From an uncultured Erysipelotrichaceae bacterium (lineage in GTDB: Bacteria; Bacillota_I; Bacilli_A; RF39; UBA660): DNA of 54,825 bases. The number at the start of each line of letters is the position of its first letter. Positions within the stretch are counted from its first letter, which is position 1. This document shows, in pieces, positions 1 through 54,825 of the stretch. Below the pieces are notes generated by a model. It was not told where the DNA came from. It did no database searches and was given only the letters and a program-made list of their open reading frames with translations. The stretch spans positions 1 to 54,825 of the forward strand of contig CADBDE010000015.1 of assembly GCA_902793375.1 (NCBI GenBank). Reading direction: 5' to 3'. Both the position numbers and the translations under genes were made by a program.

Positions 1-1
1 C

Positions 2-634
2 ATTCAAAATTCAAGAAAGAGTGCATATGTAGATACAGCAGTAGGATACATGGATTCAGTAATGAAAGAAGTAAATGCATCTAAAGATTTAAGATTCTAC
101 TCAACTAATACATTATATATGGTTGCAGTTGGTCATGACAAAAAGAACTCATGTGTAACAGTAGAATCAGGAGGACAATCACCATTTAGTGATGCATGGA
201 AATATGCATTTGTTGGAGTAACATATGATGGAAAAGGATATAGTTATTACTATATGTCAGAAGATATGGCAGGACAAGGAATTGGATTTATTAGTAAGAA
301 AGAATTAACAGATGAGGGAACTGACTATATTTATAGTGCTCATGGAACTTTAGCAAAAACTTCTAAAGGAAATAATACTATTTCTGATGATTTTGCTACT
401 AAATTAAATAAGATTTATAAAGTAGAAGCTTCAGGACTTAATTCAACTACCTACACTTCACAAGAAAATGGTGGTAGTTCATTAAATCTTGATGGAACGC
501 TTCCAACAGAAATTACTACTGCATTAGTTGGTTCATTACATGATTATGAATCTACAAAAAATATTACAAGTGTAGTATTTGTTGTTAAGAATTCTGAATC
601 TTCTTTATGTCATTATAAAGAACCAGTAGCTTAA
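2..634 (+). CDS. type IV pilin-like protein, 5' end outside the window
   Basis: The reading frame is open from base 2 and begins with NSRKSAYVDTA, which matches the end of the N-terminal helix of the other pilin-like genes here (39575, 54582). The FTLIELL signal therefore lies just upstream of the window. The family block then follows: SPFSDAWKYAFVGVTYDGKGYSYYY, shown here only as the pattern SPxxD...VTYDGKGY, and GQGIG. The C-terminal part has no WRI/PVVYLK-type domain and carries single Cys residues near VTVE and near its end. Likely a class III signal-peptide surface or fibre protein. Its exact role is unknown. Confidence 0.7.
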   Translation: MQNSRKSAYVDTAVGYMDSVMKEVNASKDLRFYSTNTLYMVAVGHDKKNSCVTVESGGQSPFSDAWKYAFVGVTYDGKGYSYYYMSEDMAGQGIGFISKKELTDEGTDYIYSAHGTLAKTSKGNNTISDDFATKLNKIYKVEASGLNSTTYTSQENGGSSLNLDGTLPTEITTALVGSLHDYESTKNITSVVFVVKNSESSLCHYKEPVA

Positions 635-648
635 TTAATAAGTTAATA

Positions 649-676
649 AACAATCCGTAATGGATTGTTTTTTTTT
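649..676 (+). terminator. Rho-independent terminator after the pilin-like gene
   Basis: Arms AACAATCC and GGATTGTT enclose a 5-base loop, followed by a run of T. It ends the upstream pilin gene before nfo. Confidence 0.85.
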
Positions 677-708
677 CTTATTTATTATAAAATTTATTTG
701 GTGATGTT

Positions 709-1572
709 ATGTTATTAATAGGTAGTCATGTTGGATTTAATAGTAAAGATCAATTAGTTGGATCTTTAAATCAAGCATTATCATATGGAGCTAATACTTT
801 TATGTTTTATACTGGAGCCCCACAAAATACAATAAGAAGTAAAATAAATGATAAATTAACAAAAGAAGCACTAGAAATAATGAATAAAAATAATATTGAA
901 TTAACTAATATAATAGTTCATGCTCCATACATTATTAATCTTGCTAATAATAAGGAAGATGATAAATATAACTTTTCTATTAGATTCTTAAAAGAAGAAA
1001 TAGGAAGATGCAAACAAATAGGAATAAAATATTTAGTTCTTCATCCTGGAAGTCATGTTGGAGTAGGTGTAGAAGATGGCTTAAAAAGTATTATATTTGC
1101 TATTAATCAAGTTAATAAAACAAATGATAGTGTAATTGTTCTTCTTGAAACGATGGCTGGAAAAGGAACAGAACTTGGAACAAATTTTGAACAATTAAAA
1201 ACTATTATTGATGGTGTAGTTGATAAAGATAAAATAGGCATATGTATGGATACTTGTCATTTAAATGATGCAGGATTTGATGTATCTAATTTTGATAAGA
1301 TATTAGATGAATTTGATTCAATTATTGGACTTAATTATCTTCATTGTATTCACATAAATGATAGTAAGAATCCTATTGGAGCACATAAAGATAGACATGA
1401 AAATATTGGATATGGAACCATTGGTTTTAATAATCTAATAAACATTATTTATAATGAAAGATTAGATAATATTCCTAAAATACTTGAAACACCTTGGATT
1501 GGGGATTATCCTCCATATAAAGAAGAAATAGAAATGATAAAAAATAAAGAATTTAATTCAAAATTAAAATAA
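709..1572 (+). CDS. nfo: deoxyribonuclease IV (AP endonuclease, Nfo)
   Basis: Endonuclease IV cleaves DNA 5' of abasic sites in base-excision repair. The 287-residue length is normal for the TIM-barrel family. All nine expected metal ligands are visible: H71, H112, E147, D181, H184, H215, D228, H230 and E260, within motifs such as HAPYIINLAN, LETMAGKGTELG and MDTCHLNDAGFD. ATG has GGTGATG just upstream. The gene is followed at once, on the opposite strand, by a YqfT-like gene. In Bacillus nfo (yqfS) and yqfT are also neighbours. Confidence 0.95.
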   Translation: MLLIGSHVGFNSKDQLVGSLNQALSYGANTFMFYTGAPQNTIRSKINDKLTKEALEIMNKNNIELTNIIVHAPYIINLANNKEDDKYNFSIRFLKEEIGRCKQIGIKYLVLHPGSHVGVGVEDGLKSIIFAINQVNKTNDSVIVLLETMAGKGTELGTNFEQLKTIIDGVVDKDKIGICMDTCHLNDAGFDVSNFDKILDEFDSIIGLNYLHCIHINDSKNPIGAHKDRHENIGYGTIGFNNLINIIYNERLDNIPKILETPWIGDYPPYKEEIEMIKNKEFNSKLK

Positions 1573-1592
1573 GTCTATGACTTATTTTTTTT
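1566..1592. terminator. bidirectional terminator between convergent genes
   Basis: A perfect 10-bp stem (AAAATAAGTC / GACTTATTTT) with a 3-base loop is A-rich on one side and T-rich on the other. It contains the nfo stop codon and the stop of the convergent minus-strand gene, so one hairpin probably serves both. Confidence 0.8.
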
Positions 1593-1826
1593 ATATTTAT
1601 TATATAATTCAACTATCTTATCATAAGTTTTTGATTCTAATTTTTCTTTTAATTCTTCAAAAAGAAAAGTAGGATCTTCATTTAAGAAAACATTCCAATA
1701 ATTTTTAATATATACATATATTATTTTTGTTTCATGATTTAATAATGTTATTCCTTCTTTTAAAGCAAAATTATATATATCTTCTTCTGTTATTTTTTTT
1801 ATGTATTCTTTAATTAAAAAATTCAA
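1575..1826 (-). CDS. YqfT-like small protein (DUF2624 type)
   Basis: An 83-residue, mostly helical, charged protein. The pattern ITEEDIYNFALKEGI, then ELKEKLESKTYDKIVELYN, resembles DUF2624/YqfT proteins, which in Bacillus sit beside nfo. Assignment rests on that similarity by eye plus the neighbourhood. The start must be TTG, because an in-frame stop lies just upstream; AAGGTG sits 7 bases before this TTG. It is one of only two minus-strand genes and is convergent with nfo. Function unknown. Confidence 0.6.
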   Translation of the reverse strand: MNFLIKEYIKKITEEDIYNFALKEGITLLNHETKIIYVYIKNYWNVFLNEDPTFLFEELKEKLESKTYDKIVELYNKYKKNKS

Positions 1827-1894
1827 AAAACATCACCTTATTAAAATATATTAAATAAAAAAGTTTATATTACACAAAATACTAATGTGATGTT

Positions 1895-3880
1895 ATGAAA
1901 AAAAATTATATTTTAAACAAAAAAATAAATCGTTTTAAGTATTTTGTTTATTTATTTATTATTGTATTGTCATTTAGTTTTGGGTATTTAAATATATTTA
2001 AAAAAGAGCATTATTTAACAATGTTAGATAATGCTGTTAATAACGTTTATTATAGTAAAAATGCTCCAAGAGGTAGAATATTTGATAGAAATAATAATTT
2101 ATTAGTAGATAATAAATTAGTACCTTGTATTAATTATTTGAAACCTAAAAAAATTACTAAAGAAAAAGAAATATCTATTGCAGAAAAACTTTCTAATTTA
2201 TTAGAAATTGATTATTCAAGACTTTCTACTAGAATGTTAAAAGATTATTATATTACTACAAATGAAACTGATTATTTAATAACACAAGAAGAATGGAACT
2301 TATTTAGTAATAGAAAAATTAGTAGAAGTGATATATATAATTTAAAGTTAGAAAGAATTAGTGAGATAGTTTTAAATAACTATAATGAAAAAGATAAAAA
2401 AATTGCATATATCTATCATTTAATGAATAATGGATTTTCTTATGAAATAAAAACTATTAAAGAAGATGGATTAACTGATAAAGAAATAGCAAGTATTTGT
2501 GATAATTATGAAGATTTGAATGGTATTTTTATTGATTATAATTATGAAAGAGAATACTTATATGGTGATACTTTAAAAAGTATCATAGGTAATACTTCTA
2601 ATATTCCTATTGAAGAAAAACAATATTATTTGGATAAAGGATATAAATTAACTGATACTGTTGGAACAAGTTATTTAGAAAAACAATATGAAGAGTATCT
2701 TCATGGAGAAAAAGGAACATATAAAATAAATAATAATAAAATAGATATAGTTAAGGATGGTAAAAGAGGAAAAGATATAGTTCTTACTATTGATATTAAA
2801 TTACAACAAGAAATAGATAAAATATTAGAAGAAGAGTTAATAAATGCTAAGAATGATCCTAATACAGAACTATTTAATAGTGTTTATGTAGTTATTAAAG
2901 ATCCTAAAAATGGTGATATATTGGCAATGTCAGGAAAAGGCTTAAAAAAAGAGAATGGTAAGTATATTACTTATGATTTAACTCAAGGAGTACTTACTAA
3001 TTCTATGACTCCAGGAAGTGTAGTAAAAGGAGCATCAATAATGGTTGGATATAAAGAAAATGCAATAAGAATTGGTGAAGAAATGAATGATAATTGTATT
3101 AAAATATATTCTTTTCCTAAAAAATGTTCTTGGAAAAGACTTGGTGTTGTAAATGATATTAAAGCTCTTAGTTTATCATCTAATATATATCAGTTTAAAA
3201 CAGCTTTAAAAGTAGCAAATATAGATTATTCATATAATACTAAAGTAAATGATGTAGAAGAAGCTTTTAATAAATATAGATTGCTTTTTAGAGAATTAGG
3301 ACTAGGTAGTAAAACTGGAATTGATTTACCTGTGGATGATATTGGAGGAGTAGGAAAAAGTAATAGTCCTGATTTATATTTAAATTATGTTATTGGGCAA
3401 TATGATACTTATACTACAATGCAATTGTCTGAATATATTTCAACTATAGCAAATAATGGAGAAAGGGTATATCCACACTTACTATTAGAAGTAAAAGAGA
3501 AAAATAATAATGTATTTAAATATGATCCAATTAAAAAAAACATTTCAGTTGAAAAAAAATATATTGAAAGAGTAAGAGAAGGATTTAATGAAGTAATGAA
3601 ATCAGGACTTGGAAGAGGTTATATGGGAGATGTTAAAAATCCATCAGGAAAAACAGGAACAAGTGAATCATTTTATGACAGTAATAATGATGGCATAATA
3701 GATACTCCAACAGTTTCAAATGCTTTTGTTGGGTATTATCCAAGCAATGACCCTAAAATGTCTATTGCAATTACATTTCCTAATATTATGAGAATAAGCG
3801 GTAATGATGAAAGAAGAACATATATAAATAAAGTTATAACAAAGAGAATTATGAATGTTTTTCAAGAATTATATGATTAA
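1895..3880 (+). CDS. class B penicillin-binding protein (PBP2-like transpeptidase)
   Basis: Peptidoglycan DD-transpeptidase, 661 residues. One N-terminal membrane anchor lies at about residues 14-33, then the dimerisation/pedestal region starting with APRGRIFDRN (about 57-66), then the transpeptidase domain. The three penicilloyl-serine motifs are S375-V-V-K378, S428-S-N430 and K586-T-G. Directly after KTG is an EF-hand-like loop, D595-S-N-N-D-G-I-I-D603, which could bind calcium. The class is clear; whether it serves elongation or division is not. The ATG is preceded by GTGATG. Confidence 0.92.
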   Translation: MKKNYILNKKINRFKYFVYLFIIVLSFSFGYLNIFKKEHYLTMLDNAVNNVYYSKNAPRGRIFDRNNNLLVDNKLVPCINYLKPKKITKEKEISIAEKLSNLLEIDYSRLSTRMLKDYYITTNETDYLITQEEWNLFSNRKISRSDIYNLKLERISEIVLNNYNEKDKKIAYIYHLMNNGFSYEIKTIKEDGLTDKEIASICDNYEDLNGIFIDYNYEREYLYGDTLKSIIGNTSNIPIEEKQYYLDKGYKLTDTVGTSYLEKQYEEYLHGEKGTYKINNNKIDIVKDGKRGKDIVLTIDIKLQQEIDKILEEELINAKNDPNTELFNSVYVVIKDPKNGDILAMSGKGLKKENGKYITYDLTQGVLTNSMTPGSVVKGASIMVGYKENAIRIGEEMNDNCIKIYSFPKKCSWKRLGVVNDIKALSLSSNIYQFKTALKVANIDYSYNTKVNDVEEAFNKYRLLFRELGLGSKTGIDLPVDDIGGVGKSNSPDLYLNYVIGQYDTYTTMQLSEYISTIANNGERVYPHLLLEVKEKNNNVFKYDPIKKNISVEKKYIERVREGFNEVMKSGLGRGYMGDVKNPSGKTGTSESFYDSNNDGIIDTPTVSNAFVGYYPSNDPKMSIAITFPNIMRISGNDERRTYINKVITKRIMNVFQELYD

Positions 3881-3939
3881 TTATTCTTTACTTTTTATTT
3901 TTGAAATGCTAGAATAAAATTTACAAGAGAGAGGTATTT

Positions 3940-4746
3940 ATGGAAAACGAAAAAAACATAATACAAAGAATAGGAAGTGGAGTTACAGCATTAGGTCTTT
4001 TAGTAGGTGGATATTCTATTGCAAAGACTGATAATGCAAAAGCTTGTGAACCAGTCCCTGGTTTTGATACATATTGTGATTGTCAAGCTGAAGACTTTGA
4101 ACCAGTAGTTGTTCAAAAACCAAAATCTAAATATGGGACTACAATTGACCCTGTAAGTGGTATTGAATACAACACAGTGGTTGTTGAAAAAGGAGATAAT
4201 GCATCTAAATTAAGTTCAAGAGTTGTTCATTACTTTATTGAACACAAAGAAGTGTCAGTTGACGAAAAAGCAATGTATAACGAAGATTACGACACAAGAG
4301 CTAGATTTTGGCCAGTAATTGTATATTTAAATAGTGAAGATGGAAAAGAATATCATTCAAAAGTTGGAGAAAAGTTTATATTTCCAAAGACTTATGATGA
4401 GCTAGTAGCATTAAATAGCGAATTAAAAAGATGTGGATGGTATGCTAACTATGTTCAAAGTCATGAAACTTATAAAGTAAAAAAGGTACATAAAATACCA
4501 AAAGAAAAAACAAGAAGATACGTTGAAGAAATGTATAGAGAGATTTATCATGATCCTTGTTTAATAATTGATGATGCTATGCTTGATGCTTATTTAAAAG
4601 CTCATAGTTATGATGGTAAATTTATATTTGATAAACATTCAAAACTTGATTTAAAAGAGAAAATAGCTTTAGCAGAATGGATTCCAACATTTGATGAATT
4701 AGACTGTTATATGACAAAAGCACCTAAGAAAAAGGTACGTAAATAA
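3940..4746 (+). CDS. secreted LysM-like protein, first of a tandem pair
   Basis: A 268-residue protein with an N-terminal hydrophobic stretch (about residues 13-27) ending in NAKA, probably a signal peptide or anchor. It then has a divergent LysM-like block: VVEKGDNASKLSSRVVHYF, later RFWPVIVYLN and VGEKFIFPKT. The same blocks recur in the next gene (VVKKGDNTSRISEKI, KYWPVVAYLN, PGDIIYFPSS), so the two are paralogues. LysM domains bind N-acetylglucosamine polymers; wall binding is inferred. The Cys residues near the N-terminus (CDC) and the basic tail KKKVRK are unlike the paralogue. SD GAGAGAGG precedes ATG. Confidence 0.7.
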   Translation: MENEKNIIQRIGSGVTALGLLVGGYSIAKTDNAKACEPVPGFDTYCDCQAEDFEPVVVQKPKSKYGTTIDPVSGIEYNTVVVEKGDNASKLSSRVVHYFIEHKEVSVDEKAMYNEDYDTRARFWPVIVYLNSEDGKEYHSKVGEKFIFPKTYDELVALNSELKRCGWYANYVQSHETYKVKKVHKIPKEKTRRYVEEMYREIYHDPCLIIDDAMLDAYLKAHSYDGKFIFDKHSKLDLKEKIALAEWIPTFDELDCYMTKAPKKKVRK

Positions 4747-4768
4747 AATATTTTTAAGAGTTTAATAT

Positions 4769-4800
4769 GCACATTCTTATCTTAATGAATGTGCTTTTTT
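4769..4800 (+). terminator. Rho-independent terminator
   Basis: GCACATTC and GAATGTGC form an 8-bp stem around a 10-base loop, followed by six T. It separates the two LysM-like genes. Confidence 0.85.
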
Positions 4801-4820
4801 ATAGTCAAACTAAAAAAAAC

Positions 4821-4849
4821 TTGCATTTTTTCAAGTTTTGTGCTATAAT
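4821..4849 (+). promoter_or_regulatory. sigma-A type promoter of the second LysM-like gene
   Basis: TTGCAT, a 17-base spacer and TATAAT, with TG one base before the -10 (extended -10). With the terminator just upstream, it gives the second LysM-like gene its own transcript. Confidence 0.8.
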
Positions 4850-4881
4850 GTAATGCAAATAAAGAGGGGGGCTTTGTGATT

Positions 4882-5562
4882 ATGGAAAACAAAAGTCAAA
4901 TTAATGTTAAATTAGCAGCAGGAGTAACAGCAATTATGTTGTCAATGACTCCAGTACTAGCTGGAACTACAAACGCTTATGCAGAAGGAATTGTTAAAAA
5001 TGAAACAGTTCAAAAAAGATATAAGGAAGGAGCATTTGTAGAAGATTTCTTATCAAATGAAGATATTCATTATAATGGATATGTAGTAAAAAAAGGTGAT
5101 AATACTTCTAGAATTAGTGAAAAAATTTGTAAATACTACAATGTAGAAAAATCTACTAAATATTGGCCAGTTGTTGCCTACTTAAATTCTTTCCCAAGGA
5201 TGATTAAACCAGGAGATATTATATATTTCCCAAGTTCAATTGAAGTAATGGATGAATTATTAGGAAGATTAAAATCAAGTAATTGGTACAGTAGTTATGT
5301 TCAATATAATGGTATTTATAAAAATCATAAGAGAAATTTAACAGTTGGTGAAGTAATAGATGAAATATTTGGAAAAGGCGCTAGTAAAGATCCTACATTT
5401 GTAAGAAAGTATTTAAAAGCTGTAGGAATGGATCCTTCTAAATATAGTTCTACTTCTGAATTAAATGCTGATTCATATTTCAAATTAACTGATTGGATTC
5501 CAACAACTGAGGAGTTAGGTATGGAACCTACTGTTCAAAATGCTAGTAAAAAAATTAAGTAA
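4882..5562 (+). CDS. secreted LysM-like protein, second of a tandem pair
   Basis: About 226 residues. A signal peptide with a small-residue end (AGTTNAYAE) precedes one LysM-like domain: YVVKKGDNTSRISEKI, KYWPVVAYLN, KPGDIIYFPSS. It is shorter than its upstream paralogue and lacks the basic C-terminus. ATG at 4882 (MENKSQ, matching MENEKN of the paralogue) is chosen over GTG at 4876, because the purine-rich AGAGGGGGG lies about 10 bases before ATG but only 4 before GTG. Probably a wall-binding exported protein. No catalytic domain is visible. Confidence 0.72.
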   Translation: MENKSQINVKLAAGVTAIMLSMTPVLAGTTNAYAEGIVKNETVQKRYKEGAFVEDFLSNEDIHYNGYVVKKGDNTSRISEKICKYYNVEKSTKYWPVVAYLNSFPRMIKPGDIIYFPSSIEVMDELLGRLKSSNWYSSYVQYNGIYKNHKRNLTVGEVIDEIFGKGASKDPTFVRKYLKAVGMDPSKYSSTSELNADSYFKLTDWIPTTEELGMEPTVQNASKKIK

Positions 5563-5566
5563 TAAG

Positions 5567-5595
5567 AAAGCATTGCAAAAAAGCAATGCTTTTTT
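5567..5595 (+). terminator. Rho-independent terminator
   Basis: Ten-base arms AAAGCATTGC and GCAATGCTTT flank six A, with T following. Confidence 0.85.
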
Positions 5596-5605
5596 AATAT
5601 TTTCT

Positions 5606-5634
5606 TTGATTTATTTGAATTATTGTGATATAAT
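5606..5634 (+). promoter_or_regulatory. upstream promoter of rpmG
   Basis: TTGATT, 17 bases, TATAAT. It lies 71 bases upstream of a second promoter in the same orientation and has no gene of its own between. Confidence 0.6.
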
Positions 5635-5677
5635 CAACTAGCAAATGTGTTTATCAAAAAAAAATGTAAAAAATCTT

Positions 5678-5705
5678 TTGCATTATACATATTTTTTGAT
5701 ATAAT
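5678..5705 (+). promoter_or_regulatory. proximal promoter of rpmG-efp
   Basis: TTGCAT, 16 bases, TATAAT. It is the closest promoter to rpmG, with AAGGAGGGA as ribosome site downstream. Confidence 0.7.
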
Positions 5706-5735
5706 ACCAATAGAAATGCCAAGGAGGGATTTATT

Positions 5736-5900
5736 ATGGCAAAAGTAGGAAATAGACAAGGTAAGATTCTTGTATGTCAAGAATGCAAAGAAGAAAACTA
5801 TGTTACTGATAAGAATGTAAAAAATACAACTGATCGTCTAGAATTAAATAAGTATTGTAAGAGATGTCAAAAACATACAGTACATAAAGAAAAGAAATAA
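5736..5900 (+). CDS. rpmG: 50S ribosomal protein L33
   Basis: A 54-residue large-subunit ribosomal protein, starting [17 protein letters not shown] and ending in a Lys-rich tail. It has two CxxC pairs (CQEC and CKRC), so it is the zinc-binding type of L33. An excellent AAGGAGGGA ribosome site precedes ATG, and two promoters lie upstream. efp follows after 21 bases without a terminator, so the two are probably co-transcribed. Confidence 0.95.
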
Positions 5901-5921
5901 TAAAGGTTAGGTGTGATTTCC

Positions 5922-6479
5922 ATGATAGGTGTTAATGATATTAAAAATGGATTAACTATTAAAGTTGATAATAATTTATTCACAGTAGTTGAATTTCAAC
6001 ATGTAAAACCTGGTAAAGGTTCTGCATTTGTTCGTGTTAAATTGAAAAACTTAAGAACAGGTACTACTGTAGAAACTACATATAATACTAATGTTAAATT
6101 AGAAACAGCACATATTGAAAAACAAACAATGCAATATTTATATTCACAAGGTGATTCTTATTGTTTCATGAATATGCAAACTTATGATCAAGTTGAGTTA
6201 AAGAAAGATCAATTAGGTGAAGATTATAAATTCTTAAAAGAAAATCTTGAAGTTATAATTTCTTTCTATGAAGGAGAAGTTTTAGGACTTATCTTACCTG
6301 ATAAGATTGAGTATACAATTACTAAATCTGAGCCAGGTGTAAAAGGAAATACTACTTCAACTGCAATGAAAGATGCTGAACTTGAAAATGGAATGACTGT
6401 TAAAGTTCCTATGTTTATTGAAGAAGGAGAAAAAATTCTTGTTTCAAGTGCAGATGGAAAATATGTATCAAGGGCATAA
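5922..6479 (+). CDS. efp: translation elongation factor P
   Basis: EF-P relieves ribosome stalling at proline stretches. The 185-residue length and start MIGVNDIKNGL are standard. The loop VKPGKGSAF places Lys at position 32, which is the modified residue in Bacillus EF-P. ATG at 5922 is preferred over GTG at 5913, because TTAGGTG lies 8 bases before ATG and family proteins begin at this point. Ends in a terminator overlapping its stop. Confidence 0.95.
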   Translation: MIGVNDIKNGLTIKVDNNLFTVVEFQHVKPGKGSAFVRVKLKNLRTGTTVETTYNTNVKLETAHIEKQTMQYLYSQGDSYCFMNMQTYDQVELKKDQLGEDYKFLKENLEVIISFYEGEVLGLILPDKIEYTITKSEPGVKGNTTSTAMKDAELENGMTVKVPMFIEEGEKILVSSADGKYVSRA

Positions 6480-6494
6480 TATTGCTCTTTTTTT
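6470..6494 (+). terminator. terminator overlapping the efp stop
   Basis: AAGGGCA and TGCTCTT pair (one G-U) around TAATAT, followed by eight T. The efp stop codon lies in the loop. Confidence 0.7.
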
Positions 6495-6552
6495 TGGTCT
6501 ATTAATATGATATATTGGTTATATAAGAGGAATTTTATAAAAAGGAAATAAT

Positions 6553-6810
6553 ATGGAAGAATACGATATTGAAAGTTTAGTAAATGATATAGATTTTGAA
6601 AGAAATTCTATTAACTATATTAATGGAGAAATAATTCTTACTAATAGAGAAGTTGATTTACTAAAAGACTTAGAAATAGATTATAAAGCATATACAAGTA
6701 TGTCTAGTTTAATAAACGCTATTGAAGAAGTAGCTGAAGATGATCCAGAAATAGAAGACATGTTAAAGGATATGTCAGATAGAAATTATTATTTAAATAC
6801 TAATAAATAG
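6553..6810 (+). CDS. small acidic protein of unknown function
   Basis: An 85-residue, strongly acidic, probably helical protein without signal peptide, membrane segment or Cys. It has AAAGGAAATAAT before ATG and is followed after 10 bases by a lipoprotein gene, so the two likely form one transcript. I do not recognise the family. The coding signal (good SD, A/T-rich third positions, close downstream gene) supports a real gene. Confidence 0.65.
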   Translation: MEEYDIESLVNDIDFERNSINYINGEIILTNREVDLLKDLEIDYKAYTSMSSLINAIEEVAEDDPEIEDMLKDMSDRNYYLNTNK

Positions 6811-6820
6811 GAGGATTTTT

Positions 6821-7219
6821 ATGAAAAAAGTATTAGTTTTATTTTTAGTTATTTTTATACTTGCAGGATGTAATGAAAAGAAAGAGATTGTTCCAAAAGA
6901 GGATAACAAACCAAAAGAATATCAATATTTATTAGAATTTGAAGATTATAAAGATATAAAACTTGAAAATATTAAATCTATTCAAAAAATTAGATATACT
7001 GTTGCTGGAGATAATAGAGTTGAAGTTACAGAAAAGGATGAAATAGAAAAATTCTATAACAGTTTAATTAATTTAAAAATTGGTGAAGAAACAGATATGG
7101 CTTGTGAAGATAATACAACAGTTTATAAAATAAATTTAATAGATGGTAAAAGTGTTTCTATTGAAATTGAATGCGATTGGTTTGTTATAAAAGGTAAAAG
7201 ATATAATATAGTAAAATAG
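6821..7219 (+). CDS. lipoprotein of unknown function
   Basis: A 132-residue protein with a short signal peptide ending in lipobox LAGC (Cys17), hence a predicted diacylglycerol-modified lipoprotein processed by LspA (encoded at 31222). The rest is a small folded domain: IRYTVAGDNRVEVTEKDEIE, then a Cys pair in ETDMACEDN and IEIECDWFV that could form a disulfide. SD GGAGG precedes ATG. Function unknown. Confidence 0.75.
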   Translation: MKKVLVLFLVIFILAGCNEKKEIVPKEDNKPKEYQYLLEFEDYKDIKLENIKSIQKIRYTVAGDNRVEVTEKDEIEKFYNSLINLKIGEETDMACEDNTTVYKINLIDGKSVSIEIECDWFVIKGKRYNIVK

Positions 7220-7237
7220 TGTGTCAAGTAGTATAGT

Positions 7238-7264
7238 AAGGGTAGATTAATTCTCCCTTTTTTT
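7238..7264 (+). terminator. Rho-independent terminator
   Basis: AAGGG-T-AGA pairs with TCTCCCTT with one bulged T, followed by a T run. It closes the two-gene unit 6553-7219. Confidence 0.7.
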
Positions 7265-7297
7265 GTTATAATAAAATGTGCAAAGAAGGTGTTAAAG

Positions 7298-8167
7298 ATG
7301 TTTATAAGTATTATCTTTGCAATTTTAGTAGCTCTATTATGGGCTATTGGAGAAGTATCTTATTCTAAGTTGTCTAGAAGTTTAGATAGAGCAAATGTAT
7401 ATTTTTATCAATACTTATCAAGGACAATTATATATTTAACAATTGCAGCAATTTTTGATATTAGTTTATTCACAAATTTTAATCATGAGCATTTATTAGT
7501 ATTTTTACCTATAATACTTTGTGATTTAGTTGGATCATATGTAATTAATATTGCAGTATCTAATGGTAAGTTATCAGTAGTAAGTCCAATAATGGCAGCA
7601 TATCCAATTGTAGACTTATTTCTTGGTTTAATGATTTTAAAAGAAAAAATTGGAATAATTGAACTATCTTTATCATTGATTATTACATTATCAATAATTT
7701 TTTTAGTTATGATGCAAAAAAAGACAAAAAAATCTCCTCACCCAATTAAAGGAATTATATTTGCAGTTATTTATATGTTATTAGTAGCTTTCTCAATTTA
7801 TTTTGAGAAAGATGCATATACAGTAGATTTTTCAGTATATGAGTTCTATTTTTATAAAGGATTTATATATTTATTAACTAGTGGATTCTTTATGTTTATA
7901 ATAGGAGTAACTCCAGTTAAGATAAAAAAACCAAACATAGATATATTAAGAGGATCTGCTATAACTCCAATAGGAAATGTATTAAATTCTTTTGCTTTAA
8001 GTTTTGGAAATATGATAATTATCACTCCAATTAGTTCTATGTATTCAGTATTATCCAATCATTTAAGTAGAAAAGTCCTTAAAGAAAAAGTATCAGTAAA
8101 AGAAAGTATATGTATAGGTTTAATCTTGTTATGTACAATAGCATTAATAGTAATTGGTATTATTTAA
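7298..8167 (+). CDS. EamA/DMT-family membrane transporter
   Basis: About 289 residues with roughly ten hydrophobic segments in two repeats, the EamA arrangement of the drug/metabolite transporter superfamily. Recognisable features are the first segment with ALLWAIGEVSYSKL, the end of repeat one with SPIMAAYPIVDLFLGLMILKE and the equivalent TPISSMYSVLSNHLSRKVLKE in repeat two. ATG at 7298 has AGAAGG 8 bases upstream and is preferred over GTG at 7289. Substrate unknown. Confidence 0.85.
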   Translation: MFISIIFAILVALLWAIGEVSYSKLSRSLDRANVYFYQYLSRTIIYLTIAAIFDISLFTNFNHEHLLVFLPIILCDLVGSYVINIAVSNGKLSVVSPIMAAYPIVDLFLGLMILKEKIGIIELSLSLIITLSIIFLVMMQKKTKKSPHPIKGIIFAVIYMLLVAFSIYFEKDAYTVDFSVYEFYFYKGFIYLLTSGFFMFIIGVTPVKIKKPNIDILRGSAITPIGNVLNSFALSFGNMIIITPISSMYSVLSNHLSRKVLKEKVSVKESICIGLILLCTIALIVIGII

Positions 8168-8191
8168 AATAGTTTATTAAACTATTTTTTT
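8166..8191 (+). terminator. terminator after the EamA transporter
   Basis: A perfect 10-bp stem AAAATAGTTT / AAACTATTTT with a 3-base loop, overlapping the stop codon. Confidence 0.8.
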
Positions 8192-8251
8192 ATTTAATTA
8201 TAACTTTAAAAAAAATATATTCTTTGATATAATAACCCCGGGTGATTGTCT

Positions 8252-8953
8252 ATGAGAAATGTTTTAATTACAGGAGGAGCATCAGGACTTGGAAGAAATT
8301 TAGTTAATTGTTTTAAAGAAAAGGGATATAATGTTTATTATACTTATCATAATTCTAAAAATGTTGAAGTTGAAGGATGTGTAGGTATTAGATGTGATTT
8401 ATCTAAAGAAGAAGATATAAAAAACCTTTTAAATAAAGTAAAAAATGTTGATATATTAATAAATAATGCCGCTATTGAAAATAATAAAGATTTTTATGAT
8501 AAAAAGAAAAAAGATTTTTTATATACAATGGAAGTTAATTTAATCGGACCATTCTTATTATCACGTGAATTAGGTAAAAAAATGTATGATAATAAATATG
8601 GAAAAATAATTAATATATCTAGTAATAATTCAATTAATAAATATGATTCTGTTACTATTGAATACGATACATCAAAAGCTGGATTAAATATTTTAACAAA
8701 AGTATTAGCAAAAGAATTTGCACCATTTGTTAATGTTAATGCAGTAGCACCTGGCTGGATATTAACTAATAAAATAAAAAAATTAGATGATAATTTAGAT
8801 AATAAATTAACAGAAGATGAAAGTAAAAAAATATTATTAAATAGATTTGCTAAACCAGAAGAAATATGTAATTTAATATTATTTTTAGCAAGTGATGAAT
8901 CAAGTTATATTAATAGTGAAATAATAAGAATAGATGGTGGTAGTTATGAATAA
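8252..8953 (+). CDS. short-chain dehydrogenase/reductase (FabG-like)
   Basis: About 233 residues with the classical SDR pattern: nucleotide-binding TGGASGLG at the N-terminus, NNAA near residue 75, Ser in INISSNN, catalytic Y-x-x-x-K in YDTSKAG, PGW after it, and a C-terminal IDGG. ATG at 8252 lies 7 bases after GGTG; a TATAAT at 8228-8233 implies a very short leader. It overlaps the next gene by 8 bases, so both are translated from one message. FabG is possible, but no other fatty-acid genes are near; substrate unknown. Confidence 0.85.
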   Translation: MRNVLITGGASGLGRNLVNCFKEKGYNVYYTYHNSKNVEVEGCVGIRCDLSKEEDIKNLLNKVKNVDILINNAAIENNKDFYDKKKKDFLYTMEVNLIGPFLLSRELGKKMYDNKYGKIINISSNNSINKYDSVTIEYDTSKAGLNILTKVLAKEFAPFVNVNAVAPGWILTNKIKKLDDNLDNKLTEDESKKILLNRFAKPEEICNLILFLASDESSYINSEIIRIDGGSYE

Positions 8954-10181
8954 TGAAATAGTTAAATTATTTAATAATGCAGAAAAGAACGTTAAAAAAG
9001 AATTTGATGAAATTGATAGATTATGTGATTTAAATAGTATGAAAGTACTTAATGCTTTTAAGAATAATAATGTATCTGAAATTCATTTTAATTCAACAAC
9101 TGGATATGGTTATAATGATATAGGACGTGAAGTAATAGAAAAAGTATTTAGTGAAGTACTAGGAGGAGAGGACTCACTTGTAAGAAGTCAGTTTATTTCA
9201 GGTTCACATGCTCTAACAGTTACTTTATTTGCACTATTAAGACCAGGAAATACACTTTTAAGTATTACTGGAAAACCATATGATACTTTAGATGAAGTTA
9301 TTGGAATAGTAGATAATAATAGTTCTTTAAAATCTTTTGGAATAAACTATGAACAAATAGATTTAATAGATAATGATTTTGACTATAAACAAATAGAAAA
9401 AATATTAAAAGAAAAGAAAATTAAAGTAATAGAGATACAAAGATCAAAAGGATATTCAACAAGAAAGAGTATTACAATAGATAAACTTGATAAAGTAATA
9501 GAGTTTATAAGAAAAATAGATAAAGAAGTAATAATTATGATAGATAATTGTTACTGTGAATTTGTTGAAGAAAAAAGTCCTTTAGAAATAGATAATTCTG
9601 CAGATATTATTGTTGGATCATTAATTAAAAATTTAGGTGGAGGACTTGCTCCAAATGGTGCTTATGTATCTGGTAAAAAAGAGCTTATTGATTTAGTAGC
9701 AGATAGACTTACTGTTCCAGGAGAAGGAAGAGAAGTTGGACCAACTCTTGGAATTAATAAAGCTATCTTGCAAGGACTATTTATGGCACCATCTGTTGTA
9801 TGTTCAAGTTTAAAAACAGCTGTTTTAACTAGTTGTGTTTTAGAAAGCCTTGGATATGATGTTGAACCAAAATATAATGATAAAAGAGCTGATATTGTTC
9901 AAAACATAATATTCCATGATAAAGAAAAACTAATTAAATATTGTCAAGGAATTCAAGAAGGAAGCCCAATTGATTCTAATGTCAAACCAATACCTTGGGA
10001 TATGCCTGGTTATACTGATCAAGTAATAATGGCAGCAGGAGCATTTACTCAAGGATCTTCAATTGAAATTTCATGTGATGGACCAATAAGAGAACCATAT
10101 ATTGCATATCAACAAGGTGGACTTACATATAACTATGGTAAAATTGCAGTAATGTATGGAGTAAAAAATATTGTTGAATAA
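8946..10181 (+). CDS. YnbB-like PLP enzyme (methionine gamma-lyase/aluminium resistance family)
   Basis: About 411 residues. It matches the Met_gamma_lyase (aluminium resistance protein, YnbB) family, a fold-type-I PLP enzyme group of uncertain physiological substrate. Visible marks: FNSTTGYGYNDIGRE, RSQFISGSHALT, GKPYDTLDEVIG, the PLP-lysine region SLIKNLGGGLAPNGAY, and GREVGPTLG. The start at 8946 has GGTGG 5 bases upstream and overlaps the SDR gene by 8 bases. Earlier in-frame ATG at 8934 lacks an SD. The assignment to family is strong, the reaction is not known. Confidence 0.88.
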   Translation: MNNEIVKLFNNAEKNVKKEFDEIDRLCDLNSMKVLNAFKNNNVSEIHFNSTTGYGYNDIGREVIEKVFSEVLGGEDSLVRSQFISGSHALTVTLFALLRPGNTLLSITGKPYDTLDEVIGIVDNNSSLKSFGINYEQIDLIDNDFDYKQIEKILKEKKIKVIEIQRSKGYSTRKSITIDKLDKVIEFIRKIDKEVIIMIDNCYCEFVEEKSPLEIDNSADIIVGSLIKNLGGGLAPNGAYVSGKKELIDLVADRLTVPGEGREVGPTLGINKAILQGLFMAPSVVCSSLKTAVLTSCVLESLGYDVEPKYNDKRADIVQNIIFHDKEKLIKYCQGIQEGSPIDSNVKPIPWDMPGYTDQVIMAAGAFTQGSSIEISCDGPIREPYIAYQQGGLTYNYGKIAVMYGVKNIVE

Positions 10182-10191
10182 AAATGTAAAG

Positions 10192-10220
10192 TAGATATTT
10201 AAAATATCTATTTTTTTTTG
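10192..10220 (+). terminator. terminator with conserved ATGTAAA flank
   Basis: TAGATAT and ATATCTA pair, followed by nine T. The preceding ATGTAAA and the TAGATA arm recur before two pilin genes (39503 and 54506). Confidence 0.8.
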
Positions 10221-10267
10221 TTCTATTATTTAATCTTTTTAATAAGATTTATTGAAAGAGGGATTAA

Positions 10268-10777
10268 ATGATAAATAAAGAACATTTGTGGTTTTTAACA
10301 CTATTCTCACTTATTCTAGTATTATGTGTATATTATGTAACTATGCCAAGTGACTTATTATTAAGTAATCAAACATTTGAAGAAAATAATAATAATAATA
10401 ATAATACTGAAGAAGTAAGTCTTGATGTTGAAGAAAGTGATATATTAACATCATTAAGACTTGATTTAGAAGAAGAAAGAGAAAACGAAAAAAAAGAATT
10501 ACAAACAATTCTTACTAATAGTGAATCTACAATTGATGAAAAAAATAATGCATATGAAAAAATAAGTCATATAAATAGTGTCTATGGTGAAGAAGAAAAA
10601 CTTGAAAAAGAAGTTAAGAATTGTTGTAATATAGATTCTTTTATTGAAGTAAATGATAATGAAATAAATGTAGTTGGGTTATCTAGTAATCATTCTAAAA
10701 GCCTTGCTAATGATATTATGAGAGCAATACAAGCAAAATATGATGAACAAGTAATTGTTACAGTTAATTTTAAATAA
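10268..10777 (+). CDS. SpoIIIAH-like protein
   Basis: A 169-residue protein with one N-terminal membrane segment (about 8-26), an Asn-rich linker coded by seven AAT codons, a charged coiled-coil region, and a C-terminal domain (ELQTILTNSESTIDEKNNAY, then CNIDSFIEVNDNEINVV). This is the SpoIIIAH family layout; SpoIIIAH joins mother cell and forespore in the sporulation feeding-tube complex with SpoIIQ. It stands alone here, not in a spoIIIA operon. Next downstream are gerE and gerM, which strengthens the call. Confidence 0.8.
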   Translation: MINKEHLWFLTLFSLILVLCVYYVTMPSDLLLSNQTFEENNNNNNNTEEVSLDVEESDILTSLRLDLEEERENEKKELQTILTNSESTIDEKNNAYEKISHINSVYGEEEKLEKEVKNCCNIDSFIEVNDNEINVVGLSSNHSKSLANDIMRAIQAKYDEQVIVTVNFK

Positions 10778-10785
10778 TGCCCTCA

Positions 10786-10811
10786 ACAATATATTTAATT
10801 CTCATAAAATA
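10786..10811 (+). promoter_or_regulatory. possible sigma-K-like promoter of gerE
   Basis: CATAAAATA at 10803-10811 fits the sigma-K -10 pattern CATAnnnTA, and an AC lies 15 bases upstream, one or two bases closer than usual. It falls inside the hairpin that ends spoIIIAH. gerE is a sigma-K gene in Bacillus, but a short motif in AT-rich DNA can occur by chance. Confidence 0.22.
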
Positions 10812-10826
10812 ATATGAGAATTTTTT
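10797..10826 (+). terminator. hairpin between spoIIIAH-like gene and gerE
   Basis: A perfect 10-bp stem AATTCTCATA / TATGAGAATT with a 6-base loop, then T. It ends only five bases before the gerE ribosome site, so gerE needs read-through or a promoter inside this stretch. Confidence 0.75.
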
Positions 10827-10845
10827 ATTTGAGAGGAGGATTATT

Positions 10846-11049
10846 ATTAAAAGTATATTAACTAATAGAGAAAAAGAAATATTTAATCTTCTTGTAAAAA
10901 ACATGACTACAAGAGAAATATCAGAAAAACTTTTAATAAGTGAAAAAACAGTTAGAAATCATATTTCAAATACTATGCAAAAACTTGGTGTAAAATCAAG
11001 AAGTAGTGCTGTAGTTGAATTAGTAAGATTAAAAGAATTATCTATATAA
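10846..11049 (+). CDS. gerE: GerE, LuxR-type sporulation regulator, with ATT start
   Basis: A 67-residue protein that is almost only a LuxR/GerE helix-turn-helix. Its block ISEKTVRNHISNTMQKLGV followed by KSRSSAVVELVRL is very close to Bacillus GerE, the last mother-cell regulator of coat genes. No ATG, GTG or TTG lies in frame before LTNREKEIFNLL; the strong ribosome site GAGAGGAGG (10831-10839) is followed six bases later by ATT AAA. ATT at 10846 is therefore the likely start; ATT at 10843 or 10840 are alternatives. Rare ATT starts are known from infC. gerM follows after 29 bases, echoing the gerE-gerM neighbourhood of Bacillus. Confidence 0.82.
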   Translation: MKSILTNREKEIFNLLVKNMTTREISEKLLISEKTVRNHISNTMQKLGVKSRSSAVVELVRLKELSI

Positions 11050-11078
11050 TAATGCATATACTTTATTAGGTGATTCTT

Positions 11079-11987
11079 ATGTTAAGAAAAAAAGCTATAA
11101 GAAAGATAGTAATAACTACTTTTGTCCTTTTTGTTGTGTTAACAATATATATGATTCCTACAAGAAAGAATAAGGATAAAAAAACATATCATTATATAGA
11201 TACCAAAGATATAAGTGTATATTTAGAAAATAATTATAATCAATTAACTAAAGTTGATTTCAAAATAACTAATTCGAAGATAGAAAATGTAATTGATGCA
11301 ATTATTAAAAAACTTACTATTTCTAATGATGCAACAATACCAAGAAAGTTTAAACAAGTTATTCCAAGCAATGTTGTACTAAATAAAGTAAAAGTTGAAG
11401 ATAAAATTGCCCATTTAAATTTTTCAAAAGATTTTTTAACTATAAAAAAAGAAGATATAGAGATGATTGTAGAATCAATTGCATATTCAATATTTGAACT
11501 TAAAGAAATAAATGGTGTATCTATATATGTTGATGATTATAATATTTCATCAAATTATAAAAATATACCAAGTATTATTACAAAAGAATATGGAATTAAT
11601 AAAAGGTATGAAATTAATAATTTTAATAATTTGTCAAAAGTAACAATAATGTATATAGATAATGAAGATGAAATTAATTATTATGTTCCAATAACAAAAT
11701 ATGTAAATGATGATAGGGAAAAAATAAAAATAATAATTGATGAATTATCTAGTAACTATGTATATGAGTCTAATCTAATTAGTCTATTAAATAAAAATAG
11801 TAAATTATTAAATTATGAAATTAAAAATGATAGTATAATATTAGACTTTAATAATAGTATTTTTCTTGATCAGGATGAAGTATTAGAAGAAGTTGTTTAT
11901 TCTGTTTTTGCAAATTATGATGTAGATAATGTAGTGTTTCAAACGGAAGGAAAAGAATTTTATAAAAAAAAGAATAAAAAAACTTGA
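11079..11987 (+). CDS. gerM: GerM-like spore germination/sporulation protein
   Basis: About 302 residues. An N-terminal membrane anchor (about 10-27) is followed by two copies of a GerMN-type domain. The first has IPSNVVLNKVKVEDKIAHLN then FELKEINGVSIYVDD; the second has YYVPITKYV...IDELSSNYVY...IILDFN...YDVDNVVFQTEG. The two-domain plan is that of Bacillus GerM, required for sporulation and germination. ATG at 11079 lies after TTAGGTG and is preferred over GTG at 11070. The gene sits directly behind gerE. Confidence 0.82.
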   Translation: MLRKKAIRKIVITTFVLFVVLTIYMIPTRKNKDKKTYHYIDTKDISVYLENNYNQLTKVDFKITNSKIENVIDAIIKKLTISNDATIPRKFKQVIPSNVVLNKVKVEDKIAHLNFSKDFLTIKKEDIEMIVESIAYSIFELKEINGVSIYVDDYNISSNYKNIPSIITKEYGINKRYEINNFNNLSKVTIMYIDNEDEINYYVPITKYVNDDREKIKIIIDELSSNYVYESNLISLLNKNSKLLNYEIKNDSIILDFNNSIFLDQDEVLEEVVYSVFANYDVDNVVFQTEGKEFYKKKNKKT

Positions 11988-12012
11988 ATAATTGGCCAAT
12001 TTGCTGTATAAT
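11984..12012 (+). promoter_or_regulatory. promoter of tRNA-Arg
   Basis: TTGAAT, 17 bases, TATAAT. The -35 overlaps the gerM stop codon. The tRNA starts 20 bases after the -10. Confidence 0.75.
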
Positions 12013-12031
12013 CCTATATGTACTTGGAAAT

Positions 12032-12108
<77 letters not shown>

Positions 12109-12119
12109 TTTATGAAAAG

Positions 12120-12143
12120 AAACTAACGAAAGTTAGTTTTTTT
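12120..12143 (+). terminator. terminator of tRNA-Arg
   Basis: AAACTAAC / GTTAGTTT with a GAAA tetraloop and a T run. Confidence 0.88.
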
Positions 12144-12188
12144 GTTTTTAAAAAGATCAATTTATAAATATATTCAAAATTAAAAAAC

Positions 12189-12216
12189 TTGAAAAAAACA
12201 TTATTCATGATATAAT
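12189..12216 (+). promoter_or_regulatory. promoter of the lipoprotein cluster
   Basis: TTGAAA, 16 bases, TATAAT. A palindrome begins two bases after the -10, covering the expected transcription start. Confidence 0.75.
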
Positions 12217-12217
12217 T

Positions 12218-12235
12218 AATGTAGTGTACTACATT
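12218..12235 (+). promoter_or_regulatory. palindromic operator candidate
   Basis: AATGTAGT and ACTACATT are perfect inverted 8-base arms separated by GT. The site covers the predicted +1 of the promoter at 12189, where a bound repressor would block transcription. The TGTAGT/ACTACA arms resemble sites of small winged-helix repressors of the GntR or BlaI/MecI kind, but no such regulator gene is in the window. Confidence 0.55.
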
Positions 12236-12249
12236 AAAAAGGAGGAAAA

Positions 12250-12702
12250 ATGAAAAGAGTTTTAAGTATTTTATTAATGGGAGTTTTAGTTGTTGGATTA
12301 ACAGGATGTGGAGGAAAAAAAGGAGATAGTAGATTTGATTATATTATTGATCAATTGAATAATGCAGTTGATGAAGTAGTTGAAAGAAATAACGATAAAA
12401 AGGTAACAATTTCTAGAATTGAAGATAGACTTACTCAAAATATTTCATCTGCTAGAATAATTGGTTGTGGAGAAAACGAATTTACTAAGGATGTTGATTT
12501 AACACAAACATCATACAGAATAGAGTTAAAAGGTTATGATGGAAAGATTTATTATAGTAATGGAGAATTAAATAAAGATTCAAAAGTTAATTATTGTTTA
12601 GTTTTTGCTACAAATGCAAGAGGATACTTAAATATTACTGTTAAATATGATGGTAATAAACCAGTATTTAGTATCCCTGAATTATTAAATGGAGATAAAT
12701 AG
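12250..12702 (+). CDS. lipoprotein of unknown function
   Basis: A 150-residue protein. The signal peptide ends in lipobox LTGC (Cys20), followed by a Gly/Lys spacer. The body contains a helical stretch with conserved-looking charged residues and a beta-rich domain with RIIGCGENEF and KVNYCLVFATNARGY, whose Cys residues could pair. AAGGAGG precedes ATG. It is first of a three-gene cluster with a small membrane protein and another lipoprotein, under the palindrome-bearing promoter. I do not recognise the family. Confidence 0.75.
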   Translation: MKRVLSILLMGVLVVGLTGCGGKKGDSRFDYIIDQLNNAVDEVVERNNDKKVTISRIEDRLTQNISSARIIGCGENEFTKDVDLTQTSYRIELKGYDGKIYYSNGELNKDSKVNYCLVFATNARGYLNITVKYDGNKPVFSIPELLNGDK

Positions 12703-12720
12703 AAAGGAGGATAAAATAAA

Positions 12721-12927
12721 ATGAAAGTTGGAGGTATAGTATTAATAGTAATAGGAGCATTGTTATTTATATTAGGATTAGCAGTAAATAGTACACCAGA
12801 TGCTCAATTATTATCTTTTATAGCAGGAAAAGGAACTAATCCAGGAACACCATTAATCATAATAGGTATATTAATGATTGCTGGAGGAATTGCTTTAGTA
12901 ATTCTTTCAGGAAAGAAGAAAAAATAG
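12721..12927 (+). CDS. small two-helix membrane protein
   Basis: Sixty-eight residues with two hydrophobic segments (about 5-22 and 43-63), a Gly/Pro-rich loop and a KKKK tail, which predicts the C-terminus in the cytoplasm. AAAGGAGG lies upstream and the preceding lipoprotein gene ends only 18 bases before. No known family recognised; presumably co-expressed with the lipoprotein. Confidence 0.7.
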   Translation: MKVGGIVLIVIGALLFILGLAVNSTPDAQLLSFIAGKGTNPGTPLIIIGILMIAGGIALVILSGKKKK

Positions 12928-12979
12928 TTTAATAATTTATTAATATTTATGATTTTTAAATATAATATTTGGTGATAAT

Positions 12980-13336
12980 ATGAAAAGTAGATTATTAAGC
13001 ATTTTATTATTATTATTTCTAATAACAGGATTAGTTGGATGTGGTAAAGAATCATATAGTGAAAATATGCTTAAAGTAAGAAAGTTTTCTCCATGGTATT
13101 TATCTAGTAAAATAAAAGCAGGAGAGATATATGATAAAGCCTTAAGAAATACTAATTGGGAAGAAAAGGACAATCAGGTTATTATTAGTGGAATTGATAA
13201 AATTACAAATAAAAAAATAGTTGTAATATATAAAGTAAAAGAATACAGTGTTGATGTGGAAAAAATGACTGTAGATGATGAAGAAAAAGATTACTTTTAT
13301 TGGTATAAATATATGACTAATTATATAATGGAATGA
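12980..13336 (+). CDS. lipoprotein of unknown function
   Basis: A 118-residue protein with signal peptide and lipobox LVGC (Cys21). The mature part has a short helical lead and a beta-strand section (NQVIISGIDKITNKKIVVIY). GGTGATAAT precedes ATG. Third gene of the cluster that begins at 12250, with no terminator between. Function unknown. Confidence 0.72.
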   Translation: MKSRLLSILLLLFLITGLVGCGKESYSENMLKVRKFSPWYLSSKIKAGEIYDKALRNTNWEEKDNQVIISGIDKITNKKIVVIYKVKEYSVDVEKMTVDDEEKDYFYWYKYMTNYIME

Positions 13337-13359
13337 TTTTTTACTCAATAATATGAAAG

Positions 13360-13382
13360 AAACTAGCAAAGCTAGTTTTTTT
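13360..13382 (+). terminator. terminator of the lipoprotein cluster
   Basis: AAACTAGC / GCTAGTTT with a 3-base loop and T run. Its sequence, including the GAAAGAAACTA lead, resembles the tRNA terminator at 12120. Confidence 0.85.
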
Positions 13383-13485
13383 ATTTTAAAATAAATAATA
13401 GTGTAAAGATTAGTAAATGTATAATTAATAAAATTCGTAATAATAATAAATATATGATATTATTTATAATAAGAGGGTGGATACC

Positions 13486-16110
13486 ATGTATTATAAAAAG
13501 AGTATAGAACAAATTAGAGAAGAATTTAAGTTAGATGAAGATGGTTTAACTACTAGAGAAGTTAATTTAAGAAGAAAAAAATATGGTATGAATATTTTAC
13601 CTAAAAAAGAAAATGATAGTGTCCTTAAACTATTTTTTAATGAGTTTAAAGATCCAATGCTAATTCTTTTAGTAATAACTATTATTGTTTCTCTATTAAT
13701 TGGGGAAATTGTTGATGCATTAATTATTTTTTGTATTGTTTTAATTGATGCAATAATGGGAACATATCAAGAAAATAAAGCAAATCATACTGCAGAAGCC
13801 CTAGCAAATCTTGTTTCAACAAAAGTTAAAGTATTAAGAGATGGTGAAGAAAGATATGTTAGTGCAGAAGAACTAACAATTGGAGATTATGTTATTTTAG
13901 AGTCTGGTGATAAAGTAAGTGCAGATATGAGAATAATAGAATCTCGTAATTTAATGGTTGACGAATCAATTCTAACTGGTGAAAGTGTACAAGTTAGTAA
14001 AAATAGTGAAGTAATAGATAAAGATGGGATTATTATATCTGAACAAAGTAATATGTTATTTTCTGGAACTACAGTTGTTACAGGAAGAGCTAAAGCAATA
14101 GTAATAGGAATTGGTTATAAAACTGAGATAGGAAAAATAGCTGATAGTATTAATAATTTTGATGAAGAGAAATCCCCACTTACTATTAGAGTTGAAAAAT
14201 TATCAAAACACTTAAGTATAATGGTATTAATAGTAGCTTTTTTAGTTGCAATACTTCTTTATACTAGTGGTTTTTCTCATCAAGAAGTATTTTTATCTGT
14301 TGTAGCTCTTGCAGTATCTGCTATGCCTGAAGGACTTCCTTTAGCTCTTACTATGGCTCTTACTATAGCTGCAAATAGAATGGCAAAGAAAAATGTAATA
14401 GTTAAGAAACTTAATGCAGCAGAGTCACTTGGAAGTTGTACAGTAATTGCATCAGACAAAACTGGAACATTAACTGTTAATGAGCAAACAGCTAAGAAAA
14501 TTTTATTACCAAATAATGAGTCATTTGATATATCAGGAGTTGGATATAATATAGAAGGAACGGTAAGTGGATATAATATAAATTTTGCTGAAGAAATAGC
14601 TCTTCTTGGAGTAATAAATAATGAATCTAGGTTTGATGAAGAACATGCTGTTGGAGATTCAATTGATATTGCATTTAAAGTGCTTGGAAGAAAATTAAAT
14701 GTTAAATCTGATGAAATTAATATATTAGAAACGATTCCTTATGAATCTGAAAATAAGTATTCTGCGGTATTTTATGAAAAAGATGGAGAAACATTTTGTA
14801 CTGTAAAAGGATCTCTTGAGGTAGTTAAATCATTTTGTAATGATATTAATCTTGTAAGAGGAAAACTTGATTCTGATATTTTAGAAAATCAAAACGAAGA
14901 GCTTGCAAAAGAAGGTTATAGAGTTATTGCTCTTGCTAATGGCAAAGTTAAAAAACAAGATAAGTATAATAAAAATGATATAGTAAATTTAAAATTTATG
15001 GGAATGGTTGGATTCATTGATCCAGTAAGAGAAGAAGCAATTATATCTATAGAAAAATGTAAATCAGCTAGTATTAAAGTATTAATGATTACAGGAGATC
15101 ATCCTTTAACAGCATATTCAATAGCGAAAGATTTAAAGCTTACTAATGATTTTAATCAAGTTACAACAGGTACTGAATTAGATGAAGAGTTTTTAAAAGG
15201 TGAAAAAATATTTGATGAATTTATTAAAAATAAATTAGTATTTGCAAGAGTAACTCCTCTTCAAAAGCTAAAAATTGTTGAGTCTTTAAAAAGACAAGGT
15301 GAGTTTGTTGCAGTAACAGGAGATGGTGTTAATGATGCTCCTGCATTAAAAGTTGCAAATATTGGTGTTGCTATGGGAAGTGGTACTGATATAGCAAGAG
15401 AAACAGCTGATATGATTATAGTTGATGATAATTTTAAATCAATTGTAGATGGTATTAAAGAAGGAAGAGTGGCTTATGCAAATATTCGAAAAATAATTTT
15501 ATTTTTAGTATCGTGTGGATTAGCAGAAATTACATTTTTCTGTTTGTCAATTGCAATTGGTCTTCCAATGCCACTTTTGGCAATACAACTTCTTTGGTTA
15601 AATGTAGTAACAGATGGTGTACAAGATTTTGCCCTTTCTTTTGAAAAAGAAGAAGATGATATATTAAAAGAAAAGCCAAGAAATCCTAAAGAATCAATAT
15701 TTAATTGGTCATTATTACGTCAAATAATATCTTCAGGTATTTATATAGGTTTAATAGTATATCTAATTTGGTACTTATTAATTGATAAAGTTAATATGGA
15801 TGTTTCTAATGCAAGAGGCTATGTTATGGCTTTAATGGTATTTATTCAAAATATACATGTATTTAATTGTAGAAGTGAAACTAAATCTGCTTTTAAAATA
15901 CCATTAAAAAGTAATATACTTATTATTTTAGGAGTATTATTTTCTATATCATTACAAATAATGGTAATGGAAATACCTTTGTTTGCAGATATATTAAGAG
16001 TAGAAAGTGTTCCCTTTATAAATCTAGTAATATTATTTGCTATTTCTTTATCTGTTCTTTTGTTTATGGAAATATATAAAAAAGAAAGAAAAATGAAAAA
16101 AAATCCTTAA
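13486..16110 (+). CDS. P-type calcium-transporting ATPase
   Basis: About 874 residues with the full P2-ATPase plan: N-terminal cation ATPase domain, actuator motif LTGES, M4 motif AMPEGLP carrying the ion-binding Glu, phosphorylated D324 in DKTGTLT, MITGDHPLTA, and the hinge VTGDGVNDAPALKVA. M6 keeps Asn and Asp in LNVVTDGVQD, as in calcium pumps, but then reads VQDFALSFE where SERCA/PMR1 types have LPALALG. Probably exports Ca2+ from the cytoplasm. ATG at 13486 lies 8 bases after AGAGGG; upstream GTG at 13477 is inside that site. Confidence 0.9.
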   Translation: MYYKKSIEQIREEFKLDEDGLTTREVNLRRKKYGMNILPKKENDSVLKLFFNEFKDPMLILLVITIIVSLLIGEIVDALIIFCIVLIDAIMGTYQENKANHTAEALANLVSTKVKVLRDGEERYVSAEELTIGDYVILESGDKVSADMRIIESRNLMVDESILTGESVQVSKNSEVIDKDGIIISEQSNMLFSGTTVVTGRAKAIVIGIGYKTEIGKIADSINNFDEEKSPLTIRVEKLSKHLSIMVLIVAFLVAILLYTSGFSHQEVFLSVVALAVSAMPEGLPLALTMALTIAANRMAKKNVIVKKLNAAESLGSCTVIASDKTGTLTVNEQTAKKILLPNNESFDISGVGYNIEGTVSGYNINFAEEIALLGVINNESRFDEEHAVGDSIDIAFKVLGRKLNVKSDEINILETIPYESENKYSAVFYEKDGETFCTVKGSLEVVKSFCNDINLVRGKLDSDILENQNEELAKEGYRVIALANGKVKKQDKYNKNDIVNLKFMGMVGFIDPVREEAIISIEKCKSASIKVLMITGDHPLTAYSIAKDLKLTNDFNQVTTGTELDEEFLKGEKIFDEFIKNKLVFARVTPLQKLKIVESLKRQGEFVAVTGDGVNDAPALKVANIGVAMGSGTDIARETADMIIVDDNFKSIVDGIKEGRVAYANIRKIILFLVSCGLAEITFFCLSIAIGLPMPLLAIQLLWLNVVTDGVQDFALSFEKEEDDILKEKPRNPKESIFNWSLLRQIISSGIYIGLIVYLIWYLLIDKVNMDVSNARGYVMALMVFIQNIHVFNCRSETKSAFKIPLKSNILIILGVLFSISLQIMVMEIPLFADILRVESVPFINLVILFAISLSVLLFMEIYKKERKMKKNP

Positions 16111-16123
16111 TAAGGATTTTTTA
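16098..16123 (+). terminator. terminator overlapping the ATPase stop
   Basis: AAATCCTT / AAGGATTT with loop AAT and extra A-T flanks. The stop codon TAA lies in the loop. Confidence 0.85.
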
Positions 16124-16167
16124 TATTCTTATAAAAGTGTGATATACTAATTTTAGGAGTTGATATA

Positions 16168-16644
16168 ATGAATGAATATATGAAAACAGCAATAGAGTTA
16201 TCTAAAGAAAACTTTGATAAAAAAGATGGTGGGCCATTTGGAGCATGTGTTGTAAAAGACGGTAAAATTATTGGTAGAGGATATAATAGAGTTATTAAAG
16301 AAAAAGATCCAACTGCTCATGCAGAAGTAACTGCTATTAGAGATGCATGTAAAACAATTAATTCTCATGATTTATCAGGATGCGAAATATACACATCTTG
16401 TTATCCATGTCCAATGTGTTTATCTGCAATTATATGGGCAAATGTTAAAGTAGTTTATTATGGAAATACTAAAGAAGATGCAAGAGATATTGGATTTAGA
16501 GATGATTTTATTTATAATTATATAAATAAATTATCAAATAATTCACAAGATAAAAATGTATTAGATTTAATTCCCTTAGATAGAAATCATTCTATAGAAG
16601 TATTTAAACAATATCAAGAAAACAAAAATAAAATTAAATATTAG
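16168..16644 (+). CDS. guaD: guanine deaminase / nucleoside deaminase
   Basis: A 158-residue zinc deaminase. The H51-A-E53 motif gives a zinc ligand and the catalytic proton shuttle, and the C81-P-M-C84 pair gives the other ligands. The segments GGPFGACVVKDG, DPTAHAEVTAIR and YTSCYPCPMCL follow Bacillus GuaD closely, including the C-terminal segment after GFRDDFIYNYI. GuaD deaminates guanine to xanthine. A tRNA adenosine deaminase is less likely given the C-terminus. TTAGGAG precedes ATG. Confidence 0.85.
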   Translation: MNEYMKTAIELSKENFDKKDGGPFGACVVKDGKIIGRGYNRVIKEKDPTAHAEVTAIRDACKTINSHDLSGCEIYTSCYPCPMCLSAIIWANVKVVYYGNTKEDARDIGFRDDFIYNYINKLSNNSQDKNVLDLIPLDRNHSIEVFKQYQENKNKIKY

Positions 16645-16686
16645 TATTAAAAAGAAAGTATAAAATTTGATGGGAAGTGATTATAT

Positions 16687-17532
16687 ATGATGAAAAAAAT
16701 AATATATGGTATTATTTTTACGATACTTATTTGTTTAGTATCTATCTATATTTATAAAACACATAATGGTTATGTAATGGAAGATATTATTATTAAAAAC
16801 GACGATAATCAAAAGATATATGGACAATTATATAAACCAAGAACTAATAAGAAAATGCCTATTATTATATATTCACATGGATTAGGAGCAACTTATAGAG
16901 CTGGAATTGATTATGGTAAAAAGTTTACTGAATATGGAATAGCTACATTTACTTATGACTTTAGAGGAGGATCTTCTAGAAGTAAAAGTGAAGGAGAAAC
17001 TACTGAGATGTCATTTCTAACAGAAATGGATGATTTAGAATTAGTAATTGAAACAGTAAAAAATTGGAGTTTTGTAGATCCAAATAATATTATTCTTATG
17101 GGATCTAGTCAAGGTGGTGCAATATCTGCTTTAGTATCATCTAGTCATCCAAATGATATTAAAGGAACTATTCTTTTATATCCTGCCTTATCAATCCCAA
17201 CTGTAGTTCATAATTGGTATTCTAGTACTGAAGATATTCCAAATGAAGTAGAAATGACTGATAATATTACTGTTGGACCAAGATATTTTATTGATATTTG
17301 GAATATGGATGTTTATTCTATGATAGAACAAGATAATAAAAAAATATTAATTATTCAGGGAAGCGATGATAAATTGGTTTCTGTTGATCATTCTAAAAAA
17401 GTAAATGACATTTATCCAAATAGTAAACTTAAAATAATAAATGGTGCTGGTCATGGTTTTGATGGAAAAGACTTTGATGAAGCAGTAGAGTATATTCTTG
17501 ATTATTTTAAAGAATTAAATATTATAAAATAG
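16687..17532 (+). CDS. membrane-anchored alpha/beta hydrolase
   Basis: A 281-residue protein. One N-terminal hydrophobic helix (about 4-23) anchors an extracytoplasmic alpha/beta hydrolase of the S33/Hydrolase_4 type. The nucleophile elbow is GSSQGG, the acid lies in QGSDDKLV, the His in GAGHGF, and the oxyanion region is HGLGATYRAG. Probably an esterase or peptidase; substrate unknown. GGGAAGTG precedes the start. Confidence 0.85.
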   Translation: MMKKIIYGIIFTILICLVSIYIYKTHNGYVMEDIIIKNDDNQKIYGQLYKPRTNKKMPIIIYSHGLGATYRAGIDYGKKFTEYGIATFTYDFRGGSSRSKSEGETTEMSFLTEMDDLELVIETVKNWSFVDPNNIILMGSSQGGAISALVSSSHPNDIKGTILLYPALSIPTVVHNWYSSTEDIPNEVEMTDNITVGPRYFIDIWNMDVYSMIEQDNKKILIIQGSDDKLVSVDHSKKVNDIYPNSKLKIINGAGHGFDGKDFDEAVEYILDYFKELNIIK

Positions 17533-17560
17533 ATGTATAATAATATCAATGATGTAAACT

Positions 17561-17584
17561 AAACACTCTTTTTGAGTGTTTTTT
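17561..17584 (+). terminator. Rho-independent terminator
   Basis: AAACACTC / GAGTGTTT around five T, then T. It isolates the hydrolase gene from the dlt-type operon. Confidence 0.85.
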
Positions 17585-17622
17585 ACAAGTTTATGATATA
17601 ATATCTATGTTTGAGGTATATT

Positions 17623-19131
17623 ATGAATAATGTTTTAGAGTATTTAGAAAAATCATGTAATAAGTATGCTAATAAAATAGCAGTTATTGAAGAAGATAAA
17701 TCAATTACTTATTCTAGTTTATTAGATAAAAGTAAAGTAGTTGGTTCTTTTTTTGCATCTCGAAAAATATTTAATAAACCAATAGTAATATTTATGGATA
17801 AAGGAATAGATACATTAATTTCTTTTTTTGGAGTAGTTTATGCATCTAACTTTTATACATTAATAAATCCTGAATTTCCAAGTGAAAGAATAAATCAAAT
17901 AGTAAATGTATTAAAACCTGAATATGTAATTACAAATGATATTTATTTGGATTATGCTAAAGAAAACTTTAATAATAGTAAAATATTTAATATAAAAGAT
18001 TTAATGAATAATAAAATAGATGATAAAAGTTTATTATTTGCTAATGAAAAACATATAAGTACTAATCCTTTATATATAAACTTTACTTCAGGTTCAACTG
18101 GAGTTCCAAAAGGAGTAGTAATATCACATAAATCTGTTATTGATTTTATAGATAATTTTACTAATATCTTTAGTTTTAATAAGGATGATATTATTGCTAA
18201 TCAAGCACCATTTGATTTTGATGTATCTGTTAAAGACATTTACTCATCTATTTGTGTTGGAGCAACGCTAGTAATTGTTCCTAAATCTTATTTTTCAAGC
18301 CCCGCAAAACTTCTAGACTATTTATGTTTAAATAATGTTACAACACTTACTTGGGCAGTATCAGCACTTTGCTTAATTACAACTTTTCATGGACTTGATT
18401 ATAAAGTTCCTGATAAAGTAAATAAAATATTATTTAGTGGAGAAGTAATGCCTATAAAACACTTGAATAAATGGATAGAAAAGTTACCTAATACAACTTT
18501 TGTTAATTTATATGGACCAACAGAAATAACATGTAATTGTACATATTATATAATTGATAATAAAAAAGAATATGAAAAAATCCCAATAGGAAAAGCTTTT
18601 CCAAATGAAAAAGTGTTTTTACTTGATAAAGATAATAAATTAATAATCGATACTAATAAAGTTGGAGAAATATGTGTTTCAGGTGATTGTGTTGCTCTTG
18701 GATATTTTAATAATAAAGAACAAACAGAAAAACATTTTATGCAAAATCCATTACAAAATGATTATTTAGAAACTATATATAGAACAGGAGATTTAGCATT
18801 TTATAATGAAGATAATGATTTAGTATTTAATGGAAGAGTAGATTTTCAAATAAAATATCAAGGACATAGAATAGAACTTGAGGAAATAGATAGAGCAATT
18901 ACAAATTTTGATGAAGTTGATAGAGCATGTTCAATATTTATAGAAGAAAAATCTAAACTATATTCATTTTATGTTGGAAATATTGATAAAAAAGAATTAC
19001 ATAGTAAATTAAAAGAAAAATTACCAGTATTTATGATTCCAACAAAACTTATTAAAATAGATGATTTTCCAATTACTAAGAATGGAAAAATAGATAGAAA
19101 AAAATTGTTAGAAATGGAGGAAGAAAAATGA
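17623..19131 (+). CDS. dltA: DltA-like amino acid:carrier protein ligase
   Basis: A 502-residue adenylation enzyme that activates an amino acid and loads it on the DltC carrier. Motifs: TSGSTGVPKG (P-loop), APFDFDVSVKD (amino-group-binding Asp kept), YGPTE, YRTGD, GRVDFQIKYQGHRIELEEID and a final NGKIDRKK lysine. The pocket motif reads LFSGEVMP, with Ser272 where D-alanine-specific DltA enzymes have a Cys (LFCGEV, Cys269 in Bacillus cereus). This could change substrate choice. A TATAAT lies at 17597, and TTGAGGT precedes ATG. It overlaps the next gene by ATGA. Confidence 0.88.
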   Translation: MNNVLEYLEKSCNKYANKIAVIEEDKSITYSSLLDKSKVVGSFFASRKIFNKPIVIFMDKGIDTLISFFGVVYASNFYTLINPEFPSERINQIVNVLKPEYVITNDIYLDYAKENFNNSKIFNIKDLMNNKIDDKSLLFANEKHISTNPLYINFTSGSTGVPKGVVISHKSVIDFIDNFTNIFSFNKDDIIANQAPFDFDVSVKDIYSSICVGATLVIVPKSYFSSPAKLLDYLCLNNVTTLTWAVSALCLITTFHGLDYKVPDKVNKILFSGEVMPIKHLNKWIEKLPNTTFVNLYGPTEITCNCTYYIIDNKKEYEKIPIGKAFPNEKVFLLDKDNKLIIDTNKVGEICVSGDCVALGYFNNKEQTEKHFMQNPLQNDYLETIYRTGDLAFYNEDNDLVFNGRVDFQIKYQGHRIELEEIDRAITNFDEVDRACSIFIEEKSKLYSFYVGNIDKKELHSKLKEKLPVFMIPTKLIKIDDFPITKNGKIDRKKLLEMEEEK

Positions 19132-20306
19132 TTGATTATAATAAAATAATTCAAAAATATGATACTCCATTATTTGTTTATGATATTTCAAAACTAGAAG
19201 AAAGAGTTAATTACTTAAAGTCAAAATTTAATAAAGAATATAATATGGTATATGCTGTAAAAGCTAATACTTTTGTTATTAAAGAAATAGATCCTTTAGT
19301 AGAAAGATTTGAAATATGTTCTCCTGGTGAGTTTGAAATATGTGAAAAATTAAAAATATCTCGTAATAAAATGGTAATATCTGGAGTAAATAAAGATAAA
19401 ATTTTTATAGAGAATTTGATTTCAAATTATGATGATATTTTAAAGTATACAATAGAGTCTTATAATCAATTCTTGTTACTTGATGAATTATCAAATAAGT
19501 TTAATAAAAAAATACACGTATTAATAAGGCTTTCTAGTGGTAATCAGTTTGGAGTATCAGAAGAAGATTTTATTAAAATAATAGGTGAGAATAAAAACTT
19601 AATTATTGATGGAATAGAGTATTTCTCAGGTACTCAAAAACACTCATTAAAGATAATAGAAAAAGAATTAGATCATTTAAAAGAATTTATTAATAATATA
19701 GAATTAAATTATAATATTAAAATAGAAGAAGTAGAGTATGGACCTGGTCTTCCAGTATTCTATTTTCAAGATAATGAATTTGATGAAGATACTTATTTAG
19801 ATGAACTTAATAAAATAATTGGAAAATTTAATGAAAAAGTGGTATCATTAGAAATTGGTAGAAGTATGGTTGCATCCTGTGGAAGTTATTTAACTAAGGT
19901 TGTTGATTTAAAAGAAAACAAAAATGGTAATTTTGTTATTCTTGATGGAGGAATAAATCATCTTGTTTATTATGGACAAACTATGGCAATGAAAATTCCA
20001 TTTTATGAAATAATACCTAAAAGAGAAGTAGAAGAAGTTACTTATAATTTATGTGGTTCTCTTTGTACTACAAATGATTATTTAGTAAAAAATATTAAAA
20101 TTAACAAACTTATGTTAAATGATGTGTTTGTTTTTAAAAACACTGGAGCATACTCATCTACTGAAGGAATAGCATTATTCTTAAGTAGAGATTTACCAAA
20201 AATAATACTAGTAAAAGATGAAAAAGAAGTAGTAGTTAGAGATAATAATAAAACTAGTTTAATCAATTATCCTAATTATGATATGGAGGAAGTATGGAAA
20301 GATTAA
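19128..20306 (+). CDS. fold-type-III PLP decarboxylase inside the dlt-type operon
   Basis: A 392-residue relative of diaminopimelate, ornithine and carboxynorspermidine decarboxylases. PLP lysine K45 lies in YAVKAN; phosphate-binding GPGLPV replaces the usual GGG; EIGRSMVASCG holds the E-x-GR motif; Cys313 in CGSLCTTND is in the position of the decarboxylase catalytic Cys; FKNTGAYSST closes the site. It overlaps dltA by four bases and dltC by thirteen, so it is translationally coupled to both. It might make the substrate of DltA or act on carrier-bound amino acid, as BtrK does on BtrI-bound glutamate in butirosin synthesis. The reaction here is unknown. Confidence 0.85.
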   Translation: MIDYNKIIQKYDTPLFVYDISKLEERVNYLKSKFNKEYNMVYAVKANTFVIKEIDPLVERFEICSPGEFEICEKLKISRNKMVISGVNKDKIFIENLISNYDDILKYTIESYNQFLLLDELSNKFNKKIHVLIRLSSGNQFGVSEEDFIKIIGENKNLIIDGIEYFSGTQKHSLKIIEKELDHLKEFINNIELNYNIKIEEVEYGPGLPVFYFQDNEFDEDTYLDELNKIIGKFNEKVVSLEIGRSMVASCGSYLTKVVDLKENKNGNFVILDGGINHLVYYGQTMAMKIPFYEIIPKREVEEVTYNLCGSLCTTNDYLVKNIKINKLMLNDVFVFKNTGAYSSTEGIALFLSRDLPKIILVKDEKEVVVRDNNKTSLINYPNYDMEEVWKD

Positions 20307-20521
20307 TTGAGATTTTGGAAGAATTAAATCCTGATGTAGATTACAAAACTTGTGAAGATTTAGTTGATGGAAGACATCTAGATTCATTAACTATTTTATC
20401 TTTAATATCAGAAATAGAAGATGAATTTGATGTTGAAATACCAACTGTTGAAATAATTCCTGCTAATTTTAATTCTGCTAAAAGTATAATGGCTTTAATA
20501 GAAAAGTTACAAGAGGAATAA
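20294..20521 (+). CDS. dltC: DltC-like acyl carrier protein
   Basis: A 75-residue carrier protein. Ser31 in HLDSLTIL is the expected 4'-phosphopantetheine site. The fold is four short acidic helices as in DltC. ATG overlaps the end of the decarboxylase, with GGAGG 5 bases upstream. It should receive the aminoacyl group from DltA and present it to DltB. Confidence 0.88.
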   Translation: MERLIEILEELNPDVDYKTCEDLVDGRHLDSLTILSLISEIEDEFDVEIPTVEIIPANFNSAKSIMALIEKLQEE

Positions 20522-20522
20522 T

Positions 20523-22103
20523 TTGTCATTCTTTGATTTAGGTTTTGCCTTTTTATTTGTACCAATAGTAGTATTAATATTTATTATTGTACCTAAAAAG
20601 GTAAAACCATTAGTTTTATTACTTGCTAGTTATATATTATTCTTTATAGCTAGCAAATTTTTAATTATATTTTTACTATTATCGACATTATCAATTTTTA
20701 TAGCAGGAAAAAAATTAAATAAAATTGATGAATTAAAAACAAAAGCACTTGAAAAAAAAGATATAGATAAAAAAGAAATAAAAGAGAAATTTAAAAAGAA
20801 AAAAAGAAGAATTGTTCTTCTTGTTATATTATTTAATATTATATTCTTATTTATATTTAAATATTTGAAGTTTTTTACTATTAATATAAATTCATTATTA
20901 GATATTTTTAAGATAGATTATAATTTTACAATAATCAAATTAGTAGCTCCAATTGGAATATCTTACTATACATTGAAAGCTATATCATATGTAGTAGATG
21001 TTTATAATGGGAAAATTGAAGCAGATAATAATTTTGTTAGATTAGCTCTTTATTTATCTTTTTTTCCACAAATACTAGAAGGACCAATATCAAAATATGA
21101 TGAAGTAGCAGATAATATTTATAATGCAACAAAGGTAACATATCACAATTTTTGTTTTGGTTATCAAAGAATACTTTTTGGATTCTTTAAAAAACTAATT
21201 ATTGTTGATAGATTAAATATTTTAGTTAAACAAGTATTTAATAACTATACTAGTTTTAATGGATTATCGATATTTATAGGAATAGTATCATATACAATGC
21301 TTTTATACATGGAATTTTCTGGAACAATGGATGTTGTAATTGGAACTGGAGAAATATTTGGAATAACTATTCCAGAAAACTTTAGACAACCATTTTTCTC
21401 AAAGAATATTACAGACTTTTGGTCTAGATGGCATATATCTTTAGGACATTTCTTTAAAGATTATGTGTTCTATCCAGTATCTTTATCAAAACCACTAAAG
21501 AAAATAACAACTAGTTTAAGAAAGAAATTTAGTGTTCGTACTAGTTCATTAGTTGCTGGAGGAATAGCGCTTTTTTGTGTTTGGTTTTTAAATGGACTAT
21601 GGCATGGAGCAGGATATACTTATTTGTTCTTTGGAATGTATCACTTTTTACTTATTTTTATGGGAAATATATTTGAACCAATAATACAAAGTATTTGTAC
21701 TAGATTAAAAATAAGTAGAACAAGTAAAAAATATTACTCTTTACAAATTATTAAAACATCAATTTTAGTGTTTATTGGAGAAATGTTCTTTAGAGCAGAT
21801 TCAGTTTCACAAGGATTTAGTATGCTTGGTAGAATGTTTACAAGATTATTTGTATTATCAAAAAATGAATTTTATAGATTTGGTTTAGATTTTTATGATG
21901 TAATACTAATTATAGTTGGATTATTAATTGTATTATTTATAGGTATCTTAAAAGAAAAAAATATTAGTGTTAGAGAAGAAATAGCTAAGAAACATGTAGT
22001 TGTTAGATGGTTAATTTATTATTTATTAATTTTATCAATTATTATTTTAGGAGCATATGGAAATAGCTATGCACCAGTTGATCCTATATATGCGGATTTT
22101 TAG
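20523..22103 (+). CDS. dltB: DltB-like MBOAT acyltransferase
   Basis: A 526-residue integral membrane O-acyltransferase with about 11 hydrophobic segments. The MBOAT signature is present: FWSRWHISLGHFFKDYVFYP and GLWHGAGYTY, with His361 the conserved catalytic His. The start is TTG one base after the dltC stop, with GAGGA inside the end of dltC. A Lys-rich loop lies at about residues 62-98. It would move the aminoacyl group from DltC across the membrane. It is longer than typical Bacillus DltB (about 395 residues), partly through this loop and the C-terminal extension. Confidence 0.85.
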   Translation: MSFFDLGFAFLFVPIVVLIFIIVPKKVKPLVLLLASYILFFIASKFLIIFLLLSTLSIFIAGKKLNKIDELKTKALEKKDIDKKEIKEKFKKKKRRIVLLVILFNIIFLFIFKYLKFFTININSLLDIFKIDYNFTIIKLVAPIGISYYTLKAISYVVDVYNGKIEADNNFVRLALYLSFFPQILEGPISKYDEVADNIYNATKVTYHNFCFGYQRILFGFFKKLIIVDRLNILVKQVFNNYTSFNGLSIFIGIVSYTMLLYMEFSGTMDVVIGTGEIFGITIPENFRQPFFSKNITDFWSRWHISLGHFFKDYVFYPVSLSKPLKKITTSLRKKFSVRTSSLVAGGIALFCVWFLNGLWHGAGYTYLFFGMYHFLLIFMGNIFEPIIQSICTRLKISRTSKKYYSLQIIKTSILVFIGEMFFRADSVSQGFSMLGRMFTRLFVLSKNEFYRFGLDFYDVILIIVGLLIVLFIGILKEKNISVREEIAKKHVVVRWLIYYLLILSIIILGAYGNSYAPVDPIYADF

Positions 22104-22112
22104 GAGGGGATT

Positions 22113-23042
22113 ATGAAGAATTTTATAAAAAGTATTATTTTTTGTATTATCCTTGTAGTTCTCTTAACTGTTTCAATATATTTTTTAATTCCTCAAAATA
22201 ATATTAGAAAATATAATTTTTTAAATATTTTAGATTATGAAATATTAGAAGAAGAAGATAATACAATTGATGTTTTGTTTGTAGGAGATAGTTTAGTATA
22301 TTCATCTGTTTCTCCAATGGAGATATGGAACAATTTTGGATTTACTTCATTTGATTGTTCAACTCCTGCTCAACTTACAGAAACAGCACATGAATATATT
22401 AAAATTGCTATTGAAAGACAACATCCTAAGGTAATTTTTTTAGAAGCAAATATATTGTTTAGAGATCCTGCTAAAAGAACTGATGAAAGAAAAATAAAAG
22501 ACTTATATGATAGATATTCTATTTTTGATAAGTATCATGATAATTGGAAAGATTATTTATCATATGGTAAGAGAATTAATCCTACTAAAGGTTATTATTA
22601 CATAAATAGAACGAATAAAGCTAAAAAGAATAATTATATGGAAGATAAAAAAGTAAGAGAAAAAATTCCAGATATCAATATTGAATATTTTAATAAAATA
22701 ATTGATTTATGTAATTCAAATGATATTCAATTAATTTTGTTTGGTGTTCCTAGTATGAAGAGTTGGACTTATGCAAAAGATCAAAAAGCTAATGAAATAG
22801 CAAATGAATATAATTTAACTTTTATTGATTTTAATGTTAACAATATGCTTGATATTGATTGGGAAAATGAAACAAAAGATGAAGGAAGTCATTTGAATTA
22901 TAAAGGTGCTAAGAAGGTATCTCAATATCTTGGTAATTATTTGTTTGAAAATAATTTAGTAGAAAATCATAAAGAAGATCCTTCATATGATGATTGGAAT
23001 AAAGCATATAATAAGTATGAAAGATTAATAGAATTTAATTAA
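22113..23042 (+). CDS. dltD: DltD-like SGNH protein
   Basis: A 309-residue protein with one N-terminal membrane helix (about 7-25) and an extracellular SGNH domain: nucleophile Ser60 in VGDSLVYSS, and DEGSHLNYKG with His260 at the end. DltD completes the transfer of acyl groups to teichoic acid. It is shorter than classical DltD (about 390-420 residues), so it may be a related family member. AGGAGGGGA precedes ATG. Last gene of the operon. Confidence 0.78.
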   Translation: MKNFIKSIIFCIILVVLLTVSIYFLIPQNNIRKYNFLNILDYEILEEEDNTIDVLFVGDSLVYSSVSPMEIWNNFGFTSFDCSTPAQLTETAHEYIKIAIERQHPKVIFLEANILFRDPAKRTDERKIKDLYDRYSIFDKYHDNWKDYLSYGKRINPTKGYYYINRTNKAKKNNYMEDKKVREKIPDINIEYFNKIIDLCNSNDIQLILFGVPSMKSWTYAKDQKANEIANEYNLTFIDFNVNNMLDIDWENETKDEGSHLNYKGAKKVSQYLGNYLFENNLVENHKEDPSYDDWNKAYNKYERLIEFN

Positions 23043-23066
23043 GGAATAATTATTATTCCTTTTTTA
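23041..23066 (+). terminator. terminator of the dlt-type operon
   Basis: AAGGAATAA / TTATTCCTT with loop TTA and T run; the stop codon of the DltD-like gene is in the stem. Confidence 0.85.
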
Positions 23067-23134
23067 TTTATAAAAATAGTTGTTTAAACATTCTATATGT
23101 AATTAAATGAATAAGATAATATGAAGGAGGTATT

Positions 23135-23881
23135 ATGACAAATAAAGAATTTGTAGATAAATTAATAAATATTGTTAATAATTATAAAACTGTATATGCT
23201 TATGGAACTTTTGGACAAAAAATAACAAAATCTATTATTAATCAAAAATCAAAACAATATCCAAATTGGTATACACAAACAAGAAAAAATAATTTATTAA
23301 ATTTAGTTGGTAAAAACTATTTTGGATTTGATTGTGTTGGATTAATCAAAGGAGTTCTTTGGGGATGGAATGGAAGTAATACTGTTAATGGTGGAGCAAA
23401 ATATGAATCTAATGGAGTACCTGATGTAAATGCAAATACTATGATTAATAAATGTAATAATATTTCAACTAATTTTAATAATATAACTATGGGAGAATTA
23501 TTATGGATGAATGGACATGTTGGAATATATTATAAAAATGGTCAAGTTATTGAATGCTCACCAGCATTTAATAATAAGGTACAAATAACGCAATTATCAC
23601 AAAGAGCATGGAAAAAACATGGATTTCTTCCATGGATAACTTATGATAATAATCAATTTTTACCACCAAGAGGATATTTTAAAAAAGGAGATAGTGGTAA
23701 AAATGTTGAAAAGATTTGTGACTTTTTATCCGGTTTTGTAAAAGGAGATTACTTTGGTGATTATGCTGTATCTTGTACAAAAGTTTTTCAAAAACAAAAT
23801 GGATTAGAGCCAGATGGAAATATTGGACCATTAACACTTGCTAAAATGAAAGAAAAAGGTTTTGTTGAATATAATAATTAA
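23135..23881 (+). CDS. NlpC/P60-type peptidoglycan hydrolase with binding domain, no signal peptide
   Basis: A 248-residue protein. The N-terminal half is an NlpC/P60-like cysteine peptidase: Cys67 in FDCVGLIKG, His128 in GHVGIYY, and a third polar site in VIECSP. The C-terminal part (about 185-245) is a peptidoglycan-binding domain of the PG_binding_1 type (KKGDSGKNVEKICDFL, LEPDGNIGPLTLAKM). There is no signal peptide: the protein begins MTNKEFVDKLINIV. Signal-less lysins of this layout are typical of phage endolysins, but no phage genes are near. AAGGAGG precedes ATG. Confidence 0.85.
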   Translation: MTNKEFVDKLINIVNNYKTVYAYGTFGQKITKSIINQKSKQYPNWYTQTRKNNLLNLVGKNYFGFDCVGLIKGVLWGWNGSNTVNGGAKYESNGVPDVNANTMINKCNNISTNFNNITMGELLWMNGHVGIYYKNGQVIECSPAFNNKVQITQLSQRAWKKHGFLPWITYDNNQFLPPRGYFKKGDSGKNVEKICDFLSGFVKGDYFGDYAVSCTKVFQKQNGLEPDGNIGPLTLAKMKEKGFVEYNN

Positions 23882-23960
23882 AAATATAATTATTATATAT
23901 TTTAAAAATACAAATAATTTGTTAAAATTAATATATAAGAAATAATTAGGAGATTTGTTT

Positions 23961-24350
23961 ATGCTTCATATAACAAGAGTTATAATAACTACATTTAATA
24001 TAACAGATACTGATTTTATGGGATATTATGTTGATAAATCAACAGCAAATTTTCATCATCTGATAATACCTAGAAGAAATAATGGAGCAAAAGCTATAAG
24101 CAATGGAGCAATTCTTAATAAAGATACATCACATCCATACATTCATATTATTGAATTAAAAGATTATGATGCTTTTTATAAAATAACAAAAGAAATGATG
24201 AAAGAGAACAAACTTGGTAAAATTGATATAGAATGTATAAGAAGAATAGATGATATATTAAACTCATTTGAAAGAGAACATTCTGGAGAGACTAATTTCT
24301 TAGGAGAAGAGTTAATAAAAGAAGAATATATAAAAAGATTAAAAAGGTAA
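23961..24350 (+). CDS. conserved protein with His-rich HNH-like motif
   Basis: About 129 residues. The section NFHHLIIPRRN, then NGAILNKDTSHPYIHIIE, has a HH...N...SH..IH pattern reminiscent of His-Me finger (HNH) nucleases, though two Cys-x-x-Cys zinc pairs are missing. The rest is helical and charged. ATG at 23961 follows TTAGGAGA by 7 bases. Function not established; the HNH reading is an inference from the motif only. Confidence 0.6.
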   Translation: MLHITRVIITTFNITDTDFMGYYVDKSTANFHHLIIPRRNNGAKAISNGAILNKDTSHPYIHIIELKDYDAFYKITKEMMKENKLGKIDIECIRRIDDILNSFEREHSGETNFLGEELIKEEYIKRLKR

Positions 24351-24367
24351 TAAAATATTACCTTTTT
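24342..24367 (+). terminator. terminator overlapping the upstream stop
   Basis: AAAAGGTAATA / TATTACCTTTT with loop AAA. The stop codon of 23961-24350 is in the left arm. Confidence 0.82.
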
Positions 24368-24420
24368 ATAGTGAAATTAAATAAATAATGTTATAATTAT
24401 ATTATTGGTGGAAGTGTTAT

Positions 24421-25443
24421 ATGAGAAACATTTATAATTTAACAATTGAAGAGCTAGAAGATTACTTTTTAAGTATTGGAGAAAAGAAGTTTAAAGCAAC
24501 TCAAACATACTCTTGGCTTTATGAAAAAAGAATTAATTCTTTTGATGAAATGACAGATATGAAAAAAACTGTTATTGAAAAACTAAAAGAAGATTTTTCA
24601 CTAGAGAAAATAAAACTAATTAAAGTTGAAAGAGATGTTGAAGTAAATAAATACTTATTTGAACTTCATGATAAACATTACATTGAAAGTGTTTTAATGA
24701 GACATGATTATGGAACTAGTATTTGTGTTTCAAGTCAAATTGGATGCAATATGGGATGTAAATTTTGTGAAAGTGGAAGACTTAAAAAAGTAAGAGATTT
24801 AGAACCATATGAAATAGTAGAACAAATACTTCTTGTTGAAGAAGATATTAAAGAAAGAATAAGTCATGTTGTTATTATGGGAATAGGGGAACCATTTGAT
24901 AATTATATAAATGTTACTAATTTTATTAAAATTATAAATCATCCAAAGGGATTATCTATTGGAAGTAGACATATAACTATATCAACCTCAGGTATTGTTC
25001 CAAAGATACTTGAATTTGCAGATTTTCCATATCAAGTAAATTTAGCTATTAGTTTACATGCCCCTAATGATAAAATTAGAAATGAAATAATGCCAGTAAA
25101 TAAAGCATATAAGATAAAAGATATAATAGATGCATTAAAAATTTATTATAAAAAGACTAATAGAAGAATAACTTTTGAGTATATAATGCTTGATGGAATT
25201 AATGATAAAGATGAAAATGCAGAAGAATTATGTAAGCTTTTAAAAGGGTTAAATTGTTATATAAATTTAATTCCATATAATGAAACAAATAATTTAGGAT
25301 ATAAAAGAAGTAAAAATGATAGAATTTTGAAATTTTATGATATAATTAAGAAGAATAATGTAGGTGTCACTATTAGACGAGAGTTTGGAAGTAATATTAG
25401 TGCTGCCTGTGGACAACTTAGAAGTAGAAAGGAGCAATTATGA
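24421..25443 (+). CDS. rlmN: 23S rRNA (A2503-C2)/tRNA methyltransferase RlmN
   Basis: A 340-residue radical-SAM methyltransferase. The iron-sulfur motif C109-x-x-x-C113-x-x-C116 lies in GCNMGCKFC; SAM-binding MGIGEPFDN follows; Cys330 in ACGQLR is the second catalytic Cys. It methylates A2503 of 23S rRNA. It opens the block rlmN-prpC-prkC-rsgA-rpe, the same order as in Bacillus subtilis yloN-prpC-prkC-cpgA-rpe. Its stop overlaps the next ATG. Confidence 0.95.
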   Translation: MRNIYNLTIEELEDYFLSIGEKKFKATQTYSWLYEKRINSFDEMTDMKKTVIEKLKEDFSLEKIKLIKVERDVEVNKYLFELHDKHYIESVLMRHDYGTSICVSSQIGCNMGCKFCESGRLKKVRDLEPYEIVEQILLVEEDIKERISHVVIMGIGEPFDNYINVTNFIKIINHPKGLSIGSRHITISTSGIVPKILEFADFPYQVNLAISLHAPNDKIRNEIMPVNKAYKIKDIIDALKIYYKKTNRRITFEYIMLDGINDKDENAEELCKLLKGLNCYINLIPYNETNNLGYKRSKNDRILKFYDIIKKNNVGVTIRREFGSNISAACGQLRSRKEQL

Positions 25444-26180
25444 AGACATTTTATTTAACTGATTCTGGAAAAGTAAGAGCACATAATGAGGATAGTGTAA
25501 TTATCACTAAGAATCAAAGCGGTGATTATTTAATGGCAGTAGCTGATGGAATGGGTGGACATTCTGCTGGTGAAATTGCATCAAGTATTGTTGTAAGCCA
25601 TATAAGTAATTGTTTTAATGAAGATTTTTGTAATATGGAAAAATCAAAAGCGGTTGAATGGGTTCGTGAAATGGCTAAGGAAGTTAACGAACTGATTTTT
25701 AGTTATGTAAAAGATCATCCGGAAAGCAAGGGAATGGGTACTACTCTTGTACTGGCTATAGTAACCGCTGATTACGTTTTAATTGGAAATATTGGAGATT
25801 CTTCAGGTTTTGTAATAAAGGATGAAAAACTACACAAAGTAACTTATGATCATACTTTAGTAAATCTTTTGATTAAAGCTGGAGAATTAACCGAAGAAGA
25901 AGCAAAAGATCATCCAAAGAAAAATGTTTTAATGAAAGCTCTTGGTGCTAATAATCCAATTGATATCGATATTTATGATTGTGATATGGATATTTCATCA
26001 ATACTATTATGTAGTGATGGATTAACTTCTATGTTAGATAATGAACAAATAGAAAAAGTATTAACAAGTGACAATGAAATAGAAGATAAAGTAATTAAAT
26101 TGATTAGAAAAAGTAATAATCGTGGGGGAATGGATAATATATCAATAGCATATTTAGAATTTTCAGAAAGTGGTGATTAG
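25440..26180 (+). CDS. prpC: PP2C-type protein phosphatase PrpC/Stp
   Basis: A 246-residue Ser/Thr phosphatase. Metal-binding Asp residues appear in HNEDS, VADGMGGH, CSDGLT and GGMDNIS, with GNIGDSS and MGTTLV in between. It counteracts the kinase encoded next. ATGA overlap with rlmN and a 2-base gap to prkC indicate tight coupling. Confidence 0.95.
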   Translation: MKTFYLTDSGKVRAHNEDSVIITKNQSGDYLMAVADGMGGHSAGEIASSIVVSHISNCFNEDFCNMEKSKAVEWVREMAKEVNELIFSYVKDHPESKGMGTTLVLAIVTADYVLIGNIGDSSGFVIKDEKLHKVTYDHTLVNLLIKAGELTEEEAKDHPKKNVLMKALGANNPIDIDIYDCDMDISSILLCSDGLTSMLDNEQIEKVLTSDNEIEDKVIKLIRKSNNRGGMDNISIAYLEFSESGD

Positions 26181-26182
26181 CG

Positions 26183-28003
26183 TTGTTTACGAAAGGACAA
26201 TTGATAAATGAACGATATGAAATAATTAAAAGTATTGGTGAAGGTGGAATGGCTAATGTTTATTTAGCAAATGACACATTTCTTGATAGAAAAGTAGCTG
26301 TAAAAGTCCTTCGTGGGGACTTGGCTAATGATGAAAAATTTATAAGAAGATTTCAAAGGGAAGCTTATGCTGCTTCTACTTTATCTCATCCTAATATAGT
26401 TGAAATGTATGATGTTGGAGAAGATAATGGAACATATTTCATTGTAATGGAATATATTGAAGGAAGAACATTAAAACAACTTCTAAAAAAACGTGGAAGC
26501 TTAACTGCACCAGAAGTTGTTGATATTATGCTTCAATTAACTGATGGAATTTCTCATGCTCATGATATGTATATCATTCATAGAGATTTGAAACCTCAAA
26601 ATATAATGATTAGTGATGATGGAAAAATAAAGATAACAGATTTTGGTATTGCAATGGCACTTAATTCAAGTCAATTAACCCAAACAAATTCTGTCATGGG
26701 ATCAGTTCACTATTTACCACCTGAACAAGCAAGTGGTAAAGGATCTACTACTAAGTCTGATATTTATTCTATGGGAATAATGTTATTTGAATTATTAACT
26801 GGAAAACTTCCTTTTAAAGGAGAAAATGCAGTAGAAATTGCTTTAAAACATATGAAAGATGATATTCCTAGTGTTAGAAAAATAAATCCTAATATTCCAC
26901 AAAGTTTAGAGAATATTGTATTAAAAGCAACTGCAAAGAATCCAAAGAATAGATATGATGATGTTAAAGAAATGTATAAAGATTTAAAAGTTTGCTTAAA
27001 TGAAGAAAACCTAAATCAAAAACCATTTGTTTATAAATATCCAGAACATGAAATAGATGAGAAAGATTCTCTTCTACAAGAAGTTAAAGATGATGGTAAT
27101 AAGAAAGATAATAAACCAAAAGAAAAACCAGTTGCAAAAAAGATAGAAGAACCAAAGAAAGAAAAGCATTCTTTCTCTACTGCAATAATTATAATTCTGT
27201 TATTGGTATTTATTGGTGGTGTTGGTGCAATAATGTATGTGCTTTTACCAACTTTCTCAAATACTTCAAATATTAAAATACCAGATGTATCTGGATTAAC
27301 AGTTGTTGATGCCGAAAAAGTATTAACTGATAAAGGATTTGTTGTAGCAGATGAAACAAGAAAAGAATTTAATGATAAAACTGAATTAGGTTTAGTAATA
27401 GGAACAGATCCTCAAGTTGATAGAAAAAGGCCAAAAGGAACTAAAATAACTATTATTGAATCTTTAGGAAAAAATCAAACTTATAAAATTGAAGATTATA
27501 CTGGAAGAGATTATGAGAAAGTTCAATATGAGCTTGAAACAATGTATAAAATGAAAGTTGAAATAAAATCAAAAGAAGTTGAAATAACTGGAAACATTGA
27601 GGAAGAAAAGAAAAAAATCATTGAACAAAGCATAGCTCCAGGAACTGAAATTATTATTTCTGAAGAAAATCCAACAACTATTACATTGTATATTCCACTT
27701 GCTTATGATGGATATCCAGATTTTGTAGCTGAAGGTTGGAGTGTTGATGATATTAAAGCATTTGCAGAAAAATATGAAATAACAGTTAATGTTAAAGAAA
27801 AAGAAACAACTGATTATCCTGCAGGTACAGTAATAGAACAAAATAGAGCACCAAAGAGTAAGATATATAATAGAGTTTCTCTTACTATAACAGTAGCTAA
27901 AGAACCAACAAAGAAAGAAGAACAAAATACTGGAAGTCCTGAAAATACATCAGGTAAAGAAACAAATACAGAAAAAGATAAAAATACAAATACTTCACAG
28001 TAA
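26183..28003 (+). CDS. prkC: Ser/Thr kinase PrkC/StkP with three PASTA domains
   Basis: A 606-residue membrane kinase. Kinase domain at about residues 10-270 with GEGGMANVY, VAVKVLR, HRDLKPQNIM and DFGIAMA; a charged juxtamembrane region; one membrane helix at about 333-353; then three PASTA repeats and a Thr/Asn/Lys-rich tail. PASTA domains sense muropeptides or lipid II. The start is TTG at 26183, with GGTGA 6 bases upstream; no ATG is suitable. IreB, a known substrate of such kinases in Enterococcus, is encoded at 34191. Confidence 0.95.
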   Translation: MFTKGQLINERYEIIKSIGEGGMANVYLANDTFLDRKVAVKVLRGDLANDEKFIRRFQREAYAASTLSHPNIVEMYDVGEDNGTYFIVMEYIEGRTLKQLLKKRGSLTAPEVVDIMLQLTDGISHAHDMYIIHRDLKPQNIMISDDGKIKITDFGIAMALNSSQLTQTNSVMGSVHYLPPEQASGKGSTTKSDIYSMGIMLFELLTGKLPFKGENAVEIALKHMKDDIPSVRKINPNIPQSLENIVLKATAKNPKNRYDDVKEMYKDLKVCLNEENLNQKPFVYKYPEHEIDEKDSLLQEVKDDGNKKDNKPKEKPVAKKIEEPKKEKHSFSTAIIIILLLVFIGGVGAIMYVLLPTFSNTSNIKIPDVSGLTVVDAEKVLTDKGFVVADETRKEFNDKTELGLVIGTDPQVDRKRPKGTKITIIESLGKNQTYKIEDYTGRDYEKVQYELETMYKMKVEIKSKEVEITGNIEEEKKKIIEQSIAPGTEIIISEENPTTITLYIPLAYDGYPDFVAEGWSVDDIKAFAEKYEITVNVKEKETTDYPAGTVIEQNRAPKSKIYNRVSLTITVAKEPTKKEEQNTGSPENTSGKETNTEKDKNTNTSQ

Positions 28004-28015
28004 TACAGGAGGGTT

Positions 28016-28852
28016 ATGAAAGGTCAAATAGTAAAAATACTTAGTAATTTATATTTCGTAAATTGCAATAATCAAATAATAGAATGTCATAGCAGGGGTA
28101 ATTTTAGAAATAAAAAAATAACACCTGTTGTGGGAGATTATTGTATTGTTGATATAGAATCAAAATATATAATGGAAATACTACCAAGAAAAAACTTTTT
28201 AATAAGACCTTTAGTAGCTAATATAGATCAGGGCTTAATAGTTACAAGTCTAAAAACACCTGATTTTAGTACAAATCTATTAGATAAGTTAATACTTATT
28301 ATGGAACTTAATAATATAAAACCAATAATATGTATTACTAAAGAAGATATAGCAAGTGATAATATAAAAGAAAATGTTAAAGATACTTTAGATTATTATA
28401 GAAAAATCGGTTATGAAGTATTCTATAATTATGAAATAAAAGAGATTAAAAAGATTTTTAAAGATAAAATAACTGTATTTACTGGACAAACAGGAGCAGG
28501 TAAATCTAGTTTATTTAATAGATTAGATCCTAATCTAAATTTTGAAACTGGAGAAGTATCAATTGCTCTAGGTAGGGGAAAACATACTACAAGATTTGTT
28601 GAATTAATAAACTTGTTTGATGGAAAACTTGTTGATACTCCAGGGTTTTCAAGTATTGATTTAAGTATTTATTCAAAAGAGCAAATAAAACAATCATTTA
28701 TTGAGTTTAAAAAGTATAAATGTAAGTATAACGATTGTATGCACATTAATGAAAGCATTGATGATTGTGAAGTAAAAAAAGCAGTAGAAACCAAAAAAAT
28801 ACTTGAATCTAGATATCAGAATTATGTTAATTTTATTTTGAAAAAAGAGTAA
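28016..28852 (+). CDS. rsgA: ribosome small-subunit GTPase RsgA
   Basis: A 278-residue circularly permuted GTPase for 30S maturation. OB fold first, then G4-like ITKED (T in place of the common N), G1 GQTGAGKSS, G3 VDTPGFS, and a zinc knuckle with CKYNDCMH and a later Cys (DDCEV). AGGAGG precedes ATG. Position after prkC matches Bacillus cpgA. Confidence 0.94.
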   Translation: MKGQIVKILSNLYFVNCNNQIIECHSRGNFRNKKITPVVGDYCIVDIESKYIMEILPRKNFLIRPLVANIDQGLIVTSLKTPDFSTNLLDKLILIMELNNIKPIICITKEDIASDNIKENVKDTLDYYRKIGYEVFYNYEIKEIKKIFKDKITVFTGQTGAGKSSLFNRLDPNLNFETGEVSIALGRGKHTTRFVELINLFDGKLVDTPGFSSIDLSIYSKEQIKQSFIEFKKYKCKYNDCMHINESIDDCEVKKAVETKKILESRYQNYVNFILKKE

Positions 28853-28887
28853 TTAAAAATAATAATTATTTAGAAAGGAGATTACTT

Positions 28888-29598
28888 ATGAAGAAAGTAT
28901 CAGTATCATTTTTAAGTAGCAAAAATGAAGCAAAGGATATTTTGAGAATAAATAATTCTAGTGCTGATTATATTCACGTAGATGTTATGGATGGTAAGTT
29001 TGTAAAGAAAAAACATAAACCATATAAAATGATCTATAAAATGAATTCTTCTATAACAAAAAGACTAGATGTTCATTTAATGGAAAAAAAACCATTAAAG
29101 CATATAAATTATTTTGCAGCACTTAATACAGAGTATATTACAATACATGTTGAAATAGATAAAGTTGATAAATATCTTGATTTGATTAATCAATATGGTA
29201 TAAAAGCAGGAATTGCGATTAATCCTAATACTGATGAATCAATGTTGCTTCCTTATTTAAATAAAGTGGATTTAGTTCTTATTATGAGTGTTTATCCTGG
29301 AAAAGGTGGACAAGAGTTTATTGAAGAAACGATAAAGAAAATAATAAGAATTAAAAAGATAATTTTAAAGAAAAAGAAAAAAGTGTTAATAAGTGTTGAT
29401 GGTGGAGTAAATGCTGAAATTGCTAAAAAGTTAGATTTTGCCGATATAATTGTAAGTGGAAGTTATGTAACAAGTAGTGATAACTTTGATGACGCTATCG
29501 AAACTATAAGACATAATGCAAATATAAATGTTAACAAAGGAAAAGAAAAAGCAAAAAAAGAAAAACTAGAAGAATTAATTGAAGAACAAAAAGACTAA
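28888..29598 (+). CDS. rpe: ribulose-phosphate 3-epimerase-like protein
   Basis: A 236-residue TIM barrel interconverting ribulose 5-phosphate and xylulose 5-phosphate. Metal and catalytic residues lie in YIHVDVMDGKFV, LDVHLM, VLIMSVYPGKGGQEF and VDGGVN. The C-terminus is extended by a Lys/Glu-rich tail of about 20 residues. Last gene of the rlmN-prpC-prkC-rsgA-rpe block; AAAGGAGA precedes ATG. No clear terminator follows before the pilin remnant. Confidence 0.88.
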   Translation: MKKVSVSFLSSKNEAKDILRINNSSADYIHVDVMDGKFVKKKHKPYKMIYKMNSSITKRLDVHLMEKKPLKHINYFAALNTEYITIHVEIDKVDKYLDLINQYGIKAGIAINPNTDESMLLPYLNKVDLVLIMSVYPGKGGQEFIEETIKKIIRIKKIILKKKKKVLISVDGGVNAEIAKKLDFADIIVSGSYVTSSDNFDDAIETIRHNANINVNKGKEKAKKEKLEELIEEQKD

Positions 29599-29633
29599 AA
29601 TAATTTTTTTAATTGATAAGAATAGGTTGATAT

Positions 29634-30897
29634 ATGAAAAAGAAAAATGGATTTACTTTAATAGAATTATTAGCAGTAATAATAATTCTAGGAATATTAA
29701 TGATAATAGCAATACCAAGTGTAACAAGGTACATTAGTGATTCAAGAAAGAGTGCTTATGTAGATACAGCAAAAGAAATAATTGGAGGAGCAAGAAACAT
29801 TGTAAATGGTGGTAAATTAGAAATGTATTCTACAAATACAACATATTATATAAACTGAAAACGCGTTAAAGAGTCCATATGGTGACTTTATAGAAGGCGG
29901 AGCATATGTAGGAGTAATATATGATGGAAAAGGATATAATTACTACTGGATAAGTGTAGATGATGCAGGACAAGGTGTTAGAAATATAACAAGATTAGAC
30001 AAATTAGATACAGATGATATAGAAAGTGATTTAAATAAATCAGATATTACTGATGTAGTAGAATCTACTGGAATAGGAAATAGAACAGAGATAAATATAC
30101 TAAAATGTTCTAATAATACATGGGATCCAATAATGTTATCTAATACATCTCATAATGTATCCGAAGAAGGTGGCACTGGAGGATCTGGGTCTGATACAAC
30201 CCCAACAGCTGTTCAAACAATTAGTGCTTTAACTACATTAGAAGATGTTGCTGATGCAAAAAGATTTGTAGGTGCTAATCCAAGTAACTATGTAAAATTC
30301 AATGGTAATGAATTATGGAGAATTATTGGTGTATATGGAAATAAATTAAAGATTATTAAAGCAAATGAAACAATTGGTAATATAAAGCATAGCAATTCTT
30401 CTGAATCAAATGTATGGAATGGATGTTATTTACAAAATTATCTAAATAACGATTATTATAACTCGTTATCAACAACTGCAAAGGATATGATTGAGACAGA
30501 TACATGGTATGTTGGACCTGGAAGTTATACAGAAACTGCTTCTCAAAATTATACTAGAGCTAAAAATGTTTCTTGGACTGGAAAAGTTGGAATTATTGCT
30601 ACTTATGAATATTTATATGCTGCATCTAACGATTGCTATAATACAACTGCATATGATTATTCCTCATCATGTTATTCAAAAGATTGGATTTATTTAAATA
30701 ATGCGTCATATACTTGGATGATTACTCCATTCTATGAAAATAGTGTTGAAGTGTTGTATATTCGTTCTGGAGGAGGTCTATTACCTGATGGAATGTCAGT
30801 ACTTCATGGTGTATATCCAGTAGTATACTTAAAATCTTCTGTTAAAATTACTGGAGGAACAGGAATGAGTTCAGACCCATATACTTTAGGTTTATAA
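29634..30897 (+). pseudogene. frameshifted pilin-like gene
   Basis: The first part (29634-29858) encodes KNGFTLIELLAVIIILG and the usual helix, then stops at TGA right after TTYYIN. The following frame (from 29854) continues with TENALKSPYGDFIE and stays open to 30897. Against the paralogue at 50121 about 17 bases are missing at the junction, which explains the frameshift. The downstream part holds the family block YDGKGYNYYW and a C-terminal domain with FNGNELWRIIGVYG, ATYEYLYAAS and VYPVVYLKSSVKI, similar to DUF6273-type domains. Restart at ATG 30133 would give 254 residues without a signal. Confidence 0.8.
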
Positions 30898-30902
30898 TAT
30901 AT

Positions 30903-30927
30903 AAGACTGATAATAATCAGTCTTTTT
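30903..30927 (+). terminator. terminator after the pilin pseudogene
   Basis: AAGACTGAT / ATCAGTCTT around AATA, then T. Confidence 0.85.
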
Positions 30928-30950
30928 TCATATAATTTACTGGAGGAATT

Positions 30951-31184
30951 ATGAGATTATCTGATTTACAAAGTAAATATGTTGTGAATATCAATGATGG
31001 GAAAAACATTGGAAATATAATAGATGTTAAAATAGATGAAAGAAATGGATCTATTATTTCATTAGTAATTGAACCTAATAAATCATTTTTTTCTTTTGCT
31101 AAAGGTAAGATGGATACTGAGATTAGATGGAATTCAATTGAAAAAATAGGTGAAGATGTTATTTTAGTAAATATTACTTTATAA
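30951..31184 (+). CDS. YlmC/YmxH-family PRC-barrel protein
   Basis: A 77-residue beta-rich PRC-barrel protein: MRLSDLQSKYVVNINDGKNI shown in part as RLSDLQ, then IGNIIDVKID and WNSIEKIGEDVILV. This is the YlmC/YmxH family, linked to sporulation in Bacillus and Clostridia, although its role is unclear. ACTGGAGGAA precedes ATG. It is followed by lspA. Confidence 0.82.
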   Translation: MRLSDLQSKYVVNINDGKNIGNIIDVKIDERNGSIISLVIEPNKSFFSFAKGKMDTEIRWNSIEKIGEDVILVNITL

Positions 31185-31221
31185 TATCTTTTATATTTGA
31201 TAAAATATTTGTGGTGAGATT

Positions 31222-31680
31222 ATGAAAAAGAAAATTGTTATAATTACATTTATTTGTATTATTGTTGATTTTATTTCTAAAATACTTGTAACAAATAACA
31301 TGGATTTAGGAGATAGTATTACAATAATACCTTCATTTTTTTCAATATCTTATGTTCAAAATACTGGAGCTGCTTGGGGGATGTTTTCTAATGGTACGTT
31401 AATTTTAGCAGTAGTAAGTGTAGTATTTTTATTCTTTGCAATTAAATATATTTATGAAGCAAAGAATATTTCTAAATTAAGTATGTTTTCTTATGGAATG
31501 CTACTTGGAGGAATAATTGGTAATTTAATAGATAGATTATTTAGAAATTATGTTATAGATTTTTTAAGTTTTAATATATTTGGATATAGTTTTCCAGTAT
31601 TTAATATAGCTGATTGTTTTATAGTAGTTTCAATATTTTTAATAGTTATAGAAACACTTTTGAAAGAAGGTAAAAAATGA
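31222..31680 (+). CDS. lspA: lipoprotein signal peptidase (signal peptidase II)
   Basis: A 152-residue aspartyl membrane protease with four hydrophobic segments. Signature VQNTGAAWGMF, GNLIDRL, VIDFL (D113) and FNIADCFI (D131) give the catalytic Asp pair. It removes signal peptides of lipoproteins; at least four lipoproteins are encoded in this window. Its TGA stop overlaps the ATG of rluD, the same order as Bacillus lspA-ylyB. Confidence 0.95.
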   Translation: MKKKIVIITFICIIVDFISKILVTNNMDLGDSITIIPSFFSISYVQNTGAAWGMFSNGTLILAVVSVVFLFFAIKYIYEAKNISKLSMFSYGMLLGGIIGNLIDRLFRNYVIDFLSFNIFGYSFPVFNIADCFIVVSIFLIVIETLLKEGKK

Positions 31681-32567
31681 TTGCAGATAAAGAAAATATT
31701 AGAATTGATCAATATTTAACAGAAAAGTTAGATATTTCAAGAAGCAAAGTTCAAAGATTAATTGAAGAAGAAAAAGTTACTGTTAATGGAAATACAACTA
31801 GTTCTAATTACAAAATTCATTTAAACGATAATATTGAAGTATTATCTGATCTTGATTTTTCTATGAATATTGAAAAAGAAGATATTCCTGTTGATATTTT
31901 ATATGAAGATGATGATTTACTTGTAGTTAATAAAGAAAGTGGAATGGTTGTGCATCCTGCTGCAGGAAACTTTTCACATACTTTAGTAAATGCTTTACTA
32001 TATAAATTTGATTTAGAAGGAATGGATAAAATAAGACCTGGAATAGTTCATAGAATTGATAAAGATACATCTGGAGTTATGGTTGTTGCTAAAAATGAAA
32101 AAACTTTAGAGCTTCTTAGTGAAATGATTAAGAATAAAGAAGTTGAAAGAATTTATGTTGCACTTGTAGAAGGTATAATTATGCATGATACTGGTGATAT
32201 TGATGCTCCAATAGGAAGAGATGTAAATAACAGACAAAAAATGATGGTAACAGATGTTAATAGTAAAGAAGCATTTACTCATTTTAGAGTATTAAAAAGA
32301 TATAAAAATGAAAATAAAACTTTAATTGAATGTAAATTAAGTACTGGAAGAACTCATCAAATAAGAGTTCATATGGCTTATATAGGACATCCAATATATA
32401 ATGATCCAGTTTATGGAAAAAGTAAAAAAACTACAGAATTTGGGCAATTCCTTCATTCAAAAACAATTAAGTTTACTCATCCGATAACAAAAAAAGAAGT
32501 GTACTGCAAGGCACCTCTTCCAAAAGAATTTCAAGATTATTTAGATTCAATAGATGGAGATATTTAA
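31677..32567 (+). CDS. rluD: RluD-family 23S rRNA pseudouridine synthase
   Basis: A 296-residue enzyme. N-terminal S4 domain (about 8-60), then the RluA/RluD catalytic domain with VNKESGMVVHPA, catalytic D128 in HRIDKDTSG, and STGRTHQIRVHMA. It converts uridines of helix 69 in related bacteria. It overlaps lspA by four bases. Confidence 0.92.
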   Translation: MIADKENIRIDQYLTEKLDISRSKVQRLIEEEKVTVNGNTTSSNYKIHLNDNIEVLSDLDFSMNIEKEDIPVDILYEDDDLLVVNKESGMVVHPAAGNFSHTLVNALLYKFDLEGMDKIRPGIVHRIDKDTSGVMVVAKNEKTLELLSEMIKNKEVERIYVALVEGIIMHDTGDIDAPIGRDVNNRQKMMVTDVNSKEAFTHFRVLKRYKNENKTLIECKLSTGRTHQIRVHMAYIGHPIYNDPVYGKSKKTTEFGQFLHSKTIKFTHPITKKEVYCKAPLPKEFQDYLDSIDGDI

Positions 32568-32924
32568 AAAAACTAAAACAATAGTTAATAGTGTAAGAAT
32601 ATAATTCCATATAACATATGGTATATATAATCTTGCACTTTTTTTGTTAATAAAAACAATTTCATTTAAATGAATAGAAAAAATAAATTGAATTAGTTTA
32701 GTAGTAAACATAAAAAAATAATTATTATTAAATAAAAAGCAGTTAAATAATATTTCTAATATAACATTTGATATAATAATAAAAATACTTCTTTTATCTA
32801 AATATTTATATATTATAATTGATAAAATTGTAAGTATTATTACAATAAAATCTATTATCAAATAATAATTAATTATACTTGGTGTGAATAAAATATCTAA
32901 TGTCGAAAAAAATTCTAATATCAC
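32547..32924 (-). CDS. multi-pass membrane protein, TspO/MBR-like
   Basis: About 125 residues with four or five hydrophobic segments. The end SARLYIPYVIWNYILTLLTI then LN resembles the TspO family pattern LLIPYLLWVxFAxxLN, and the middle ILEILFNCFLFNNNYFFMF also fits, although the protein has only one Trp. GTG at 32924 is chosen because AGAGGTG lies 7 bases before it on the minus strand; the longer open frame would run into the rhomboid gene. It is divergent from that gene and overlaps the end of rluD by 21 bases. TspO function would be inference. Confidence 0.55.
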   Translation of the reverse strand: MILEFFSTLDILFTPSIINYYLIIDFIVIILTILSIIIYKYLDKRSIFIIISNVILEILFNCFLFNNNYFFMFTTKLIQFIFSIHLNEIVFINKKSARLYIPYVIWNYILTLLTIVLVFLNISIY

Positions 32925-32990
32925 TATATAACACCTCTTTATTAATTTTATGAAATAATGTATAATGTTATTATTGAAAGGAGTGATATT

Positions 32991-34142
32991 GTGGAAGAAC
33001 AATTAGATAGAAAAAACTTATTAGCAATGAAGCTTCTTCATTATTTTATTACTGAAAAAAATTATAATCCAATTATTTTACAAGGTGCAGAAAATGAAAT
33101 ATGGCTTGAGAATATGGATAGTGATTACAAAATAGTAAGAATTGTATCAAATCACATTATTAATGAAGAACAATATAATTTAGATATATTTAAAACAAAA
33201 CATATAGTAAAAAAGATTAAAAGAAAAACATTTTCTTTTTCAATGAATGTTTTATCAATCTTTACTGATATAGATGATGATGTTAAAATAGAAAAAAACA
33301 ATAATAATATAGATTGTATTTCAATATATGATGAAAAAGATTTACATAAGTATAAATTTGTATATGATACATTTCCTGATATAAGTAAAAAAATGGCTTT
33401 TACTGAAGAAGGATTTCAACTATTTATGAGGATTACCTCTGATATTAATAAAAAGAACAAGGAGGATGCTGTGAAAATAGATGATGTTTTTAAGAAAAAA
33501 GTACCATATGTTACTATTGGATTAATAATCATTAATACTATTGTATTTATTCTTATGTATATAATGAATAATGAAGATTATTATATACAGAAATATTCTG
33601 TATGGGGATATGGAATTGTAAATAATGGTGAATATTATAGATTGTTAACTGGAGCATTCTTACATGGTGGAGTATCTCATTATATAGTTAATATGTATAG
33701 TTTATATGTATTAGGGTCTCAAATTGAAGGTTTCCTTGGAAGAGGAAAATATTTAGCAGTTTATTTATTTAGTGCTTTAATTGGAAGTTTATTCTCTATT
33801 ATATTTAATACAATACCTTCAGTTGGGGCTAGTGGAGCAATATTTGGAATACTTGGATCATTATTGTACTTTGGATATCATTATAGAGTTTATTTAGGAT
33901 CAGTTATAAAAAGTCAAATAATTCCATTAATATTAATTAACTTGGCAATTGGATTTATGTCTAATGGGCAAATTGATAATTTTGCACATATTGGCGGACT
34001 TGTTGGTGGAATTTTAATGACTATGGCAGTTGGTGTTAAATATAAAAGTTCTAAAGCAGAAATGATTAATGGTGCAGTGGTATCATTAATACTTACGTTA
34101 TTTTTGTTTTTTGTAGCATTTAACTATATTAATTATAGTTGA
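32991..34142 (+). CDS. rhomboid-family intramembrane serine protease
   Basis: About 383 residues. A cytoplasmic N-terminal half (about 1-160) precedes a rhomboid domain with six or seven helices. Catalytic Ser281 in GASGAIFG and His333 in AHIGGLVGG are present, plus LTGAFLHGGVSHYIVNMYSL, shown in part as HGGVSHYIVN. The layout is like Bacillus GluP/YqgP but lacks its C-terminal TPR region. GTG at 32991 follows AAGGAGTGAT; a TATAAT at 32961 serves as -10. The minus-strand TspO-like gene diverges from the same interval. Confidence 0.88.
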   Translation: MEEQLDRKNLLAMKLLHYFITEKNYNPIILQGAENEIWLENMDSDYKIVRIVSNHIINEEQYNLDIFKTKHIVKKIKRKTFSFSMNVLSIFTDIDDDVKIEKNNNNIDCISIYDEKDLHKYKFVYDTFPDISKKMAFTEEGFQLFMRITSDINKKNKEDAVKIDDVFKKKVPYVTIGLIIINTIVFILMYIMNNEDYYIQKYSVWGYGIVNNGEYYRLLTGAFLHGGVSHYIVNMYSLYVLGSQIEGFLGRGKYLAVYLFSALIGSLFSIIFNTIPSVGASGAIFGILGSLLYFGYHYRVYLGSVIKSQIIPLILINLAIGFMSNGQIDNFAHIGGLVGGILMTMAVGVKYKSSKAEMINGAVVSLILTLFLFFVAFNYINYS

Positions 34143-34190
34143 TAGTTATAAAAAATAATGATAAAATTATTTAGTAGATAGGGTGATGTT

Positions 34191-34463
34191 ATGAATGAAT
34201 CAGAAGAAAACAAAGAAATAGAAAGCACTTCTTTATATTCAATTAATGACTTTGAAGATTCTTTAGTTTCAACTACTTTAAAAGAAGTTTGTGAAGCTTT
34301 AAAAGAAAAGGGTTATGATGAAATTAATCAATTAGTTGGATATATTATGAGTGGAGATCCAGGTTATATATCTTCACATAATAATGCTAGAGGGAAAATA
34401 TCTAGTATTGAAAGAAGTACTATTATTGAAGTTCTATTAAGAAATTATGTAAGTAAATTATGA
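34191..34463 (+). CDS. ireB: IreB-family regulatory phosphoprotein
   Basis: A 90-residue protein of the UPF0297/IreB family (YrzL in Bacillus): Thr-Thr-Leu in VSTTLKEVCEALKEKGYDEI (part), NQLVGYIMSGDPGYISSHNN and RSTIIEVLLRNYV. In Enterococcus IreB is phosphorylated on Thr by the PASTA kinase IreK and affects cephalosporin resistance. The corresponding kinase gene is at 26183. ATGA overlap with ruvX. Start has GGGTGATG. Confidence 0.93.
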   Translation: MNESEENKEIESTSLYSINDFEDSLVSTTLKEVCEALKEKGYDEINQLVGYIMSGDPGYISSHNNARGKISSIERSTIIEVLLRNYVSKL

Positions 34464-34882
34464 GATATATTGGATTAGATTTAGGAAGTAGAACTCTTGG
34501 AATTAGTTTATCTGATCCAAGCGGCTTAATTGCAAGTAGTTTTACAATAATAAGACATAATGAAGAATATGAAAGATTAATAGAAGAAGTAAAAAAAATA
34601 ATAGATGAAAAAAATGTTGAAAAAATTGTCTTGGGACTTCCAAAAAATATGAATGGTTCTATAGGACCTAAAGGAGAATTATCTTTTAAGTTTAAAGATA
34701 TGCTTGAAAAGGGTATAGGCCTAGAAGTGTTTTTAGAAGATGAGAGACTAACAACAGTACAAGCTACTAATTTGTTAATAAAAAATGATACATCAAGAAA
34801 AAAACGTAAAAAAGTAGTTGATAGTATGGCAGCAACGATTATTTTACAATCGTTTCTAGATAAAAATAAAAAGGAGAATTAA
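34460..34882 (+). CDS. ruvX: RuvX/YqgF Holliday junction resolvase family protein
   Basis: A 140-residue RNase H-like protein: GLDLGSRTLGISLSDPSG, VLGLPKNMNGSIGP, EDERLTTVQA and a final DSMAATIILQSFLD supply the acidic residues. The family acts in pre-16S rRNA 5' processing and was predicted to resolve Holliday junctions. It is coupled to ireB by a 4-base overlap and followed by a DUF1292 gene, as in Bacillus yrzL-yrrK-yrzB. Confidence 0.93.
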   Translation: MRYIGLDLGSRTLGISLSDPSGLIASSFTIIRHNEEYERLIEEVKKIIDEKNVEKIVLGLPKNMNGSIGPKGELSFKFKDMLEKGIGLEVFLEDERLTTVQATNLLIKNDTSRKKRKKVVDSMAATIILQSFLDKNKKEN

Positions 34883-34883
34883 A

Positions 34884-35198
34884 ATGGAAGATAAGAATAC
34901 TTTTAAAATAATTAATGATAATGGAGAAGAGATAATGTGTGATGTTTTATTCACATTTGATTCTGAGGAGACAAAAAAGAGCTATATAGTATATACTGAT
35001 AATTCAAAAGATGAACAAGGAAATGTACAAGTTTTTGCATCAATTTATGATCCAAATCAAGAAGATCAAAAATTAGAGCCAATTACAACTGATAAAGAAT
35101 GGAAAGTAATTGAAACAATACTTAATACATTACAAGAAGAGATTAAAAAGAAAATTGATGGTACTGCTGTTTCTAAAGGAGAAGATAACGAGCAATAA
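34884..35198 (+). CDS. DUF1292 protein (YrzB-like)
   Basis: A 104-residue acidic protein. The pattern INDNGEEIMCDVLFTFDSEE, KSYIVYTDN and VFASIYDPN is that of DUF1292, usually directly downstream of ruvX. AAGGAGA precedes ATG. Function unknown. A short hairpin spans its stop codon. Confidence 0.88.
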   Translation: MEDKNTFKIINDNGEEIMCDVLFTFDSEETKKSYIVYTDNSKDEQGNVQVFASIYDPNQEDQKLEPITTDKEWKVIETILNTLQEEIKKKIDGTAVSKGEDNEQ

Positions 35199-35216
35199 GC
35201 TCGTTTTAATTACTAA

Positions 35217-36347
35217 ATGAAAATATTTAGAAATGTAATGATTGGGTTAGTATGTTTGGTATTTATTACAATAATTGTGTTATTTATCGCATACAATAAA
35301 AATTTAAAAGCAGTAGATAGTGATGATACAACTATAATTGAAGTTGATATTCCTAAAGGAGCAACTTCAAATGATATAGGAAAAATATTAAAGGAAAAAG
35401 ATTTAATAAGAAGCAGTACATTCTTTAATATTTATGTTAAGCTATTTAAACCAGGAGAAATGTATGCAGGAAGACATAATTTATCAAGAAGCATGACTTT
35501 TAAAGAAATACTTGAAGAATTAAATAAAAAACCTACATATAATCCTGATGAGATTACTCTTTCTTTTAAAGAAGGAATCACTATGAGAAAGATTGCTGAA
35601 GTTATAGAAAAAGGAACTAATAATAGTGCTCAAGCAGTTTTTGATAAGTTAGTAGATGAAGAATATTTAGATAAAATAATTCAAAAGTATTGGTTTGTAA
35701 CTGATGCAGTAAAAAATACTGAATTAAAATATAGTTTAGAAGGATATTTATTCCCAAATACATATAATTTTAAAAATAAAGATGTAACAGTAGAAGAAAT
35801 ATTTAATAAAATGCTTGATGAAATGAGTTTAGTATTAGAACCATATAAAACAGATATAGAAAAGAATAGTTTATCTATTCATGAATTAATAACTCTTGCA
35901 AGTGTTATAGAAAAAGAAGCTGTTGATTGTAAGAGTGCTAGTTGTAAAGATAAAGATGAATATCGAGTTAATATTTCAAAAGTATTCTATAATAGATTAA
36001 AAAGTAATATGACTCTTGGAAGTGATGTAACAACATATTACGCACTTGAAATTGATAATGCTAAAAAATATGTTGAAGATGTTTGTGGTGGTAAAAACTG
36101 TATTAATTACAATGTTCAAAGTCCATATAATACTCGTTTAGGTGATGGATCAATGAATGGAAAAGTTCCAGTTGGACCTATAGCAACAGTATCAAAGGGA
36201 AGTTTAAAAGCAGCTATTTATCCAAGTGATGTTAATTATGTATATTTTGTTGCAAATATTCAAACAAATGAAATGTTTTTCTATGAGAACTATAACGATT
36301 TCTTAAAAAAGAAAAATGAATTAGCTTCTATTAATCAAGGACTATAA
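35217..36347 (+). CDS. mltG: endolytic murein transglycosylase MltG
   Basis: A 376-residue protein. One N-terminal membrane helix (about 7-26), a LysM-like lead with PKGATSNDIGKILKEKDLI, then the YceG domain with EGYLFPNTY, ASVIEKEA (catalytic Glu), SDVTTYYAL, SPYNTRLGDG and VPVGPIATVSKGSLKAAIYP (part). It cleaves nascent glycan strands. The usual LPPGPIxNPG block is altered to VPVGPIATVSKG. There is no evident Shine-Dalgarno directly before ATG: the nearest, AAAGGAG, is 35 bases upstream and separated by a hairpin. Confidence 0.92.
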   Translation: MKIFRNVMIGLVCLVFITIIVLFIAYNKNLKAVDSDDTTIIEVDIPKGATSNDIGKILKEKDLIRSSTFFNIYVKLFKPGEMYAGRHNLSRSMTFKEILEELNKKPTYNPDEITLSFKEGITMRKIAEVIEKGTNNSAQAVFDKLVDEEYLDKIIQKYWFVTDAVKNTELKYSLEGYLFPNTYNFKNKDVTVEEIFNKMLDEMSLVLEPYKTDIEKNSLSIHELITLASVIEKEAVDCKSASCKDKDEYRVNISKVFYNRLKSNMTLGSDVTTYYALEIDNAKKYVEDVCGGKNCINYNVQSPYNTRLGDGSMNGKVPVGPIATVSKGSLKAAIYPSDVNYVYFVANIQTNEMFFYENYNDFLKKKNELASINQGL

Positions 36348-36356
36348 GGATAGAAT

Positions 36357-36950
36357 ATGATAGATGTTTCAGTAATTAAAGAAATAAAAAAATATGCAGA
36401 AGATGAAAATGTTCCAATAATGCAAGATGAAGGAATTAAATTTTTAACTGATTTTATTGCTAAAAATAATACAATTAATGTACTTGAAATAGGGACTGCA
36501 ATTGGTTATTCTGCAATAATGATGGCTTTAACAAATGATAGAGTTAAAGTTACTTCTATAGAAAGAGATGAAGAAAGATACTTAGAAGCAGTAAAAAATG
36601 TTAAAAGATTAGGTCTTGAAGATAGAATAACTTTAATATTTAAAGATGCATTAGAAGTAAATCTAAATGATAAATATGATTTAATATTCTTAGATGGTGC
36701 TAAAGGACAAAATATAAACTTTTTTGAACATTTTGAGAAAAACTTAAGTGAAAATGGATTTATCATAACTGATAATATTAATTTTCATGGATATGTAAAA
36801 AAAGATGAAAGTGAAATTAAAAGTAGAAATTTAAGGGGCTTAGTTAGAAAAATAAAGAATTATATTCATTATTTAAAAACTAGTTCTAAATATGAGACTA
36901 CATTTTATGAGAAAGGTGACGGAATATCTGTTACTAGAAGAAAAAGATAG
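36357..36950 (+). CDS. trmR: tRNA 5-hydroxyuridine methyltransferase TrmR (YrrM)
   Basis: A 197-residue SAM O-methyltransferase of the class I fold: VLEIGTAIGYSA (SAM motif I), SIERDEERY, IFLDGAKGQ and ITDNINFHGY. In Bacillus the yrrM product methylates 5-hydroxyuridine at tRNA position 34. Its neighbours trhP1 and trhP2 make that hydroxyl group, so the function is well supported by context. SD AAGGATAG. Confidence 0.88.
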   Translation: MIDVSVIKEIKKYAEDENVPIMQDEGIKFLTDFIAKNNTINVLEIGTAIGYSAIMMALTNDRVKVTSIERDEERYLEAVKNVKRLGLEDRITLIFKDALEVNLNDKYDLIFLDGAKGQNINFFEHFEKNLSENGFIITDNINFHGYVKKDESEIKSRNLRGLVRKIKNYIHYLKTSSKYETTFYEKGDGISVTRRKR

Positions 36951-36958
36951 GTGATATT

Positions 36959-37813
36959 ATGAAATTTGCTATAATAACAAATAGCATTAATAATATACTT
37001 GAATATGCAAAAATAGGGGCTAATGCCTTTATTTTTGGTTTAAAAAATTATTCAAGTGGATATAATAATGAAATAACTATTGATGATATAAAGAAAATTA
37101 GAGAATTCTATAATGGTGAATTATTCATTGCTATAAATAAAAATATCTTTAATAGAGAATTAGAAGAGTTAGAAAACATTATGTTAGAATTAGATGAATT
37201 AAATATCTCTGGTATTTTGTTTTATGATTTAGCAGTTTTATCTATTAAAAATAGACTAGAACTTAAAACTCCTTTAGTATGGAATCAAACTCATATGGTT
37301 ACTAATTATAATACTTGTAATTACTACTATGATAAAGGTTGTGAGTTTGGAGTAATAAGTTCAGAAATAACTCTTGATGAGATAAATGAAATAAAAGAAA
37401 AAACAAAAATGAAATTATTTTTAAATATTTTAGGATATCAAATAATGGGATATTCTAGAAGACATTTATTAGATAATTACTTTAAGTCAACTGATAAAAA
37501 AAGAGATAATAATACTTATATAATAAAGAATAATAATGAAGATTATATAATTCAAGAAGAAGAAAATGGTAATGCTTTATATTATGGAAAACCACTTAAT
37601 GGAAGTGTAATAGTAAATAATGTTAATGTAGATTATTTAATTCTTAATGATAATAATTTTGAAAAAGAAAAGTTTATTAAAACATTTATTCTTTATAAAA
37701 AATTAGTAGATACTAAAGATGATAATATAGTAAAGGAAATAGATGATTTAGTAGGAGATAATAGAGGTTTCTTCTTTACAAAAACTATCTATAAGGTGAA
37801 GAAAAATGGATAG
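36959..37813 (+). CDS. trhP1: U32-family protein TrhP1 (YrrN)
   Basis: A 284-residue U32 peptidase-family protein lacking the Cys cluster of its partner. Conserved parts: GANAFIFGLKNYSSGYN, ELFIAINKN, and NQTHMVTNY. YrrN/TrhP1 and YrrO/TrhP2 together support prephenate-dependent hydroxylation of U34 in tRNA. Overlaps trhP2 by 8 bases and follows trmR by 8. Confidence 0.82.
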   Translation: MKFAIITNSINNILEYAKIGANAFIFGLKNYSSGYNNEITIDDIKKIREFYNGELFIAINKNIFNRELEELENIMLELDELNISGILFYDLAVLSIKNRLELKTPLVWNQTHMVTNYNTCNYYYDKGCEFGVISSEITLDEINEIKEKTKMKLFLNILGYQIMGYSRRHLLDNYFKSTDKKRDNNTYIIKNNNEDYIIQEEENGNALYYGKPLNGSVIVNNVNVDYLILNDNNFEKEKFIKTFILYKKLVDTKDDNIVKEIDDLVGDNRGFFFTKTIYKVKKNG

Positions 37814-38984
37814 AGTAGAACTTTTAGCACCAGCAGGTGATTTAGAAAGATTAAAGATATCTTTATTATATGGAGCAGATGCAGTATATATTGGAGGACA
37901 AGATTATAGTTTAAGAGCAAATGCAAATAATTTTAGTATTGATGAAATAAGAGAAGCTTGTACTTTTGCCCATAGATTGGGTAAAAAAGTATATTTAACA
38001 CTTAATATAGTATTTCATAATGAAGACTTAAAAGATGTAAATATTTTTATTAAAGATGTTGTTAAAGCAGGAATAGATGCTTTTATAGTAAGTGATCCGT
38101 TTATTATTAAATATATTAAAGATAATTATGATGTTGAAGTTCATTTAAGTACTCAAGGATCTACTACTAATAAAGAAGCAGTTTCATATTGGAAAAATGA
38201 AGGAGTAGATAGAGTAGTTCTTGCTCGTGAAGTATCAATTAAAGAAATAAAAGAAATATATGATGAAACAGGACTTGATTTAGAGGTATTTATTCATGGA
38301 GCAATGTGTACTTTCTATAGTGGTAGATGCTGTTTATCTAATTATTTTACAAATAGAGATTCTAATCGTGGAGGATGCGCACAAATTTGTAGATTTGCAT
38401 TTGATATAGATAATAATGAAGTAAGTTTTACTATGGCTACAAAAGATTTAAATATGGCAAGTTTACTTGATAAGTTGATTTCAACAGGAGTAAAATCATT
38501 AAAAATTGAAGGAAGAATGAGATCTCCATATTATCTTGCAACTGTAATATCTTCTTATAGAAGATTAATAGATGCATATTACGATGGAACACTTAATGAT
38601 GATATTATTTTAAAAGAAGAAAAAATATTATCAAGAGTTGCAAATCGTGAAACAAGTACTCATTTCTATTTAAAAGAGGCTGACTATACTGATCAGTACT
38701 ATACTGGACGCCAAGAATTATCTAATCAAGACTTCTTAGCACAAGTACTTGATTATGATCCTAAAACTAATCTAGCTACAATTACACAAAGAAACTATTT
38801 TAAAGTTGGAGATTCTGTAGAAATATTCACTCCAAGTGGAGAAATAATATCTTTCGTTGTAGAGAAATTATATGATGAACAAGGAAATCCAATAGATGTT
38901 GCAAGACATCCTGAAGAAATACTTAAATTATATGTACCAGAAAGTGTTGAAAAAGATTCAATGATGAGGGTTAAAATATTATAA
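37806..38984 (+). CDS. trhP2: U32-family tRNA hydroxylation protein TrhP2 (YrrO)
   Basis: A 392-residue U32 protein. The start ELLAPAGDLERLKISLLYGA is diagnostic (quoted as LLAPAGDLERLK), with VYIGGQDYSLRANA, STQGSTTN, and the Cys cluster HGAMCTFYSGRCCLSN then GGCAQICRF, which ligates an iron-sulfur cluster. KIEGRMRSPYY and the C-terminal barrel complete the family. Role: 5-hydroxyuridine formation at tRNA wobble position. Confidence 0.92.
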   Translation: MDRVELLAPAGDLERLKISLLYGADAVYIGGQDYSLRANANNFSIDEIREACTFAHRLGKKVYLTLNIVFHNEDLKDVNIFIKDVVKAGIDAFIVSDPFIIKYIKDNYDVEVHLSTQGSTTNKEAVSYWKNEGVDRVVLAREVSIKEIKEIYDETGLDLEVFIHGAMCTFYSGRCCLSNYFTNRDSNRGGCAQICRFAFDIDNNEVSFTMATKDLNMASLLDKLISTGVKSLKIEGRMRSPYYLATVISSYRRLIDAYYDGTLNDDIILKEEKILSRVANRETSTHFYLKEADYTDQYYTGRQELSNQDFLAQVLDYDPKTNLATITQRNYFKVGDSVEIFTPSGEIISFVVEKLYDEQGNPIDVARHPEEILKLYVPESVEKDSMMRVKIL

Positions 38985-38999
38985 TAATTATGATATAAT
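38971..38999 (+). promoter_or_regulatory. promoter candidate of the lipoprotein gene 39022
   Basis: TATAAT at 38994 with a weak -35 TTAAAA 17 bases upstream, overlapping the end of trhP2. Confidence 0.45.
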
Positions 39000-39021
39000 T
39001 TTATTATAGGAAGGAGAAATA

Positions 39022-39495
39022 ATGAAAAAATATTTAGGATTATTTGTAATTATGTTATTAGCAGTTGTTATTACTGGATGTGGAGGTAGTAAAACTTTAA
39101 CAAAAAATGCTACACCAGAAGAGTTATTAGATGTTTATATGGAAGGATTTAAGAATGTAGATCCTGATAAAGTAATATCAATATATCCAGATTTTGCAAA
39201 AGACTATTACAAAAAGTATATTACAAAAGAAAGAATTCAAAGATCATTAGATAATTATGGTAAAAATGTAGAATTATCTTATGAAATAACAGGAAAAGAT
39301 AAATTAAGTGATGATGAATTAGAAGAATTAAACGAAAATATTAAAAATGCATTTACTAATCCTGTTTTACCAAGTGAATGTTATAAAATTAATGGTTCTA
39401 CAACAATAAAGGGATCTGATGAAGAACATACAAGTGAAATAACAGAATTATGGTATTGTGATTTTGATGGTTCTTGGAGATTATTAGGTGACTAA
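39022..39495 (+). CDS. lipoprotein of unknown function
   Basis: A 157-residue protein. Lipobox ITGC (Cys20) followed by GGS; the mature domain has TPEELLDVYMEGFKNVDPDK (part), a Cys in LPSECYKI and another in WYCDFDGSWRLL that could pair. The alpha+beta pattern recalls NTF2-like folds (a helix followed by a strand sheet ending in WR), which is inference. Own -10 box and AAGGAGAA precede ATG. Confidence 0.75.
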   Translation: MKKYLGLFVIMLLAVVITGCGGSKTLTKNATPEELLDVYMEGFKNVDPDKVISIYPDFAKDYYKKYITKERIQRSLDNYGKNVELSYEITGKDKLSDDELEELNENIKNAFTNPVLPSECYKINGSTTIKGSDEEHTSEITELWYCDFDGSWRLLGD

Positions 39496-39502
39496 AAATG
39501 TA

Positions 39503-39530
39503 AAATAGATACGAAAGTATCTATTTTTTT
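39503..39530 (+). terminator. terminator with conserved ATGTAAA flank, upstream of a pilin gene
   Basis: AAATAGATAC / GTATCTATTT with a GAAA tetraloop and T run. Confidence 0.88.
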
Positions 39531-39574
39531 GTTTATTTAATAATTATCATGATAAACTTAAAATAGGTGATAAT

Positions 39575-40948
39575 ATGAATAAAAAAGGATTTACATTAAT
39601 AGAGTTATTAGCAGTTATTATAATTCTAGGAATCCTAATGATTATAGCAATTCCTAGTGTAACTAGATATATAAATGATTCAAGAAAAAGTGCTTATGTA
39701 AATACTGCTAAACAAGTAGCAAATGCAGCAAAGAATTTAGTTAACTCAGGAGAGTTAGAAATGTATGATACAAGTGTTGCATACTATATACCAAATACAT
39801 GTATAAGAGTAGAAAATGGGGAGAAAGCAAAAAGTCCATATGGAGAGTTTGTAGATGATAGAACATATGTAGTAGTAACATATGATGGACAAGGATATGA
39901 CTATTACTGGGTAAGTTTAGATGAGACAGGAATAGGAGTAAAAGAACCAATAAGTATAGATAGATTAAATGAAGATAATATAGAAAGTAATTTAAAGAAA
40001 GATGATGTAAAAGATAATATAGGACTTGGAAAAGGAAAAGTAATAATATTTAATAGTAATTGCTCTTCAAGTGTTCCAAAAGATGCATTTAGTGATGCTA
40101 TTTGTAAAAGGGCAATAGAACTTCATTATGAAACATGTAATAGAACTGACTCTAGAGCATGTAGATATAATAATAGATATTCAAGAGATGAAACAATAAC
40201 TTATGGTAATCTTGGAACAAAAGGTACACTGAGTTCAGGAGATGCCTTTGATTGCGATGTAAATGGTGATGGAGAGTTTGATTCAGAAACAGAGAGGTTT
40301 TACTATATAAGTGATGAATATAATACCAATACAAGATCTTTTGATGACAGTAAAGCTGTTTTAATCTATTATTCAAACGTTTCAAATGGAATCCCTAATG
40401 CAATTAATTTATATGCATATTCAAATGTTCAAGATTTACAGGAAGTTGATTCTAGTGTTACTACATATGATAACTTTCACGGACCTGTAACAGCAATCAA
40501 ACAACTTCCATCAAATGGACTTTGGAAAAATGGTAAATTAATAAGGATTGGTACAAGGCAAATGATAAACGAAATAGGGACTGATATTACTCTTTATTAT
40601 GGACGTAGTAAGCAATTGCTTAATGTTAATTATTCAAATATAACTTCAAGATTATTAGCCATACAGGAAGTTATGCAAGGATGTAATATTAGTCAACTTC
40701 AAACATGGAACAAGGATGAATTGATAAATTGCCAATATCTACTTGAAAATACACAATACACAATTAATAATAATTCTATTAATACTGTTAAAAATTGGTG
40801 GCTTGAAACCCCTAGTTATAGTGAATCCAATGGAGCTTGGATGATAGACTGTATTAATGGATATGTGACTCTTTCTATTAGACCAGATGAATCATATTAT
40901 GGTGTAAGACCTGCAATAGTAGTTAGTAAAACTAATATAGATTATTAA
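39575..40948 (+). CDS. type IV pilin-like protein with large C-terminal domain
   Basis: A 457-residue protein. Class III signal KKG^FTLIELL with Glu at mature position 5 and a 20-residue hydrophobic helix. Then SPYGEF...YVVVTYDGQGYDYYW, the family block. Next, a Cys-containing region and an EF-hand-like loop DVNGDGEFDSE (possible Ca2+ site). The C-terminal portion resembles the domain in the pseudogene at 29634: NWWLETPSYSES, then YYGVRPAIVVSK. GGTGATAAT precedes ATG. Probably an exported fibre or surface protein processed by a prepilin peptidase encoded elsewhere. Confidence 0.85.
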   Translation: MNKKGFTLIELLAVIIILGILMIIAIPSVTRYINDSRKSAYVNTAKQVANAAKNLVNSGELEMYDTSVAYYIPNTCIRVENGEKAKSPYGEFVDDRTYVVVTYDGQGYDYYWVSLDETGIGVKEPISIDRLNEDNIESNLKKDDVKDNIGLGKGKVIIFNSNCSSSVPKDAFSDAICKRAIELHYETCNRTDSRACRYNNRYSRDETITYGNLGTKGTLSSGDAFDCDVNGDGEFDSETERFYYISDEYNTNTRSFDDSKAVLIYYSNVSNGIPNAINLYAYSNVQDLQEVDSSVTTYDNFHGPVTAIKQLPSNGLWKNGKLIRIGTRQMINEIGTDITLYYGRSKQLLNVNYSNITSRLLAIQEVMQGCNISQLQTWNKDELINCQYLLENTQYTINNNSINTVKNWWLETPSYSESNGAWMIDCINGYVTLSIRPDESYYGVRPAIVVSKTNIDY

Positions 40949-40950
40949 AT

Positions 40951-40977
40951 GTCTTTGAAATAATCAAAGACTTTTTT
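40951..40977 (+). terminator. terminator after the pilin gene
   Basis: GTCTTTGA / TCAAAGAC with loop AATAA and six T. Confidence 0.88.
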
Positions 40978-41005
40978 GTTATAATTATAGTAGAAATGAT
41001 ATAAT
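40976..41005 (+). promoter_or_regulatory. promoter candidate of the dGTPase-like gene
   Basis: TTGTTA, 18 bases, TATAAT. It starts at the end of the preceding terminator. Confidence 0.5.
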
Positions 41006-41023
41006 ACATTTAGGAGTGATTAT

Positions 41024-42160
41024 ATGGATACTTTAGAAGTTATTAAAGAAAATTTATTGAAGAAAGAAGATAGTTTATCAAAGTATGCTTGTAAAAGTGT
41101 TGATGCTATTCGATTAAATCCAAAAGAAGAAGATATAAGACCACCATTTTTTCGTGATACTGATAAAATAATTTATAGTAATTCTTATGCTAGATATATG
41201 GATAAAACACAAGTCTATTCTTTTTTTAACAACGATCATATTTCAAGAAGAATGTTACATGTTCAACTTGTTAGTAAAGTAGCAAGAACTATTGGAAGAT
41301 GCTTAAATTTAAATGAAGACTTAATTGAGGCCATTGGTCTTGGTCATGATATTGGACATACTCCTTTAGGTCATACTGGTGAAAAGTTTTTAAATGAAAT
41401 ATCAATGAATGAATTGGGAATTCCTTTTATGCATAACTTACAAAGTGTTAGAAATTATATGTATATAGAAAATGAAGGTAAGGGAAGCAATTTAACAATT
41501 CAAGTTTTAGATGGAATGATGTGTCATAATGGAGAAATATTAGAAAGAATTTATGAACCTAAAAATAAAACTAAAGAAGAATTTTTAAAGGACTTTGAAG
41601 AATCTTGTAAAAGTGCAGAATATGCATCTAAAATTAAACCAATGACACTTGAAGGATGTGTAGTAAGAATATCTGATATTATTGCATATATTGGAAGAGA
41701 TATAGAAGATTCTATTGTTTTAGGTAAATTAAAAAGAGATGATATTCCAAAACATATTAAAAAGGTACTTGGAGATAATAACAGTGAAATAATTAATTCA
41801 ATAGTATTAGATATAATTAATAATAGTTATGGAAAGAATGCAATTATTTTAAGTAAAGATGTTTTTGAAACTATAAATGAATTAATTAATTTTAATTATA
41901 AAAATATTTATAATAATGCGAATACTAAAGAAGATTTAGCATATTATAAAGAAGGTATTAATAAATTGTTTTATTACTATTTAGATGATCTAGAAAAAAA
42001 TAAAGAAAAAAGCAAAATTTATGAATTATATTTAGTCAATATGAATAAAGATTATATAAATAGCAATGATAATAAAAAAATAGTTATTGACTTTATAGCA
42101 GGTATGACTGATGATTATTTTTTAAATGAAGTAACTAGTATTTCTGTTAACAAAAAATAA
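41024..42160 (+). CDS. dGTP triphosphohydrolase-like HD protein
   Basis: A 378-residue HD-domain enzyme. H72 in NNDHISRRMLHV, H108-D109 in GLGHDIGHTPLGHTGE and a later Asp in RISDIIAYIGRDIED are the expected metal ligands of dGTPase-type proteins, which hydrolyse dNTP to nucleoside and triphosphate. The start FRDTDKIIYSNSYARYMDKTQV (part: RDTDKIIYSNS) is also typical. TTAGGAGTG precedes ATG. Confidence 0.87.
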   Translation: MDTLEVIKENLLKKEDSLSKYACKSVDAIRLNPKEEDIRPPFFRDTDKIIYSNSYARYMDKTQVYSFFNNDHISRRMLHVQLVSKVARTIGRCLNLNEDLIEAIGLGHDIGHTPLGHTGEKFLNEISMNELGIPFMHNLQSVRNYMYIENEGKGSNLTIQVLDGMMCHNGEILERIYEPKNKTKEEFLKDFEESCKSAEYASKIKPMTLEGCVVRISDIIAYIGRDIEDSIVLGKLKRDDIPKHIKKVLGDNNSEIINSIVLDIINNSYGKNAIILSKDVFETINELINFNYKNIYNNANTKEDLAYYKEGINKLFYYYLDDLEKNKEKSKIYELYLVNMNKDYINSNDNKKIVIDFIAGMTDDYFLNEVTSISVNKK

Positions 42161-42189
42161 TTGACAAAAAAACTGTTTTGTGGTATCAT
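42161..42189 (+). promoter_or_regulatory. promoter of greA
   Basis: Consensus TTGACA, 17 bases, TATCAT. Begins immediately after the dGTPase-like stop. Confidence 0.8.
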
Positions 42190-42218
42190 TATGTCTATCG
42201 AAAAAGAGGTGTTGACAC

Positions 42219-42686
42219 ATGAAAGAAAAGAAGACTTTACTTACTAAAGAAGGATTAAAAGAACTTCAAGATGAGTTAGATGAATTAATAAATGTAAAAA
42301 GACCAGCTAATTTAAAAGCTATTAAAGAAGCAAGAGCTCTTGGAGATTTATCTGAGAATGCTGACTATGATGCTGCAAAAAATGATCAAGCTGAATTAGA
42401 AGGTAGAATTAAAAAAATAGAAAAAATGTTAGAAAACTATGAAATCATAGAAAATAAAGAAAATGGAAAAGTTGGACTTGGATCAACAGTTAATATTAAG
42501 TATATTGATGATGAAGAAGAAGATGAATATAAAATTGTTGGAAGCCAAGAAGCTGATCCATTTGAAAGTAAGATTTCTAATGAATCTCCTATTGCCAAAG
42601 CAATTCTTAATAAGAAAGTTGGAGATATAGTAGAAGTAGAAAGTCCTAATGGATCTTATAAAATAGAAATAACATCTATTAAATAG
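42219..42686 (+). CDS. greA: transcription elongation factor GreA
   Basis: A 155-residue cleavage factor that rescues backtracked RNA polymerase. N-terminal coiled coil with LTKEGLKELQDELDEL, the tip acidic residues in LGDLSENADYDAAK, and the C-terminal FKBP-like domain with GSQEADPFESKISNESPIAK (part) and GDIVEV. In Bacillus greA follows the same yrr block. AGAGGTG precedes ATG. Confidence 0.96.
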   Translation: MKEKKTLLTKEGLKELQDELDELINVKRPANLKAIKEARALGDLSENADYDAAKNDQAELEGRIKKIEKMLENYEIIENKENGKVGLGSTVNIKYIDDEEEDEYKIVGSQEADPFESKISNESPIAKAILNKKVGDIVEVESPNGSYKIEITSIK

Positions 42687-42711
42687 TTGATGATTAACAT
42701 CAACTATTTTT
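42681..42711 (+). terminator. terminator of greA
   Basis: Twelve-base arms AAATAGTTGATG / CATCAACTATTT with loop ATTAA, spanning the stop. Confidence 0.88.
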
Positions 42712-42799
42712 AATTTATTATTAATAATGTATTAATGATATTTTTTTCTTGTTTATATTTAATGATTATTATATAATATAGAGGAATATGGAGGTATTT

Positions 42800-44065
42800 A
42801 TGGCTAAAAAAACAAAAAGTGGAAAAAATGAAGTAGTTATAAAAATAGAAGGAAAAGAATGGAAACAAGCTCTTGATAAAGCTTTTCAAGAAAGAGTTAA
42901 AAAAGTAAATGTTGATGGATTTAGAAAAGGAAAAGTACCAAGAGATATTTATGAAAAGAAATTTGGAAAAGAAAGTTTATATTTTCCAGCAAGTGATTTT
43001 GTTGTAGAATCAGCATACAAAAAAGCTTTAGAAGAATCTAAACTTGTTCCAGTAGTACAACCAAGTGTTGATATTAAAAATGTTGATGATGAAGGAATTG
43101 AATTCTTATTTAAAATAATTGTTAAGCCTGAAGTTAATGTTAAAAAGTATAAAGGATTAAAAGTTAAACAAGAAAAAGTAAAAGTAACTAAAGAAGAAAT
43201 TGAACATGAAATGGGACATATCTTAGAAAGATTTACTGAAACTAGATCAGTTGATGGTCCAGTTAAAAATGGTCATATTGCAGTAATTGACTTTGAAGGA
43301 TTTAAAGATGGTAAAGCATTTGATGGTGGAAAAGGTGAAAACTACGAACTTGAAATAGGAAGTAATACATTTATTCCAGGATTTGAAGAACAAGTAGTTG
43401 GAATGAAAATTAATGAAGAAAAAGATATTAATGTAACATTCCCAGAAGATTATCATGCTGAAGATTTAAAAGGTGCTAAGGTTGTATTTAAAGTAAAAGT
43501 AAATGATATTAAAGAAAAAGTTGAAAGAAAATTTGATAAAGATTTATTTGATGATTTAGGAATTGATGGAGTTGATACAAAAGCAAAATTAGAAAAACAT
43601 ATTGAACAAGATATAATTGCTAGAAAAGAAGTTGACTTAGAAAATAAATATGTTGAAGATCTTTTAGAAGCAGTATCAAAAAATGTTGAAGTAGATATTC
43701 CTGAAGAAATGGTTGATGAAGAAGTAGATAGATTACTTGCTAGATATGAAGAACAATTAAAGATGCAAGGAATATCACTTGATATGTATTATGAATTTAC
43801 TAAATCAAGCGAAGAAGATTTAAGAAACCATATGGAAAAAGAAGCTTATAGTCATGTACTTTATAGATTAATGCTTGAAGAATTATTAACAATTGAAAAA
43901 GTAGAAGTTAAAGACGATGAAGTAGATAAAGAAGTAGATGAAATGGCTAAAAAGTATAATATGAAGAAAGATGAATTTATTAAAGCTTTTGGTGGAAAAG
44001 ATATGGTTAAATATGATCTTGAAATCAGAAAAATAATTGAATTATTAAAAGAATACAATAAATAG
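42800..44065 (+). CDS. tig: trigger factor
   Basis: About 421 residues. N-terminal ribosome-binding domain with the signature GFRKGKVPRDIYEKKFG, a PPIase FKBP-type domain (DFEGFKDGKAFDGGKGENYE, part; FIPGFEEQVVGM; VTFPEDYHAEDLKGAKVVF, part) and a helical C-terminal chaperone arm. It helps fold nascent chains. ATG at 42800 has TGGAGG 5 bases upstream; the earlier in-frame ATG at 42788 overlaps that site. The N-terminus is Lys-rich. Confidence 0.95.
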   Translation: MAKKTKSGKNEVVIKIEGKEWKQALDKAFQERVKKVNVDGFRKGKVPRDIYEKKFGKESLYFPASDFVVESAYKKALEESKLVPVVQPSVDIKNVDDEGIEFLFKIIVKPEVNVKKYKGLKVKQEKVKVTKEEIEHEMGHILERFTETRSVDGPVKNGHIAVIDFEGFKDGKAFDGGKGENYELEIGSNTFIPGFEEQVVGMKINEEKDINVTFPEDYHAEDLKGAKVVFKVKVNDIKEKVERKFDKDLFDDLGIDGVDTKAKLEKHIEQDIIARKEVDLENKYVEDLLEAVSKNVEVDIPEEMVDEEVDRLLARYEEQLKMQGISLDMYYEFTKSSEEDLRNHMEKEAYSHVLYRLMLEELLTIEKVEVKDDEVDKEVDEMAKKYNMKKDEFIKAFGGKDMVKYDLEIRKIIELLKEYNK

Positions 44066-44072
44066 ACACAAT

Positions 44073-44098
44073 AACTACACATTATGTGTAGTTTTTTT
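44073..44098 (+). terminator. terminator of tig
   Basis: AACTACACA / TGTGTAGTT with loop TTA and seven T. Confidence 0.88.
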
Positions 44099-44141
44099 AT
44101 TCTTTTTGTGATATATTATTATTAGAATAGAGGGATTATTT

Positions 44142-44861
44142 ATGGAAGAAAAAAAAGAAGAAACTAAGGTAGAAAATAAAATAGAGGCTAAAGTAGAAAC
44201 AAGTACAGATAAAAAATCTTCATCAAAGCCAGCAAAGAAAAAAAAGGAAAAAATAAAAATAATTCCTTTTGATAAAATTGATATTACTACAGCTACAGAA
44301 GATGAAATAATAAAAAGTGGATTGAAGCATAATACAAAAGCAGATGTTACATGTTATTTTTTGTTATTTATAATAGCTGTATTAGCAGTTCTTCCACCTT
44401 TAGTAAGGTTTTTTCATCCAAGACCAATTACAAAAGAAGAAAGAGAAATTGTATATAATACATTAAAATGTTATAAAACAATAATTAGAGATAATTATGA
44501 ATTATCAACAGTTTTAACATCTAATTATAGAGATGGAGAAGTTCAAACTGTTGAATTTAACTTCAAATATTTTAAGAGAAATGATAAAGCAGAAGAAGGA
44601 TATGTATTTGCTGAAATTGATGAATTAGATAAATTAAATGTTAGTGGTATAACTAAGAAAAAAGAAGTAGGAAATGCTATATTTACAGTTGATTTTGAAA
44701 ATAATCAAGGATTAAAGGACAATAATGTATTAAAAGATTATACTTATTTTGTAAATGCTGAAGTTAATTTATTATCCAATGAAAAGGGTTATAGTTGCTC
44801 TAATGATTCTGAAAGTAAGTTGGAGGTTGTTGATGTTAAAACTGGAAAGAAAATTGAATAA
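44142..44861 (+). CDS. single-pass membrane protein of unknown function
   Basis: A 239-residue protein. The first 45 residues are very rich in Lys, Glu and Ser/Thr and probably disordered; one membrane helix spans about 71-90; the rest is an outside domain with two Cys (LKCYKT and GYSCSND) that could pair. AGAGGGA precedes ATG. Its end overlaps the start of the phosphohexomutase gene by 29 bases, so the two are co-translated. Family not recognised. Confidence 0.72.
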   Translation: MEEKKEETKVENKIEAKVETSTDKKSSSKPAKKKKEKIKIIPFDKIDITTATEDEIIKSGLKHNTKADVTCYFLLFIIAVLAVLPPLVRFFHPRPITKEEREIVYNTLKCYKTIIRDNYELSTVLTSNYRDGEVQTVEFNFKYFKRNDKAEEGYVFAEIDELDKLNVSGITKKKEVGNAIFTVDFENNQGLKDNNVLKDYTYFVNAEVNLLSNEKGYSCSNDSESKLEVVDVKTGKKIE

Positions 44862-46209
44862 ATATATTTTTAGAGGATATGATATTAGAGGTGTTTATCC
44901 AACTGATTTAACAGCAGATGTAGCTTATACTATAGGAAAAAGTTTTGGTACTTATGTAAAAAGATTAGGTCATTTTACTGCTGTTGTTGGTAGAGATAAT
45001 AGATATTCTTCAGATGAACTTGCGAATGGATTAATACAAGGAATTTTACAAACTGGTGTTAACGTAATTGATTTAGGTCTTTGTACAACTCCAATGTATT
45101 ATTATGCTTGTATTAAGCTTAATAATCCTACTGGAATAATGGTTACTGCGAGTCATAATCCAAAAGATGACAATGGTTTTAAATTTGCATTTGATGAAAG
45201 AGGAAATGCAAGAGGAGAAATGATTGAAGAATTTAGAGATTTTACTATGAAGTTTGATTTTGATGAGGGACAAGGACTTCTTGCTCATTATAATATTAGA
45301 AATGAATATTTAGATTTATTTAAGAAATCTTTAAATTTAGGAGATAGAAGAATAAAAGTAGTTTTAGATCTTGGAAATGGTACTACATCTTGTATTGCAG
45401 AAGAATTATATAAAATGTTTCCAATTGATTTAGATATTATTTTTGGAGAAAGTGATCCGACATTCCCTAATCATCATCCCGATCCTTGTGTTGAAAAAAA
45501 TCTTGATTCATTAAAGAAAAGAGTATTAGAAACACATGCAGATGTAGGTATTGGGTTTGATGGAGATGGAGATAGACTTGGAGTTATTGATGAAAAAGGT
45601 AATTATATTGCAACGGATAAGTATATGATTATTATTATAAGAGATATAATAGATAAAGTAACTAAAAAAGAATTTTTATATGATGTTAAATGTTCAAAGT
45701 CTTTATCTGACGAAATAGAAAAATTAGGAGCTAAAGGAATTTGTTATAGAACAGGAAACTCTTATACAAAAGCAAAAGTAAAAGAAGATAATATTCCTTT
45801 TGGAGGAGAATTATCAGGACATGTTTATTTTAATGATAATTGGCCTTGTTTTGATTCAGGTCTATATGCTGGATTAAGATTAATTGATATACTTTCAAAG
45901 ACTGATAAATCAGTTAGTGAGTTATTAGAAGGAATAAATGAATATTATTCAACTGAAGAATTAAAGTTTACATCAAGTGATGAAAAGAAATTTGGAATAG
46001 TTGATAAAATAAAAGAATATTGCTTATCTAAAAAATATGATATTAATGATATAGATGGAGTAAGAGTAACTTTTAATTATGGATGGGCTCTTGTTAGATG
46101 TAGTAATACAGGACCAAATATAACTGCAAGATTTGAAGCAGATACAAAAGAAAACTTAGAAAAACTTCAAAAAGAATTCATTGATTTAATTAATAAGTAT
46201 AATATTTAA
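44833..46209 (+). CDS. phosphomannomutase/phosphoglucomutase
   Basis: About 458 residues, alpha-D-phosphohexomutase family. FRGYDIRG at the N-terminus, catalytic Ser107 in VTASHNPKDDNG, metal-binding DGDGDRLG, sugar-binding GGELSGHVYF, and phosphate-binding RCSNTGPNITARFEA. Interconverts hexose 1- and 6-phosphates for sugar nucleotide and polysaccharide synthesis. ATG 44833 follows TTGGAGG by 6 bases; a longer open frame upstream lies inside the preceding gene and lacks support. GlmM is less likely given the ManB-type FRGYDIRG start. Confidence 0.9.
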   Translation: MLKLERKLNKYIFRGYDIRGVYPTDLTADVAYTIGKSFGTYVKRLGHFTAVVGRDNRYSSDELANGLIQGILQTGVNVIDLGLCTTPMYYYACIKLNNPTGIMVTASHNPKDDNGFKFAFDERGNARGEMIEEFRDFTMKFDFDEGQGLLAHYNIRNEYLDLFKKSLNLGDRRIKVVLDLGNGTTSCIAEELYKMFPIDLDIIFGESDPTFPNHHPDPCVEKNLDSLKKRVLETHADVGIGFDGDGDRLGVIDEKGNYIATDKYMIIIIRDIIDKVTKKEFLYDVKCSKSLSDEIEKLGAKGICYRTGNSYTKAKVKEDNIPFGGELSGHVYFNDNWPCFDSGLYAGLRLIDILSKTDKSVSELLEGINEYYSTEELKFTSSDEKKFGIVDKIKEYCLSKKYDINDIDGVRVTFNYGWALVRCSNTGPNITARFEADTKENLEKLQKEFIDLINKYNI

Positions 46210-46229
46210 TTCTCTTAAACAAATAATGA

Positions 46230-46257
46230 TTGCTTTTTTATATAAATATGGTATAAT
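46230..46257 (+). promoter_or_regulatory. promoter of the 46297 gene
   Basis: TTGCTT, 16 bases, TATAAT, with TG one base before the -10. Confidence 0.65.
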
Positions 46258-46296
46258 ATAGCAACTATGAAAGATTATTTTTTTGGGGGGTGTATC

Positions 46297-46656
46297 ATGA
46301 AAAATGATATTATAGATGTATATGAAATAAAGAGTAGAAAAATAATAGATGACTTATCTACAGTAAAAGAATTTAAAGAAACTATGAAAGAAAAACAAGA
46401 TAAAATAAAAGATTTTAAGGTTAATAATAGTGTTATGTATAAATTAACTCATCCAGTTAAAGTTATAAAAAATACTAAAGAATCTTTAAGATTAAAGAAT
46501 ATACAATCTACTTTTGATTATTACTATAATTCTAGTGTTTTAAAGTATATAACAGAAGAAAATGGAGATTTAACTGAAGACTTAGATAATGCTATATACT
46601 TTGAAAAACCAAATTATATAGTTGGATATATTAAATCATTAAATTTAAAAAAATAA
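46297..46656 (+). CDS. small helical protein of unknown function
   Basis: About 119 residues, largely alpha-helical and charged (IIDDLSTVKEFKETMKEKQDK, part) with no signal peptide or membrane helix. ATG at 46297 follows a GGGGGG(TG) ribosome site; the ATG at 46267 lacks one. An extended -10 promoter lies just upstream. Family not recognised. Confidence 0.68.
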   Translation: MKNDIIDVYEIKSRKIIDDLSTVKEFKETMKEKQDKIKDFKVNNSVMYKLTHPVKVIKNTKESLRLKNIQSTFDYYYNSSVLKYITEENGDLTEDLDNAIYFEKPNYIVGYIKSLNLKK

Positions 46657-46662
46657 TAAAAG

Positions 46663-46685
46663 AATGTACTTAGTACATTTTTTTT
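46663..46685 (+). terminator. terminator before yebC
   Basis: AATGTAC / GTACATT with loop TTA and a run of T. Confidence 0.82.
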
Positions 46686-46720
46686 GTTATACTATAAATG
46701 TATTAAAGGAAGGTGCAATT

Positions 46721-47440
46721 ATGAGTGGACATTCTAAGTGGGCAACAATTCATAGAAAAAAAGGTGAATTAGATGCACAAAGAGGAAAAATATTTCAAAA
46801 AATAGCAAAAGAAATTTATATAGCTGCTAAAGGAACTAATGGAGATCCAGATAGTAATCCTAGTTTAAGAGCAGTTGTAGAAAAAGCAAGAAGTAATAAT
46901 ATGCCTAAAGATAATATTCAAAAGGCAATTGATAAGGCTGTTGGTGGAGCTGGAGGAGAAGACTACGAAGCTATAAGATATGAAGGATATGCAAGTGGTG
47001 GAGTAGCTTTGATGATTGACTGCTTAACAGATAATAGAAATAGAACAGCAATGCTTGTTAGAAGTACATTAACTAAAAAAGGTGGAAACCTTGGTACTGA
47101 CGGGTCTGTTTCATATTTATTTGAAAGAAAAGGAGTTATAGTAACTGATAAATCACTTGATGAGGATACTATAATGATGGTTGCTCTTGATAATGGAGCT
47201 CTTGATGTTATAACAAATGATGAAACATATGAGATTTATACAAGTGCTAATGATTTCTTAAAAGTAAAAGATGCATTAACTGAAGCAGGAGTTAAAGAAT
47301 TTATAACAAGTGAAATAACTTTTGTTCCAAATAATTATATAGAACTTGATGATGAAACAAGTGAAAAAGTACTTGAACTAGTTGATACATTAGAAGATAT
47401 TGATGATGTTCAAAATGTATATCATAATTTGAGTGTATAG
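46721..47440 (+). CDS. yebC: YebC/PmpR family protein (TACO1-like)
   Basis: A 239-residue protein with the YebC signature SGHSKWATIHRKKGELDAQRGK (part: SGHSKWATI, DAQRGK), NMPKDNIQKAIDKA, YEGYASGGVALM and VSYLFERKGVI. Members act as regulators, and recent work links the family to translation of difficult sequences. ATG at 46721 follows AAAGGAAGGTG; an in-frame extension upstream would lie in the terminator and is rejected. Confidence 0.93.
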   Translation: MSGHSKWATIHRKKGELDAQRGKIFQKIAKEIYIAAKGTNGDPDSNPSLRAVVEKARSNNMPKDNIQKAIDKAVGGAGGEDYEAIRYEGYASGGVALMIDCLTDNRNRTAMLVRSTLTKKGGNLGTDGSVSYLFERKGVIVTDKSLDEDTIMMVALDNGALDVITNDETYEIYTSANDFLKVKDALTEAGVKEFITSEITFVPNNYIELDDETSEKVLELVDTLEDIDDVQNVYHNLSV

Positions 47441-47448
47441 GTGAAATC

Positions 47449-48426
47449 ATGAATATAGCAATTTTAGGAACAGGTGCATATGGAATAGCACTTGCTTTGA
47501 TGTTTCATAAAAATAATAATTCCATTAAAATGTGGACTAAATTTGAAGAAGAAAAAAATAGTATTTTAAAAGATCATGAGAATAAAAGAGTAATGCCAGG
47601 AGTTAAGATTCCAAAGGATATTATTATATCTAATGATTTTCAAGAAGTTGTAAGTGATGCACAAATTATTGTAGTAGCTGTTCCAGCTGGATTTGTTGAT
47701 GATGTTTCATTTGAACTTAGTAAATATTATAATGAAGAACAATTTGTTATGTTAGCTTCAAAAGGAATTGAAAGAGATAGTTGTTTGTTTGTTGCAGATA
47801 TTTTCAAAAGACATGTTAAAACAAAAAAATATGCTGTAATATCTGGACCATCATTTGCGGTTGATATAGTTACAAATTGTCCTATTGGATTATCTTTAGC
47901 AAGTGAAAATAAAAAAACAAGAGATATAATTAGAAAAACTCTTGAAAGTGATTCAATTAAACTAAGAGATACAAGAGATGTAATTGGAGTAGAGGTATGT
48001 GGATCAATTAAAAATGTTATAGCTATAGCAGCAGGAATCTTAGATGGAATGGGGTATCCTGAATCAACTCAAGCTATGTTTATTACAGAGTCTCTACATG
48101 ATATAAAAGAGCTTATTAGTAATCTTGGTGGAGATAGAAAAACAATTCTCTCTTATGCTGGATTTGGTGATTTACTTCTTACTGCAACTAGTAAAAAATC
48201 GAGAAACTTTAGTTATGGAAGATTAATTGGAACTAGAGAAAAAAAAGAAGTGATAGATGAATATGTTAAAAATACTACAATAGAAGGTTTATATACAATT
48301 CAATCTATTTATAAACTATTAAAGAATAAAAAAGTAAAAATGCCTATTATAGATTTAATATATGATATTATTGATAATAAAAAGAGTATTGAGGAATTAC
48401 CTAAATTTTTAATTAGTAAAAAATAA
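47449..48426 (+). CDS. gpsA: glycerol-3-phosphate dehydrogenase [NAD(P)+]
   Basis: A 325-residue enzyme reducing dihydroxyacetone phosphate to sn-glycerol 3-phosphate for phospholipids. Rossmann GTGAYGIAL at the start, SGPSFAVDIV, catalytic Lys in CGSIKNVIAIAAGI, GFGDLLLTATSKKSRN (active-site region), and EGLYTIQSIYKL. AGGTGAAATC precedes ATG. Terminator at the stop. Confidence 0.94.
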   Translation: MNIAILGTGAYGIALALMFHKNNNSIKMWTKFEEEKNSILKDHENKRVMPGVKIPKDIIISNDFQEVVSDAQIIVVAVPAGFVDDVSFELSKYYNEEQFVMLASKGIERDSCLFVADIFKRHVKTKKYAVISGPSFAVDIVTNCPIGLSLASENKKTRDIIRKTLESDSIKLRDTRDVIGVEVCGSIKNVIAIAAGILDGMGYPESTQAMFITESLHDIKELISNLGGDRKTILSYAGFGDLLLTATSKKSRNFSYGRLIGTREKKEVIDEYVKNTTIEGLYTIQSIYKLLKNKKVKMPIIDLIYDIIDNKKSIEELPKFLISKK

Positions 48427-48463
48427 AAAACTGATATATCGTAAAGATATACAGTTTTTTTTT
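48426..48463 (+). terminator. terminator of gpsA
   Basis: AAAACTG and CAGTTTT pair, extended by TATATC/GATATA with one bulged A, then nine T. Confidence 0.8.
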
Positions 48464-48489
48464 GTAATAATAATTATTTTTGATATAAT
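48462..48489 (+). promoter_or_regulatory. promoter candidate of the flippase gene
   Basis: TTGTAA, 16 bases, TATAAT, right after the gpsA terminator. Confidence 0.6.
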
Positions 48490-48546
48490 AATTTAAGAGT
48501 GATAATATACTTTTAGAAGTAAAAAAATAAGTAAAGGAAATAATAT

Positions 48547-50052
48547 ATGAAATCAAAGTATTCAGTTAAGAATTCAATTACATCGTTTATTAGTAATATA
48601 ATTTCAATTATATTTGTTTTTTTAAGTCAAAGTATATTTATTAAAACATTGGGTATAGAATATAGTGGACTTAATGGATTGTTTTCAAATATATTAGCTA
48701 TTATTAATTTGTTTGAGTTAGGAATTGGAAGTGCTATTGCATTCCATTTATATAAATATACTAAAGATAGTAATGAAGATAAAATAATATCAATACTAAA
48801 TTATTGTAAAAAGTTATATTTTGTAATTGTTATATTAATATTATGCTTTGGATTGTTAACTCTTCCATTTATTAGTTTTTTTATTAAAGAAGTTACAATT
48901 GAAATAAATATTTATATTATATATTTATTATTTATAATTAATACTATCTCTACTTATTTTTTAATACATAAAAGAATTCTTTTATATTCATTTCAAAGAA
49001 ATTATATAATAAATATTATTCATATTTTTTATATAATAATTGTTAATATAATACAAATATTAGTTATTATTTTTACTAAAAATTACTATTTATATTTAAT
49101 TATTAAAATATTATGTATTATATTAGAAAATATAGCTATTTCTATAAAAGCCAACAAAGATTATCAATTTATTCAAAATAAAAATAATAAAAAAATAACA
49201 ATTAAAGAAAAGAAAGATATTAAAACAAGAGTAAGAGCGTTAGCAATTCATAAAACTTCAGCTGCTATTACTTATGGAACTGATAACATATTAATATCTA
49301 GTTTTTTTGGTCTTACTGAATTAGGATTATATAATAATTATCATTATATTATTAATGCAGTTACAACACTTTTTCAAGGATTGATATCATCTACTGGAGC
49401 AAGCGTTGGAGTAATGCTTAATGAAAAAGAGTCTGATAATTATTTTGTTTTTAGAAGAATAAAATATCTAAATCATTTTTTAGCAATTTTTACATCTGTT
49501 TCGTTACTTGTTCTTGTTGAACCATTTATTACTTTGTGGCTTGGTAAAAAATATCTAATGGATTCATTTGTCTTGATTATACTAGTTATAAATTATTATC
49601 AATTGTTTATGAGAACGTCTTTTAATACTTTTAAAGATGCTGCTGGAATATGGGTTGAAGATAGAGTCGTAGCTATAATACAATCAATAGTTAATTTAGT
49701 TGTATCAATTATAATGCTTCATTTTGTTGGTCTTTCTGGAATATTTATTGGAACAATTGTAAGTTCTTTTACTGTATGGTTTTATAGTTATCCAAAATAT
49801 ATTTACAAAGGACTTTTTAAAATATCTTATGGAGACTATTATAAGGAATTTATATGGGAATTGTTTGTATTTATAGTAATAATGATTATTACCATAGTAA
49901 TTGTTAATATAATTACTTTTGATTCAATAATAATATCTTTTATTATAAGAATAATAATAGTTGCAACTATACCTAATATATTATTTATACTATTAAATGA
50001 TAAAAAATATTTTATATATTATGTTAATCTTGTAAAGAAAATATTAAAATAA
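48547..50052 (+). CDS. polysaccharide flippase (Wzx/MVF type)
   Basis: A 501-residue protein with about 12-14 hydrophobic segments. The start KNSITSFISNIISIIFVFLS (part), FIKTLGIEYSGLNGLFSNIL (part), and EPFITLWLGKKYL are typical of the polysaccharide transporter family that flips undecaprenyl-linked glycans. It opens a region with a pilin, a GT2 enzyme and an O-antigen-ligase-like protein. AAAGGAAATA precedes ATG. Confidence 0.85.
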   Translation: MKSKYSVKNSITSFISNIISIIFVFLSQSIFIKTLGIEYSGLNGLFSNILAIINLFELGIGSAIAFHLYKYTKDSNEDKIISILNYCKKLYFVIVILILCFGLLTLPFISFFIKEVTIEINIYIIYLLFIINTISTYFLIHKRILLYSFQRNYIINIIHIFYIIIVNIIQILVIIFTKNYYLYLIIKILCIILENIAISIKANKDYQFIQNKNNKKITIKEKKDIKTRVRALAIHKTSAAITYGTDNILISSFFGLTELGLYNNYHYIINAVTTLFQGLISSTGASVGVMLNEKESDNYFVFRRIKYLNHFLAIFTSVSLLVLVEPFITLWLGKKYLMDSFVLIILVINYYQLFMRTSFNTFKDAAGIWVEDRVVAIIQSIVNLVVSIIMLHFVGLSGIFIGTIVSSFTVWFYSYPKYIYKGLFKISYGDYYKEFIWELFVFIVIMIITIVIVNIITFDSIIISFIIRIIIVATIPNILFILLNDKKYFIYYVNLVKKILK

Positions 50053-50062
50053 TATTTTTTAA

Positions 50063-50091
50063 TTGAATAATTATAAAATATATTGTATAAT
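50063..50091 (+). promoter_or_regulatory. promoter of the Thr/Ser-tailed pilin
   Basis: TTGAAT, 17 bases, TATAAT, in the gap after the flippase gene. Confidence 0.75.
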
Positions 50092-50120
50092 TTAATTGAT
50101 AATTATAGAGAGGATTTTTT

Positions 50121-50822
50121 ATGAAGAAAGAAGATTTAGAAGAAAAAAAATATCAAGAAGAGCAACAAGAAGAGAAAAAACAACAATTAAAAAAAGAGAA
50201 AAGAGCATTTACATTAATTGAATTATTAGCAGTAATAATTATACTTGGAGTTTTGATGATAGTAGCAATTCCAGCAGTTACAAGTTATATTAATTCATCA
50301 AGAAAAAGTGCATATGTTGATACTGTAAAAGAACTATCTAATGGTGCTAAAGTAAAGGTTAATGAAGGAAAAAATGAAATGTATGATACAGACACAACAT
50401 ATTATATTGAAAGTGCATATATCAAAACAGAAAATGCTCAAAAAAGTCCATATGGTGATTTTGTAAAATCATATATAGTTGTAACATATGATGGAAAAGG
50501 ATATACATACTATTGGACTGGAGTAGATGATGCAGGACAAGGAGTAAGAGGAATAATTAAATCAGATTCATTAAATGAAGATGACATTGAAAGTGATATA
50601 AAAACTGGTGAAATAGAACCAGATATTGGAATTGGAAATAGATCAAAGATTAAAATAATTAAAGCAGATGGAACAATAATTGATGGAACAGTGAGAAAGA
50701 ATATATCTGAAGAAGGATCTAAAGAAATTGCAACATCTACATCTACATCAACATCAACAGCGACTGAAACAGCAACGTCAACTGCTCCAACAACACCACA
50801 AACAGCAACTGCTACAAATTAA
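50121..50822 (+). CDS. pilin-like protein with long leader and Thr/Ser-rich tail
   Basis: A 233-residue protein. Before the FTLIELLAVIIILGVL helix is a 29-residue, highly charged leader (rich in Lys, Glu, Gln), and the residue before Phe is Ala29 and not the usual Gly. Then comes SPYGDF...IVVTYDGKGYTYYW and DAGQGVRG. The C-terminal 29 residues are about two thirds Thr/Ser with Pro and Ala, a mucin-like tail that could be O-glycosylated. There is no large C-terminal domain. SD GAGAGGA precedes ATG; own promoter at 50063. Confidence 0.82.
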   Translation: MKKEDLEEKKYQEEQQEEKKQQLKKEKRAFTLIELLAVIIILGVLMIVAIPAVTSYINSSRKSAYVDTVKELSNGAKVKVNEGKNEMYDTDTTYYIESAYIKTENAQKSPYGDFVKSYIVVTYDGKGYTYYWTGVDDAGQGVRGIIKSDSLNEDDIESDIKTGEIEPDIGIGNRSKIKIIKADGTIIDGTVRKNISEEGSKEIATSTSTSTSTATETATSTAPTTPQTATATN

Positions 50823-50837
50823 AAAAGAAATAAAAAG

Positions 50838-50862
50838 GCACCTTATAATAAAGGTGTTTTTT
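50838..50862 (+). terminator. terminator after the Thr/Ser-tailed pilin
   Basis: GCACCTT / AAGGTGT with loop ATAATA and T run. Confidence 0.82.
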
Positions 50863-50928
50863 GTTATTAATATTTTACTTTATATTATAAATATTATAAA
50901 ATAGTTATATGGATATGGTAGGTACAAT

Positions 50929-51657
50929 ATGAAGAAAGTTAGTGTAATAATACCTGTTTATAATAGTTCTAAACATATTATCGAATGTTTAGATAGTGTT
51001 ATTAAGCAGACTTTTAAAAACTTAGAAATAATTCTTGTAGATGATAATAGTACTGATAATAGTTTAGATATTATCAAGTCATATAAAGATAAAAGAATTA
51101 AAATAATTGAATTAAAAGAAAATGTAGGTGCAGCAAGATCTCGTAACAAAGGTGTAGAAGTGGCAACTGGAGATTACATTTGCTTTATAGATAGTGATGA
51201 TTTTTGGAAATTAAATAAAATAGAAAAACAAGTTAGGTTTATTAATAATAAAGAATTTATTTATGCTGGATATAGTTATTATAAAAAAGGAAGAACTCAT
51301 AATGTAAAAGTTCCTAAACAAATTAATTATAATGAATCTCTAAAGAATACTACAATATTTACATCTACTGTTATGTTTAACATGAATAAGTTAACAAAAG
51401 AAGATATATATATGCCTGATATAAAACGTGGTCAAGATCAAGCTACATGGTGGAAAGTTTTAAAAAAAGGAATAAATGCTTATGGAATAGATGAAGTCTT
51501 AGCATTTTATAGAGTAGGTGAAAAATCTTTATCATCAAATAAATTAAAAGCATTAAAAAGAACATGGTATATTTTAAAAAGAGAAGAATTAGGAAGAACT
51601 AAAACATTATATTGTTACATGTGCTATATAAAGAATGCAATAAAAAGAAGATTATAA
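50929..51657 (+). CDS. glycosyltransferase family 2
   Basis: A 242-residue GT-A enzyme: VSVIIPVYNSSKHI at the start, VDDNSTDNS, GAARSRNKGV, and FIDSDDFW with the DxD metal site. No membrane helix is evident. It probably adds a sugar to a lipid-linked glycan. It is 13 bases upstream of the ligase-like gene, so they form one unit. TAGGT precedes ATG. Confidence 0.9.
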   Translation: MKKVSVIIPVYNSSKHIIECLDSVIKQTFKNLEIILVDDNSTDNSLDIIKSYKDKRIKIIELKENVGAARSRNKGVEVATGDYICFIDSDDFWKLNKIEKQVRFINNKEFIYAGYSYYKKGRTHNVKVPKQINYNESLKNTTIFTSTVMFNMNKLTKEDIYMPDIKRGQDQATWWKVLKKGINAYGIDEVLAFYRVGEKSLSSNKLKALKRTWYILKREELGRTKTLYCYMCYIKNAIKRRL

Positions 51658-51670
51658 AAGTGGTGATAGT

Positions 51671-52948
51671 GTGAAAAAAATATTAAATTATATAAAAAAT
51701 AATAAATTATTATTATATATAATAGTTAATGTTTTATACATATTTGTATCTAGTTTTCTTGCAACAATTGTTAAATGTATAACATTTAAAGATTATGGTA
51801 AATCTTTGATAATTGCTTTTATACTTAATCTTATCGTATCTATTTCGATATTTATATATCATAGATTTATAAAAAAAGATTATAAATTTAAGTGGTGTGA
51901 TTTATTACTTGTATTTATTACAATTTTTGCTATTATTTCTTTAATATTTGCAGAGAGATTTGATAAAGCTCTTTATGGAGAAGCTCTTAGATATGAGGGG
52001 ATATTTGCATTATTATATTATTTAACTTTGTTTTATTTAAGTAGCTTTGTTAATAAGAAAGATAAACTAAAAATAGTATATGTAATATTATTTACTGGAT
52101 TTTTTCAAGCAATGTTTGCAATTTTACAAAAAGCTCAATCTCCTTTAGTTACAACAGTAAAACATCATAGAGAAATATGGGCAATTGGTTTTACCAATAA
52201 TCCTAATTTTTTAGGAAGTTATATGCTTATGTGTCTTTCTATTTCATATGGGTTGTTTATAGATGAAAAAGATTGGGTTAAAAAAAGCCTTATATATATA
52301 GTATCTATAGTTATACTTGGAGGATTATTAGCAAGTGATACTATGAGTTGTATAGTTGGTTTATTTGGAATATTTGGACTATTATTAATTTATTCAATTA
52401 GAATAAAAAAATATAAAGAATTATTAATTATTATTATTTCATTTATTTCATTATTGTTCTTTTTTCAAAAAGGGAGATTAACTCATTTGGTTAATGATAT
52501 TATTAAAACTAAAAATGAAACTATTGAAATTTCAAAAGGTAATGTTAATGATGAGTACGGTACAAAAAGAATGGTAATATGGAAGGAAACTTTAAAAATA
52601 GTTCCAAAATATTTATGGCATGGAGTAGGAATAGATAATTTTGCTTATGCTTTTAATGGTAAAGCTTTAACTTACAAAAATTTATTATTTGATAAAGCAC
52701 ATAATGAATATTTACAGATATTAGTAACACAAGGAATTTTTAGTTTTATTAGTTATTTGTTATTCTATACATTGATAGTAATTGATGGATTTAAAAATAA
52801 TTTTGAAAAAGGGAAAGTATATTTAATTCTTCCAGTAGTAGGTTATTTAATACAAGCTTTCTTTAATATAAGTGTTATTGAAGTAGCTCCAATATTCTAT
52901 ATATTACTTGGGTTACAAATTGAAAGAAATAAAAAAATAAGTAAATGA
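51671..52948 (+). CDS. O-antigen ligase / polymerase / PglL-like membrane protein
   Basis: A 425-residue protein with about 11 hydrophobic segments and the Wzy_C type core: IGFTNNPNFLGSYML, a long periplasmic-type loop with KRMVIWKETLKIVPKY, GVGIDNFAYAF, and the His in DKAHNEYLQILV. This family includes O-antigen ligases, capsule polymerases and pilin O-oligosaccharyltransferases such as PglL. The start is GTG at 51671 with TGGTGATA upstream. Closeness to a Thr/Ser-tailed pilin suggests, but does not prove, protein glycosylation. Confidence 0.82.
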   Translation: MKKILNYIKNNKLLLYIIVNVLYIFVSSFLATIVKCITFKDYGKSLIIAFILNLIVSISIFIYHRFIKKDYKFKWCDLLLVFITIFAIISLIFAERFDKALYGEALRYEGIFALLYYLTLFYLSSFVNKKDKLKIVYVILFTGFFQAMFAILQKAQSPLVTTVKHHREIWAIGFTNNPNFLGSYMLMCLSISYGLFIDEKDWVKKSLIYIVSIVILGGLLASDTMSCIVGLFGIFGLLLIYSIRIKKYKELLIIIISFISLLFFFQKGRLTHLVNDIIKTKNETIEISKGNVNDEYGTKRMVIWKETLKIVPKYLWHGVGIDNFAYAFNGKALTYKNLLFDKAHNEYLQILVTQGIFSFISYLLFYTLIVIDGFKNNFEKGKVYLILPVVGYLIQAFFNISVIEVAPIFYILLGLQIERNKKISK

Positions 52949-52970
52949 TATTTTTGTTTACTTATTTTTA
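52936..52970 (+). terminator. terminator of the GT2-ligase unit
   Basis: AATAAGTAAA / TTTACTTATT with an 11-base loop and T tail; overlaps the stop codon and the -35 region of lysS. Confidence 0.65.
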
Positions 52971-52985
52971 TAATTATCGTATAAT
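52957..52985 (+). promoter_or_regulatory. promoter candidate of lysS
   Basis: TTTACT, 17 bases, TATAAT. No T-box or other riboswitch fits in the short leader. Confidence 0.55.
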
Positions 52986-53012
52986 ATTGTCAATTAAGAA
53001 GGGATGTATATT

Positions 53013-54497
53013 ATGGAAAGAGATTTTACTGAACAAGAGCTAGTAAGACGTGAAAAAGCTCAAAATATTAGAGATTTAGGAATGGATCCATTTGGACATA
53101 AATTTGTTCGTGATTCATATGCTAATGATATAAAAGAAAAATATAAAGATATTCCACATGACGATTTTGAAAATATGTCTGATACTGCAACAGTTGCTGG
53201 AAGAATTATGTTTATTCGAAAAATGGGTAAAGCATCTTTCTTTACAATAAATGATAAGACTGGAAGTATTCAAATATATATTTCAATAAATGACATTGGT
53301 GAAGAAAAATATGAATTATTTAAATCTGCTGATGTAGGAGATATAGTTGGTGTTCATGGAAAAGTAATGAAAACTAAGACTGGAGAAGTAACAATTAAAT
53401 GTTTAGAATATACTCATTTAGTTAAAGCACTAAAGCCACTTCCAGAGAAATTCCATGGTTTAACTGATATCGAAGAACGCTACAGAAGACGTTATGTTGA
53501 TTTAATAATGAATGAGGACTCAAGAAATGTTGCATTCATGCGTCCAAAGATTATCAGATGTATTCAAAACTTCATGGATGGAAGAGGATTTACTGAAGTT
53601 GAAACTCCTGTTTTAACAACACTTTTAACTGGAGCAAGTGCTCGTCCATTTGTAACTCACCATAATACTCAAGATATAGATATGTATTTAAGAATTGCTT
53701 TAGAACTACCATTAAAAAGATTACTTGTTGGTGGTATGGAAGCAGTTTATGAAATAGGAAGAGTATTTAGAAATGAAGGAATGGATCCAAAACATAATCC
53801 AGAATTTACTTTAATGGAAGCATATTTAGCATATAGTGACCTTGAGGGAATGATGGATTTAACTGAAGCAATGTATACAACTATTGCAAAAGATGTTGTT
53901 GGAAAAATGACATACAACTGGTGTGGAAATGAAATAAATCTTGAAGGACCTTGGAAGAGAATTTCAATGGTAGATGCTATAAAAGAACAAACAGGAATTG
54001 ATTTCAAGAAAGAAATGTCACTTGACGAAGCTTTAAAACTTGCAAGTGATCATGAAATATTTGTAGAAGAACATCAAAAAAGTGTAGGTCATATCATTAA
54101 CTTATTCTTTGAAAAATATGTAGAAGAAACATTAATTCAACCAACATTCTTATATGGTCATCCAGTTGAAATAAGTCCATTAACTAAAAAGAATCCAGAT
54201 GATCCTAGATTTGTTGATAGATTTGAATTATTCATTGGTGGAAAAGAATTTGCAAATGCATATACTGAATTAAATGATCCAATTGATCAGTTAGAAAGAT
54301 TTGAAGAACAATTAAAAGAAAGAGATAAAGGAAATGAAGAAGCAAATGATATAGATATGGACTTTATCGAAGCACTTGAATATGGAATGCCTCCAGCTGG
54401 TGGTATTGGATATGGAATAGATAGACTTGTAATGTTATTTACAGAACAAGAAACAATAAGAGAAGTAATACTATTCCCAACAATGAAACAAAAATAA
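53013..54497 (+). CDS. lysS: lysyl-tRNA synthetase, class II
   Basis: About 494 residues. N-terminal OB-fold anticodon domain, then the class II core with motif 2 GRVFRNEGMDPKHNPEFTLM (part: FRNEGMDPKHNPEF) and motif 3 GGIGYGIDRLVML. Charges tRNA-Lys. ATG at 53013 is chosen because AAGAAGGG is 9 bases upstream; ATG at 53004 directly abuts that site. Highly expressed type codon choices (for example CGT Arg) appear in the core. Terminator follows. Confidence 0.96.
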   Translation: MERDFTEQELVRREKAQNIRDLGMDPFGHKFVRDSYANDIKEKYKDIPHDDFENMSDTATVAGRIMFIRKMGKASFFTINDKTGSIQIYISINDIGEEKYELFKSADVGDIVGVHGKVMKTKTGEVTIKCLEYTHLVKALKPLPEKFHGLTDIEERYRRRYVDLIMNEDSRNVAFMRPKIIRCIQNFMDGRGFTEVETPVLTTLLTGASARPFVTHHNTQDIDMYLRIALELPLKRLLVGGMEAVYEIGRVFRNEGMDPKHNPEFTLMEAYLAYSDLEGMMDLTEAMYTTIAKDVVGKMTYNWCGNEINLEGPWKRISMVDAIKEQTGIDFKKEMSLDEALKLASDHEIFVEEHQKSVGHIINLFFEKYVEETLIQPTFLYGHPVEISPLTKKNPDDPRFVDRFELFIGGKEFANAYTELNDPIDQLERFEEQLKERDKGNEEANDIDMDFIEALEYGMPPAGGIGYGIDRLVMLFTEQETIREVILFPTMKQK

Positions 54498-54505
54498 TAA
54501 ATGTA

Positions 54506-54534
54506 AAATAGATATGTAAATATCTATTTTTTTT
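54506..54534 (+). terminator. terminator of lysS with conserved ATGTAAA flank
   Basis: AAATAGATAT / ATATCTATTT with loop GTAA and nine T. Like 10192 and 39503 it carries the ATGTAAA lead. Confidence 0.87.
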
Positions 54535-54581
54535 TAATAATAATTATTTATCTATGTTATAATTAGAATAGGTGATAATAA

Positions 54582-54825
54582 ATGAATAAAAAAGGATTTA
54601 CATTAATAGAGTTATTAGCAGTTATCATAATTTTAGGAATCTTAATGATTATAGCAATACCAAGTGTTACAAGATATATTAGTGATTCAAGAAAAGCAAG
54701 TTATGTTGATACAGCAAAAGAAATAGTATCAGGAACAAGAAACAAAGTAAATGATGGAAAGTTAGGTATGTTTGATACAAGTGCAACTTATTATATTCCA
54801 TCAAGTTATATTAAAACAGAGAATG
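54582..54825 (+). CDS. type IV pilin-like protein, 3' end outside the window
   Basis: The first 81 residues are present: KKG^FTLIELLAVIIILG, the helix to IPSVTRYISDSRK, then ATYYIPSSYIKTEN where the window ends. Its first 44 bases are identical to those of the pilin gene at 39575, and the ribosome site AATAGGTGATAAT is shared too. TATAAT at 54558 is a likely -10. The C-terminal domain cannot be judged. Confidence 0.85.
   Translation, partial: MNKKGFTLIELLAVIIILGILMIIAIPSVTRYISDSRKASYVDTAKEIVSGTRNKVNDGKLGMFDTSATYYIPSSYIKTEN

Follow-up and report, generated by a model that had tools for sequence, protein, structure and literature searches.

Several described systems transfer acyl groups across the membrane or decarboxylate amino acids on a carrier. 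The FXYXXF motif of DltX and PatA is known as an acyl-tyrosine motif, which provides the mechanistic precedent for the MBOAT and SGNH steps proposed below, and MBOAT-SGNH pathways other than Dlt have been stated to lack a carrier protein (PMC12148441). In the vicenistatin (VinN-VinL-VinO) and bolagladin (BolO-BolC-BolN) pathways, an A-domain attaches an Asp-type amino acid to a free carrier through the distal carboxyl, and a PLP enzyme then decarboxylates the loaded amino acid. In the butirosin pathway, where BtrK converts Glu to GABA on the carrier BtrI, loading is not known to involve a ligase of the DltA kind. The substrates of BtrK and VinO, Glu and 3-methyl-Asp, are bound to a carrier when these enzymes act on them (PMC7857480, PMC11284099). 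Our literature searches found no prior description of an operon combining DltA, a decarboxylase and an MBOAT protein, and nothing usable on MBOAT/SGNH proteins with decarboxylase or adenylation functions or on unusual amino acids on teichoic acid.

Such a combination is encoded in the window, that is, the whole stretch of 54,825 nucleotides analysed here (contig CADBDE010000015.1 of an uncultured Erysipelotrichaceae bacterium). The ORF coordinates (Table 1) confirm the order ligase, decarboxylase (Dec), carrier, MBOAT and SGNH protein proposed by an earlier sequence-only reading, with overlaps of 4 bases (ATGA) between ligase and Dec and of 13 bases between Dec and carrier. Dec is thus encoded with a stand-alone ligase and a carrier, as are decarboxylases of the BtrK/VinO type. 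The names dltA, dltB and dltD, where used for these genes, are similarity labels only. An alternative TTG start of the ligase is possible upstream, at 17611, and an apparent ‘giant ORF’ of 24159 codons in the genome of the window was discarded as an artefact of masked sequence.

Table 1. Features of the operon and its borders (positions in the window)
Feature	Position	Strand	Details
A-domain ligase (DltA-like), stand-alone	17623..19131	+	502 aa; ATG start; pocket D200 V201 K204 S272 C304 N305
Dec, fold-III (alanine-racemase fold) PLP decarboxylase, BtrK-like	19128..20306	+	392 aa; PLP Lys45, catalytic-type Cys313
Carrier protein	20294..20521	+	75 aa; phosphopantetheine site Ser31 (LDSL); PP-binding Pfam above cut-off
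MBOAT acyltransferase	20523..22103	+	TTG start; DltB-like core and C-terminal extension of ~100 residues ending PIYADF
Acyl-tyrosine motif PIYADF and stop codon, MBOAT C-terminus	22083..22103	+	motif alignment of copies
SGNH protein, membrane-anchored	22113..23042	+	309 aa; one N-terminal helix; Ser60 in GDS; Asp256/His260
Terminator-like hairpin and T-run, between upstream hydrolase gene and operon	17563..17584	+	by eye; not flagged in terminator scan
Terminator-like AT-rich hairpin and T-run, directly after SGNH gene	23043..23065	+	by eye; not flagged in terminator scan

The five-gene order is conserved far beyond chance. It is found in 10 of 146 relatives, and the complete set in identical order is present in 73 of 80 independently fetched Bacillota loci (of the remaining seven, five are truncated at the end of a contig and two carry an extra MBOAT-SGNH pair). 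The unit is therefore no oddity of one genome: many Bacillota of the gut and of other environments have kept it, with Faecalicoccus pleomorphus DSM 20574 and Traorella massiliensis among its natural hosts. Ligase, Dec and carrier are still adjacent in the rearranged operons L210, L211 and L235; moreover, the MBOAT proteins of L210 and L211 fall outside the clade of the main cassettes and the Dec-less systems, while their ligases nonetheless group with the Dec-linked ligases. Since adjacency is kept with a different MBOAT lineage, ligase, Dec and carrier can be regarded as one charging module. The carrier Ser31 is conserved across copies, and a phosphopantetheinyl transferase gene adjoins the cassette in more than 20 loci and in all nine of the nine nearest relatives; in the window's own, partly masked genome a phosphopantetheinyl transferase (AcpS) was sought and not found. 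The other gene families recurring beside the cassette are regulators and unrelated genes, with no evident biosynthetic cluster. LtaS-like sulfatase-fold genes were rejected as a clue to the acceptor, since a PF00884 match exists in 127 of the 146 relatives.

The ligase scores 307.8 bits against TIGR01734 (DltA), below the cut-off of 559.85, and DltA above this cut-off was found in none of the 30 cassette genomes searched. On scores, pocket and co-distribution we reject a canonical dlt operon into which a gene was inserted, as the locus had been labelled; the cassette is a separate family. The pocket was mapped onto GrsA positions by sequence alignment. Its six residues (Table 1) are the same in all cassette ligases compared (81 of 81). 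Specifically, at the positions where DltA contacts D-Ala (PMC11253843), Leu (Leu198) corresponds to Val201, Met to Lys204 and Cys (Cys269) to Ser272, the last within the conserved LFSGEVMP already pointed out by the earlier reading, so that the D-Ala type of pocket is absent. The nearest Dec-less ligases differ from the cassette ligases here (SMSYLALDIK/SMTYMALDIK). The pocket differs from that of DltA and tracks the presence of Dec, a link that rests on one ligase clade and perhaps reflects a single evolutionary event.

Marks of the VinN type, taken from published residues (PMC11253843, PMC7756342), are present: an Asp for the amine (D200), a bulky residue at 236 (V201) and Ser at 301 (S272), the last shared with VinN (Ser299). 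A domains engineered for beta-amino acids also have Val at 236 (PMC11253843), and Ser299/Arg331 are the residues by which VinN has been proposed to recognise an Asp-type substrate at its alpha-carboxyl (PMC7756342). The Cys-to-Ser change, previously read mainly as relaxed D-Ala selection, should be reconsidered, as the equivalent position is VinN Ser299 (PMC7756342) and the invariant Lys204 and Val201 also line the pocket. VinN Lys330/Arg331 and the beta13-beta14 loop shortened by one residue were not seen in the ligase alignment, where Cys304/Asn305 and a loop of apparently full length are found. Lys at 239 may be an A-domain specificity code for Glu; a usable published Glu code was not found in our literature search.

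Dec retains the Orn/DAP/Arg decarboxylase C-terminal domain, and its Lys45 (in YAVKAN) and Cys313 (in GSLCTTND), both noted earlier, are conserved in family alignments. BtrK, at 22-25% identity, is its best PDB match both by phmmer, which searched with the single sequence, and by Foldseek. Superposition on BtrK gives a Z of 37.8 and an rmsd of 2.7 over 377 residues, but VIA-align Z values for BtrK and several LysA structures tie (37.8 vs 37.6), so the fold alone does not separate the two. Aligned Dec copies have the loop CTxND, as in BtrK/SbnH, where LysA has CES/CET; the Arg of the LysA specificity helix is replaced, and a stretch of ~16 residues on the active-site side is deleted relative to LysA. 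In addition, GPG/GTG in place of GGG in the phosphate loop and a His-to-Phe change indicate remodelling around PLP. In the tree, Dec forms a single clade apart from LysA (100/100), while the placements of BtrK and SbnH are weakly supported (65/19). A separate and much better LysA match exists in 20 of 30 cassette genomes. On the missing signatures, the separate clade and these matches we reject LysA as the identity of Dec.

The MBOAT protein scores 146.6 bits against TIGR04091 (DltB), below the cut-off of 375, and its H361 (NGLWHG) is invariant. Nearly all complete copies end in P[ILM]YAx[FY] with an invariant Tyr, the motif beginning with Pro rather than Phe in the main cassettes and reading FVYMQF/FIYAEF in the rearranged operons. 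At the sequence level, the PIYADF tail matches the FXYXXF-type motif that Dlt keeps on DltX. Neither this fused motif nor the invariant Lys204/Val201 had been mentioned in the earlier reading. The SGNH protein has no Pfam or NCBIfam family match, DltD included; its predicted model (pLDDT 90.7) matches SGNH hydrolases including PatB (Z 12.5-12.6), and DltD structures do not appear among the fold matches listed. With S60, D256 and H260 conserved among copies, the model suggests a generic SGNH protein resembling PatB-type enzymes, a more cautious name than the former label ‘DltD’.

We consider it somewhat probable that the operon serves envelope acylation with an acyl donor made by decarboxylation on the carrier protein, for which we infer both substrate and acceptor. 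The proposal builds on the genes present and their arrangement, on how they are conserved, on their folds and motifs, and on the way the ligase pocket follows Dec. More specifically, (i) a phosphopantetheinyl transferase would arm the carrier at Ser31, (ii) the ligase would adenylate a dicarboxylic amino acid (L-Asp or L-Glu being the likeliest) at the distal carboxyl, while Asp200 holds its amine and Lys204/Ser272 its free alpha-carboxylate, and load it on the carrier, (iii) Dec would remove the alpha-carboxyl via PLP, yielding beta-alanyl- or GABA-S-carrier, (iv) the MBOAT protein would move the acyl group across the membrane onto the Tyr of its own PIYADF and (v) the SGNH protein would accept it by Ser60 and esterify an extracellular polymer, probably teichoic-acid-like, adding positive charge as in D-alanylation. 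The core of the sequence-only reading (a substrate other than D-Ala that loses a carboxyl on the carrier or beforehand, so that an envelope polymer would receive an acyl group with an amine) thereby gains comparative support from the conserved module, the pocket that tracks Dec, the BtrK-like, non-LysA decarboxylase and the linked phosphopantetheinyl transferase; its dlt label, its emphasis on relaxed selection and its ‘DltD’ call for correction. Evenly balanced, in our judgement, is the broader view of a widespread, previously undescribed Bacillota system in place of Dlt, in which a carrier-bound acidic amino acid is decarboxylated, a carrier-dependent MBOAT that contains its own acyl-tyrosine shuttle serves to decorate an envelope polymer with beta-alanyl or GABA-yl esters, and the charging module is paired with more than one MBOAT-SGNH lineage.

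The same final product would arise if Dec made beta-alanine or GABA from free Asp or Glu and the ligase then loaded the omega-amino acid. In incednine biosynthesis, IdnL3 acts on an amino acid that is still free and is loaded only afterwards (PMC11284099), and a decarboxylase-fold enzyme adjoining the ligase would suit this order; we nevertheless find it rather unlikely, as the invariant Lys204 would be odd if the sole carboxylate of the substrate were the activated one, the closest structural match BtrK works on a carrier (PMC7857480), and Dec has lost the stretch beside the active site as well as residues with which LysA handles its small, free substrate. Improbable, too, is a lysyl system, with Dec as a DAP decarboxylase supplying lysine or acting on carrier-bound diaminopimelate, and lysyl put on the polymer. 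TIGR01048 (lysA) is the top NCBIfam model for Dec, and no LysA match other than Dec was found in the window's own genome; yet the score (163.3 bits) is far under the cut-off of 297.9, the LysA signatures are missing in the aligned Dec copies, 20 of 30 cassette genomes have their separate, much better LysA match, DAP epimerase was not found in the window's own, partly masked genome, and the pocket lysine would repel a lysyl side chain. We give no more credit to Dec racemising or epimerising the carrier-bound amino acid, so that a non-decarboxylated residue is attached: racemases exist among fold-III enzymes and the surroundings of PLP are remodelled, but Cys313 and the decarboxylase C-terminal domain are retained and the nearest relatives of Dec are all decarboxylases.

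Transfer of the acyl group to a lipid or small molecule seems highly improbable. A-domain, carrier and decarboxylase do also occur in natural-product pathways such as those of vicenistatin and the bolagladins (PMC11284099, PMC7756342); against this, an MBOAT with an acyl-tyrosine motif, combined with a membrane-anchored SGNH protein, is typical of systems that acylate envelope polymers (PMC12148441), and the cassette neighbours form no evident biosynthetic cluster. Ordinary D-alanylation with Dec as a bystander PLP gene of unrelated role, despite the general likeness to dltABC and the alanine-racemase fold of Dec, is the least credible, given the changed DltA contacts (PMC11253843), the scores far below DltA and the fact that Dec has kept its place between ligase and carrier in distant genera and in rearranged operons alike.

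If carrier-bound decarboxylation is indeed coupled to envelope acylation here, teichoic-acid-type polymers of many gut Bacillota would (i) bear an omega-amino acid and not D-alanine, (ii) call for a changed view of surface charge, cationic peptide resistance and host recognition in these bacteria, (iii) join on-carrier decarboxylation, so far found in natural-product pathways, with MBOAT-SGNH acylation and (iv) offer an example of an MBOAT that depends on a carrier and has its acyl-tyrosine motif built in.

Among known systems, the exosortase-A-associated pair (TIGR03098/TIGR03099) likewise unites an AMP-forming ligase and a PLP decarboxylase, but is rejected as the identity of the window pair on scores far below the cut-offs (195 vs 592 and 140 vs 478). 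LysA shares the fold family of Dec, from which it differs in clade, substrate-recognition residues and model score. BtrK shares fold, CTxxD loop, the GTQ motif (in most Dec copies) and a stand-alone carrier as partner, although the butirosin pathway makes an antibiotic side chain and the window operon presumably an envelope ester. The vicenistatin and bolagladin systems, where VinN has the Ser of the window ligase as well as the Lys330/Arg331 and short loop that the latter lacks, work without MBOAT or SGNH protein and feed polyketide or peptide assembly. Dlt has in common with the window operon a stand-alone A-domain ligase, a small carrier, the DltB-like MBOAT core, a membrane SGNH partner and an acyl-Tyr motif; unlike Dlt, the operon has an additional decarboxylase between ligase and carrier, Lys204/Ser272 in the ligase pocket, the motif fused to the MBOAT protein instead of on a separate DltX, an SGNH protein with no DltD family match, and a ligase and MBOAT below the Dlt cut-offs. 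PatA-PatB (peptidoglycan O-acetylation) comes close in its MBOAT with a fused C-terminal FXYXXF-type motif and its PatB-like SGNH protein, but PatA uses acetyl-CoA, whereas the window system has a ligase and a carrier of its own.

The sequence-only reading had proposed a dlt-type operon with an embedded decarboxylase, and the open reading frames of the window bear out its gene positions, overlaps and residues throughout. The cassette consists of a DltA-like A-domain ligase, a fold-III PLP decarboxylase (Dec), a carrier, an MBOAT protein and an SGNH protein. Two starts are possible for the ligase, ATG 17623 and TTG 17611; MBOAT starts with TTG one base past the carrier gene. Hairpins with T-runs flank the operon on both sides by eye, unflagged by a consensus scan. 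Its neighbours in the window are a hydrolase gene and an NlpC/P60 gene, neither of which was seen next to the cassette in any of the nine closest relatives.

Coordinates of the cassette and associated features
Feature	Location	Remark
Cassette	window 17623-23042 (+)	
Alpha/beta-hydrolase gene	window 16687-17532	upstream of operon
Site of AcpS-like gene in nine nearest relatives	window 23043-23135	
NlpC/P60 + peptidoglycan-binding protein gene	window 23135-23881	downstream of operon
VanRS-like regulator/kinase genes	L174:2104-4372	by cassette
VanRS-like regulator/kinase genes	L178:6928-9217	by cassette
VanRS-like regulator/kinase genes	L152:1907-4244	by cassette
VanRS-like regulator/kinase genes	L175:1742-4064	by cassette
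Four SGNH genes in a row	L170:9028-13017	
Ligase-carrier-MBOAT-SGNH operon without Dec	L213:3446-7862	genome G182
Ligase-carrier-MBOAT operon, different unlabelled 411-aa protein in between	L209:5923-10327	genome G139
L241, stretch with ~18 kb reading N (masked)	C4:70000-89900, own genome	

Dec is present in nine relatives (58-70% identity), and a search for the same gene order found all five genes in order in 9/9 of these. A genome-collection scan found 251 related places, of which 80 were retained, under record names including Bacilli, Lachnospiraceae, Oscillospiraceae, Eubacterium, Acetobacterium, Traorella and Faecalicoccus; the order ligase-Dec-carrier-MBOAT-SGNH holds in 73 of the 80, and contig ends truncate five. 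Dec occurs in 15 of the 392 genomes sampled across the phylum. MBOAT-SGNH precede ligase-Dec-carrier in three loci (L210, L211, L235), and L239 and L240 are further rearranged operons. An additional MBOAT-SGNH pair ahead of the carrier (two pairs each in L177 and L179) and the repeated SGNH genes of L170 suggest several acceptors. No description of the cassette was found in the literature searched, which included few subscription journals.

NCBIfam and Pfam identify the ligase as an amino-acid A domain (315 bits with TIGR01733, slightly below the cut-off of 317.4; DltA model TIGR01734, 307.8 against 559.85), Dec as an Orn/DAP/Arg decarboxylase-type protein (TIGR01048, 163 against 297.9), the carrier as a PP-binding protein and MBOAT as DltB-like (146.6 against 375); the fifth protein has no match in either collection. 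Modelling (pLDDT 90.7) gives it an SGNH fold and an N-terminal helix; the structures it matches include SGNH esterases, with Z up to 14.1, and PatB, with Z 12.5-12.6 over 166-176 residues. No DltA exceeded the cut-off in any of 30 cassette genomes or in the window's own genome, so the cassette may take the place of Dlt; in the same search, 2/14 control genomes exceeded it.

The reading of Dec as LysA is rejected on lost signatures, a separate clade (100/100) and much stronger LysA-type matches elsewhere in 20/30 cassette genomes. Specifically, in aligned Dec copies the LysA motif CES/CET becomes CTxND (CTPED in BtrK, CTPKD in SbnH), the specificity-helix Arg is lost and about 16 residues ahead of QFG are deleted, while most copies have YFSGTQ for HIGSQ and GPG or GTG for GGG. 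The window's own genome shows neither DAP epimerase nor a second LysA, both weak absences since N covers no less than 18 kb on one contig; a giant open frame there is false, produced by the masked sequence. BtrK is the top PDB relative of Dec by sequence, ranking near SbnH and DAP decarboxylases with a ten-member Dec profile, and the top Foldseek match of the Dec model (pLDDT 89.0; Z 37.8, rmsd 2.7 over 377 residues by VIA-align, DAP decarboxylases tying at 37.6).

PLP decarboxylases cleave the carboxyl of the amine-bearing carbon. Decarboxylation on the carrier, which we infer for Dec, would therefore require a thioester through another carboxyl, and thus a substrate with two. Exactly such distal loading and on-carrier decarboxylation have precedents in BtrK, which converts carrier-bound Glu to GABA (PMC7857480), and VinO, which decarboxylates 3-methyl-Asp-VinL (PMC11284099). 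Bolagladin production was lost when bolN was deleted and could not be rescued by beta-alanine (PMC7756342), which is consistent with decarboxylation on the carrier in that pathway. The substrate would be Asp (giving beta-alanyl) or Glu (giving GABA-yl), the two being equally compatible with the evidence here.

The pocket, mapped by alignment with gramicidin synthase domains, has D200, V201, K204, S272, C304 and N305 invariant in 81/81 ligases and retained in the rearranged operons; we take these to be GrsA positions 235, 236, 239, 301, 330 and 331. For comparison, DltA has D197, L198, a Met and C269. Lys at 239 is comparable with glutamate-specific NRPS codes, and its invariance would be expected for a substrate with a second carboxylate. 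Lys330/Arg331 and the shortened loop of VinN are not seen in cassette ligases. The closest Dec-less ligases carry other codes (SMSYLALDIK in L213, SMTYMALDIK in L207) and lack even the amine-binding Asp, and the link between pocket and Dec may be a single evolutionary event. This Asp is Ser in L213, whose operon may encode a carrier-dependent MBOAT system that handles a non-amino acyl group.

Dec-linked ligases form a single clade (97/98) including L210 and L211, whereas in the MBOAT tree these two fall outside the clade shared by the main cassettes and Dec-less L213 and L208. The ligase-Dec-carrier trio has thus been combined with at least two MBOAT lineages without any change to its internal order, an argument that the three function together. 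An AcpS-like gene (PF01648, 55.8 bits), whose product would arm the carrier, adjoins the cassette in 9/9 nearest relatives and overlaps the SGNH 3′ end in at least 20 loci; it is absent from that site in the window, and the own genome, itself partly masked, has no PF01648 match. VanRS-like two-component genes (response regulator and histidine kinase) also adjoin the cassette repeatedly. Faecalicoccus pleomorphus (L178) has the genes arranged as ligase-Dec-carrier-MBOAT-SGNH-AcpS-regulator-kinase, and its AcpS scores above the NCBIfam cut-off; in Traorella (L174) an AusB-like phosphopantetheinyl transferase, regulator and kinase lie upstream.

The MBOAT C-terminal extension ends in P[ILM]YAx[FY] (FVYMQF/FIYAEF in rearranged operons); the MBOAT of the L209 operon has FIYFSF at its C-terminus. 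PatA forms acyl-Tyr within such a C-terminal motif, Dlt bears the motif on DltX, and other MBOAT-SGNH pathways are reported without a carrier protein (PMC12148441). The cassette has both a carrier and an MBOAT-fused motif.
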